From Clavelina lepadiformis (taxonomy: Eukaryota; Chordata; Ascidiacea; Aplousobranchia; Clavelinidae): 64,000 bases of DNA. This document shows positions 1 to 64,000 of this stretch, piece after piece. The stretch's first letter is position 1, and the number at the start of each line of letters is the position of its first letter. A program made the translations under genes and the position numbers. Location: positions 16,618,501 to 16,682,500 of the forward strand of contig NC_135243.1 of the NCBI RefSeq assembly GCF_947623445.1. Direction: 5' to 3'. The notes under the pieces were generated by a model. That model saw only the letters and a list, made by a program, of their open reading frames with translations, had not been told where the DNA came from and did not search any database.

Positions 1-494
1 CCATTTAATGTTAGAACACCTCCAATGATAATTCATAAGAGTGTTCTCACAAGGTTTCAGATATTCAAGAATGGTAATCAGAGCAGATCAACTACCAGCA
101 GCTTAATGCAGCATGCTTGCACACATTTTTGCAAATATTTGGAAATAATAGTATTAGCACTGGTACTCTCTGCTTGCAAGAAAACATGCTATAAGGACTG
201 TAGATAATATATAATGGCTGCTTGGATTGCAACAAAGCTTGCCATATATATGTAAGTAGCTATGGACAGTATTTACTTTTAAACGAAATAAATAACACCA
301 TTTTCTATACGCAGGAAAGCTTTGATAGGGTTAGTGCTTAATCGATAATACGGTGGCACAGAGCAAAATTCTTCGAGATGTTCTAAACTTTCATAAACGC
401 AAATTACTTTATCGATAGGCTTACAGCAAACACAAGTAAGAAATAACAGGACTAAGAAAACTAATAATAATTAAAGCATACTTACCATGCTTAC

Positions 495-3400
495 CTCCAT
501 GACTATCGAAAGATTTCCCAATCTGAACAAAACATTGTTTTTATTAAATATGTTACTCTAAATTGCAACAAGCAATCAAATAAGAAAGATAGAAGTAAAA
601 ACAAAACAATCAAATATTTCTCTTAAAAACTGCAGCCATTACACTCACCGTAGAAAAATGAATGGGTTGAAAAGTTTCTCCTCCCTAAATATTAAATTAG
701 CCATCAAGGAATTCTAAATTTTACTGATAATCTTGTAATAAAAGTAAGACATGACTAAGGTGTTTAATATATATGTATATACTAAAGAGAAAATGAAAAT
801 AATGACTATTTACATATTTTTGTTGTGGTTGTCGAGTAAAGTTATACTTTTTAACAGGATCGGTATTTTCACTTTCTCCTGAAAAACAATATATACCAAT
901 ATTAATCAGACGATCTGGAGATTGAAACCCTGCGTTTCAACAACTTGACAAGATCTGATACTCGTAAACTGATAAAGTGCAAAGGAGATTCAAAGTTTAA
1001 CACATAAATATATTGTAACTATTCTTGAAATCAAGATAGTTACTCAGCTGAAAATCTAAACTTTATCTAAAAATTCAATATCCAAAATTGGGAATTGTAT
1101 CAGATTTAGTAAGACAAACTGATAATAAAAACATTCAGCAACATATCATAATTTTTTGGAATTAGAATTACTGCTGGATTTTAATCATATGAAATAATCC
1201 AGAACCGTTTTTGGCTGAAGGACACTACTAACTTTTAAATTATGCATGGGATAAGCATTTTAAGCCAGTCATACCTACAATAAAATGATACATGGTTTAT
1301 TAATTACCAGTATGCATGTGAGGGTCAAAAATTGTAACTTGTTAGCAAATAGATGCATGGCATTTTAATCAAAGTTGTGATATGAATTAGACTGATTTAA
1401 ACACACCAGAGAATGTTTCACTTGAAGTTTGTAATACATCTCTTGCCCAGTCTGGGGTGGCTGTGATGGCCAGTTCATCCTCAAAATTGTCACGTAGACC
1501 TAACCCTTTTGTAGGAATGGCACTGGTAGTATCTTCAAAGAAGAGAGTCTACACAAGGAGAATATCACAACATTAAAACTATAAACAGGGTTAGTTGTAG
1601 CTAAGCAAAATTGAAAAGTAATTCCATAGTAAGTCTATAAACCTTCATAAAAATGATGAGCAATAATTTAACACAAGCTGATATAGCGAAAAAGTGTGAT
1701 AAAATTTGGGATGATGGGTTTACTAACCACCTGATCTGAAAAGTTCCGATATATCTAATTAATGTCAATCTTGTAACGGTATGATATTGAATGTGGTATT
1801 ATGGAAAGTTTTTTCCATGACTTGGTGATGGTGAAAGTTAAAGTCATACATACTTGATCTATGGGTAACTACAAGATATTGCTGCGGTAAAAACATTAAT
1901 GAAGGATGTATTTTGATCTTTATTAGTGTCAAGTTTGCTGTTCACTAAAACCAATAAAACATGGCAAGCCATGTTGATGCCTTACCCTATAGTACACCAC
2001 ATGAGTTTAAGACAGTTGGAGTGAATTTCCTGACAGATTGTCTGAGTTATATACAGCACCGGCATATACATCACACTCTATCATCATTTAACAGTCATAG
2101 TAAACAAACTTATTAGAGACAAACTAGGCCACAATTTTTGAATGTCACCAGATATCATACGTATTTAACAGTACAATTACATTTTAACAACCACTAGTGA
2201 ATATAGATCAGATACCAACGGTTGCATGGACGTGATATGAAGTAAAATTGTAGTGGCATTAATAGGCTGAGTCATGAATGTGTGACAGTAAAAATATCCA
2301 CCTTATAATAAAAAAATGTCAAAATTCTTGCTTCAGCCTTGCTGATAGTACTTACCATATATGAGGGTAGAGTTTGTAAAGGACCCGAATCAGGCTTTGA
2401 ACTAAATGGATTCTCTATAACTCCACGATGCAGCATGTGCAGCAGTAGCTTGGCATACATATTCCGATTTTTTCTACAAAAATAGCATTGAGCCCACAAG
2501 CTTAAAAATTCTGCATCAATATTTAGTCAACAAGATGTTAGCAGTTAAACTCCAAAACGAGCCAAAATAATTAATTGTCAGTTAAAAAAACGTCTTGCTC
2601 TGACAATAGCTGCAATTTTACAAATAAATATGCTCTACAGCATACACTTATGTGACTCTCTGTTAGTTTTTCATGTTTAATAGTTTAATTTTCTAATACA
2701 CGAAAACAGTTAACAAAAGCAACAAGTAACAAATATGCAGTGCATATATACTTAGTTTATTCTTGTACCTTGCCGTAGATGATCCAACTGGCTCACATAG
2801 CTTTTTAATCCAGAGAGCACATCGCTGACGTTCTGAAAAGTTACAATTTCTAAGCAGAGTTTGTATGGTAGGTTAATTTAAAGGAAAAACAGACACTGAT
2901 ATTATGATATCAGAATAGTTGTCCTGGGAAAAAGACTTGAGAAAAATCTTTACCTTAACCTGGTGTTTATTGTTCAATAGAGTAGTCAAGCCCTAGTAAC
3001 TAAGCTTGTCTGAGTGAATTATATATTGAACACCTACATTTTTCAGATTTTCAGTTTGTGCGGTATTACTGAACTTGGAACGATTAACCAGAACCCTGAA
3101 CTGGAGCAAGCATCATTACTGCCTTGCTCAAATGCATTGTAACTGAAATTTTACCATAATAATGTTTAGCAATCCAAAACAAGGAACAGTGAATAAAATA
3201 ACAAAGCATAAGTTTGGTGAGCTGTGGTAAGATCGTAAAATCACATATGAAATAATTGATGAAAAACAAGGATTTTTGTTTTTTAACAAAAGCAGTGTAT
3301 TTATATGTGTGCATTAGATCATAAAATTACTAAATGAAAATTCGAAAATGTTTATTGTAATCCTATTGGTCACATAAACGATTTACATGGTTCGGCTGTA

Positions 3401-3945
3401 ATATATAAACTTAATATGATAACAGTTTATATAATCAAAACTATACAATTTATACTGATTTGAAAATATTACATCTTCAAAAATGGGATGCAGCTTTGCG
3501 CCAGTCACAAAATTAAGTTTGCATACAAAAACCTATTACATGATATTGTCATCAACATAAGAAAAATAATTTTGCCATTCTGAAGAGACCAGACTAGAAA
3601 ATATGACCATTATCGGGCACCAGAAACACTATGCTTGGCAAAAAGCAGGCACTGGAGACTCAATTCTTTTATTCGTTTATTTGCAAATGTTAGCATCATA
3701 ATTTTCATTCTGCACAGTTCATGTTGAAAAATAAATTACAATGCTTAACTGCTTTATAATGTGGGCTGGTCACATATCACTGCCCAGGGCCAGTAAACCC
3801 TGCTGTAAATACATGAAGACTGAAGACAAATTAAATAGAAACAAATAAAATTACCTGTTTTATGGGGAAGTTTAAGGAGATGTGGTTTTATATCCACTAA
3901 GATTTTGTCAAATTCACTGTCCATTCTCATTATCCTTGAGTCCAT
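495..3945 (-). CDS. CEP112: CEP112-like centrosomal protein, 5' exons (partial)
   Basis: Seven exons can be chained on the minus strand with matching phases: 3855-3945, 2769-2832, 2356-2473, 1407-1548, 814-878, 649-684 and 495-522. All have GT donors and AG acceptors. The ATG at 3943-3945 opens MDSRIMRMDSEFDKILVD; an internal ATG seven codons on fits family starts equally well. The first three exons encode FDKILVDIKPHLLKLPHKT, then ERQRCALWIKKLCEP, then KNRNMYAKLLLHMLHRGV and PSYM. This is the DUF4485 domain of CEP112 (CCDC46), a coiled-coil centrosomal/cilium-associated protein. The next exon has GLGLRDNFEDELAITATPDW, as expected for the linker after the domain. The last small exon may instead use a donor ten bases further on, ending at 485. 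The long coiled-coil part lies off the left edge. The family call rests on remembered homology; the exon chain is read directly. Confidence 0.8.
2925..3145 (-). repeat. SINE copy, head-truncated, in CEP112 intron 1
   Basis: The stretch resembles the body of the SINEs at 49896-50205 and 56130-56430. It shares a segment like GAGAAAAATCTTTACC...CCTGGTG, a GTTACCGAGCTAG-like block and a GAGCAAGCATCATTA...CCTTGC block in the same order. The tRNA-like head seen in the other copies is missing. Confidence 0.45.
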
Positions 3946-6854
3946 AAATGGCAGAGTAAAGCTAGCAATTTAACTGCTAGATTGGGATAGTATATAACTA
4001 ACTGAATTCTAATATGTAGAGCTCATCAAGCATGAACTTAGATTACTGGTGTGTCCAATCTATCAGTAGAAAAGACAAGAATATGACGAAATATAAAAAA
4101 GATTATAAACTAGAAAGCTTACAAATAAAATGTTATGCCTGCTGTGCTGAAAAGCATATATATATGCTTAACATAATGATAATATGATTTAGATTAATAA
4201 CATAATGATTTTAGATTATTGTGACTAAATACAATTTCACTTCAAGCTTGTTTTGGCTAATGCAGTGCTAGCAACAGTGTACCTTTTCAGCAAGTCAAAG
4301 ATAAAGTATATATAACTCAGTATTTAGTGGATGTGCTATTTGTTGTCAACAGTTGTTACCACTATTATTTCCACTTTTAACACTTTTCCTCTTTTATCGG
4401 TGCATGCTGTTTTGGTTTTTCACAACTGGCTTTTGGCTATCAACATTTCGGAAACAAATTGTACATTTGAAGCCTTTTTTCACAATTTCTTGTTCATCTA
4501 ACTTAAATCTCATAATATGTAAGCAACCTAAACCTAACCTAAATGTTTCTTCAGTCTTACTAATCTAAATACAATTTTAATTAAATCCTAAATATCTGAA
4601 ATCCTTTTTTGCATACCCATTCTTCTAATCTAAATGCCTATCTTTGTGAAATTCTGATGGTAGATGGTAAAATGGTAACTTTCTTGTTTTATTTTTTCCT
4701 TCCGCAATGCTAATAGTGAAAAAGAAAACAACTGATTGGTGAATATAAGGTAGTTAATAAACACCATAAGTACTGATCCATTGTAAGTCAATATTACGCT
4801 TTTTGGCCTTTTGACAAGATCTTGCGCAAAAGTTTACAAAGTTGCGCTATCACAGGCTGTTAGGTGCAGGTTTTGATGTTTTAGAAAGTCCTTGTACATT
4901 CTGATTGCTATAAAACCTTCAATAATTCTTGTAAAAATCCAAAAATGCATAAAAACTGTGTCCACAATTTATTAAATGGATATTAAATACATCTAAATGC
5001 ATAGTTTTGCGTACTAATGCACATTAAGCGCCCTAACAAAATCAATAAAACTTGAACTTGAGTGGGCCCTTACCCAACTCTGCAAACCAGTTGGAGGTGA
5101 GGTTAGACATGATTGGAAAATAAAGCAGTTTTTGACAAAAAATCGTTCATGCAAAGACGCAAATTTTGGCATGCACCGAAGCCTCGATTCTTTGTTTATC
5201 TATTATAAATTGTCATGCAAACAACCAGCTTTTATTTGTTTGTTGTAAATCAGTGGACAGATAAAAAATTCAGCAAGCACATTGATAAATTTCCTGCATG
5301 CAGCTGCTGCAATTTTCTACTATGGAACTTAGATACAGACAAAATTGCATTTTAACTGAGCACGGCCAGGTTTTGCTTAATAAACCGTGGAACACAAGAT
5401 CAGAAGGAATACAAAACAAAGAGAACGAAACTTAAAAGTCTGCTAGGTTATAACTTGTACTTGTTGCCTTCAGTTATGGGTTTGTAGTTCACTGTAGCCT
5501 GGACTGCAGAGTATGGCCATTTTCAGCAAGATCTTGGTTGAGTCAATCAACCGCAAATGACAGCAAGTGTGGGTGTGCAAAAATGTATGCATGCAATGTA
5601 ATGCAACGCAAAAGTGAACCAACCTTAAACAACCAGCTTTTCGTTGTTTAGGCATATTTATTATAAACCGGAAAGTAGATAAAAAATTTCGCCGTTCATG
5701 TCATAAAGCTTGTGTGTGCAGTTGCTACAATTTTAGCCATGCCAGACTGTAGAGTATGGAAAAGAGGAAGTCCGAGAATTTTTGGCCAAAACAGTATATA
5801 CACGAAGAGATACAGATGTCTCGAAAAAAAGGGAAATACAGATTCTTTCGCGATTTCTATTGTACAAGGATGCACCTTGCCTAACACAAGCGCCAAACAA
5901 CCTTGGGCAACGAGCCGCAGTGCACACCAGCTGCGTCCTTACCCACCAGCAGACATAGGAATTTCACATCTGCACACTCAAGATCTCAGTGAAAACTTCC
6001 ATACTCTGCAGACTGGCAAAGTACCACTATAGTTGTATGGATTACACAGTATTGTTTGAATGTACACAGCTCTGTAGTTTGACTTATTCAATCTTTAAAG
6101 CAATTGAAAATGGAGTGCACAGATATCCTTTCCAAATCATTAAATGCAAAATAGCACACCTTAAGTTAATGGAAATTATGCTTGAGTATGCAATCTTCGA
6201 CTAGAACTCATGCATGCAAAGATGCAAGTTTAGTTGTGATGGCGTTGTGATGGCGATTGTGACTGAACCCTTAATTTTTTGTTTATTTATTATAAACTGG
6301 CCGTTCAAGCAATCAGCTTTTCTTTATTTATTTGTTATAAATTGGCGTTAAGATAAAACTGTATGGCGTGAAATTTGATTAACGCGTGCGGGTATTAGCC
6401 AAGCAGGTGCAACACTTCCCAGTAGGCTAGCTTACACTTCCAGGTTTCTCAACCTTATTTGGAGATTTCATAATCGATTGATTTAACTACAAACTGGTAA
6501 ATAAAACTAACGACTGTATTATTATATCTACAATTACCAGAATTTTTATAGGTAAGCTAGTTTTTAGCTACCGCATACTTCCGGCAAATTGTGACCACTG
6601 GGTTCTACAATGCACTTAGGCCCACACAACGGAATATCAATATATGCTTGACTTTAAATCTAGCGCGAGCGTTAGAAAGGGGTTTTCCCTTTACCAATAT
6701 ATTTTTCTGATAATGATTTATGGAATTTATTTCTATAGTTCTAACTTTTCAATCACTCGGCTACCTTAGCCAATCGATTATCACTTTTGAAGCGTAAACA
6801 GTAATAAATGGATTAGCTTAAAAAGGAAGGTAATGGAATATTTTATCCACAGTT
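3946..6854. other. Intergenic region with diverged repeats, no gene recognised
   Basis: No ORF here has recognisable protein character. Three diverged copies of one module lie at about 5145-5300, 5570-5720 and 6205-6365. Each has ATGCAAAGACGCAA or a similar block, an AACAACCAGCTTTT block, a TTTATTATAAA block and an AGATAAAA block. Segments with ACTGTAGAGTATGG or similar lie between them, so a unit of roughly 450-650 bp was probably duplicated in tandem and then decayed. The CEP112 promoter should lie just right of 3945, but no distinct motif is visible. Confidence 0.4.
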
Positions 6855-8078
6855 ATGGCTAATTGAAGTATCGTGATGTAATGGCTAATTAACCTCTTGA
6901 CTCCAGACGTATCTGACTTTATTGTTTGGTGTATACTGATTTGAATCCGCGATGGTCAAAAACCACTAAAGTGCATAAAGACCTATGTTTATTAAGTAGC
7001 CTACCAACACAAGCAAATAAGCCCATTATTAAAACTTTATAATCAATTAAATTAAGTCCAAAACAATTTTTAAAAAACATTCTTTCCCGAAGCTAGCCCT
7101 AAAAATATTTGTTTTTACAAATGGAAACATTACAAATTGAAAACATAAGCAAGGTAATTCACATTCTTAGATAAATCTGTCCGTAACTCTACCTGTTTTG
7201 AAAATCTGACATCACATTAACCAACAACAATTAAAAAGTTTACCACAAATCTCAGTCAGTTTTGTTAAATCCCCTTTAACCTTAATACTTTCCAAAATTC
7301 TGACGACAACGAAAACGGTTCTGCTGCGACCTTAATTAATTGCAAGACATCCAACTACAACATTACAAACTATAACCTTAAAAGGTTAATTGGAACTACT
7401 GGAAACATTGACACTGGCACCCATAGACCACAGCGCAATATTGCATTTTGCTTTTCATATAACTTTCACATTGAGTTCTCTTTACATTTTGATTTTGAAT
7501 TTAACGTTAATCTTTTATTTCAATTTTGATTTTAAGTTTGATTTTAATCCTAACTTTAATTTCATTTTATTAAATTTTATTGTAGTATTGTTCTTGCCTT
7601 TATTTTTATATTAGTTTAAGTTTTGTGTTTATTTTTAAATTTAGTATTCGTATTATTAATGACTTTATTTCTGATTTCAATTTTTTTGTTATAATAATGC
7701 TCCTATTTGAAAAAATATTTTAAGTTTATATTTTTTACTTAAATTTAAATGCGTTTTTCTTTGAATTGGGAGTTTTTAGTTATATTTAATGAATCGAGGT
7801 ACTGAGGTAATGGTGTTATGGTAGTTAGCCTAATCGTTACTAAAACATTATCAGAAGCTTGCGATTTATGATTAAACAAAACTTTAGGGATGGTTGCCGT
7901 AGCAACGTCTGAGATTTATCATTGCCTCCATGATTAATAGTTAGTAACGTATCACAACATTAGTATTTAAGTAACTTATTGTATTCAACAAATTATACCT
8001 TGCAAATGGCACACGGCACTACTAAACTTCAATTAATGACACCCACCAAATAGCACATCAGAATAAGAAAGAAACAAC

Positions 8079-8136
8079 CATCGAAGAGCATCGAAGAGCA
8101 TCGAAGAGCATCGAAGAGCATCGAAGAGCATCGAAA
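8079..8136. repeat. 10-bp minisatellite (GCATCGAAGA), copy A only
   Basis: CATCGAAGAG repeats about five to six times in a row. At the matching place in copy B (about 15127) only CATCGAAAAGCATCGAAAG is present. The array therefore expanded in copy A, or contracted in copy B, after the duplication. Confidence 0.9.
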
Positions 8137-9409
8137 GAACTGAATACTAATTTACTACTTTTACTTTACTTCTTTACTACTAATTTACTAATCTACTAAT
8201 TTATAATGAATGATTTATTACGTAATTACATTAGCCTTTTTTTAAATTGATTCTAGAATACTCTACGGTGGTTGCATGATTTAAACTAAGCTAATGATTG
8301 GCTAATAACCACGATATATACAGCACAGCACACTGAAATCAAGCAATAATTACGCTACCGATCAGCAATACACAACAAACAAGTTAACCGCTAGGTGTTG
8401 AAAAAGCGAAAATAATATTGTAATCTAAACACGCTGAATCAGCGCTGGCCACAGTGCCATTCATAGTACACCATGCATTGGTTTTGTAGCCTAATAATGT
8501 GAATAGCAATACATAAAGGTGCCTGCACAATAGATGGGATGCATCGTCACACGGCAACGCAATCGCAAAATAATGCATGGTCAGCCAATCGGCACACGCA
8601 CAAACATTCGTACTTGTATGTAGTCTAAGCCTTAAACTGAATGCATTAAAAACGGATCCACCGGTATCGCCAACTGTGTGAGTGTGTCTGTGTAATACCA
8701 CGATGGAACCAATAAAGCTTAGGGTACAAAGGAAATCTCGACGCCTAAAAGTCCATAAGTTAGCCAGCATTCAAATTTTCAAATTCAGTGTGTAGGCCCC
8801 TTTTCTTCATATTGTATGTCCTCATTTACAATACACGCTACTCTACAGTTTCGGAGTAAAAGAGCACAAAATATAGTATATAAAAGTAAACCTAGCTATA
8901 GCGTACTCCGAATTATGTTGAGTGAAGTAACTTAAAATTTTTCTCCAATGTTGGAATTTTATAAACGAAATTTTATGCAGCGTACTTGTGTCTGTACGGA
9001 AATATACACGTTACAGAACATAGCAAATCAACCAACCAATCTTATGGTTAATTGTAGCGTTTTAACAGTTACTACAATAAAAAAAAATGTTAAAAATTGC
9101 TAAAATCTAACTTAAGTTCTAACCAGTGCGCTTAACGCTTGGTTCAACAAAAAAATCGTGCAAGTGTTTATTCAAAATTGAAAATTGAAAATTGAAAACA
9201 ACCTTGAAAAACAAATCTTTTGAACAAAGTAACGATATTTTTATCACTATGAGTCACTCGCTGCAAGTTAATGTACAAAGCACACAATCAACGTTTTCCA
9301 ACCTTTTCAAGTTTAATGTTAAAATTAAATAATTTTTCTGACCTCATTAATTTTATTGCAAAATTTACTGCAATTGCTTTTATAGTTATCAAGTCAAATT
9401 GTTTCCTTG

Positions 9410-12400
9410 TCAGCAAACGCTTGATAGTGAGGAAGGTGGTTGCTTAGATCTAAATATTTGCTTTCTCCGGAACTTTGCTTGAATTTCATCGGTGCTTTTG
9501 CCTTTCGTGTCAGGAATGAAAATGACGATGTAGATCAGAAATAATATTGTGCATCCGAGCCATGGTGTCACGCTGTACGCTTTCAAATACTCCTGGCAGT
9601 TTTAGGCAGAATTAGTCACAGGCAATCAATAAGTTAGTCTTTTTTAAAGGATTATAAATTTTAAAGAAATTTTATCATTTATATATCAGATTACTTATAT
9701 CGAGTATGCTATTAAATTCTCGTACATGCAGAACCAAGCTTACAAGACGTTATTGAGAAAGTAGCTTTAGTGTATAGCCTATTTACTTGTAAATAAGGTG
9801 CAAGAAATCCCACTAGCCAAGATGAAATCCATAGTATGACATTTCCTGCTGAGACGCATGTAGCTCGTGTAGGTTCGATAGTAATTTCACTTATAATAGC
9901 AAAATGTGCTATGTTAAGGCCATTCGTGCACCTAAAAATATATTGTTGTCGTGAAAAAGATATGAGAAAGTATTTGTTGGTTAATATTAGCCTAATGATT
10001 AAGGCGTTAACACAAGAAACTGTCATAAGCACTACAATATTATTATATAATTATCTACTTCAAGGCAATCAGTTTTCAAAATAACCCTACAGTAAATGTG
10101 CAACATCTTACGTCAAATGTAATGCGACAGCAACGATCGCAAAATACGACATCACAGCAGCTGATTGAAGATGACGAGTTGCTTGGCTTACAGTAAACAA
10201 AACAAGACTGAAGATTACGCATGAATTCGCCAAAATGCTAAGTTTTCTTCCCCCAAACCTCAACATCAATCTAGACTGCAAGATTAACTTACAATTCATT
10301 CAGCACTCGCAACATAAAGTCAACTAAGTTCAGATAACACTTATGTGATAATGACCTACCAAAACACACGTTGTGACGATTTGCAATGAAAAAATACCAA
10401 TGGTAGCATAAGTAACGCTATCTTTAGGAATGCCGGCATCAATAAAAACTAAATCCATGTAAAGGATAAAGCAGTTTGTCCCCGTAAACATCAAATTGGC
10501 CAGCAAAGCACATACAGCGTACAACTGATTTCTAAAAAATAATATTTCGTCATTTAAATATACCTAATGTACACGTAGACTTTAATTTTTATGGAAATGT
10601 TTAAGCTATATTATCAGATGTGGACAGTCGGTTTTGAAAGTACCGTCGGTAACGGTACCGTACTTGGCAAAAAATGTACCGACTGTTCCGGTATTCGGTA
10701 CTATTTTAAAAAAGTAGCTCGGTACTTTGTCGGTACTCGGTATCGGTAGTTTTTGTGTAAAAGATTCTGCTGCAAATGCAATGTTTGCCTCGATTATGCC
10801 CCTGGTAACGGTTATTCCAGGTCAAAACATATGTGACGTTAATCGCTTGCAATTTAACTTGACATTTCTAGGTTAAAAAAGATCAACAGATGCTAAAATT
10901 AGTATTAAGGATTAATTAACATGTATTTTTGAAAACATACTTGATAAAATTTTGAAATTATCACGTGAAAAGTACCAATTACCAGTACCGACCTAAATTT
11001 CTTGAAAAAATTAATTCGGTACAGAAATTCGGTACTTTTTTTCAAAAGTACCGACGGTATGGGTATCGGTACTGAAAAAGTACCGCGGAACAGTAATTCG
11101 TTACTATAGTACCGCGGTACTGCCCACATATGTATATTACATGTCGAATATGAAGTAGCTCCTTTGTTCATAAAACGTACAGCTGCATATGAAAACGATG
11201 AAAAGGGTAGCCTAACATAGCTGTTAGTTACAGACTACTGTATGTATATTAATGCTCAATTCGACTGGCTTTCAAACTACAGTTCTGTTGAGAAACTTTA
11301 TTATGAATACAGAAAGGAGTCATATACCTGTACTGCTGCGTTCTATAAATTTGGCGTATTCCTAGTTGTGTGCTGGCAATATTAATTTCAGCTTCTATTT
11401 TTTCCATTTCGCTTTCAACCTGAAAAAATATGATTTCAAACTTGTCATTTCCAGGCCAGTGTAGCAGGATTGCAAGCGGGCCAAATGGCGCGGGCGTGCA
11501 ACATTATAGTGAGCCTAGTCTACTTGCAATTCACATTTAATTGTCGCGCTTCCATAAACTAAGCATGCTGTAGGTTAACAACACAAAAAATGAAAAATAT
11601 TATGTCCAAGAAATATATAAGCAACAAATTTTTGTGTCTTTATAGAATATATTCCAACTGCGCGGTAGAGCTATGCACCAGTTTATGCTCATGTGAGGTA
11701 GATGTACACTCTAAAATTGTGTTCAGGTTTACGTGTCAACTCCCACCTTTCTCCAAACAAAATGCAGAGCAAAGTGTGGGCTAAATGTGAAATGATTTCT
11801 CAAACTTCTGGAGGTAGCCTACTGTTGAAATATGCCCCATATTTTTACTATAACAACTGAAGATTTGGCTTGTGCAAATAATTTTCTCTTTTTCATTATG
11901 TTAGCTTTCTTGGTGAAATATTATGAAGCAATAGGCATATGTGACCAAAAACATAGGAATTACGAGCTCAAATTTTGCAGGGTCCCTGTCTGGTCAGGGT
12001 TCACATTGCGCTCCATGACTAGGCTACACAGCCCTGGTCATTTGTAGAAGCTTTAATAATTTCAGCTCTCTCACCTGTCCATCTCGCATCCTTTGTAATA
12101 CCAAAACTGCTTCACTCTTATGACCGTTACGGATGAGATAATATGTTGTTTCTGGAAATCTTGTACTTGCGGTCAAATATATCAGCGATGGAATTGCCAC
12201 TAAACTTATTGCAATCGGCCATCTTCCCTGTCCTCCGAGTACCTTTTCATGATAAATGCAGTTATGCACACTTATTAGGCTACATATAGTAGGCCTATTT
12301 ATATATTTGTATACAGTATACACTATATATATGTATATATACATTTACATGTATATATTGGAATTTGGCGAGTTTGTTATGTATACGCAAGTATACTATT

Positions 12401-13391
12401 AAAGACCGCAAGGTAAAAAATTGTACATGTACCTTTGGGTGCGATATTATTACGGCCAGTGCAGACCCAAAAGATATAGAGATACCGATCATACTTTGTC
12501 AAAATGCTTGTGACGTTTTAGCGCTCATCTCAGCCACCAACAATTGTGACAAACCTGCGTAACGTTAGTAAACTTACTTCAAACATTTTCAATATTGGAA
12601 ACTGTTACAATACTATATTTAATCGGGACACATGGAGCTGCTCATGTTGTTGCTCATGGAGCTGCATATGTTATAATCTTACCCAATCCGATTCCACAAG
12701 CGATTCCGGCTAATAATCGACCGATTATGAAGCTTTCATATGACAAGGTTAAACCACCAACGAGCGCTGTGATTAATACTGCTATAATATTAATTAAATG
12801 GCACAGTTGAGCGGTCCGTTTGCTTGATATGTATTTTAATATATATTTAAAAGAAACACCCCCAATAAAACAGCCTATTATGAGGGTCGATGCCGCCAAT
12901 GTGAGTATGGTAGTCCACGTCGTTTCTGGCATAACCACAGCATATCGATTCTATAAAAAATGAATCAAGCATTGAAATAATCAAGGAATCACTGTTAAAA
13001 GTTTTAATGTGACTTTACTTGAAACGTTTGATTGAATCCGATTTGTAATGTTAACATCACTGGACTCATCCATGCAGCGTGGTATCCAATTAAAATCGGT
13101 AGCATTGTCGAGACCACAAACAAGTAAACCACAGCAAAACGCGAGTTTACCTGCAGCAAATACGACAGCCTTACTTTTATTAAACTTACCTAGACTTTAT
13201 TTTAATAATGTAAGCTATGCCAAAAATAGTCTGATGTATACCGGGTTTGAAAATAAGGATTTTGTACAATATGCTTAACGTAATAGTTTACAATATTCAA
13301 AGATGACTTAATGTTTTTTTATTATAATCAAACTTAACGATGTGGTTGCAATACTTACTGTTTCATTTTCTATAGTTTTTGGCTGCTGCAT
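9410..13391 (-). pseudogene. SLC2/GLUT-type sugar transporter, copy A, with in-frame stop
   Basis: Ten exons chain in phase: 13359-13391, 13019-13150, 12683-12950, 12433-12554, 12075-12242, 11328-11419, 10360-10531, 10112-10275, 9787-9931 and 9410-9592. They total 493 codons with the stop. Facilitative-transporter landmarks are GYHAAWMSP in the first membrane span, GRLLAGIACGIG, AEMSAK, PETTYYLI, RFGGRKL, and PDTKGKSTDEIQ near the C-terminus (compare PETKG). The fault is a TGA at 12499-12501 in exon 4, where copy B has TGG (19464-19466). Translation would stop after about 160 residues, before most of the spans. All splice sites and the rest of the frame are kept, so inactivation is recent, allelic, or a sequence error. 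No substrate can be named. Confidence 0.88.
10620..11130. mobile_element. GGTACC-rich MITE-like element in transporter intron 6, copy A
   Basis: The left end reads GTGGACAGT...AAGTACCGTCGGTAACGG and the right end ...TACCGCGGTACTGCCCAC. These are imperfect inverted ends, and many GGTACC/GGTACTCGG units lie near both. The same element sits at the same place in copy B, so it was there before the duplication. No coding capacity and no clear target duplication were found. Confidence 0.6.
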
Positions 13392-14025
13392 TTTATGTCT
13401 TAAACTGATATTTATATTACAAAGTGTACGTTGATAACTTTAACCTTAATGTAAATATCTGAAATTAATGCGCATTTGCATAAGGAAAAAAAACTATTTA
13501 GTTATAATTTGAAATGCATAATGCGCCGATGTGTAATTACTAATTTTTCAATAATTCGTCGAAACAAATAACAAAAAACTATTTACTAAACGATTAGGCC
13601 TAGAAATTGTGCAAATGAAAGCTAAAACATTGCTTTAAAATCGATACGACCTTTTTCTCAACACACTACAAAAGTATAGCAACATGCCCTATTGCCTACG
13701 GCATTCTGATTAACATTATTCAGGTTCATCACAGCTTAAAATTTAACGATTTTGAGAAAAAACAAAAAAAAATTTTTAACCTACGTCAATCGTTATGCAT
13801 TTTTCAGAACACCTTTGGCTAGATTAAGTTCTCGTTTACATTACTTTCAAGCATAATCTTCCTGAATCTGTATAATCAGTAATGCTTGCAAACCGGATTT
13901 GGTACGCCAAAAATCTATCGGAATACAACTTCAGGTAAAGGGAATTTGAGTATTGTAATTTGCTTTAACCAACAAAGACAATTATATTATAAATGTTAAC
14001 ACGAATATATCAATAACACCACTAT

Positions 14026-14653
14026 ACACTGTCATCCCTTTTTAACACCAAAGCAACACTTGGAATACACAAAACATGCTTTTTGGTGTTTTCTAAGTGT
14101 TTGTGTGGTGTTGTAGATCAATTTTGCTCTGAAAACCGTTTAAAACACATTGAAATTGAACACATAAACACGTGTAGCCTTAGGTTTGAGCAATTATCAA
14201 ACTTCTACAACACATAGAAAGCACAACGAATAATTAGATTATTAGAACATGTTGCACACGTGTTGACGATCTGTTTTGTGTATAGATTTATAGAATATTC
14301 TTATGTCACGTGATGGTTCCAATTGGCTGCGTTTCTAACAGTTTTAAAAGTAGGTCGAAAAGCGCGACAGCGTCCATCAGTCTTGTTGGGATGCTGGTAA
14401 ATAACAATGCAGGACTAGTAAACAAGTGCACAGTCAGATGATGTCACAGTTTCAGTAACTGGGGTCTAGCATACAAATGCACCCTGTGGTTGTGCATATG
14501 TATACTAGACCTAAGAATGCAATTTATGCACTCAAAATATTGAGTGAACCTATGCCAAGCTCTGCAGTATCGCATGTTGTAACCCAACCAGTTGCAACAT
14601 ATATAGTTGGTATAGACGAATTTTTTAGTTTGAACTTATAGTCACAGACTAAT
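14026..14653. other. Spacer between the duplicated blocks
   Basis: This stretch has no counterpart elsewhere in the window. It is rich in AACAC/GTGTT words around 14045-14270. No gene or RNA is recognisable. Confidence 0.5.
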
Positions 14654-16413
14654 ATGGCTAATTGAAGTATCGTGATGTAATGGCTAATTAACACCTTGAC
14701 TCCAGACGTATCTGACTTTATTGTTTGGTGTATACTGATTTGAATCCGCGATGGTCAAAAACCACTAAAGTGCATAAAGACCTATGTTTATTAAGTAGCC
14801 TACCAACACAAGCAAAAAAGCCCGTTTTTAATTATATTTAGTGAATCGGGGTGCTGAGGTAACGATGTTATGTTATTTAATCGTTACTAAAACATTATCA
14901 GAAGCTTGTGATTTATGATTAAACAAAACTTTAAGTATGGTTGTCGTAGTAACGTCTGAGATTTATCATTGCCCCCATGATTAATAGTTAGTAACGTATC
15001 ACAACACTAGTATTTAAGTAACTTATTGTATTCAACAAATTATACCTTGCAAATGGAACACGACACGACTAAACTTCAATAAATGACACCCACCAAATAG
15101 CACATCAGAATAAGAAAGAAGCAACCATCGAAAAGCATCGAAAGAACTGAATACTAATTTAGTAATTTCTAATTTACTAATTTACTAATTTATAATAAAT
15201 GAGTTATTACATAATTACATTAGCCTTTTTTTAAATTGATTCTAGAATACTCTACGGTAGTTGTATGATTTAATTTAAACTAAGCTAATGATTGGCTAAT
15301 AACCACGATATAAACAGCACAGCACACTGAAATCAAGCAATAATTACGCTACCGATCAGCAATACGGAAAAACAAGTTAACCGCTAGGTGTTGAAAAAGC
15401 GAAAATAATATTGTAATCTAAACACGCTGAATCAGCGCTGGCCACAGTGCCATTCATAGTTCACCGTGCATTGGTTATGTAGCCTAATAATATGAATAAC
15501 AATACATAAAGGTGCCTGCACAATAGTTGGGATGCATCGTCACACGGCAACGCAATCGCAAAATAATGCATGGTCAGCCAATCGGCACACGCACAAACAT
15601 TCGTACTTGTATATGTAGTCTAAGCCTTAAACTGAATGCATTAAAAACGGATCCACCGGTAGCGCCAACTGTGTGAGTGTGTCTGTGTAATACCACGATG
15701 GAACCAATAAAGCTTAGGGTACAAAGGAAATCTCGACGCCTAAAAGTCCATAAGTTAGCCAACATTCAAATTTTCAAATTCAGTGTGTAGGCCCCTTTTC
15801 TTCATATTGTATGTCCTCATTTACAATACACGCTACTCTACAGTTTCGGAGTAAAAGAGCACAAAATATAGTATAAAAGTATATAAAAGTAAACCTAGCT
15901 ATAGCGTACTCCGAATTATGTTGAGTGAAGTAACTTAAAATTTTTCTCCAATGTTGGAATTTTATAAACGAAATTTTATGCAGCGTACTTGTGTCTGTAC
16001 GGAAATATACACGTTACAGAACATAGCAAATCAACCAACCAATCTTATGGTTAATTGTAGCGTTTTAACAGTTACTACAATAAAAAAAAAATGTTAAAAA
16101 TTGCTAAAATCTAAATTAAGTTCTAACCAGTGCGCTTAACGCTTGGTTCAACAAAAAAATCGTGCAAGTGTTTATTCAAAATTGAGAATTGAAAATTGAA
16201 AACAACCTTGAAAAACAAATCTTTTGAACAAAGTAACGATATTTTTATCACTATGAGTCACTCGCTGCAAGTTAATGTACAAAGCACACAATCAACGTTT
16301 TCCAACCTTTTCAAGTTTAATGTTAAAATTAAATAATTTTTCTGACCTCATTAATTTTATTGCAAAATTTACTGCAATTGCTTTTATAGTTATCAAGTCA
16401 AATTGTTTCCTTG

Positions 16414-19400
16414 TCAGCAAACCCTTGATAGTGAGGAAGGTGGTTGCTTAGATCTAAATATTTGCTTTCTCCGGAACTTTGCTTGAATTTCATCGGTGCT
16501 TTTGCCTTTCGTGTCAGGAATGAAAATGACGATGTAGATCAGAAATAATATTGTGCATCCGAGCCATGGTGTCACGCTGTACGCTTTCAAATACTCCTGG
16601 CAGTTTTAGGCAGAGTTAGTCACAGGCAATCAACAGTGTTTTTCAAAGGATTATAATTTTCAAAGAAAATATTATCATTCATATATCAGATTACTTATAT
16701 CGAGTATGCTATTAAATTCTTGTACATGCAGAACCAAGCTTACAAGATGTTATTGAGAAAGTAGCTTTAGTTTATAGCCTATTTACTTGTAAATAAGGTG
16801 CAAGAAATCCCACTAGCCAAGATGAAATCCATAGTATGACATTTCCTACTGAGACGCATGTAGCTCGTGTAGGTTCGATCGTAATTTCACTTATAATAGC
16901 CAACTGAGCTATGGTAAGGCCATTCGTGCACCTAAAAATGTATTGTTGTCGTGAAAAAGATATGAGAAGGTATATGTTGGGCAGTATTAGCCTAATGATT
17001 AAGGCGTTAGCACATGAAACTGTCATAAGCACTACAATATCATCATCTATTTCAAGGCAATCAGTTTTCAAAATAACATACAGTCAATGTGCAACATCTT
17101 ACGTCAAATGTAATGCGACAGCAACGATTGCAAAATACGACATCACAGCAGCTGATTGAAGATGACGAGTTGCTTGGCTTACAGTAAACAAAACAAGGCT
17201 GAAGATTATGCCTGAATTCGCCAAAATGCAAAGTTTTCTTCCCCCAAACCTCAACATCAATCTAGACTGCAAGATTAACTTTCGATTCATTCAGCACTCG
17301 CAACATAAAGTCAACTAATTTCAGATAATCCTTATGTGATAATAACCTACCAAAACACACGTTGTGACGATTTGCAATGAAAAAACACCAATGGTAGCAT
17401 AAGTAACGCGATCTTGAGGAATGCCTGCATCGATAAAAACTAAATCCATGTAAAGGATAAAGCAGTTAAACCCGGTAAACATCAAATTGGCCAGCAAAGC
17501 ACATACAGCGTACAACTGATTTCTAAAAAATAATATTTCGTCATTTAAATATACCTAATGTACACGTAGGCTTAAATTTCTTATGGAAATGTTTAAGCTG
17601 TATTACCAGATGTGGACAGCCGGTTTTGAAAGTACCGTGGGTAACGGTACCGGTACTTGGCAAAAAATGTACCGACTGTTCCGGTATTCGGTACTATTTT
17701 AAAATAGTAGTTCGTTACTTTGTCGGTACTCGGTATCGGCACTTTTTGTGAAAAATATTCTGCTGCAAATGCAATGTTTGCCTCGATTATGCCCCTGGTA
17801 AAGGTTATTTTAGGTCAAAACATATGTGACATTAATGCAATTTCGCTTGACATTTTTAGATTAAAAACGATCAACAGATGCTAAAATTAGTATTAAGGAT
17901 TAATTAACATGTATTTTTGAAAATGCACTTGATAAAATTTTAAAATAATCACGTAAAAAGTACCAATTACTAGTACCGACTGAAATTTCTTGAAATTAAT
18001 TCGGTACAGAGATTCGGTACTTTTTTTCAAAAGTACCGACGGTATGGGTATCGGTACTGAAAAAGTACCGCGGAACAGTAATTCGTTACTATAGTACCGC
18101 GGTACTGCCCACATATATGTATATTACATCGCTAATATGAAGTAGGTCTTTTGTTCATAAAACGTACAGCTGCATATGGAAACGATGAAAAGGGTAGCCT
18201 AACATAGCTGTTAGTTACAGACTACTGTATGTATATAAATGCTCAATTCGACCGACTTTCAAACTACAGTTCTGTTGAGAAACTTTATTATGAATACAGA
18301 AAGTAGTCATATACCTGTACTGCTGCGTTCTATAAATTTGGCGTATTCCTAGTTGTTTGCTGGCAATATTAATTTCAGCTTCTATTTTTTCAATTTCGCT
18401 TTCAACCTGAAAAAAAAATATGATTTCAAACTTGTCATTTCCAGGCCAGTGTTGCAGGATTTCAAGCGGGCCAATTGGCACGGGCGTGCAACTTTATACT
18501 GAGCCTATTTACTTGCAATTCACATTTATTGTCGCGCTCTCATAAACTAAGCATGCGGTAGGTTCACAACACAAAAGTTAAAAAATATTGTCCAAGAAAT
18601 ATATAAGCTACAAATTTTTGTGTCTCTATAGAAGATATTCCAACCGCGCGGTAGAGCTATGCACCAGTTTATGCTCATGTGAGGTAGATGTACACTCTAA
18701 AATTGTGTTCAGGTTTACGTGTCAACTCCCACCTTTCTCCAAACAAGATGCAGGGCAAAGTGTGGGCTAAATGTGAAATGATTTCACAAACTTTTTGAGG
18801 TACTGTTGAAATATGTTCGATGTTTTTACAATAACAACTGAAAATTTGGCTTGTTCAAATAATTTTCTTTTTTTTTCTTTATGTTAGATTTCTTGATGAA
18901 ATATTATAAAGCAGCAGGCCTATGTGACCCACCATAGGAATTATGAGCTCAAATTTTGCAGGGTCCTTGCCTGGTCAGGGTACACATTGCGCTCCATGAA
19001 TAGGCTACACAGCCCTGGTCATTTGTAAAAGCTATAACAATTTCAGCTCTCCCACCTGTCCATCTCGCATCCTTTGTAATACCAAAACTGCTTCACTCTT
19101 ATGACCGTTACGGATGAGATAATATGTTGTTTCCGGAAACCTTGCACTTGCGGTCAAATATATCAGCGATGGAATTGCCACCAAACTTATTGCAATCGGC
19201 CATCTTCCCTGTCCTCCCAGTATCTTTTCACGATAAATGCAGTTATGCACACTTATTACATGGTAGGCTTATTTATGTATTCATGTACACTATGTGTATA
19301 ATGTATATACACATATATATATTGGAGTTTAGCGAGTTTGTTATGTATACGCAAGTATACTATTAAAGACTGTAAGGTAAAAAAATTGCACATGTACCTT

Positions 19401-20340
19401 TGGATGTGATATTATTACGGCCAGTGCACACCCAAAAGCAATTGAGATACCGATCATACTTTGCCAAAACGTTTGTGACGTTTTAGCGCTCATCTCAGCC
19501 ACCAACAATTGTGATAAACCTGCGTACCGTTAGTAAGCTTACTGCAAACATTTTCACTATTGGAAACTGTTACAATACTATATTTAATCGGGACACGTGG
19601 AGCTGCTCATCCCAATATGTTATAATCTTACCCCATGCGATTCCACAAGCGATTCCGGCTAATAATCGACCGACTATGAAGGTTTCATATGACAAGGTTA
19701 AACCACCAGCGAGCGCTGTGATTAGTACTGCTATAATATTAATTAAATGGCACAGTTGAGCGGTCCGTTTGCTTGATATGTATTTTAATATATATTTAAA
19801 AGAAACAGCCCCAATAAAACAGCCTATTATGAGGGTCGATGTCGCCAATGTGAGTATGGTAGTCCACGTCGTTTCTGGCATAACCACAGTATATCGATTC
19901 TATAAAAAATGAATCAAGCATTGATATAATCAATGAATCACTGTTAAGACTTTTAATGTAATTTTACTTGAAACGTTTGATTGAATCCGGTTTGTAATGT
20001 TAACATCACTGGACTCATCCATGCAAGGTGGTATCCAACTAAAATCGGTAGCATTGTAGAGACCATAAACAAGTAAACCACAGCAAAACGCGAGTTTACC
20101 TGCAGCAAATACGACAGCCTTACTTTTATTAAACTTACCTAGACTTTATTTTAATAATGTAAGCTATGCCAAAAATAGTCTAATGTATACCGGGTTTGAA
20201 AATAAGTATTTTGTACAATATGCTTAACGTAATAGTTTACCATATTCAAAAATGAATTAATGTTTTTTTATTATAATCAAACTTAACGATGTGGTTGCAA
20301 TACTTACTGTTTCATTTTTAATACTTTTTGGCTCTTGCAT
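16414..20340 (-). CDS. SLC2/GLUT-type facilitative sugar transporter, copy B (intact)
   Basis: The ten exons are 20308-20340, 19968-20099, 19632-19899, 19398-19519, 19056-19223, 18315-18406, 17351-17522, 17103-17266, 16787-16931 and 16414-16596. They give 492 residues, typical of class I/II GLUTs. It starts MQEPKSIKNET. Major-facilitator landmarks are GYHLAWMSP, GRLLAGIACGIAWG, SQLLVAEMSAKTSQTFWQ, LGGQGRWP, PETTYYLI (PESPR-like), RFGGRKL (RxGRR-like) and PDTKGKSTDEI. The exon 6 loop VESEIEKIEAEINIASKQ is the charged cytoplasmic loop between spans 6 and 7. The product should be a 12-span plasma-membrane carrier for hexoses or related polyols; sequence alone does not give the substrate. Every exon length and phase equals copy A. 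Closest named family: SLC2; no member assigned. Confidence 0.9.
17630..18115. mobile_element. GGTACC-rich MITE-like element in transporter intron 6, copy B
   Basis: Counterpart of the element at 10620-11130, with the same left (GGACAGCCGGTTTTG) and right (TACCGCGGTACTGCCCAC) ends and the same interior order. Shared position in both gene copies dates it before the duplication. Confidence 0.6.
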
Positions 20341-20977
20341 TTTATTTCTTAGACTGATATTAATATTACAAAGTGTACGTTGATACCTTTAACCTTAATG
20401 TAAATATCTGAAATCAATGCGCATTTGCATAAGGAAAAAAAACTATTTAGTTATAATTTGAAATGCATAATGCGCCGATGTGTAATTACTAATTTATCAC
20501 TAATTCGTCGAAAAAAATAGCAAAAAAAATATTTACTAAACGATTAGGCCTAGAAATTGTGCAAATAAAAGCTAAAACATTAATTTAAAATCGATATGAC
20601 CTTTTCCTCAAAACACCACAAAAGTATAGCAACATGCCCTATTGCCTACGGCATTCTGATTAACATTATTCAGGTTTACCACAGCTTAAAATGTAACGAT
20701 TTTGAAAAAAAAAAGAATTTTTAACCCACGTCAGTCGTTATGAATATTTTACAACACCTTTGCCTAGATTAAATTCTCGTTTATATTACTTTCAAGCATA
20801 AACGTCCTGAATCTGTATGATCAGTAATGCTTGCAAACCGGATTTGCTACGCCAAAAATCTGTCGGAATACAACTTCATGTAAAGGGAATTTGAGTACCG
20901 TATTTTGTTTTAACCAACAAAGAAAATTATATTATAGGACTAAATGTTAACACGAATATATCAATAATACCATTATA

Positions 20978-21740
20978 GGGTACATTGATTGAATGGCTTG
21001 GTTATAAAGTTCAAGAATTACATTCACATTTACGATGTCAAAAAATCTGTTTACGATCTGATCACCTAAAGGTAAAGACGCAATTAAAGATATTCCATGA
21101 AAGGTGGCTTACTAGCATATAGGACGGTGAACGACCAACTGACCATGTGTCACGAGAATATCTTTACGCACTTGTTTTAAGAAGCACTGCATTTTAATAT
21201 TATATAATCCAATTTTTAAGGCACTAGTTTGCGGTGTAGTTTGTTATTGTGTACTGTGTAGTAATATTTTACCGTTGTGGCACTTGTGACCCGTTTTATC
21301 GTTTTTAGGAAATTGTAGACGTAGACAGAACGTACACGTTTTTTTTGTTCCCTACTACTCTTCCCCGAAGCATGTCACGCTACCCGCGAATCGTTATTCT
21401 AATGATTATAATGATGGTGGGTGGTACGTTGATGGTAAAAGCGGAAAGTTTCTTGTTTAAGGTTAACCTTGGTTACGCATGCACCCATGCACTTATAAGG
21501 GCATACTCAGGTGATATATTGTTTTCAAAATGAACGATTTACGTGCAACAAAGCCTACATAAGCTTGGAAAAAATGTTTGTCTATAGCTATAAAAGTGAG
21601 ATTATTTTACTCATAAGTGGCTAAGCAAACCTTTCGGACAAAATTATTTTAATTACAACAAAGTAGGTGTAAAATGCTGCTGTGCAAGTAATATCATACT
21701 ATACATAGCAGAGTGTAAGAAAAACTTTATTTTTATTTTG
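20978..21740. other. Intergenic region with one possible signal-peptide exon
   Basis: The only coding-like signal is a short ORF from ATG 21372, reading MSRYPRIVILMIIMMVGG then TLMVKAESFLFK. It is a basic start, a hydrophobic core and an A-x-A-like end, followed by AAG|GTTAAC, a weak donor. It could be a first exon of a secreted product, but no second exon is identifiable and chance is a real alternative. Confidence 0.25.
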
Positions 21741-21748
21741 CCCAAGGC

Positions 21749-22481
21749 TAGGCATACCATATTTTTGTGATTGAAAAGTGGGACGCTTCAGAACAACGAA
21801 CCTTATCAGATAAATGTGGTTCATATTTTACTAGGAGTATGCAACTATTTTGGATTCCTATCGTCAGGGACAACTAAAGTAGTAAGACACCAAGAAAAAC
21901 TAAAATAATTCATTTTACTAAGAAACAAAACAATGTTCAAGCATTTGTAAATTTACATAATCGTCCAATCATACTTTTCTGTAAAAAATACTTTCTTCAA
22001 GAAGTCTTTATTCGACTTTATTTTCTCATAAAAATCACAGCAGGAAAAGTCAGTGTTAATTTTGCAGGTGGTAAGGGCTTTCACATTCAAATGGTTTTTG
22101 CAGAAGGAAATGCAAACAAGTACCGGAACGAGATAAGTTCTTTCCATAACCTAACTGCAAAAAGATCACCTCCTACTAGCCTACTATTACTGAACTAGCG
22201 AATGCGCTAACAATAAACTCACTACTGGACCAATTACCCGTTACAATGACGTAACAATTACTTTCACATTTAACACAACGAAACAAGAACACGCATCGAG
22301 CATCACTCTTCAGCAAGTTGGCTAAGCAGACCTATCACAGCATGCTAATATTCGTGTAGTGTGGGGCAATGTTGGCTGACTAAATGCCAAAGCGGGACTT
22401 TGGGTTGACTGAGCGGGACGCCGGGACAAAGCCTTAAAAAGAGGGACTGTCCCGGCTAAAACGGGACGTATGGTAAGCCTA
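21749..22481. mobile_element. hAT-like MITE with perfect 8-bp target duplication
   Basis: The ends are TAGGCATACCATATTTTT on the left and, on the other strand, TAGGCTTACCATACGTCCC on the right. The flanks are CCCAAGGC at 21741-21748 and 22482-22489, an exact 8-bp duplication. The right part has several CGGGAC words. The 64-codon antisense ORF inside has no known relatives to me. An 8-bp duplication with TAGG ends fits a non-autonomous hAT element. Confidence 0.85.
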
Positions 22482-22489
22482 CCCAAGGC

Positions 22490-23118
22490 GGATGGTAACG
22501 CCTGATAAAATTTACCTATGTGACGTCATATTGATGTAAGCTCTATTTGCCATCAATTTCTTTATTTACAATTGCAATATTTTTTCTTAAAAGAATGTTT
22601 ATATATTTATCACTGTACTTTGTAACTTTTAAACTCGTCCTGTACCATTGAACGATCGCACCCTATAAAGAACGAGTAAAGTACAGTATATGTGCTAATT
22701 ATTATTTATTGTGCCAGCAAAACAACGATATCATACATTATGAGTTGTGCCCATTATTATCAAATGAATCTATCCTACCGGCTATATCAGTTAAAAGTGA
22801 CATGTTGTAACGTTAGAAATAATATAGTTTTCTGAGTAACAGTTAAGTTTCCCCTTTAAATCCGGTATTCTAATCACGATATGGCAGCTATCCATATATC
22901 AATTCAATTGCATCATTGTGCATAATTGTGAGTGGTAAATGCTTTTTTAACTAGTTTAATTATGATTATACCGTATAAAGACTGATTTGTTAAAATTAAA
23001 GTTGTTTTAGGTTTTTGTTTATTGAATAAATGTTGTAATTGAAAAGGTGCTTAATGTCATTAAGATTAAAAATACTTTCTTACGTAACGTAATCAGAAAC
23101 GTTTTGCCATGACTCACC
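22490..23118. other. No feature recognised
   Basis: AT-rich sequence without a convincing ORF, repeat or RNA gene. Confidence 0.4.
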
Positions 23119-23840
23119 TTTATACTTTTCTAAGCGCTGTTGCGCATTTTGTCGCAGTGATATCCAAGTCACAATTTTGCACTTGATCATTGTTTAGTTG
23201 AGGGGTGGTGGATTGAGCAATTATTTCATTTAAAACGTCTTCATCGACTGGGCGATATTTATACAAGCTTTCATAAAACTCGCAGATTTCCAAAAGATCT
23301 AGAAGATCTGATCTTTTTGATCAGTCAAAGTTAAATCAGCTTTTTTAAGACGGCTTATAACCGAGGTTGCAATAGATCGGTTTTCAAGGCGCAAGAAATA
23401 AACAGTATTTTTCTCGCCTCGCTCCGTCCATTTTGCGCGACTTCTCACAATGGCACTCTGAGTCTTATTTTGAATTAAAGAGTCAAATTCGCAATGAAAA
23501 GCACATAATTCTTCAAGTTCTCCTTCTGACCAATCTCGATTTAAGCTTGCACTTAAATGCGTTATCTTATCACATAATTTTTTTTTTGTTTAACTGTCTC
23601 TTTTCAGATGCACTGTTCTTAATTGTATGACCTACCACTACGGATTTCATGGCATCCCAGATTATAGCAGAGGACGAAGATCTGGAAGATCATAAAATCT
23701 GAATGAAGACGTAGTTCTAAGTCATACAAAACGAGTTACTGAGAAATATCTCAATAAGTCGTTTTGTTTCTTAAGAAAATTTCGCATCGTTGAAAAGAGT
23801 GCAATTAAATTTCCAATACCCAGGGCCTGTTTGTATCGTA
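23119..23840 (-). mobile_element. Decayed Tx1/L1-type LINE fragment (ORF2, endonuclease-RT junction)
   Basis: Read on the minus strand, 23835 down to 23600 gives GPGYWKFNCTLFND and then IIWDAMKSVVVGHTI. From 23570 to 23120 it gives LWSEGELEELC, RSRAKWTERGEKNTVYFLRL, LLEICEFYESLYKYRPVDED and FLRLENRS-type text. That is the linker between the endonuclease and reverse transcriptase in Tx1-like LINE ORF2, with WxExGEKNTxYFLxLE as the mark. Stops and frameshifts are frequent. Both ends of the element are missing and no RT core is present. Confidence 0.75.
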
Positions 23841-26100
23841 TCCACAACAATACCGAATTGGAGTTGGCTATAGGACGCTGCTAGTGTAAAATTTTTAAAG
23901 GGGCCGAGAGAATAAAAAGTTTGGGAAGCACTGCCATATAGCTTCTAATATGTCCAAAACATTTTTTAAAATGTTGCATTGCTTATAATTGTAACTACAG
24001 GGTACAGTGCTTCGAAAGCTGTTGCACTTTTGTTAGCTACATTGCAATTACTTTTCGATCCTTTGATACGATAAGCCGACACAATTGTACACACATGAGA
24101 CTAATGTACATTCGTTTGAAACATAAATATCCAGTTAAAATAAGTTTAGACATAATATCTTCCATATAATATCTTAATATCTGGAATATCTTAATATTGA
24201 AAGATATAATATTTTCCGAAGTCTTTCTTTTTGAATCAATGCCTTTGTGGATTTCTCACGCGAAGTTAAAAGAGAAAAGAAAATTGCAAAAGAAAACTAG
24301 CCGAAGGGAGACAACACGCGTCACACATCAAACGTAGTGTAGCGTCTTCCTTGTCGAATTTCTATGGATATTACCGATCAGTGCAAGGCGAGCCCAATCG
24401 CTACTCGAACAACTGTCATTCTGGCAGAATCTTAGCAAGATCATAGAACCCAAAACAACAAAAGGGCAAAGCGACGCAGCACGGCCGCACATAACCGCGT
24501 AGCAAAGCAACATGCGTGATTTAAGCATCCATACCAGATGGTCAAGCATGGACTATACAGCAAAGTAAAGGTAAATATAAAGCATAAAATCGGTAAACAA
24601 AAGAAAAAATGATTAACTTTGCAATTAATACAAATTTTAGGTAAACCTAACAGGTACTCGAATAAAACTCCATCCATCACACTTTTGAGTTAAATAACGT
24701 GTACTCCAAAATGACGAACCAAGCGCGACGTGATAGAAATGCAATGATTCGACCCAAAATTTCAAATGATTTTGCTGAGAAATCTAACTCGGTGTTCCCA
24801 CTTTTTTATTGGCTTATGTTAACAGAAATTTACACAATTGTGTGATTTTATCCGCAATCCGCACAATTTCGGAGCTTTTCTTGAGATTTCTGCAGGGCAC
24901 AATTGAACCCGCGGTTCTTTTTGTAACAATTTGTAATACCTACCGTGGTCTTCCGACGCATATGATGCTGAACAGTGCTAGCACAACTCCACGACCTCAA
25001 ATAACTCCAGATCTATTCGGGATTGCTCTGTAGTAATGTTACCGGAGTTGCGATTTATAAGTCTCCGCCGCAAGGTGGTAGGATAGGCTATATGAGGTCA
25101 TTTCCAAAACATCTCATTACAACGATACAGTAGTAGGTATGTCAGCTGCATGAGTGAAGTGAGGTGAGTGCGAGGTCAACACAAATCGCTACATTTTAAC
25201 GCTCTAAAATCGAACGTGAAAAATATAATTCGCAGCAAAAATTAGGCAATTCGCGCAAATTCCACGCAAAGTTTTTTTTTTGAAAAAAATCCTCCGCGCA
25301 AAATCTAAACTTTCCAATTTGAAAATTTTTAATAAATATCTTTCAGGTGGTACCAAATGTTGCACCAGAAATTTTTGCGCCACTGTGCAAATGCAAGAAA
25401 CATGAATTTCACACTTATTCAAACTAGTTTTACAGTATTCCGATTGATTAATTTTAATTAAATAGACATCAAAGTTTCATTCAAGCTTTAAACCCTGTCA
25501 AACTTTTTCCATAAAAAAGGCATTTTTCGAAAATAAACGTATAGTGTATAGTAACGTATAGTAAGTTCTATATGTTTCGAATAGAAACCATAACCTTTAT
25601 TATTTTTTAGTATTGCATGCTGATTCCAAGCAAAGGCGCTTTCTAATCGTATCGTTAATTTTTTCCATGGACTGTAGGGATGGAAAAGTAAGGTGCTATT
25701 CTTGTTAGGGTGTGCCCAAACATGATAAGATAAATATTTGACGCATAGGCCTATACGGCACACCGCATACACCAAAGTATTAAGACCAGTTTAAAAGAAA
25801 ACGAGCCAAATACCAAGAAATCCAAGAAGTCAGAAGTAGCGAATCGTTTTATTTACTGCTGAAGAACATCGGAAACTTGAGATAAACAAACATCCAAATC
25901 CACAATCATCAATCAATGTTCAACATCGACGTGCAATCAGAGGCATTGCATTTATATAAAATGTGTTTGTTTTTCTTTCAAGAATTCAACGAAAACAGCA
26001 AAATTATTCGCAACGAATGAGTTTAAAAATCACGCTTAAAAGGAATCACAATACGAAAAGCAAACAACTTGAAAATAACAACAGAAAGATTGGCAAACAG
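23841..26100. other. No gene recognised
   Basis: Short ORFs only, none with family character. A phased GAATATC/AATATCTT-rich block lies near 24150-24215. AAATTTTT/GCGCAAAT words near 25200-25400 look like degenerate repeat. No RNA gene found. Confidence 0.4.
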
Positions 26101-26146
26101 AGCTAAAATTCAAATTGTCATCTGAAAGTAGCATTCAGATATGCCT

Positions 26147-28339
26147 TCACTCATAGTTATGACAGAGGTAAGTGAGTTTTTCGATTTCATGTTGGGTGAG
26201 ATTGGGATCTAAGTGGGTGCATTTAACATGATACCAGCGATCGCAATTATCGCATTCTACCCACCTGGGTTCGTCTTTTCCCCCTGAAAACTGCACACAA
26301 CATTCTGTACAAAAAAACTCTGAGATAGACATCGATCTTTCGTTTGAAGTTTGCTTCTTTCCTATTCTTTTTTTGTACTTTTTCTGTGTCTTAGAAAGTC
26401 TCAAAATCTTTCTTTCATCTTTTTTTTCTGTTTTTCACAAATGTTTGCCTCGATTTTTAAAGTGTCTTTTAGCAGTCGTAAACACTCCTGAATTTTGAAG
26501 TAGACTCAGAGCATATACGAGGTTCATCGATATCCCAGTAAACAAAATGTAAAGCGGCAGGATGGAACCATCGCAACAATGCATATTAAAACTGTTATTT
26601 GAGCTTTGTTGCAACTGGTGATGTTATAGACTTTCCGATGGATCTTGTCTGAAGCTTCTTTTCCGCTTTTTGTATGAAGTGGAAAACTAGATTCGTCACA
26701 GTTGAGAAAGAATGATGGATAGGTTATGTCTAGGGCCATTTTTATTTTGACCTAAAAAAATTTTTTTTTGACTTTATTTTTATCAAATTTTGACTTTATT
26801 TTGACCTAACGAAATTGCTTATTTGTAGAGGCCACAGTTCTTCCTCCAGTTACCCAAACATAACATTTTGTCGATTTCAGACCCAAACGTAATATTTTGT
26901 CGAAAAGTCAAGGTGTTTTATGGATTATAAAAAGTGCGTCGTGTTTTTTGGCGATAGATTTAGGTAGCTTGTGTTATTTTGTCCTTGTGAAAAAGGCACT
27001 TTGCCTCGATTATCTCCGCATGGTAAATTCTAATAAACAGCAGATTAAACAATTAATCAGAAAAATCTCGACAAATCTGTCTAACTTTTGCTGAAGACGA
27101 TTTAGCTTGCTTAGGCATTTTTGTAGCCTAATACGGAATGTCAGTAGGCTATTCCTAAAATCCAAACTGTTGATCTTCGAAAAGACCACGTTTATGAAGA
27201 GGAAGTCTTTTATAAGAATTATTTAAATACGCAACAATGAATAAACAATGGACAATTTGCGATAAAAGTTACTGCTGATCCAAGTGGGCATTGTGACTTA
27301 TTTCCTGTTTTTATGGGTTAATATGGTTTAATTGTGTCGCAGTTCCTGATTTACAATGCCTCCACGAGGATTTTTACAAAAATTACTCTCAAGAAACACA
27401 AAAACTTTGTCAAAAGCCATAATTTGACAAATTTTGACTTTATTGAAAATTTTGACTTTATTTTGACCTATAAACTTCTTAGTAACAATCCCCTAGGTGC
27501 TGAAAACAACTTTATTTTTTGATTCGTGGTCAGACGAGGTCCTTAAAAAATTTTGACTTTATTGACTTTTGCGGGCCCTAGTTATGTCATATTCAGTTAA
27601 AATTTTATCGTACGCATCAAACCAAATACGGATTTTGTTTTCTGTGCAAGCAACTGCTCTAGACATTTTCAGTGGTTCTGCTATTTTGATCTTTAAATCG
27701 GGATGTCTTGATCTAAAGCCATACCACCATGACTTACCAGGAACGTTGTCCTTAACATAGGAACGTTGCGGCCACTTAAGTCTAGCATTTCTTTTCCCGC
27801 TTGGATTAAATCTTCCTTTGATAAACCAAATCCTCTCAAAGCCATACCTTTTAACCATTCCTTCAAACGAGTTTCTTCTTCTGCGGTTAAGCAGGTTTTT
27901 GGCCCACGTTTGGGTATCAATGAAGAACGCTCTCCTATAGTAAACCATAAATACGCAAATTTGCTTAACTTACTCACAATAAAATTATTCTTCCACTATT
28001 TTTGGGAAGGATTTGTTTAAACTTGCAGTAAAAAATTATCCATGCACGTGCGATTGGATAAAAAGAAAAACAGGTTAATTAGTTGGTTACCATAAAAAAT
28101 TTTCTTATTCATAAATAACCAAATTTAGATAAACCTATAAAAATCAGTAAAAATAGCTTAACACTTATACGATCATGGAGTGTGGTAATAGGAATACTAC
28201 ATTTTTCAGACACAGCTTTAAACGTAACTTTTCCGTTTGCACCTTCACCAGAGGATGTTTCACCAGAAAGCTCTCTGAGAGCTGACTTCAAATCGTCTTC
28301 GGTATACTTTGTTTTCCTTTTGATAAGATGGCCAGGCAT
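26147..28339 (-). pseudogene. Pogo/Tigger-type transposase relic with C-terminal PHD-like finger
   Basis: In minus-strand order: 28339-28160 has MPGHLIKRKTKYTEDDLKSA and CSIPITTLHDRI, a Psq-type helix-turn-helix. After an intron or gap, 27948-27589 has RGPKTCLTAEEETRLKEWL and GKSWWYGFRSRHPDLKIK (CENPB-type DNA-binding), crossing one frameshift near 27750. NKIRIWFDAYDKILTEYD then meets the MITE at 27580. At 26730-26524 the frame resumes with TYPSFFLNCDESSFPLHTKS and KVYNITSCNKAQITVL, the first catalytic Asp block. About 120 bp later, 26404-26147 has CTECCVQF...RWVECDNCDRWYHVKCTHL, a PHD-like zinc finger. The part that should carry the second and third acidic residues is deleted, so no active enzyme can result. 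Confidence 0.8.
26731..27580. mobile_element. MITE inserted in the pogo-like transposase ORF (8-bp duplication)
   Basis: The flanks are exact 8-bp repeats GTTATGTC (26723-26730 and 27581-27588). The ends are TAGGGCCATTTTTATTTTG and, reverse strand, TAGGGCCCGCAAAAGTC. Copies of TTTTGACTTTATT lie near both ends, as in the MITE at 54912-55359. Excising the insert and one duplication joins TEYD to ITYPSFF in frame. Confidence 0.88.
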
Positions 28340-28399
28340 CCTTCACAGATACCAAAGAAACGTCTCGAAATTTTCAAGTAGCTGAGAAGAACGTTTGTT

Positions 28400-30516
28400 G
28401 AAAAATTTCCACCAAAAATGTACAGAGCAATGTGACACACCTACACCAGTGCACTGAAACGAACCATGTGTGACTCAAAGGATTTTACGGTTCTGTGAAA
28501 TTACGTTCGCATGTTGACTACCGCACCAAAGTTGGACCAACGTAGAAAAAGTGAATAAAAAAGAAATTTAAAAATGAAAGAGCTCTACGAAAATTTAAAG
28601 AGAGTTAGAGGAGGATCTGTTGCGCAAGTGTGCGAAAAACATAGATATCCATGAAGAAAAAAGAGCTCTCTAGCTCCTATTATTCGTGAAAAATTAAAAG
28701 ATTTGTACAGGGACCAACTCAGCAAGAAATTTAGGTTTTTTTGAGAAGGCTACGGTGTGTTTCTTTTGATACAAAACAAGGATAATTTGTAGGTAGAAAC
28801 TTGAAAATTTGAATGTTAACAGAAAAGGGCTTTAAAATGTTGCACACGAAATTTTATTTCAAAATGTACAAAACTTAAAATTTGATTAGCGATTTTTGGC
28901 AAAATTTCGCTTACTGGGTATTTTCGCATATTGGCTAGCCTACCCTATTACTTATAAAAGCGCACTTAGAAAACTGAGCAATCTGGGTGCACGCCGTTAC
29001 AGAAGATCAAAACCAAGGGAGTGAACCTATATTCTGCCCTCCTATAATTCACAACTGGGAGCATACCCCCCTGGGAATCGTCACCTATGATAGCCAGATA
29101 GCCTACATAAAAGGTTTATATAACACAACTATTAAAGTTGTTATTCCTTAAAGGAATAATTTTTCTTTAAATAGTTAGTTAATAAAAAATATTTCACAAT
29201 AAAAAAAGGTTGTTGTGTTCAAGATCGTAGTTGATGTTCTAGGCTATATCAACCATACAATAAAAATTACTTTCAATGTTCATCAATCACATCATTGCAA
29301 ATTTGTCGGTTAAATTTGTGTTGCAGTACTTACCATTGCGGTAATTCAGGAAGATAAAAACTATACGTCACACCTTTTTATTTATATATGATTATTACTG
29401 TAGTAGTAGACAGCAACACAATTTTTAATTATGTTTTCTGGAGACTGTGTCCCAAAAATGCATAACAGTTGGTTTTTGTTTTCCCCGACAATTTGTCGCT
29501 AGACAAAATCTGAGGAATTCTGCTGAACGCAATAGCGTCCATTGCCTGTTACGTAATTTGACCACTATCCAATTTATTTCTTTAGTGGAATATATTAATA
29601 ATAATAGTTGAAATAGATCAATTTTTTTCTACCAAAAATTCAATTTCAAAAATCTATATCTTAAACATTATTCTTAAAGATAAACATTTAACATGTCAAT
29701 TTTTATGTAATGAATATAACTTTTGCACTTAGTGCCTTGATTGCTACCACATGGCAGTGAGTATCTACTTCCACTCCTCCAGTGTATTTCAAAAATAAAG
29801 ATGAGAAAACAAAGTTATAATGCTGTCAATTACCTAAAAAAAAGCTTTTAGTTTTAGAATTGCAGTAAAAATTGTTTAAATTATAACCATAGATTATATA
29901 TTATTTGACCAGTTATGTTTAATATGACCATTTTTTCTTGTTGACTTTGGGTATTACAATTTTTTTTGACGGACATCATACTTCAATCCTAATTCCCTTT
30001 TTCTGCATAGGCAGTTTTTCTGTCCATGTGCTGCATGTCTTGTATGTACGTTTAACGGTTGACGTCAACCATTAAGGCCATTAATTTTGTTTTGATGTTC
30101 CTGTTTTAACCTGTAAAGGATCGAAAGCTGGTATTTCTCAGTAGATTGCCAACCGTAGCGCTCCAGGTCTTATTAAAGTGGCTTTTGGTAATATGTTTAA
30201 AATGTTCTAGTCTCAATGTATTGATAATATTATTAAGGAACTTGTACTGTAGTTGCAAAAGATTAAGTCCAAAATGTAAAATGATAAACACAGGTTTGTG
30301 AGGTTACATAGATTAGATGCAACGATATGGCAAACAGTGAAACACAGATGCCAAATAAACTACCTTTGCGTACTACTTCATAACTGAATACGTGTAATGC
30401 ATAAATCCACCACGGCATTATAAGTCATGTACATTGTACAAACAAGCACATTGTGAAATCAATACGATTAGATTCTCCAACCTAAGTAAATTAATTATTT
30501 ATGTGCCTTTTGTTTT
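28400..30516. other. HID1 upstream region, no gene recognised
   Basis: No convincing coding sequence. A short palindrome TTATTCCTTAAAGGAATAA is at about 29142-29160. HID1 regulatory sequence presumably lies here, but no motif can be singled out. Confidence 0.35.
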
Positions 30517-30545
30517 AGATTTGTATATCGTGTGACAATCTTGAA
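30517..30545 (+). promoter_or_regulatory. Probable 3' splice acceptor 5' of the HID1 start
   Basis: TGCCTTTTGTTTTAG ends at about 30518, followed by 28 bases up to the HID1 ATG. A pyrimidine tract with TTTTAG close to the start codon suggests either a 5' UTR intron or a spliced-leader trans-splice site. The sequence cannot decide between them. Confidence 0.5.
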
Positions 30546-32912
30546 ATGGGTAACAGTGAAACAAAGCTAAATTTTAGGAAAGCTGTTATTCAACTGACCA
30601 CTAGAATACAGCCTGTTGATGCAAATGATGATGCATTTTGGGATCAATTTTGGACCGAATCCGTTGATAATATTCAAGATGTGTTTGCATTGGTCCCTGC
30701 AGCAGAAATACGTGCCTTGCGGGAGGAGTCACCATCTAATTTAGCAACCTTGTGTTATAAGGCTGTAGAGAAATTGGTACTTGCATCTGAAAATGGGTGC
30801 CATACTGACAAAGAACATCAAATTGTACTAAATTCTGCGAGATTGTTGACTAGGATACTACCATATGTATTCGAAGATGTGGACTGGCAAGGCTTTTTTT
30901 GGACAAGTCATAAACCTGTACCAGATAGTGAGGCACAGGAAAATGCGACTCCATTAGCCCAGTCATTGATTATGGCTATTTCAAATTTGCTTTTTTGTCC
31001 AGAATTTTGTGTCGTGTCCCACCATAAAAAGGGAAGTCCTGACAAAGCGGATGACGTTGTTACTGGCAGTGACAGCTGTGAATATATTTGGGAAGCTGGT
31101 GTTGGATTTCCTAGATCACCTCCAACCAATAGTCAAATAGATCTCAATCGTACTGAGCTCTTGAAACTTCTACTCACATGCTTTTCTGAAAGTATTTACA
31201 TGCCATCATCACAGAACACCACTTATAACAACAAATGGATAGAGTTTTTCTGTTCTGCTGAAAATTTTCACGTTCTACCTATGTTTACATCTCTTCTCAA
31301 CGTAGTGTGTGCGTATGATCCAGTAGGCCTTGGAGTACCATATAATCATTTATTATTTCGTGACTATAGGGAGCCTTTGGTTGAGGTAGCTTGTCAAATA
31401 CTTATTGTGACATTAGACCACACTTCTAAATCTCTAGAATGGTCAGACTGTGATTATGGTAGTAATGTGTCTTTACATTCTGTGCCAACTTCTTCAAAGC
31501 CAGGAGGAAGTTCAAATTTATTTATAAATTATGTTTCTCGTTTGCACAGAGATGAAGATTTTGCATTTATTCTTGGTGGGATTTGCCGGTTGTTGAATAA
31601 TCCACTGCAGCAGACATATTTGCCTGGCTCTGTAAAAAGAGTTAATTTTCATCAGGAATTGCTGGTAATGTTTTGGAAACTATGTGATGCAAACAAAAAA
31701 TTTCTGTTTTATGTTTTGAAAAGCAGTGATGTACTTGATGTCCTCGTTCCAATCTTGTATCATTTAAATGATGCTCGTGCAGATCATTCAAGGGTTGGTC
31801 TTGTACACATTGGGGTGTTTATTTTATTGTTGCTGAGTGGGGAAAGAAACTTTGGAGTTCGTTTAAACAAACCGTTTTCAGCTGCAGCTCCTACAGATGT
31901 CCCTGCATTTGCTGGTACTCACGCAGACTTTCTCGTGCTAATTTTTCATCGTGTCATTACTGCTGGGCATCAAAGGCTGCAGCCACTATATGATTGCCTT
32001 CTTACTATTATAGTCAACGTTTCGCCATATCTAAAATCTCTTTCAATGACTGCATCTTCAAAACTTCTTCATCTTCTTGAAGCTTTTAGCACTCCTTGGT
32101 TTTTATTTTCTGCTCCACAAAACCACCATTTGGTGTTCTTCCTCTTGGAAGTTTTCAACAATATCATCCAGTATCAGTTTGATGGGAATTCCAATCTTAT
32201 ATACACCATTATTCGTAAGCGCCATGTATTTCACCAGTTAGCTAACCTGCCTACTGATTCGACTTCCCTTGCTAAAGGTGTAAACAAAACGCGAGGAAGA
32301 AAAGTTTCCGAGTCTTCTTCATTTTCTTCTGACAGGCTAGGTGCAAAAAATGTGGAAACCGATTCCAAGGATGATATTGCAGAACCAAGTGTAATCAGCA
32401 CCACTCTTGCAGCCACTCCTCATCTGCAGCACATTACATCTCAGTACCCGAATGAAGCTTTGTCTGAACAAAGAGATGAAAATGATAGAGAGTCTGTTGC
32501 TACAGACCGACCACAGTATCCTGATCAAAACAGTAAGTTAACCTCCAGTTTTGAAACGGTATCCACTGAAGCTGATTGGACCCCTAGTGTTAATTGGGTT
32601 CATTCATGGAAAAGCAAATTACCTTTACAAACCATCATGCGGATGTTGCAAGTCCTTGTACCCCAAGTTGAGAAAATTTGCATCGACAAAAATCTTACAG
32701 ATGAAACCGAAATACTGAAATTTCTCCAGCATGGCACTCTAGTGGGGCTTCTCCCAGTCCCACATCCTATTCTTATAAGAAAGTATCAGACAAATGCTGG
32801 AACTACGTCTTGGTTTCGAACATACATGTGGGGTGTGATATATCTTCGTAATATTGACCCTCCAGTCTGGTATGATACAGATGTGAAGCTTTTTGATATA
32901 CAACGGGTTTAA
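30546..32912 (+). CDS. HID1: HID1, dense-core vesicle/trans-Golgi protein (complete, single exon)
   Basis: One uninterrupted ORF of 788 residues, the length of the human protein as I recall it. The start MGNSETKLNFRKAVIQLTTR and the end DPPVWYDTDVKLFDIQRV fit the HID1/Dymeclin-like family end to end. Gly2 in MGNSE is a fitting N-myristoylation site, as known for HID1. In animals HID1 acts at the trans-Golgi/medial Golgi in sorting to dense-core vesicles and neuropeptide secretion. The middle (about residues 585-670) is a low-complexity Ser-rich acidic linker, which the family tolerates. No GT-AG intron interrupts the frame, whereas vertebrate HID1 has many exons. AATAAA at 33442-33447 could serve as the poly(A) signal. 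Intron loss and a functional retrocopy are both possible. Confidence 0.95.
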   Translation: MGNSETKLNFRKAVIQLTTRIQPVDANDDAFWDQFWTESVDNIQDVFALVPAAEIRALREESPSNLATLCYKAVEKLVLASENGCHTDKEHQIVLNSARLLTRILPYVFEDVDWQGFFWTSHKPVPDSEAQENATPLAQSLIMAISNLLFCPEFCVVSHHKKGSPDKADDVVTGSDSCEYIWEAGVGFPRSPPTNSQIDLNRTELLKLLLTCFSESIYMPSSQNTTYNNKWIEFFCSAENFHVLPMFTSLLNVVCAYDPVGLGVPYNHLLFRDYREPLVEVACQILIVTLDHTSKSLEWSDCDYGSNVSLHSVPTSSKPGGSSNLFINYVSRLHRDEDFAFILGGICRLLNNPLQQTYLPGSVKRVNFHQELLVMFWKLCDANKKFLFYVLKSSDVLDVLVPILYHLNDARADHSRVGLVHIGVFILLLLSGERNFGVRLNKPFSAAAPTDVPAFAGTHADFLVLIFHRVITAGHQRLQPLYDCLLTIIVNVSPYLKSLSMTASSKLLHLLEAFSTPWFLFSAPQNHHLVFFLLEVFNNIIQYQFDGNSNLIYTIIRKRHVFHQLANLPTDSTSLAKGVNKTRGRKVSESSSFSSDRLGAKNVETDSKDDIAEPSVISTTLAATPHLQHITSQYPNEALSEQRDENDRESVATDRPQYPDQNSKLTSSFETVSTEADWTPSVNWVHSWKSKLPLQTIMRMLQVLVPQVEKICIDKNLTDETEILKFLQHGTLVGLLPVPHPILIRKYQTNAGTTSWFRTYMWGVIYLRNIDPPVWYDTDVKLFDIQRV

Positions 32913-35290
32913 TAATGCATAACACAAGATTATGGAAAACATTTACTGTTTGCATGTTGGTCTGATTGCAATGTGTCTGGTATTTTAAACCTCAGAGGTG
33001 AATTATCAAGCTGTTTGCTTATCTCTGTAAGACGTTGTACAATTTCCAATACACATGTGATATTGTTACTTTGATCCACACATTGCTGTGAATTCTGAAA
33101 AACAGGCATTTACCTGACTAACAATGTCTAGTATAAAAAAATATGTTGCTTTTTATTGTACATGTATTATAAACTCCAAAAAGGTTCATGTGCCTGTTGC
33201 AAGTTAGCGTATGGAGTAAATCGTTTTGTGGTAACTTGGTGTTTTGTTCAGCAAATCAAAGTAAAACCAATTTTTGCACGAACTGTAGTTTTGGTAAATT
33301 GATGTTAGTAACATTGTGTTGAATACTATATGTGCATTTTCTACTATGTGACAGTATGTATGTTTATGTTGTACTTTATCAATTTTTATAAACCTCTGAA
33401 ATGTTCTTCAAACTTATTATGGCTACTTTGTAACCACTCCAAATAAAAAAACCTTTTGATACTTAAAATGATACTTTTTGGTTTCTTTGTCTCAAAACAT
33501 TGATGTTCACTTCAGTACTTCATATCCACATGTACACGCCATGATGATCATGATCACAACTTTGATGGGGCAAGCTTGTATAACGTTGAATAATAACATA
33601 CACAGTGCATTATCCATCTTGAGGTGCAATAGATATTTTTCGGTTGTGTACAAATGATTATGAGTTTTGAATATTATTTTTTCTATGATGTTGACGTTCA
33701 TTAAATATACTGTATATTTTTATGTTGTTGTGTTGTACAATATATCATAATTGGTAAGCTAAGCCGGTACTTTAAAGTTTAAATGTGAATTTCATAAATT
33801 CATTCAATTCATAATAGTTCAATTATGTGACAATTAGCCTATGAACTGATACTAAAATATAGTCCACTAATGCAACACTGTAGATGTTTTTTGGTTGGAT
33901 GTAGACACCATTCTAATCTTTCCAAACAAATTGTATGGTAATTCGTAAGATCACAATTGTAGTCATGTGACAACAAAATATTGTGTTTTATTAGTACTTT
34001 CTAGCAGCACTTTGTTTTTCTAGTTGTGTAATAACAATTATTTCTGCAAATATTTGGAATGTGCTGCTTTGCTATGAAACGAGATTTTAAGGTATGCATG
34101 GTAATACTGTAATTTTTGAAGCGAAACAAGCGTTTTTATTTATTATCCTGTTCATAGCAAACACAACCCATGAAGGTGAAACTTTTGTTTTTTTTGCACC
34201 AATTTCCCACCTACTGTGTTAAGAACCATCTTATGTATGTATTGTTTTGTATTGTTGTTTCTCCTTCACTTACGTCATTTCTCTGAATAAGGCCCATGTT
34301 AGTTCGGAAGTAGTTAGTTAGTGACCAGCAAATAAATGTACTGTATTATGGGCTACTTGGTACTTCAGTTAACTTTCGTTGTCTTTTAAAATGTGACGTT
34401 TGGATTAATGTTTAAATTAAAAAGGATACAAGTTTTTGGAGCTAACCTAATAGAAATGTACCGTATATTATCATTGTAATAACCAGTGGTGGGATTGAAA
34501 AAAATACAATAACCAGTTTGTTATACTTCATATTACATATTAACGGCAATATCAATTCATGTTTAATACCAATAATTATAATATTAATCCACAAACTAAT
34601 ACCAGAAAATTCCTTAAGTACAATGTAGATATTTTATTGCTTAACCAAACTCATTATCTGAGTTTAAGCAATTTGCAAAATTGTATTTCTCCTACTCGTC
34701 ATCCTGTCGTGTGCGTTTACGCCCCATTTATTGTTCAGTGAACAATAAATAGCATGATGTTCTATAATCTATATACATATGCAATTTTTTCGTTATATTT
34801 TTCTCAAAACGTTGACATTCACTTCATTTCCGCATGTCAACCCCATAATGATCACAATCACCATTTTGAACAGGCATGCCTTAAAAACCAAACCGTCAGA
34901 GCTAAAACACAACGTAATGTGTTGAGAAGAATAGAAAAGGTGTGAATTGTAAACCATTGCTTAAAATAAGAAGTTTAAACACAACAAAATGTTGCTTAAT
35001 TGCGCCCATCACCGATAATAAAATATAGGTTTAATGGCCACTACAGTTGCTGGGAAGGGCGTTTCAAGAAAATTTTTATTCTCTTATATAGACAGGCATG
35101 TACACACCCTTTTCTAACCGAACTTTTTTATTAATCACCTATTTTAACAACGGAATTTTTACGGTGAAATAACTAGTCATTTTGTAAACAAATTGATTAA
35201 ATATAGCCGATAAAAGTGTATTTCAAAATTTAAACAATCTAAAGATTGCTATCAATTTCGTTTTTCAACAACCATTTTTAGAAAACTTCA
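32913..35290. other. HID1 3' region and intergenic repeats
   Basis: The start is the HID1 3' UTR to about 33470 (AATAAA at 33442). Two diverged copies of one segment lie at about 33495-33600 and 34805-34895. Both share AAACATTGATGTTCACTTCA or a close variant, CATGTCAACCCCAT or a variant, and GATCACAA words. No other gene recognised. Confidence 0.4.
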
Positions 35291-35299
35291 TTTTAGTGC

Positions 35300-37130
35300 A
35301 TGGAGGCAAAATTAGCAAAATTCCCACCATCTTCATGATCATGGTGTAGACTCTCGTCAGGTAAGTATGTGTGACGAAACGGATAAACAATCTTTGGTCT
35401 ACAAATATTACCTCATTGTTGCCTTGATAGATTTGTCGTCGACGTGAGCCTGTTCGATAAAGAAATGCCAGTAAGGGTAAGATGGAAAATGTTCGAGTTG
35501 CTGCAGGCGGAGAGTAGGAAACAACACTTAATCTATCCACTTCGGATCACCGCATATATCGAATTACTGTCAATCTTACTTTTTGAACAATCTGGGGAAA
35601 GCGCGAACGCAGTCCCCACTAACAGAAATTGTACGACCGAGTTACTCGCATTTGGAGTAATCGCAAGAGTCAGCCGACCCGATGTGCAATGGGCAGGCCT
35701 CGTCCTGAGCCCACCATCTTCATGATCTTGGTGTAGACTCTCGTCAGGTAAGTATGTGTGACGAAACGGATAAAAAAGCTTTGGTCTATAAATATTACCT
35801 CATTGTTGCCTTGATAGTTTTGTCGTCGACGTGAACCTGTTCGATTAACGAAATGCCAGTAAGGGCAAGATGGAAAATGTTCGAGATGCTGCAGGCGGAG
35901 AGTAGGAAACAACACTTAATCTATCCACTTCGGGTCACTGCAAATTACGAATTACTGTTTAATCTCACTTTTTGAACAATCTGGGGAAAGCGCGAACGCA
36001 GTCCCCACTAACAGAAATTGTACGACCGAGTTACTCGCATTTGGAGTAATCGCAGGAGTCAGCCGACCCGATGTGCAATGGGCAGGCCTCGTCCTGAGCC
36101 CACCATCTTCGTGATCATGGTGTAGACTCTCGTCAGGTAAGTATGTGTGACGAAACGGATAAAAAAGCTTTGGTCTATAAATATTACCTCATTGTTGCCT
36201 TGATAGTTTTGTCGTCGACGTGAACCTGTTCGATTAACGAAATGCCAGTAAGGGCAAGATGGAAAATGTTCGAGATGCTGCCGGCGGAGAGTAGGAAACA
36301 ACACTTAATCTATCCACTTCGGGTCACCGCAAATGTCGAATTACTGTTTAATCTCACTTTTTGAACAATCTGGGGAAAGCGCGAACGCAGTCCCCACTAA
36401 CAGAAATTGTACGACCGAGTTACTCGCATTTGGAGTAATCGCAGGAGTCAGCCGACCCGATGTGCAATGGGCAGGCCTCGTCCTGAGCCCACCATCTTCG
36501 TGATCATGGTGTAGACTCTCGTCAGGTAAGTATGTGTGACGAAACGGATAAAAAAGCTTTGGTCTATAAATATTACCTCATTGTTGCCTTGATAGTTTTG
36601 TCGTCGACGTGAACCTGTTCGATTAACGAAATGCCAGTAAGGGCAAGATGGAAAATGTTCGAGATGCTGCAGGCGGAGAGTAGGAAACAACACTTAATCT
36701 ATCCACTTCGGATCACCGCATATATCGACTTACTGTCAATCTTACTTTTTGAACAATCTGGGGAAAGCGCGAACGCAGTCCCCACTAACAGAAATTGTAC
36801 GACCGAGTTACTCGCATTTGGAGTAATCGCAAGAGTCAGCCGACCCGATGTGCAATGGGCAGGCCTCGTCCTGAGCCCACCATCTTCGTGATCATGGTGT
36901 AGACTCTCGTCAGGTAAGTATGTGTGACGAAACGGATAAAAAAGCTTTACTTAATAAATATTACCTCATTGTTGCCTTGATAGTTTTGTCGTCGACGTGA
37001 ACCTGTTCGATTAACGAAATGCCAGTAAGGGTAAGATGGAAAATGTTCGAGTTGCTGCAGGCGGAGAGTGGAAAACAACACTTAATCCATCCAGTTCGGG
37101 TAACCGCATATGTCTGTTACTGTTTAATAT
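35300..37130. repeat. Tandem satellite, about 388-bp unit, 4.7 copies
   Basis: GTGTAGACTCTCGTCAGG recurs at 35344, 35731, 36120, 36509 and 36897, a spacing of 387, 389, 389 and 388. The middle units are nearly identical; the first and last are more diverged and partial. The 81- and 86-codon ORFs in each unit are not coding evidence, since the period is not a multiple of three and both strands are open. It ends next to an A/C-rich tract (37190-37240). Confidence 0.95.
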
Positions 37131-37609
37131 TTCTTTTAGAACAATCTTGGGTTTGTATTTGATTTTTTATTGCATGACGCTAATCATACAAACAAGAAAA
37201 ACAACAAAACAAAAAAACAAAACAAAACGCAAATGCAAAAAATACACACTTTGATAGTACTAAATTTTTAATGTTGGCTTCGATGAACACGGTGAAAAGG
37301 GTATTTCTCAATAAGAAAATCACTGCATCATTTAACAAAAAATTGGCGAAAAACAACAAGTAAACTTAATACACTGGATAACTCAATCTAAACTGTGAAA
37401 GCGGTCTTTTGCGTTGAGACAGAAGATTACAATACGTCCAAGTCATTTTCAAGTTTCCAGAGAACAAGATAAAAAACACTACGAGAAGGAAAAGGTTATA
37501 ATAATTACATATTGCGAAACATGCTCAAAACAAATTACACGACGTGTCTCAACTGGATGTATGCGCAGGGGTGGGGCCTGGGTTTTGTTTGAGTCGATAG
37601 TCTAATGCT
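37131..37609. other. Unassigned sequence between satellite and LINE tail
   Basis: Holds an AAAACAAAACAAAAAAAC-type low-complexity tract (about 37185-37235). The 3' tail of the LINE may reach into its right part. No gene. Confidence 0.35.
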
Positions 37610-37891
37610 CTTTTTATGTTTTTAGTCAACATGTCTGGGGAAAATGTTTTTTTTTTCATACAAGCAGCTGTTTCTAAATTTCCATATTTGGTGTCTAGTT
37701 GTTGTTATAATTTCCGTTAGAGTTTTGTCCTGTATTTCGTTTAGGTCTGCATTCATTCTCAGGTTTCCTATGTCAATTATTGGATACGGAGATAAGTCGC
37801 AATTTAAGACCGCTGGTGCATTGGGACCAATTTTGCAAAAAGGGTAACTGGTATCTGTGTTAGGTGCGTAGGTTCCCACGTTTACGTGGCA
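37610..37891 (-). mobile_element. Tx1-like LINE, 3' part of ORF2 (separated by transposon)
   Basis: Read on the minus strand from 37891, the frame gives C-H-V-N-V-G-T-Y-A-P-N-T-D, then SYPFCKIG and LTEIITTTRHQIWKFRNS, ending in TAA at 37622-37624. This is the C-terminal Cys-rich and IWxxR tail of LINE ORF2. It continues in frame from the codon at 42177-42179 of the main LINE body once the element 37892-42176 and one GCA copy are taken out. So it is the missing end of the LINE at 42177-45600. Confidence 0.82.
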
Positions 37892-38496
37892 GGGTAAGAT
37901 GTACCAAACGCACCGATTAGGCTATAGCGGCTATGCTGCTGCCAATTCTTAATTACTCACTGGTCTACAAAAAAAATTTTTTTATGCTTTTTACAAAAAG
38001 AGGACTTATTCTGGTTAATTTTGGTGCGCTGATTCCAAAAATAACCTCAAATTTTTTCTATCACGTCAATGTTTTTCAAAAAATGCAATTCAATATTTTG
38101 ATGGTAAAGGAAATAATTACTATATACTATATAGCATAGAGCTTTACACAAGCCTACATCAATTTTGTAGAAGTACAGTAGAGATGCAAGATGACGCGTT
38201 GCAAGATGCTTGACCTACTAAAAGTCAAAACTAGCTCTACAAGAAAGAGTGTTTTAAAACTGGACGTTATTGCTTAAGCAGAGCGTATTGACTTATTCTT
38301 CATCCCCTTGAGGTGTCAATATAGGCGAATTTCTACTGTAAATAGATCATGCCTAATTATGTGAAGTAGCTTACATATATAGGTGAATCTTTATTTTATA
38401 TTTTTAGATAAGTTTTAAAGTATTCTGCAAACCTGTATTTATACAACCTGTTGCCAATGGCTAGTACTTCTGCTGGACGAAGAAGGTGCAAGCGAC

Positions 38497-39848
38497 GGTT
38501 TGGTGACACTTAATCACGCGACAATTAATCACGCGACGCTTAATCACCGACACATAATCACTAGGACATTTAATCACGCGACATTTTATCACGCGACACA
38601 TAATCACTAGGACATTTAATCACGCGACACATAATCACTAGGACATTTAATCACGCGACATTTAATCACACATTTACAATATTTTTTTACATTTACAATT
38701 TACAGCAATGTTATGCATGGGAAATGTAAGCAACTGCACGAAGATAGACTAAAATCTCGCTTGACAGATAACGGTCAGCTGTGTTTTGCACGCGCAGTTT
38801 CAGTGCCTTGTACAGCAGTGGGGATCATTGTTTTAATTGCATCAAGGATGCGATCGTACGTTGCTCGCGTTTTATTTTGAACGAGGCAGTAAACTGCTGC
38901 AGGAATAAGACCGGCCGGGAACAAGTTCAAAATGTACTGTGTATAGTTGAAAGAACAAAGACGGTACAACCTTGAACGTTCCATCAGCTAGCCACAATTT
39001 CGCTCTGGCCAAACCGTCTAGCAGATCCCTGCTGCCAAGAAGAATCAGACGATTGTTTCCAGGTCCAGAGTCGTGCAAAATCATGCGCTGGAATGTTTCT
39101 GGTATTGTGAAATTAGTATCCATCGGAGACTGTAGAGCGGCCGTACAGTGTGCAGTCAGCATATCGCGACGTTTTCTCTGCAAGGTCCGCTTCAAAGATT
39201 GCTTTTTTGGCAGCGCCATGAGTACACCTGGTTCCAAGTCTCTGCTTACAGACCCGATGACGTTGCTTGTACTGGCTGACAGTTCACCCATATTCACCTT
39301 CATTTGACTGATAGCCTGTCTTGCCAAAGCCGTGATAGTAAATTGTAAACCGGTCGTGATAGTAAATTGTAATAATTCATTCATTGGCATTGTTCCAGAG
39401 TTCCAAAATCGACGCTCTGACACAGTTTCAAGTAGCATTGTATTTTACGGTGTAACGTTTTGATGGTACTTTGGTCAAGAGCTTCGGTGACAATACAGTA
39501 GAATAATGTTAGATATTACATAGGTTATACTTTCGGACAATGTAACAATTAGACTTTATGAAGCTGGTGTTGATTTAAAGAAACAACGGAGTCAAAACAA
39601 TTGTCGGGGAGTTCTAAAAGAAAGACCAAGGAAGCCTTTGGCAGTCGCATCCAAGTGATTATGTGTCGCGTGATTAAATGTCGCGTGATTAAGTATCCAA
39701 GTCGCGTGATTAAATGTCCTAGTGATTATGTGTCGCGTGATTAAATGTCCTAGTGATTATGTGTCGCGTGACTAAATGTCCTAGTGATTATGTGTCGGTG
39801 ATTAAGCGTCGCGTGATTAAGTGTCACGTGATTAAGTGTCGGTACACC
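38497..39848 (-). mobile_element. MULE-type DNA transposon with tandem-repeat arms (9-bp duplication)
   Basis: The flanks are GCAAGCGAC at 38488-38496 and 39849-39857, an exact 9-bp duplication as usual for Mutator-like elements. The ends are GGTTTGGTGACACTTAATC and, reverse strand, GGTGTACCGACACTTAATC. Both arms (38497-38670 and 39654-39848) are arrays of short units such as TTAATCACGCGACA and CATAATCACTAGGA in opposite orientation. The element is 1352 bp and contains a broken transposase. Confidence 0.93.
38775..39438 (-). pseudogene. MULE transposase fragment, frameshifted and truncated
   Basis: From ATG 39436-39438 a frame of 188 codons runs to 38872. It has LWLADGTFKVVPSLFFQLYT, the start of the MULE domain with its first catalytic Asp. 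After FELVPG a one-base slip near 38910 moves the reading to the frame giving LIPAAVYCLVQNKTRATYDR and DAIKTMIP, the usual continuation. The remaining DDE core is absent, so the element could move only with help from another copy. A short internal duplication (LQFTITTGLQFTIT) is near 39345. Confidence 0.82.
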
Positions 39849-41238
39849 GCAAGCGACACCCAGATGTTTTCTGCTATATTTGTGGATGCTTTACTGCTCC
39901 AAAGCAAAAACAAAACATCACAGATTTTGTGAAAAAGGCTTACTTAGCATACTTCGGTATCAAACTAGGTGATCAAGACAAGTCCTGGGCACCTCACAAG
40001 GTGTGTAGGGCAGGTGTCGAAAATCTGAGACAATGGGCCAAGGGCAAACGAAAGAGTTTGAGCTTTGGCATTCCAATGATATGGAGAGAGCCAGCAAACC
40101 ATGTCAACGACTGTTATTTCTGCATTGTAAATACAGCTGGATTTAGCTCTAAAAATAAATCCAAAATCAGCTATCCTAATATTCCATCAGCCCTGAGACC
40201 TGTGCCTCATTCTGACAGCATCCCTGTACCAAAATTTACGTCTTTAACTCAATCATTAAGTGAGACAGATAGCTGCACATCAGATGACAGTTGTATTAAG
40301 ACTGATCACTATTCCTCATCTTCAGACCAAGAGAAGCTTCCGATATTAATCAAGCAGGGTTTTTTAAATGACTTAGTGCGTGATTTGGATTTGCCAAAAG
40401 CTTCTGCAGAGCTTTTAGGATCCAGGCTACATCACAACAATCTACTAGCTCCTGAAACCACATATTCATTCTACAGACGAAGAGAGGAAGGTTTGGTTCC
40501 GTACTTCAGCATGGAAGATGCCTTTGTGTTTTGTCATGACGTAGGTGGCCTCTTACATGCAATGGGTTGTGTGTACAATCCAAAGAAATGGCGTCTATTC
40601 ATAGATAGCTCCAAGGCTAGTTTAAAGTGTGTACTGTTGCACAATGGAAACAAGTATGCCTCTGTACCAATTGGTCATTCAGTACATCTCAAAGAAACGT
40701 ATGAAAATATGAAAATCTTAATAACTAAATGCAAATATTTTGAGCACAACTGGCTAATATGTGGTGACTTGAAAGTTTTGGGTATGCTACTTGGCCAACA
40801 AGGTGGCTACACTAAGTATCCATGCTTTTTATGTCTATGGGATAGTAGAGCTAAAACGGAACATTGGGAACAAGACCAATGGCCTGAGAGAAAAGAATTT
40901 ACTCCTGGAGGAAAAAACATCCTTAACCAAGCATTAGTAGACCCAAGCAAAGTATTACTACCACCTCTTCACATTAAGCTGGGGCTAATGAAGCAATATG
41001 TGAAAAGCCTGGATAAACATGGGGCATGTTTTGGGTATATTTGCCAAACATTTTCTGCCTTGAGCAATGAAAAGTTGAAAGCAGGAATATTTGATGGACC
41101 AAAAATAAGACAGCTAATGAAAGATAAGAAATTTATCAAAACCATGAATCAAGATGAAAAAGAAGGTTGGGCGGCTTTTAGCCAGGTTGTGAGCAACTTT
41201 CTGGGTAATACCAAATCACCTGATTACAAAGAACTTGT

Positions 41239-41660
41239 AATGAAAAGTGGTGTATGGTACCTTAACCTGTAAGGTTTGCCCACTTCACTACAAAGTCTGT
41301 TTACTTGTGTATATCTTAACAGTGAACTTTGATAGACTTCAGCAATAATAACACAGGAATGACAACTGTATAATCTGATTACATTGAAGCTTCTTTGAAC
41401 GAATACATTTAGATAGAACATTGGGACAGCTACATAATAAAGTCGACCACTTTCTAGGGTTGACTTAGTAGACTGTAACGCATTGAACAACTATGAATAA
41501 TAACACACACAATATAGGCATGCACGACATTTTTGTCACCACTTAATACGATAAGCAGAGAGTAATCGATTACGTAACGCAATGCTTTGCTTTGCCGATT
41601 TCCGTAAACAAGTATTCTATGCGGCATTCGATTTGCAAGCAATTTTATAATATCATCACA
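41239..41660. mobile_element. 422-bp insertion of unknown type (AACTTGT duplication)
   Basis: AACTTGT is at 41232-41238 and 41661-41667. Cutting out one copy plus 41239-41660 joins DYKELV to NRLLCSFQKLGC in frame. No inverted ends, poly(A) or coding sequence is visible. It is not an intron: there is no AG at the right edge. Confidence 0.7.
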
Positions 41661-42176
41661 AACTTGTCAACCGCTTGCTTTGCTCGTTTCAAAAACTTGG
41701 CTGCAACATGAGTGTAAAAGTGCACTTTCTGCATAGTCATTTGGACTACTTTCCAGAAAATTTAGGATCTACCAGTGAAGAACAAGGTGAACGTTTCCAC
41801 CAAGATATCAAAATCATGGAAAAAAGATATCAAGGTCGGTGGAATGTTAGTATGATGGCCGATTACTGTTGGTGTCTTATGAGAGATGAAGAAACATATA
41901 AACATTCTCGAAAGTCAAAAAAGAGAAAGCTTCTTCCATAAAATAATATTAATTTCAGTGTTGTGACCTTTATGCAGATATGTGCTGTTATTAATTTTTT
42001 TTGCTTTTTACGCCGAGGCATATTTACATATTGTCAATAATGCTATTTATTTGCTCTTACTGTCAAAATATTGAATTGTGTTTTGTGAAAAAAATTGACG
42101 TGATAGAAAAAATCTGATGTTATTTTTGGAATCAGCGCCGCCAAATTAACCAAAAACACTTGTTACTTGTAACTCA

Positions 42177-45137
42177 GCAAAATTGATGCAGACTGGTGAA
42201 ATTAAAGGTTCTTAAATAACTGGGCAAAGAACGCGAGTGTACTCTTTTCCATTGATTAATCATGCTGTTGTTAACTGACTTCTTTTCTGCTATTATGCGG
42301 TCATATGCTTTTCTTATTTTACCACCAGCCAACTCGTTTGGCTTTAAGTGGTATTTCTTTATAATTTCTATTATGCTTTCATAAAACGGAGAACGTTTTT
42401 GCGCGTGTGGCAGATTGTTTAATCTTATTACTCCCAGAATGTCTGTCATCGCAAGGCCAATTTGATATTCTACATAGCAGTCATTTGTAGAGAGAGGTTC
42501 GTTAAATATCCTTGCGCGGCAGTAATTCTTTATTGCTCTTACATACATAAGATCAGCGTGTATTTCGAAATTGGGGATTCTATGTCCTCCCTGTACCTTC
42601 GGTTGCTGCAGTTCGTTAATCGTTATATGAGTGTTGTTGCCAACAACATATCTTGTTATTTGGTCGTTGATTATTTTTATTTCACACCGTGAGGCGGGGT
42701 AGGTTTGGGCCGCGAAATTGGTTATTGGTAAAAGCTTAGCTTTTATGAGGGTCTCCTTGGCGTCGTAGGAGGCATACGCTTGATTAATGATTTTTATTTC
42801 ATCTTTAATTCTGTCAACGGTATTTTTCCAGTATTGTGTTACATTTATGTTACCTATTTTTGCGCCCAGCAGGTCAAGTGATTTAACATTCCATTCTATT
42901 TCCGTAAGGGGGTAGGGTGGTATGGGGTTGTTTATCGTTAAGCCTCGCGTTTTTTACTTGTTAAGATGTAGGCCTGATGCCTCAGCAAAATTTTGGATAA
43001 GCGCCAGGGTCGCATCGACTGAGTGATGGTCATTAAGTGTCAGCGTGATGTCGTCGGCGTAACAGACGGTTTTTATTTCTCGTCTTCCCTTTAATTGTAG
43101 ACCTTTAATTTCGTTTTTAGACTTGATTTTAGCAATTAGGGGCTCGGTTGCGATTAAAAAAAGATATAGGCTCAGAGGGTCCCCTTGTCTGATCCCACTT
43201 TTTAGTTTGAAAGCCGGCGATTGGAATTCCATTTACCATTACATTGATTGAAACATTGGTATACCTGTTTTTCACTATTTGTAAGAAACTACTTGGGAAA
43301 CACATTCGGTCTAATACTTTTAAAAGCCATCTGTGATCGATGGAATCAAAAGCCTTCTTAAAATCTAGTGAAACTAGGTAGCCCTTTTGTCCCTTACCTA
43401 GGTTGTGGTCATAGATATCTCTTAACAGCACCGTTGCGTCACCAATGTTCTTTCCTGCGGTGGCGAATTGGGTTTTGTCTATTAAAAACGGTATAAGCTC
43501 CTTTATTCTATTCGCCAGAATTTTGGTGTATATTTTGTAGTCTAAATTAAGAAGTGTTATGGGGCGGTAGTTATTTAAGTCAGCGTCGTCGCCTTTTTTA
43601 TGTATTAAGGTTATAACTCCTTTCTTGATTTCGCCTGGGATATTTTCCTTTTCAAACCAATACTGGAAAACTTCGCGAAGTTCTGTTTTAATAATTGGTA
43701 AGCATCGTTTGCAAAACTCTGCGCTGATACCGTCAGGTCCTGGCGATTTCCCATTGGCAAGAGATTTTACAACGTTATCTATTTCTTCGTCGTTTGGCGT
43801 GCGCCTTAGGATTTCTACATGTTCCGCATTTACAGCACAATCCACCTCTCTGAGAAAGGTGGTTTGTGTATGTGTGTTGGTTTCTTTCTCGTTGTACAGG
43901 TTCGAGTAAAAAGATCTTACCGTCTCTAGCATTTCATTGGGATTTGAGGTTGGCAAATGATACTTGCCATAAATTCGTTTATGAAGGTTTTCCTCTGTTG
44001 TTTTTTATAGTTTGCAAAAAACTCCCTCGATCCTATCTTACCGCAATCTTTTCTATTTTTGGACATTTTGCTTAAAATGTCCTGTTTCTTGTAGTTGCGC
44101 AGGTTACGTTTTGCTGTTAAATAATCTTCGTAAGTGCATTGGTTTGCATTCAAAAGGAGGACTGTTTGCTTATATTCATTGGTTAAAACTAATTCGGTTC
44201 GTTTTAATTTTGCATTTCGTTGCCTAGACCATTTTGAAATTAAATTCTTTAGTCTACTTTTTATTGCTATCCACCATGTGTTGGTGTCCTGATAAATAGT
44301 GGTTTTTAACGTTTTCCACTGCAGCCATTTAAGGGTTAGTTCATTCAAAAAAAGGTCGTTGCTGTAAATTTGGACATTGTTTTTCCATATTCCCCTCCCT
44401 CTTGGTATTGGGGCAGTAATATTTAAGGAGATGGTTACTTTTTGGTGGTCTGATAGGTGCGTCATTTCTTGCTCAAACTCTGTGGCTCTGATATTGCTAG
44501 ATAAATAAAACCTATCGAGGCGCGATTTTGTTTTACCATCTTGCCACGTGAAGTTTTTTGCGTTGCCATTTAACAATCTGAAATGGTCAGAGAGGCCGTG
44601 GATGTTGCATAGATTTTCCAATTCGGTTGGTTTTCTACGTGGTTTACTTGGGGGTTCTCTATCAATTACTGGATCGTCTACTACATTAAAATCACCTGCC
44701 AAAATAGTGGCTTCTTTTCCTACGATGTATTGGTGGACTGTCTCGAAAAAACGGTCGTTCTCTTTTGTGTCATGTGACCTTACGTTGGGCGCATATACAT
44801 TTACTATTTTAAAATCTTGATCATACATTGTTACAATTGCAGTGATTAGGCGGCCTTCAAGGTCTCTTTCGACAGTTTTAAAACTTATTGCGTAATGATT
44901 AAGCAAAATCGCAACGCCTTTAGAAGGTAGTTTCTTTTTTGGTGCGGAATTAAAAACAGCTCGATCTGTATGCCATTCGTTTTGCCATTTGGCTTCGTTA
45001 TGGGGTTCGCATTTAGTCTCTTGTAACAGAAATATGTGGGCCTTATCTTTCTTCAACGTGCTAAAAAGCTCTGCGCGTTTTGCCTTGTCATTTAACCGAT
45101 GGCAATTAAGAGTGCAAATTTTAAGGTAACAAGTCAT
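42177..45137 (-). pseudogene. LINE ORF2: endonuclease and reverse transcriptase, broken
   Basis: The endonuclease (45137 to about 43960) has LKICTLNCHRLNDKAKR, FLLQETKC, VNVYAPN, ILAGDFNVV, RLDRFYLSS and LSDHQKV, the usual APE metal and catalytic stretches. A frameshift near 43950 leads to the RT frame (43956-43129): NGKSPGPDGISAEF, LIHKKGDDADLNNYRPITLL and YLVSLDFKKAFDSIDHRWLL. A second slip near 43200 leads to SGIRQGDPLSLYLFLIATEP and CYADDITLTL, the YADD active site. An in-frame TAA follows at 42954-42956, after which the same frame stays open through YWKNTVDRIKDE and MYVRAIKNYCRA to the transposon at 42176. The three faults are light, so inactivation looks fairly recent. Confidence 0.9.
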
Positions 45138-45580
45138 TGTTTTACAAGAGAAAGGGACTGGTTTGATAAAAAAACAACGTACGTTCTACTGATAAAGAAA
45201 ATACCAGAAAAGGTATTAACGACCAAATTTGTGTGTACATCTCCTTGCGCTGTTGCGTGCAAAACACCATCAATTTCGTTTAGCTTTTCAGCAAGTTTTA
45301 TGGCGACTGACTTGTTTACACAGGTAATTTCGACGTTTCTACCTGGTCTCTGAACTAATCCCTCAATGAAGTGGAATGGGATATTCGTTTCCTTGAGAAT
45401 ATCATAAATTTCAGCCCTTCGTTTGGGTTGCGTTAGTTTTACAGAAACTTCTCTCTCTCTGCAGTAGTTCTTGGGTAATTCAAATTTCCAATGGTTGTTC
45501 AGACTTACTCTGTCTGCATAGGTTAACCCTTTAGAGGAGGTTTGATCCCCCATGCCGACGTAGGGCAGAGTAATAACCAC
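45134..45580 (-). pseudogene. LINE ORF1 (gag-like), probably truncated
   Basis: Text such as GLTYADRVSLNNHWKFELPK and GLVQRPGRNVEITCVNKSVA resembles the ORF1 RNA-binding part of Tx1-like LINEs. Only about 140 residues remain and no CCHC knuckles are seen, so there is an internal deletion or shift near 45240. Its TGA (45134-45136) overlaps the ORF2 ATG (45135-45137) as ATGA. That is an arrangement used for reinitiation in some LINEs, but it may be accidental here because the ORF1 end looks shifted. Confidence 0.6.
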
Positions 45581-45600
45581 CTTTCAGCAGAGCTGCAGCT

Positions 45601-47207
45601 AAGGCTATATCTGTTTGAAGTACTGAAGTTGTTCTGAAGTTCTCCTTGAATACACCTTTAACAGGGTCTAAAGTAATAACTGAAATAAACAACGGGTTGA
45701 TCGGCAAAAGTAGTAGCTCAGATTGACTGACCTTATTCAAATAGAATGTATTTAGTGGCAGCTGCACACACGAGATAAATTTCAAACAAACTTTCTGCAC
45801 ACTTGAATAAATGGCGATTTAATTGTAAAATGCGACTTTGCGTTTGTGGTACCTAGTAAAACGAGACGTCACAATGCTTTGCATAAAACACAAAGGACAT
45901 AATCATAGTAGAGAAAAAGTTCAAAGCAAACTTTGCAAAATGTTGAGACTCATCGAAGTGTGACGAATTAGCATAGTTGGTTTCATACAATCAGCCATAA
46001 TGATTGGCCGAATTTCCAATAACAGTTTTAACTGAGCACATACTAAAATTTTTTCGGGATGTCACCAATTGCAGCATGCTATTTTTGAGTAGCCCCCTGC
46101 AATTGGTGGCGTCATGTACTGCTGGTGATCATTAGTTTGAAGAGGCAGGGGCGTCATCTTAAGAACAGCTGTTATTGTTGTACAGCAGCCTGCTGTTTTC
46201 AAATAATACCCTGCTTTTGACTGTTTACCGCTCAGTAAATGACATTTTGCTATTCATGACGTGATGAACAGCAGAATGTCATTGCTTGAGTAGCCCCCTG
46301 CTGTTAGCGGTTGCTGCTGAAAACTGGTCTGCTTCCTGTTTGTTTATATCAATTATATTTATCAAGGGTATCAAGACGTGGACATAAGTTATGCTATCCT
46401 CACTCATACAACCAATCTTTAACTTGGAAGACACTGTTTCCAATGTTTTCCAAGTTGTGTTGTTATAATCATATTTGTGACGTTTACCACGCTATTACAT
46501 AACGTCATATTTGCCATAAGTCAATCACAGTTCACGGTATAATTACAGACTTACCGAAATGTAGTTGATTGACAGTCGGTTCCGCGAGCTTACCTCTGCT
46601 TGCACTTTTGAACTTATTGCATTTTGATGACTTCTGTGTGCTTATTAGTAAACATGTTTAGCTGTACGATTGACCTCGTATTAACAGCAGTGTTAAGATA
46701 AAAAAGATAGACATTGTTGATTGACATATTGTTTCCTGTATTGAAAAACGCTTTGCTCTTCAAGTTGAATTCTCTTTCTTTATTATCTTTTTCATGGTAT
46801 AAATGTACCATGCATGCTATGTATTAGTCGGGTTATTTAGGATTGGTATTAGAAAAATTGATGTCGTTGTCTAACATCAGTTCTTCAATGTTCACTTTAG
46901 AAATTTAAAGTCCTATTGATGAGTCGATATAGATTGTAATAACTCTGTGATTTAAATCCTTTAAGTCAAAATGAAATGTAGTGTGATGCGCCTTTATTGT
47001 TAAATAATTCTTAGAACCTTTCTGTAAAATAATAATATTGTTGTAACTTTTGTTTGTTTGTTTGAAGTAATAATGCAGAATATTAAAATCGATATTAATC
47101 AGATTCTCAGCGTTTAAAATTATAAAAACTATTCAACTGAAGTTTAGGAGTTTCTAGACAGAATTCGCAACCTTGTAATCATTCTTAAGAGTCAGATAGC
47201 AACATAT
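45601..47207. other. Intergenic region; paired hairpins near 46.1-46.3 kb
   Basis: No gene recognised. Two inverted repeats share a loop: 46061-46074 pairs with 46097-46110 (GTCACCAATTGCAG with CTGCAATTGGTGGC), and 46267-46274 pairs with 46298-46305 (AACAGCAG with CTGCTGTT). Both loops end in TTGAGTAGCCCC. Their role is unknown. Confidence 0.45.
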
Positions 47208-47214
47208 ATTAATT

Positions 47215-47629
47215 TAGGGTTACCATATTTTCGTGGCCTAAAATCCGGACACTCTTTAGTGCCCACTAGCGGTTTTAAAAAATGAGGTATGAACACATTG
47301 TCTGTCAATATGACGTCACAGTAGCAATGCTTTGCCTATCCATTGTATACCGGAGTGGATTTTTGAACATAGTGTCGTGAATTCACTAGGCTATTGGGCT
47401 ATTTCTGATTTGATCTCTAGGCTAGGCCGCTAGGGTCTAGGTCAGACTCGTCGCGTGCCACGTGTTGGACACCTCTGATTTACAGGATTATTCCCGCAAT
47501 TCTAATCCCCCAAAACGCCCATCATAAAATTCCGGACATTTGAGCATTTTTTTAAATTCCTCCCGGACGCAAAATTTAACCCTACATTCCGGACATGTCT
47601 GGAATTTTCCGGACGGTATGGCAACCCTA
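47215..47629. mobile_element. MITE with TAGGGTTRCCATA ends
   Basis: The left end is TAGGGTTACCATATTTTCG; the right end, reverse strand, is TAGGGTTGCCATACCGTCC. ATTAATT flanks both sides (47208-47214, 47630-47636), a 7-bp or slightly eroded 8-bp duplication. Repeated TCCGGACA words lie near both ends. The tips resemble the MITE at 21749-22481, suggesting one family. A lone fragment GGTTAGCATGGCAACCCTG is near 48114. Confidence 0.8.
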
Positions 47630-47639
47630 ATTAATTACC

Positions 47640-48578
47640 ATAATTTGGCAGTTATTGTATTGTAAAAACAAAACAGCAACCGCCAAACTATATGTATTTA
47701 AATAAAAGAAACATAGGCCTAGACAGTTCAATGCAATATTCTTTGCTAAAAATCAATGTACATTTCTTTCTCAGAAAAAATCCACATCAGCCGCTCACTT
47801 TGTTGAAAAACTGACCTGCTACTGAACACGTTACGAAAAGCAGCCTTTTTGTTAATGAGTCAGCAAGCAGTAGCAGCTAGCAAGGCGCTATTGGAAAACA
47901 GAAGGTTGCTATTTGACAATAGCGCCCGCACTTTTGGTTACGACCCTGCTTCCAAAATTCGATGAGAAAGTATGGAAACTTATCAGGCTCACAGGGTTTT
48001 TTGATAAGGTGTTATGTTAGGATAGATAAATTTATAGTTACGTAACAATTATTTTCCGACTCTCTTCCGAACTGACACAGACCTTCAAAATAAGGGCAAA
48101 TCTTAGATATAAGGTTAGCATGGCAACCCTGAATATACCATATCAGACATCAGTCAATATAGGCCTAGGCTACTGACAGCAAAACACTTTGCAATACAAC
48201 CAAGTTAATACTTATTACGAATTAGCAAGGAGGCCCAGGACATTTACTGTTACAATACAATCCTTTTGTTATATATATTGTATATACATAAAGATATAGT
48301 ATATACGGTATTGTTCTTATTTTTCATCATAGATTTACAATGACTGACTAATAATAATATTTAAATTAAATAATTATAATAAATTATAAAAATTAAATAA
48401 TTATATTAGAATTTATAATAAATAATTAAATAATAATAATTTATTAAACTTAACTCATGATTGTGTGACAAGAAGCTTTGTAATCGTAAGTTTCTGCACT
48501 CTTTGGGATGATTGGCATAACTCCTGTTACTGATTTTTTATCTTTGGTTAGGGTGATAGGTGATTAGCTTTGGCTACA
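47640..48578. other. ABHD2 upstream region, AT-rich
   Basis: Contains an AT-only low-complexity block (about 48340-48450, TAATAATAATATTTAAATT type) and short repeats. No gene recognised. The ABHD2 promoter should be in the right part. Confidence 0.4.
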
Positions 48579-51500
48579 ATGTTTGTGTATTTACTAACTG
48601 GGCTCACTTGCATGCTGTGGATTAAATTTTTAAGATTATTTGATACGGCATCTAAGCCCAGGTTATATCACTCCGGCTCACATTTCACAAAGGTAACTTT
48701 TAGAAATTTTGATCAACTTAGTAGATGAACGATTATACAAGTTAGCTTTATTTGAGTTGAGGTTTTTCATTTTTATGCCCATCAGTCATCCCCACTTACA
48801 TAATTGTGTATTCTATAGTCTCAAGACATTCATTATATTATTCGACAGGAAGTAATTTCAAGATGTGCCTCATTTTTGAAAGTATATCATCCTCCAATGT
48901 TCTGGGGAAAGTGTGGTCACATTCAAACGGCAATATATGGAAAACTTGGTCGCATAAATCCACCCACACCCAGAGGAACTCGTCATATGATTACAATGTC
49001 TAGTGGTGAAACTGTAACATATGATGTGTTTCAACCTTCCCAGAAGAATAAATTTGTAGGCAAGTAAACCTTTTTATAAACCTTACTGCCTGGAGTGTAT
49101 GTCTTAGATCCACAAATTAGTTTGTAATTTTGTATATGGTATCATGTGGATTAATTAATTATTAAGTTATTAAATTCACGTCCTAAACAATAAACATAGT
49201 CCTGAGCTGATTTGTTTTCAGAGCGCTGCACAGTATTGGTTTGTCCAGGAATATGTAATTCTTCGGAAAAGAAATACATACGTACATTTGTGCAATATGC
49301 CGTCGAAAAGGGTTACCATCTTGCTGTTCTTAATCATATTGGGGTGCTTCCTTCAGTGAAACTGACATCACCCAAGATATTTACTTATGGTATGATGAAA
49401 ATATTCCATCTGTGTGATATTCTTAGCTCAGTTTTTAGTGGAAAGAAATTAACTTTGGATCTATAGAACAGTAATCTGTTTAAATGTTCAGGTGAAACAA
49501 AGTATTTTGCTTCGATGGCAGACGAAGTAAAAAGAAAAAACCCAAGCTCAACTTTCATCATAGTTGGTTTTAGTATGGGTGGGAATATTATTGCAAGGTA
49601 TCTTGGTGAGGATAAAGCCAGGCAGGAGTCAGTTTTATGTGCACTTAGTCTTTGTCAAGGCTATGATGGCCTAAGGTAGGTACCATACATGTTATTTTGT
49701 AGTATTTTGCTGAACAAAAATGTTAAATACCAATACCGTATTTCCTGTTACTATACGGTCTACACCATTATCTAATGGTTATGTTTATATGTTGTGCAAG
49801 TGCAACAGATGTGAACTACGATGCAATATAATGGGCATGATAATGTTTCATGATTCCCAAATTAGCTTTTAAAAATAGAATTGGTTTGGTATCACAGTCT
49901 TTATCCTCAGACTGAGGAAAGTTGTTGGACAACTTAGACTTGGCGATAATTCCTTATCAATCAAGCCCCAGTTACTGAGCTAGCCATGGTGAAAGTTCTG
50001 ATTAGTACATACATTTTTGTTTGTTGATTTTTTATATTTTGCTGTATTGCCCAAATTTCAAACGGTTCATCGGTACCATTGAACAAGGGCAAGCGTCGTT
50101 AATGCCAAGTGCATTACAACTATAACACCACTGGGCATTGGACATGGGCCGCATTATTGCAAGCCCAGCATCCTAACCACATGGCTACAAAAGTGACATG
50201 AAGTGACAGCTTGCCCAGATACACAGTAGTTGTAAATCTCCAGTTTTAACAGAAATTCAGCTTGATTCATTTTGCTATACTCACCTTGCATCAATGCAAT
50301 GCCTCAATAAAACATTGTACTTACATTGTTGTTTGAACAATAAGGCACAAAGCTTAACGACCTTACTGTTGTTTGTTGGTTGTGTGTTTAAATGGCTGTT
50401 GATCATTGTGCAAATAGCTATTAATTAATATATTATACCTTTATGTACTTGTTCAGATCTACAACAGCATTAAATCAAGGTTTCCGGAAGATATACAGTT
50501 ATTTGATTTCATTGAATTTCAAAAAGACATTAAAACCTCATTGGTAAATAGTATTTTCTCTCAAGGCTTGTTGCATTCATAACTTTTATCAATTTTTGCT
50601 TAAGAACCTGTAATGTAAAGGTGTAAAGTAAGTTCATTATGATAACTTTTTAAGTAGGTTTTTTTAAATTAAGGAGGGAATTATTTCATGTACAAGATGA
50701 TGAAAAAGTTCGATCATATGATGAAAACAAAGTTAAGTTTGCTACTAGTATGTATGAAATTGAAGATGGATTGCTAAGGTAAAAAACAAATCAAAATTTT
50801 TTTTTAAATAACAGACTTTTTTCATTTGTTTTTCTTTATGTAGTTCACGCTTTCATGTTTGTTTTACACACTGTTTCAAACTTCATATACTCTTGTTGGT
50901 CGTATATGTATTTTCGTATAAATCAGTTGCCTGTTATTCATCTCCTGCATTTAAGTTACGATGACCAAGTAGCTTATATACCGGTAATTGAATAATTATA
51001 AACATTACTATCAGCACACTTATAACATAGGATACTTATTACAAACAAAGACAAGCTAGCTTATGTAAATTTCATTGATGTGCCTTGCAATTATTTAATA
51101 TGTAAATTTTTATTCAGCTTGATATGTCTTAGAACAGTGGTTCTCAACCTTCTGATCTTGGCGGACCCCTTTTGCTGCTGTCAAAGCAGTGGCGGACCCC
51201 TGAAGTTTAAGCAAACTAAGGGTTCTGAGACTGCACTTAAATGTTTCTTTGTTTAGTTTTACTTAATAGTCTTGGTGCACAACTGCGCTATTCATTCAAA
51301 ATAACATCAAACTATGCGGATATTTTTACTTAAAATCACTGTATCCAGCTGTCTTCTCGTATAATCCGCAATCTAGTGCATCACAATAGGCCTTCCCTGC
51401 GGGTGATAAATCTCAATAAGCTTTTGTATTGTCCCATCACAATAGGCAATTAAGCAAATGTTCAAGCCTATTTCAAAAAGCAATGATAAACAGCAAAAAA

Positions 51501-54500
51501 ATTTTAAAAACTCGTACTTTATGTTGCAAATTTCGAAGTTCTCACGGACCAACTGAAAACGTTTCGTGGACCCCCAGGGGTCCGCGGACCACCGGTTGAG
51601 AACCACTGTCTTAGAAGACTTGGCAAAGCACTTGGCATTAACAATTAAATGCATGCACTTGTTCAAGTGATTTTTGTAAAACAGTTCAAGTTTGGGCAAA
51701 GTGTCATAAATTAAAAGAATAAAAAACACTTCCAACTGGCTATGTACTCAGAATAGTTAAGTGGTTGAGACCCAAGCAGTGACAAATTATAAATTTCCAA
51801 GTTTATGTCAGGCAAAGACATATTTGTGAATTTGAGATGGGCGTGGGTGATGGGGACAAAACAAAATTTTTCAGCCTCTACAAATCTAAACAGTTACTTG
51901 GCTGAGTACTCAACTAAACTGTCACAATCTATTTAGTTCATGTTACAAACATTTGCAGTGGGATTGCATTTTGTCAATAAAGAATTATGTATTAATGGTA
52001 GCTGGTGAAAAGATGGTCAAAGACAGCATTATGAAATCTGACGAAAAAAAATAAAAATAATGGCGATATGACTTCTTGCCACCTCAAAATTACATCTCTG
52101 TCTGTTTCTTGTTTTTAACAAATTCATTTTTATTATTATAAAAATTATTTTTTACGGTATTATATATATTTTTGAAATATCCTCTATTTGTAACGATAAA
52201 ACAAGCTATAACTGACTAAGGGAAACCTAATTAATAACACCTACCAGCATGGAAGAAGTGAGAGTTAATCATGAAAGCAGCATTTATTGTCACCATATTA
52301 CAAAGCATTTAATTTATTTATTATACAATTTGAATCTAGCTCTTAGTATCGATGTGGTCGATAACGATCGAATAACACTGTTCATGTTGCTGATTATAGG
52401 AAATATGTCAGTTTGTAGCCAGATATTTAGTTTAAAAATGTCCCATTTTGAGTTTGGGAAAAAATAATGCAATAACATACCATTAGTATTTTGGAGCTTT
52501 GCGATATTTTTGCTAAACATGCCAGTATTCCTCTAAATTTCTTTCATCTGTCTACAAAAGTTGTTCCGAAAATGGACGCCAGCTTCCTCCTGGGGGCGTT
52601 TGCGACCATAAAAGGGGCAGTGCTCCAAAACTGGGCAATTGGGGGGTGCTGAGGTTAAATTGGGGCAGTTACAAGAACAGGATTACGAAGCGACTTTAGT
52701 CATTTTTTGCTTCAAAAGAATACGATGCAGAAAGATTGTGACTATAGGAGCTCTGTGACAGATAATGTGGTAATTCTTGCTGAATAGAGAATATTCAGTC
52801 AGGCTGCTGTGTATGACGTAAAGCTTTGTTTGACTTGAGTGGCGGATGGTGTAATATTGCCTGCTACCTGGTTTCAATTTGATGGCAGGAGTTAGGGTTG
52901 TAAATGTTCGATTTATTTGCTTAATGATATTGGTAAAAGAAAAGCGATTACACAGTTTGAAAGAGGAATTGTCTTACTGTGTTAGAAATTTCTTAGTTGT
53001 TGAAATTTACCCATCAAACATTAATTAAATGCAAAAATTAAATGAATTTAGGCTAATTTTTGTGCTGGTTTTGCAAGCGTGCACTTGCTTTTTTCCTGCT
53101 TTTCGAATGGACATTTGATGGTTAGTCAGTAATTTGTCCAGGGGGTGCTATCAGAAAAAAGTTTGAGAAACACTGGTCTATAATAACATTCTGACCAGTT
53201 GTCATAATATGTCATAGCATAGCTATCTATCAAACCACTCTGACACATGTGGATGATGTTACAGTCCTTTCCGGAATTTCCATGTAATTTTGAAAGAAGT
53301 AACATAATTATATTCTTCTACCTTGATTGCTGCGTTGGTATTTTTAGAATCGAAAACATAAGAACAATGTTTTGAAATGCACACTGGTGGTGCTACACGT
53401 TTTAAATCGCGTTGGTGTTTTCTTTGTTGGGAAATTAAAATTTACAATGTATACATATGAAGATACCCATCTATGTATTAAATAGCATGTAAATGTTATC
53501 ATTTATCAATAGGTACGTGTAAAAGTATTATTATGTCTAGCTTTGCATGTAACTATCATATGTAACTACATGATCATTAAAACACTAACTATTTTATGCA
53601 GACATTTTGGAGGATTTTCTAGCCGTGATGCATACATGGGGGAATGTGGATGTGCTGATGTCATTGACAACGTATGTGAATACTGTAATACTGTACAAGC
53701 AACCAGTGAAATTAATCCAAAATAACACTAACAATTTATACAAAAATAGTTTCCAGTAATTTAAAGAAATGCCATTAGCCAAATAATGTAAAAAAATAAT
53801 TAATATATAATCTTTGGTAGTTCATTTCTAAAACAAAAAAGAAAACGAAGTAAAACAATACATGATATTTTGTTAAACTAGCACTAAATGTAATAAAGAC
53901 ACAAAAATAACTTGGCAGTCTGCTAAAACAAATTTTATTTCTACCAAATTTTATTCTATTTGCTTAAATTGAATTTGAAAACCACATATTTAATAACTAG
54001 GGGTTTAGTAACTAAGTTTGGGTTTAGTGACCGTGCTAGTGGTTACCAGCAATTATTACTTCAATTATTTTGAACACGTTTTAAGCCTTTTTGACTTTGC
54101 CACTTTTTCCCGTTCATTAGCGCATGCTATTAAAAAAAAGCAATTGGTATGATACTATAATGTATGCTGTAACCTAATAACATCAACTGGACTTCAAAAA
54201 GTGTTTTAGTCATGCCAATTCATGCCGCATTATTAGTTGAACCAAATTTTCCATGACCATTAATTCTTTACACTGTCATTGGTTTATAAAACAAATCATG
54301 AGCAATCTATGTGATAATGAACGAGATAGTACTAAATAACATACCTTTTAACTGAGGTATGATGAGCCTACTTCTCAGAAACGCTTTCAGGCTATTTTGT
54401 CATATACTATAGTAGACATAATCATGCTCTTCATTGTAACCATGTGAAAGCTTCGAAATGTACTGCCAGGTTTTACCTTTTTGTCTTCAAAGTTCAGTAT

Positions 54501-56810
54501 TAACCGGATTCTCTAAAGCGCAAAATCATTCCCTAGATCAGTATCCCACTGAGTAATTTTGATAACAAAACTGATGCACTTTAAATCATTAGATATGGTT
54601 GGTGTGTGCGTATTGATTTCAAGCATGCGCATTTTTGTTCTTGTCTTTAACCAACTATTAACTGTCTCTAAGTGGTTCACAACTTTCTGCGTTTAGGCCA
54701 ATGTTTAAAAAGATACTACTTGAAAAATTTTGTGGGCCTCCCCAAGTGTTTGCATAACAATGGTCAAAAACTTATTTAAATTTCTCCATTTTTATTGGTG
54801 TTGAATTATGTTAATAATAAAAATTTGCATTTCAAAATTGTAGGAAGCAAAAATTTTCAAGCTTTGCATAAAAATGACTGTTACTGCAGATATAGCTAAA
54901 TACCTTATTACTAGGGCGATTATTTTTTGACCTAAAAATTGAAAATTTTGACAAATTTTGACATGAAAAAACTTTTATTTGACAAATTTTGACGTATGAA
55001 GAACTCAAGTAGTTAAATTACGCATTATTGTACAAAAAGTTAAAATTTATTGTAGTAAAGAGGGGCAAAAATCTGAACACAGACCTAGCCTATTCTGAAA
55101 AGGGAAATGAGCTAATTACAAATCACTGCCAAAAAAACTGCAACTAAGACACAACAAAAATTGTTCAATACATTTGTCTAAACTAAAGATAAATGATGTA
55201 AAGCAAACCCGAAGCAAGAGCTGATTCACAATAAGTAGACAATGGGCCATTTATAACAGTATAAAGTAGGTTACAATGTGTACAATGTAAAATGATTTTG
55301 ACTTTTTAAACGATTTTGACAATTTTTGACCTAACACAAGTCAAAAAATAATCGCCCTACTTATTACCATTGCAGATTGATATTCCAATTCTATTATTGA
55401 ACTCCGAAGATGATCCCTTGGTTGTTCCCGATGTACATGATGTGCCCATGAAGTATTGCCGTAAGTGTTTAACCATGAAAATGGGAGAATAAAGTTAATT
55501 TAGATTAAAGAAATATCGAAAGTATGCTCCTATACCTTTTCAAAGAAAGGAAGATGCCACTCCCAGCAAAATTAATTATCCTAACAACTGCATTTTCCTA
55601 GATATCCGTCATTAAGTTATTGTCAGCACTATTAAATTTTATGCTTTATGAAGGTCATATAATTAGTTTGATTGTAACACATTAGGTAGTTTAAATTAGT
55701 ACAGTCTAAAAAGTAATTGTACTTTTACTCGAAAATATTGCCAGGACATTAGTATTGTATTGTTTTGTTTTCACCAATAAACTGTGTGAAGTGAAAATTA
55801 CAATGCAAAATGTTACAGTTATGGTCACAGAAATAATGAAAAACAATAAAGAGTATGGTCACAAGCAATCAAAAAGCAGGAAAAAGTAGAAAAACCAAAA
55901 GGGTTTACAACATGGCATTAATATGATTGTGCAATAAAATGGCAGGTTAGCATGATCACCGATTACAGAATAGTTGAAAAGTTCCAAAGCTAAACAAAAT
56001 TTACACAAGAATATCACAATCAACAACAGAAAAGAGTGTGTTGGGAAATTTAGAGGACATGTCCACAAATAGGTAATCAATACTGTATATATTATGGGAA
56101 GTAACATGATTTGATTATGATATGATGATAATGTTTAACCTTGGACTGAGGAAAATCTTTTCCCCACTTAAACCTGGCGAGGATTTTTCGTAGGTTGAGC
56201 CTCGGTTACCGAGCTAGTCTTTGTGCAATTTCAATTGTAACACATTTTTTATAGTTTTGCCCAAATTTATAACTGTCCGCCAAATCCACTGAACAGGAGC
56301 ACATGCCATTAATACCTTGCCTAAGGGTGTTCCAAGGGTGTGGCGCCACTGTGTATCAAACACAGAACCGGAGCCGCATTTATTGCGAGGCCACCGATCA
56401 AACTACTTGGCTATCGAGCCAATAGTTGCAAGAATCATCTTTTGGTGCAAACAGAATATAAAAGAAACTACATCGTAGTTGCTATGGCCTTAAATATAGA
56501 TAAGTAATGATAAGTAATGCACCGGAATTAAGTGAAGTATTGCTTGTAGGAAATCATGCATCTACATTTTCATGAACTAAGTTGTTATATAGTTAAGCTA
56601 CTTTTTCGCTGAACTATTCTAATATCAACTATTGTTCCAGGTAAAAAGGACAATGCGCTGTTCTTGACCACTAAACATGGTGGGCATCTTGGCTTCTACC
56701 AAGGGAGTTGGTATTGGCCAAATGACATAACATTGTTGGAGAATTTTATCATGGAGTACATTGAGGCAGTGTTGGACATAACAACAAGCAGCGAGCCATC
56801 TCAATTTTGA
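48579..56810 (+). CDS. ABHD2: ABHD2-type alpha/beta hydrolase (complete, 9 exons)
   Basis: Exons 48579-48692, 48849-49055, 49224-49389, 49492-49675, 50457-50543, 50674-50778, 53602-53671, 55376-55460 and 56641-56810 join in phase to 395 residues. The exon 2/3 join is the only one of the tested donor/acceptor pairs that keeps frame (donor GTAGGC, acceptor CAGAG). MFVYLLTGLTCMLWIKFLRL is an N-terminal membrane anchor. PPMFWGKCGHIQTAIYGKLG, VLVCPGICNSSEKKYIRTF, VGFSMGGNIIARYLG (nucleophile Ser in GFSMGG), LLLNSEDDPLV (acid Asp) and TKHGGHLGFYQGSWYWP (His) give the full catalytic triad. The family is membrane-bound lipid hydrolases; human ABHD2 is a progesterone-dependent monoacylglycerol lipase. 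Whether this protein senses steroid is unknown. It converges on TRIM71. Confidence 0.95.
49896..50205 (-). repeat. tRNA-derived SINE in ABHD2 intron 4
   Basis: Minus orientation, parallel over its length to 56130-56430. The tRNA-like head at the right has TAGCCATGTGGTTAGGATGC (A-box region) and GGCCCATGTCCAATGCC (degenerate B box). The body shares GACTGAGGAAA, CTTGGCGA, TTACTGAGCTAG, TTGCCCAAATTT and TTAATGCCAAG blocks with the other copy. Confidence 0.75.
51135..51608. mobile_element. hAT-type MITE with CAGTGGTTCTCAACC ends
   Basis: The ends CAGTGGTTCTCAACC and GGTTGAGAACCACTG are perfect inverted copies. The 8-bp flank TCTTAGAA is exact at 51127-51134 and 51609-51616. Subterminal GGCGGACCCC/GGGGTCCGCGGACC words are typical of this widespread hAT group. 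No transposase inside. It sits in ABHD2 intron 6. Confidence 0.95.
52570..53175. mobile_element. Possible hAT-like element, one end only
   Basis: The right edge GTTTGAGAAACACTGG resembles the common CAGTGTTTCTCAAAC tip. The left side has hAT-like GGGGGCGTTTGCGACC and TGGGGCAG text. A matching left tip was not found. It is within ABHD2 intron 6. Confidence 0.35.
54912..55359. mobile_element. MITE ending 16 bp before ABHD2 exon 8
   Basis: The ends TAGGGCGATTATTTTTTGAC are inverted copies. CTTATTAC is duplicated exactly at 54904-54911 and 55360-55367. Runs of TTTTGACAAATTTTGAC near both tips relate it to the MITE at 26731-27580. Only CTTATTAC plus CATTGCAG separate it from exon 8, so it displaced the original branch-point region. 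Confidence 0.92.
56130..56430 (-). repeat. tRNA-derived SINE in ABHD2 intron 8
   Basis: On the minus strand the head reads TGGCTCGATAGCCAAGTAG (A box) and then GGTTCTGTGTTTGATAC (B box), a Pol III promoter of tRNA type. The body that follows is shared with copies at 49896-50205 and 2925-3145. Confidence 0.8.
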
Positions 56811-59470
56811 ACCAATGATTTTAAATTTTATAATCCTATATTTAATACTTAAACATATATAAAATTCAATTAATATAGTCATTTTATGTAATGTCTGCTA
56901 CATTGTGAATGTTTTAGGTTGCACATGAGATGGCCTGGCCCAGTTTTTACTAACTTGGTGTTACCACTCTCTTGGTTTCCTGCAGACTATGAGAGTCGCA
57001 AAGATGTTGATCATTTTATAATTTAATCGGTCATCAAAGATTATGATCTATGAACTAACGTGTTCACTAAAATGTATTTCGAAAAACATTAAACACCTGT
57101 CGCTCCGTGTAATTCCCCTAATGTAATACCACATCTTTATTTCTTTAACAAATAATAGTAAGTTTTGGCCATATGATGAGTTTGCAAGAAAGAGGGTTGC
57201 AGATTAAAAACGATTTGGAAACACTGGGCCAGCCAAATACACATTTTTATTACTATCATATGTTTTCGACTATGCAGTATACAATGCTATTGTAAAGCCA
57301 AGAGACTGTGGCTAAGATCAATCATGGTGTTTAAAGTGCATCAATTAGTACTTAATATAATATGTAAAACACTTCTCACTAATGTACAGAATGTGTTCTT
57401 CATGTTGTTTAGGAAACTATATGAATTATATGCATCATATTACTGTGGAAAATTTTTGTAATGTATGTACTCAGTCATCAGATTGCCTGCAGTGTATTAA
57501 TGTGCAGTATAAAGTTGCTTTGTATAACTATTAACATCTAATGTTCATTGCTTATTATTCCAAGCCTTAAAAACCAGGCTTCAATTTTATGTGTTGCACT
57601 TCTCATGTGTTTGTTTAGTATAACTTTAATTTTAAGCACTATTCAATTTTGTGAATCTTTACTGTAAGTTGCACAATTTTTAATAAAATCAATGTCTATT
57701 GAGGTATGCGAATTTTATTTACAATGAACCATGTTCTTCATGAAATTTAAAGACACACTCCATAACTGTGTCACACTAGGTGCTAATAGGGTTCAGTACA
57801 AAAAACGTATTACTAAAGTGATATGCCAATTAAAGGTCGTTCTCCAGCAACAGATATTATGTACAATATATACAACAAATGTTTGATCTGGAACTTGTGG
57901 CAATAAAACAAAGTGCATGCTAACTGGAACTATTTAATACAGTCATCAGTTAGAACAACAACTTTTATAAACATTTTTACACATTTTAATGCCATAAACA
58001 GCAAACAAGTTGAGAACAAACGTCATCACAACAATATTGAGGAAGCGAACAATAAAATTTACGTCAGGGTAGTGCAACAAATCAAAATAAAATCACGGTA
58101 TGTTTACTGTCATAAAATCTGGTCATTACATAATGTATAAAAGATGAAGTTATTATCAGAGGTAGTAACCGACGTCTCTACAAGGCAGGGATTAAATATG
58201 TTTAGTGACTTAAAGTCACAGAAAAATTCTCCTGAAACTTTAATAACCGCTGAGGTATATCTTGAAGTGGACCATGATTTTAATCCTTTAAGGACATAAC
58301 TCTGAGGTATTATTAAAACTCTCCGAAGAGGTAGAAAGGACCACTGTTTTCTAGGAAAACTTCAACAGTTAAATAATATATGAGATAGTGGAGTACTGCT
58401 ATGCACTAAGTTGATTTAAATACACATAAATAGTTTTAGTTAGTTTAAAAACAGGTTTTCAGATGCATGGCAAAGAATTTCATGAAAGGTGAAATTTGAA
58501 ACAAAAGCAACTAAAATTGGACACGAAATGACCAACATAATTGATCAAGATGAGAAATTAATTTGCTTATGTATCAATAAAATACTATGTAAAGATGACA
58601 CCACTTGAACCAACCAGCGAAGTCACAAAAATGCAAATTCCCACAACTTTAAATCCAACATTTTAAATAACTATTGCACATTTGGATACGTTTATACGGT
58701 AGAGGTTGAATTTCTTAACCGAAACAATTACCGGAATTGCTTTTCTGTATATACCAGTATTCCACAATATAAAATAAAAAAGGGACTAATGATGTTATGA
58801 CGGTGATGCCATCTTTATAATGACCAAATATATACAAAAGAAGTGTTGACAAAATTCACATTGCAAACCAGTTACGTCAACAGTTTAGAACTTTTCGTTG
58901 ACACCTCTATACAGATATACTTACTATTTGCAACAAATTGTAGTCATAATCTACACAATGCCAAATCATATCTACAAGAATATGTGCTGTGTTGAAAATT
59001 CATAATTGTACTTTGACAAAATTAAAGATCCAATTAAAGGAATAACATCAAAATTAGAGTTAGGAGTTGTTGGTAAACAATTGGGTAATAAATGAGGGAA
59101 TGATAAATAATGACTAAAACAATTCCCTATTTTAAAAAAAATAACACGTAACAGTTTACACCTTATTTCTGTACTGAAAATCGATTTTGTATTATATGTT
59201 TAACATCACATAGTTTATGCAATTTTTTAGTTATATTACTGTTACTATACCAAATGGTACAGTCCAAATGGTTTAATGGTACTATCTGTATATTCAGTAC
59301 TCACGCTAATGTTTGAGGAATCAAATTAAAGCTAGACGACTTTCTTTAAAAGATGAATTAATTCATATGATGCAAATTTTTTACTTACTAGCTGACCACT
59401 ATTTCACTAAACCAAACTTGTGAGAAAATTATGTACCACAGTCCATTAAAACCAAGCCAGCAATTGTCAT
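56811..59470. other. Convergent 3' UTR region of ABHD2 (plus) and TRIM71 (minus)
   Basis: No ORF of note. AATAAA on the plus strand at about 57681 could end ABHD2. TTTATT near 57713 is AATAAA on the minus strand and could end TRIM71, giving it a 3' UTR of about 1.75 kb. An imperfect inverted pair (GGCCTGGCCCAG near 56933, CTGGGCCAGCC near 57227) may mark a decayed MITE. Confidence 0.5.
58159..58334 (-). promoter_or_regulatory. Cluster of four let-7 seed-match sites in TRIM71 3' UTR
   Basis: On the minus (transcript) strand CTACCTC occurs at 58159-58165 and 58328-58334 (match to let-7 positions 2-8). TACCTCA occurs at 58251-58257 and 58303-58309 (positions 2-7 plus A opposite position 1). The first site pairs over positions 2-10. 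All four lie 1.1-1.3 kb after the stop codon. A fifth TACCTCA at 57700-57706 is near the likely poly(A) site. Confidence 0.75.
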
Positions 59471-62400
59471 TTAATATACCATTATGCGATTATTTCCAAA
59501 GTCAACAACAGCTATACGACCATCAGGTGTCACCGTAATTCCAGAAGGTCGGTCCATTTGCATTGCATGTTCACTGTGCACTATACCGCCAAACACAGCA
59601 AGTAATTGACCCGATGACGTAAAAACTTGCAAACGGTGATTTCTCGAATCGGCAACAACAATGTTACCCTCTTCATCAACCGCAACTCCCTTATCAAAAG
59701 AATTGTTAATGCAACTGCAGAGCACATTGATTGTTGGAAATAATCAAAATTTCCTTTGTAATTTTAAAACATTTTTTCACAGATTTACTCACACCCAACA
59801 ATGTTTTTTAAGCACAACAGAAACTCTGCTGCTATAATTCATTCAAAGTTATTATTGACTTTTCTGTTAAATCAGCTGAGTTATTCGCTAAGCTTCACAA
59901 ATACCTGAGGTCGAAGGAATTGCAAGGTTTGGCTACCTTCTGAACCAAGAAATCTAGCAGATTGCATATCTGGTTGAATTGTAACCAATCTGTGATTATT
60001 AAAGTCGGTTACAACCAGTTGATTTTCATTGGTGAAAGTAATTCCCCTTGGTGAATCAAAATGTTTCCACATTGCTCCTATAGATATAGTATTGCAGTTT
60101 CAAAACATCATACCAGTAACATACAAAAGGATAGAAAGGCTGTCGGCTAAACAAAATTAACATTAGCAATAGCAATATTTCAGGATTAAACAATGCAAAA
60201 GCCAGAAACCATACCTTCAAAGCCATACTTGCTGATAAAAGAACCATCACTAGTAAATACTTGAATCCTGTGATTCCTTGTATCTGTTACAGCAATAACA
60301 CCAGCACTATTTGCAGCAACATCCCATGGGTAATTGAACTGTCCATTTTTTGACCCACGTTCTCCAAAGGTAGATATAAAAGATCCGTCAAAAGTAAAAA
60401 TCTGAACATTAAAAACAAATAAAAAGATATACAATATACATATATATTTATTATATTATATTAATTAGGCTTCATTGATAACCTATACAAAAATAACTCC
60501 ACAGTATTAACTTTTTAAAATTTTGGTTTGACCTTCACAAAACCATTGAATTTCTAGTTGGGCATTGCTAATCTTAAAAATGTGACTATCATCATCATGC
60601 AACATTTAGCAAACCAACTCATTAGTTTTTGCTAAAGATTTAGAGCTGCCCATTATGAACATTCTTACCTGAATTCTGTGATTATCCTTATCGGCAACAA
60701 TAATACGCTCTTTCTTGTCCACTGCAACACCAGCCGGCCGGTCAAATTGACCTGGACGTGTCCCAGAAGTACCAAACATGAGATGAAAGTTTCCATCAGG
60801 TTTAAATATTTGTATCCGGTTGTTGCTTCTGTCAGCAACAATAAAGTTGCCCTTAACAAAATAATCAAATAACAAAGTTTATATCATGACAAGAAAATAT
60901 ACCAAGCCAGGCACTGAGCAATAAACACATTTAAGTACATAAATATATTTAAGAACAACACTATAGTATATAGAGATGGACACAAAGAAAAATATTTTGG
61001 AATAAACAGTTTAAGTATTAATTCCTTAAACTGTTATTTTTCAATGTCAATCTTTATGCTACTTATTGCGTTGGTTTCGAAGTGTCATAAAAGCAAAAGT
61101 GCATCTCTCTTTTGCAAGTGCAAGTGCAAAGAAATTAGCCGTGCTTAAATTTTACAACGTATAAAATCAACACCCCTGTTTACTTACTTGAGCATCAGAA
61201 CAGATCCCCCATGGTCTACACAGCTCTCCTGGCTTATCTCCCTCCTTTCCGAATGTAAAAATAGGCATGCAGGTTGCAGCACGAGCGGCATAATTTACAC
61301 ATGGTTTGACATTTAAAATGTATGGACTTTTACAAACATGAATGCCCCGATATTTCACGGAAATCACATAATCCCCATCCTGGGTGACTTGTAACTGAAA
61401 TATGTAGCGACCATCACCGTTGTCCATTGCATCCAACATAAACACATTATTATCTGGTTTTTCAATCTTCACCTCTAAAAGATCTCCACCAGCAACCTTT
61501 GCCTCTCCAGTGTGATCGCTGTAAATTAAATTTATAGAGAATTATGTATCGAAAGCATAAACATAAAAACATTACAATAGTCTAATAAGGTACAGTAGAT
61601 TTAAAACTTACATCAAGGTATCTCAAAAAAATAAATAAAATCAACTTCTAAATCTAAATATCTCTGCAAGTCAAGGACTAATTAAAAAGCTGGATATACT
61701 GCCTACCGAGCCAATATTGTAAATGAAACTAAGCTTCCTGACAAAGAATTGTTTGATGAATTTCCATCTTTGATTAATACAGATTGTTGAGCACAGATGG
61801 AGCTTCTTACGTTTCCTATATTATTTAAAGCCAAAAAATGTGAAGATTCGGGTGGCGAGAAAATTAGGCATTCATCTTCGGCCAAAATAATGTTACTTTG
61901 GCATGCATTGACACCGGCTTGCATCTTCTCTTTTGCTAATAAAGATGTAGAAGATTTTAACCAAAATGAAAAATGAAGTTAAATACACTGTTACACCAAA
62001 AAATTACACCAATTATTTTAAGAGTGTAGACTGCTAATGTGTCCTAATTAATTAATTAATTAATTAAACTTATTCATTTTCTGAAAACACCTTTTAATAT
62101 CTCGATGTTATTTCCCGACGATAGGGTTCTATTAACATCTTCAATTATAATTTTTAGTTTTCTCGCTGACAATCGAAGGGATTCCATTTGAGCACCCAAA
62201 GTCCGACTTTTAAACTGTAAAAAACACAAATACAAATGTTGTTAGCCTTTGCTGTAAGTGGAGATCATTTGAATTTGTAAGCATTGTAGTCAATTCCAAG
62301 AAAAGGCCGAGCAACATGAGACCACCTGTTTACTATCAAGTGAACAAAAGTAATAAAGCAAACAACGACTTTTGCTCAATAATAAATAATGAGGGAACGC

Positions 62401-63614
62401 ACTAACTATGGCAGCGTTTAGCTGTGACTAAGCAAAATGCAATCGATAAAGTTTGCTTAATCAGTTAAACCAGTATAAATAAAAGCTTACAATCATAGTT
62501 CTGTACCACAAACACAATAGAATAAACGCATTAAAACAGTAATCATTAGTATTCATTAATTTTGAAAAGGACAATATAATAATGCTGCAAACTTATAATG
62601 CTTGTGCAAAAAAAGAAAATGAAGCAATATTCATATATTTGCTGTTGACTCATACTTTCAAAGTATATAATATTTATCTTAAAAAATATATCGGATAATG
62701 ATAAATCAGACTCAGACAGAATACGAAACAAACCATTGAAATACTATTAATTTGCATTGATGGCGGGATGACTATGTTACGTCAATAGTATATATATATA
62801 TAAATAAATTAAAAGGCAGTAGCAGAATTCGTTAACACCAAAGGTAAATTGTGATTTATACGTTTACATGAGTTTTCACAAGCTTGTGCTTTGTCAAGTG
62901 TAAGTGTAACTATAAGACAAAACAAAATAGTTTCAAAGCTTATTAAAAACAATAAAAGTAATAATAACATCACGTATTAAATTTGTTTATTCACACCCAA
63001 CAGCGTATTCAAAGTAGCACAGTGAAATATATTAACCAATAATACAGAATAACAAGTGCTTAGTTAATTCTTACCAGTCTTATTTGCTCAACCCTTCTGA
63101 CCAAATCTCTTTCTCTTTGGTCAAGAGCAGCCCTATGTTTTTGCATAACAGAATGAATTTCAGATTCCACAACTTTGCTGCGATTGAAAATACTTTCACG
63201 CATTCTTTTGATGTCACCAATGCTATTTTCCAGACCTTGAAGGCTATTTCTACAAAGGTTAAAGACAATACACAACCTGTAAGTATTTTTTCTGTTCAAA
63301 ATCAGAATTATTGAGTTGGCAATATTACTTTGATATATAGATACCAATATATAAAACAACAGCTTTCATTGAATCACAAATCCATACATATTTCATATAA
63401 AATACAACAATTATGTCCATACATGCTGTTATCACATACAAAATTCTGTTATGAACTGAAAACTAATTTCTTGGGATGCTGGTCCCTTGCTTAATGCTTA
63501 CTTGGCATCAGTGAGTAGAGACATAGTGACAGTTTTACTGCCCTCCACAACTTGATTGAGGTACTGCAAACTATGACCACTGTGATCATGAAAAGTGCAT
63601 TGGGAGCAAACAGC
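59471..63614 (-). CDS. TRIM71: TRIM71/LIN-41, last nine exons (5' end beyond window)
   Basis: Exons 63502-63614, 63075-63249, 62091-62214, 61707-61935, 61188-61518, 60669-60851, 60215-60401, 59905-60077 and 59471-59689 join in phase, 578 codons with stop. Order: end of a B-box 2 finger ([19 protein letters not shown]), coiled coil ([20 protein letters not shown]), filamin repeat ([14 protein letters not shown] to SPYILNVKP), then six NHL repeats from [20 protein letters not shown] through [41 protein letters not shown] and [11 protein letters not shown] to [12 protein letters not shown]. This is the LIN-41 architecture. LIN-41 proteins bind mRNA stem-loops through the NHL propeller, repress targets and control developmental timing; the RING/first B-box would lie to the right. 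The let-7 sites downstream support the call. Confidence 0.93.
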
Positions 63615-63710
63615 CTGTATTTTAATCAAATGACATAAATTAGAAATTCTCCTTAGAATGAATGTAAACAGTTTAAAAATTTCAGTCACAACAATAACAG
63701 CATATAGTTA

Positions 63711-64000
63711 CAGTCAAATCCGCTTAATTCGGACACTTTGGTTCCGCTCACTTTTGGCCGAATTAAGCGGAGAAACGGCTTTGTCCGAATTAAGCGGAAA
63801 ATCAATTGTTCGTTTCATGGTCATGCGTAAAGGCAAAAATCGCATTTAAAATACTGTACTGTTGCGTAATAAATGAATTGCAGCTGCGCTATACTGCAGT
63901 AACTGGCACTGATCGCATAAAACGTCTTCGTTTACTTTAGTGAGCAATTTCACTTTTTGTCCTAAACTTTTCTGTACAATTTTGTCCTACAAGATGGACG
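63711..64000. mobile_element. Pogo/Tigger-like MITE, cut by window edge
   Basis: Starts with CAGTCAAATCCGCTTAATTC after a TA, as in Tigger-type tips. Three more CCGAATTAAGCGG-type units follow in both orientations within 90 bp. Pogo-like TTTGTCC words continue to the edge. It lies in a TRIM71 intron. The far end is outside the window. Confidence 0.6.

Follow-up and report, generated by a model that had tools for sequence, protein, structure and literature searches.

A probable Chapaev3-type DNA transposon, broken by two younger insertions, in a LINE of the ascidian Clavelina lepadiformis

A pair of inverted repeats and a transposase-like gene lie close together in a 64,000-nucleotide stretch of the Clavelina lepadiformis genome (NC_135243.1, positions 16,618,501 to 16,682,500; hereafter the window, in whose numbering all positions are given). 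The locus raises the question of whether the repeats and the gene belong to one mobile element and, if so, to which kind of transposon that element should be assigned. A preliminary description, made from the letters of the window, had proposed a DNA transposon of an undescribed family, and we followed up its claims in the genome of the host.

The left subterminal inverted arm (38009..38107, plus strand) and the right arm (42057..42155, minus strand) are each 99 nt long and are 88% complementary to each other. When an 89-bp arm was searched against the 209-Mb genome, at least 40 matches were found (40 scored out of 116 candidates), and several matches in this search form inverted pairs with a spacing of 1.3‒2.4 kb. 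Since the arm recurs in the host genome, partly as inverted pairs, the inverted arms are not due to chance, and the subterminal repeats of ~89 bp described earlier are borne out at a slightly greater length. The inverted repeats and the transposase-like gene are real and are parts of one mobile element. The limits of the element, previously placed at 37892 and 42176, had to be corrected to tips at 37958 and 42198, which lie outside the reported arms. On the basis of homology with L010, a relative found elsewhere in the genome, and with sister copies, the window copy spans 4,241 bp from tip to tip (37958..42198, plus strand). The 5' tip, CACTGGTCTACA (37958..37969, plus strand), begins with CACTGG, and an identical or similar tip is located beside TWA duplications in the sister copies. 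The 3' tip (42187..42198, minus strand) ends with GTG, reads CACCAGTCTGCA on the minus strand and was placed by homology with the sister copies.

About 1,790 of the 4,241 bp of the window copy are accounted for by two younger insertions, each counted with one of its two target repeats, and these insertions divide the transposase gene into three plus-strand pieces. The ATG and first codons are located at 38457..38496, where L010 starts alike, and are severed by a nested insertion from the continuation of the gene at 39849..41238, which contains the N-terminal cysteine domain, the first and second Asp of the putative catalytic triad (in FIDSS and CGDLK, respectively), C(2)C (CFLC), and LH. The 3' part of the gene, with H(4)H (HFLHSH) and the Glu (in SEEQGERFHQ), follows at 41661..41938. 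A transposase-like frame of 478 aa is open at 39836‒41272, its first codons being supplied by the nested insertion, and a C-terminal transposase piece is readable at 41669‒41941. Thus, the 478-aa frame and the C-terminal piece are real, whereas the intact 564-residue gene of the preliminary description spans the two younger insertions.

The nested insertion (38497..39848, 1,352 bp, no strand assigned) is absent from L010. It is flanked by the 9-bp repeat GCAAGCGAC at 38488‒38496 and 39849‒39857, has minisatellite-like inverted ends built of TTAATCACGCGACA-type units and contains an open frame of its own on the minus strand (38872‒39444). We take this element to be MULE-like from its 9-bp target repeat and its frame; a Pfam transposase match to it was not found. 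It is matched by 68 pieces of the genome, several of which are 97‒99% identical across the whole query. The other insertion, a 422-bp repeat inside the gene (41239..41660, no strand assigned), is likewise absent from L010 and is flanked by the 7-bp sequence AACTTGT at 41232‒41238 and 41661‒41667. At least 51 genome pieces match this repeat (from 40 of 903 candidates scored), and inverted ends were not evident in it by eye. L010 measures 2,458 bp from tip to tip and is 97‒98% identical to the window copy without the two insertions; its own frame stops ahead of the E motif. Since both younger insertions interrupt the gene, the window copy is a broken, dead copy.

The LINE flank of the window copy is matched 14 more times in the genome, and in all 11 of these matches that were compared (L040‒L050) the LINE runs uninterrupted through the insertion place. 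This confirms that the segment is an insertion in the LINE. For the window copy, these LINE copies provide an empty site, albeit an imperfect one, and the clean insertion claimed earlier is wrong here: ~40 bp of unexplained sequence (37918..37957), absent from all 11 LINE copies compared, separates the LINE from the left tip, and the tips are not bordered by a 3-bp repeat. The 3-bp duplication regarded as probable in the preliminary description is accordingly missing from the window copy (flanks TAATTACT / AAATTAAA) but present in most of the sister copies in which both tips were located, as described below. The adjoining segment 42199‒45185 is a LINE remnant on the minus strand, in which reverse-transcriptase-like and endonuclease-like frames were recognized by eye.

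Of 1,747 candidates flagged at first look in a protein search of the genome, 89 were scored and gave at least 91 matches. The family is common in this genome. We examined the ends at 54 places (L010‒L038, L051‒L074, and the window copy) and located both tips at 36 of them; the remaining 18, in which a tip was not located, were left out. In 25 pairs we chose the tips by eye from the hits to a CAC-like pattern; in the other 11 pairs, which belong to the window copy's own subfamily, the tips were placed by homology. An exact 3-bp duplication, TTA or TAA, is present in 25 of the 36 pairs, a count that is partly circular, since the choice by eye could favor tips next to TWA. The full ATWAT target is found in 24 of these 25 TWA copies, with A outside the left tip or T outside the right tip in 49 of the 50 flanks. 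In all 25 copies, W is identical at the two ends, whereas 100,000 shuffles gave such agreement in 12.7 copies on average and in 23 at most. Four more pairs have 4-bp duplications (TAAT in L016, TTAT in L025, and ATAA in L038 and L057), and the length of the target stagger may therefore be variable, 4 bp in these copies against 3 bp in their relatives, in the same kind of target. Neither a 3-bp nor a 4-bp duplication was found in the other seven pairs (L010, L021, L026, L052, L069, L074, and the window copy), and L010, which likewise lacks a duplication, is the closest full-length relative of the window copy.

The 5' end carries CAC in all 36 pairs and the 3' end in 35 (L061 differs), the tips of 25 of these pairs having been selected by eye from CAC-like hits. 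Tips were not found in L071 and L072, the two most divergent intact relatives, and a direct search for the empty site of L032 returned just its own two flanks. The 23 elements measured from tip to tip are 2.27‒2.96 kb long, some of them with broken frames. Copies that are up to 99.7% identical occupy different sites, and from these near-identical copies we infer recent activity; the family has apparently been active recently. The proposal that a DNA transposon is present, its inverted ends and gene moving together, is supported. In L060, L064, L065, and L070, a near-identical outer flank (gaccaagaaagaacgatgaac) extends beyond the 3' tip, and on account of this shared flank, the copy in these four places was probably multiplied within a larger repeat.

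For the alignment of the protein, we chose nine intact frames from the family, each a single open frame of 554‒571 aa. Asp264, Asp318, and Glu513 (L012 numbering) are invariant in all nine relatives, with a constant spacing of 53 residues between the two Asp residues and 194 residues from Asp to Glu. The DDE-like placement that had been suggested for FIDSS, CGDLK, and EEQGERF in the window is supported by this conservation. C(2)C (Cys337 and Cys340) and LH (in PPLHIKLG) are conserved in the nine relatives and also occur in the window frame. H(4)H is present in eight of the nine, L011 having a Tyr in place of the second His, and the C-terminal piece in the window reads VHFLHSH. The Pfam transposase models matched neither the window protein nor the nine relatives, and in one of the nine, L012, a weak hit below the threshold was obtained to an RNaseH-like domain (E 0.16). 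A PDB search by sequence returned no chain at E ≤ 10. The AlphaFold single-sequence models of the 469-aa window frame and the N-terminal 100 aa, with pLDDT values of 34.9 and 43.8, respectively, are too poor to assign an RNase H fold. No relative was detected in viral contigs (queries A2, L072, and L012), in prokaryote genomes (query A2), or in phage records (query L033), and a literature search for the protein's motif strings was without result.

Judged from its sequences, the full-length form of the family is an element of ~2.4 kb that starts with CAC, ends with GTG, and carries subterminal inverted repeats of ~90 bp and a single putative transposase of ~565 residues. These features resemble those reported for the Chapaev elements by Zhang et al. 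(2014, PMC4079192), according to whom the elements invariably begin with CAC and end with GTG, and the superfamily is characterized by C(2)C, LH, and H(4)H. In the same text, target duplications are 3‒4 bp in Chapaev elements in general, and all Chapaev3 elements examined have TWA duplications, with insertion between A and T. Chapaev3 transposases are mostly single-exon in appearance, and Garfield_BM, a Chapaev3 element, is 2,289 bp long with a transposase of 556 aa (PMC4079192). With Chapaev3 as represented there by Merrow, Garfield, and Conan, the family in C. lepadiformis shares the CAC/GTG ends, TWA between A and T, the DDE residues, C(2)C, LH, and H(4)H, as well as the size, the single frame (in most of that group), and MITE-like deletion derivatives (PMC4079192). 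Since all of these published marks that we could test are present in the family, we file it as Chapaev3, and the DNA transposon in the window is very probably a dead copy of the Chapaev3 type (CMC group), a placement made from the published descriptions of the named members. The claim of an undescribed family or superfamily gives way to this assignment, since the ends, target, size, single frame, and motifs are published marks of Chapaev and Chapaev3 (PMC4079192). What had been taken for a new superfamily is thus moved into a named one and supplied with the correct ends and an ATWAT target rule, in which the stagger is 3 bp and occasionally 4 bp. Two differences remain visible: the 4-bp duplications in 4 of the 36 pairs depart from the TWA rule of Chapaev3, and the ZAD-like N-terminus of the family is unmentioned in the available text of PMC4079192.

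We weighed several other identities against Chapaev3. The composite and broken state of the window copy would suit the capture of part of a host gene by the inverted repeats of some unrelated element. However, in seven kinds of copy (the window, L011, L013, L024, L027, L033, and L036 types) one and the same gene is enclosed by CAC tips that are bordered by TWA duplications, inverted arms were found in six of these seven kinds and were undetected in the L011 type, and the short derivatives contain pieces of the same gene. Host-gene capture is contradicted by the many full copies and was rejected, its probability being practically negligible. A TWA-type 3-bp duplication is also a feature of PIF/Harbinger, from which the family here differs in its CAC tips, in the presence of one visible gene rather than two and in the lack of a match to the DDE Pfam models; PIF/Harbinger was rejected on these grounds. 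A further candidate is CACTA/EnSpm itself or one of its TRC-type relatives in animals. A CACTG tip with a 3-bp duplication would fit CACTA, and the layout of the second Asp, CxxC, and LH recalls Tnp2. On the other hand, Transposase_21 (PF02992) matched neither the nine members (E ≤ 1) nor the protein of the window copy (E ≤ 10); the genome search for Transposase_21 was empty as well, but its control was silent too, so that this search is uninformative alone. The family shares CAC-type tips with CACTA and a CXXC motif with the TRC transposase (PMC1636069). The TRC elements described in that paper carry CCC tips, and 7 of 14 SmTRC1 copies have a 2-bp direct repeat, both unlike the tips and duplications found here. 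CACTA and TRC were rejected in view of the unmatched Transposase_21 and of the CCC tips and 2-bp repeats of TRC (PMC1636069), and we regard either as highly improbable.

An undescribed superfamily, which would have arrived at the ends and target of Chapaev3 by convergence or through a deep common origin within CMC, is very unlikely in our assessment. The absence of Pfam transposase matches speaks for it, as does the fact that the likeness to Chapaev3 is drawn from descriptions of named members, whereas the agreement with several published marks (PMC4079192) in the CAC/GTG ends, TWA and its flanking A and T, element size, the single frame, and the motifs C(2)C, LH, and H(4)H argues against it.

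Apart from its assignment to Chapaev3, the family has an N-terminal cysteine domain that weakly matches Pfam zf-AD (ZAD, PF07776) in seven of the nine members, the best match (E 0.00023, 21.7 bits) being below the cut-off of 28; the window copy's own N-terminus was unmatched. Other zinc families also match the N-terminus weakly, FYVE in three of the nine members (best E 0.011) and BIR in two (best E 0.012). Run over the whole genome, zf-AD returned 11 matches at E ≤ 1, all of them under the cut-off. Ten of them are in this family, namely nine N-termini (L080‒L088) and the L038 copy (C8:7727845), which are mutually related and thus not independent, and the top match, L079 (E 0.002), lies outside the family. 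In L038, the ZAD-like CxxC-x40-CxxC domain (L038:1480‒1701) resembles the arthropod zf-AD. A PDB chain for the N-terminal cysteine domain was not found by sequence. In arthropods, ZAD is the defining domain of the large ZAD zinc-finger family, and THAP and BED are regarded as domesticated transposon domains. The N-terminal domain could conceivably be homologous to ZAD, in which case ZAD, too, would have been domesticated from a transposon, although we consider this rather unlikely. If true, the link would offer an origin for a transcription-factor domain that ranks among the largest of insects. No paper proposing a link between ZAD and this type of transposase was found in our literature searches on ZAD, which covered passages of PMC10547256.

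The copies in the genome comprise defined ends, a gene between them, duplications, many insertion sites, and deletion derivatives. In the mechanism proposed here for the putative cut-and-paste chemistry, the N-terminal cysteine domain (CxxC-x40-CxxC) would bind the ends together with the subterminal repeats. The D-D-E catalytic domain, whose fold is presumed and whose C(2)C, LH, and H(4)H would be zinc-binding residues, would cut at the CAC tips, and the cut ends would be joined to the ATWAT target with a stagger of 3 bp, sometimes 4 bp. The transposase would presumably also mobilize short derivatives in trans.

Eight such short derivatives (L051‒L054 and L056‒L059), of ~1.46‒1.64 kb, retain both ends and are located at different sites, as would be expected of elements mobilized in trans. 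The 3' part of the gene is kept in them and much of the middle is missing, and they include a stretch of ~180‒370 bp without a match to L010. L055 is without the 3' tip. Stop-to-stop frames of 266‒292 aa, which cover parts of the catalytic region, are present in L051, L053, L054, L055, L056, L057, and L058, and the truncated frames of the short derivatives might represent truncated transposases of the repressor type. Upstream of the element in the window, an open frame of 797 aa (30519‒32912) was observed, which we take to resemble animal HID1.
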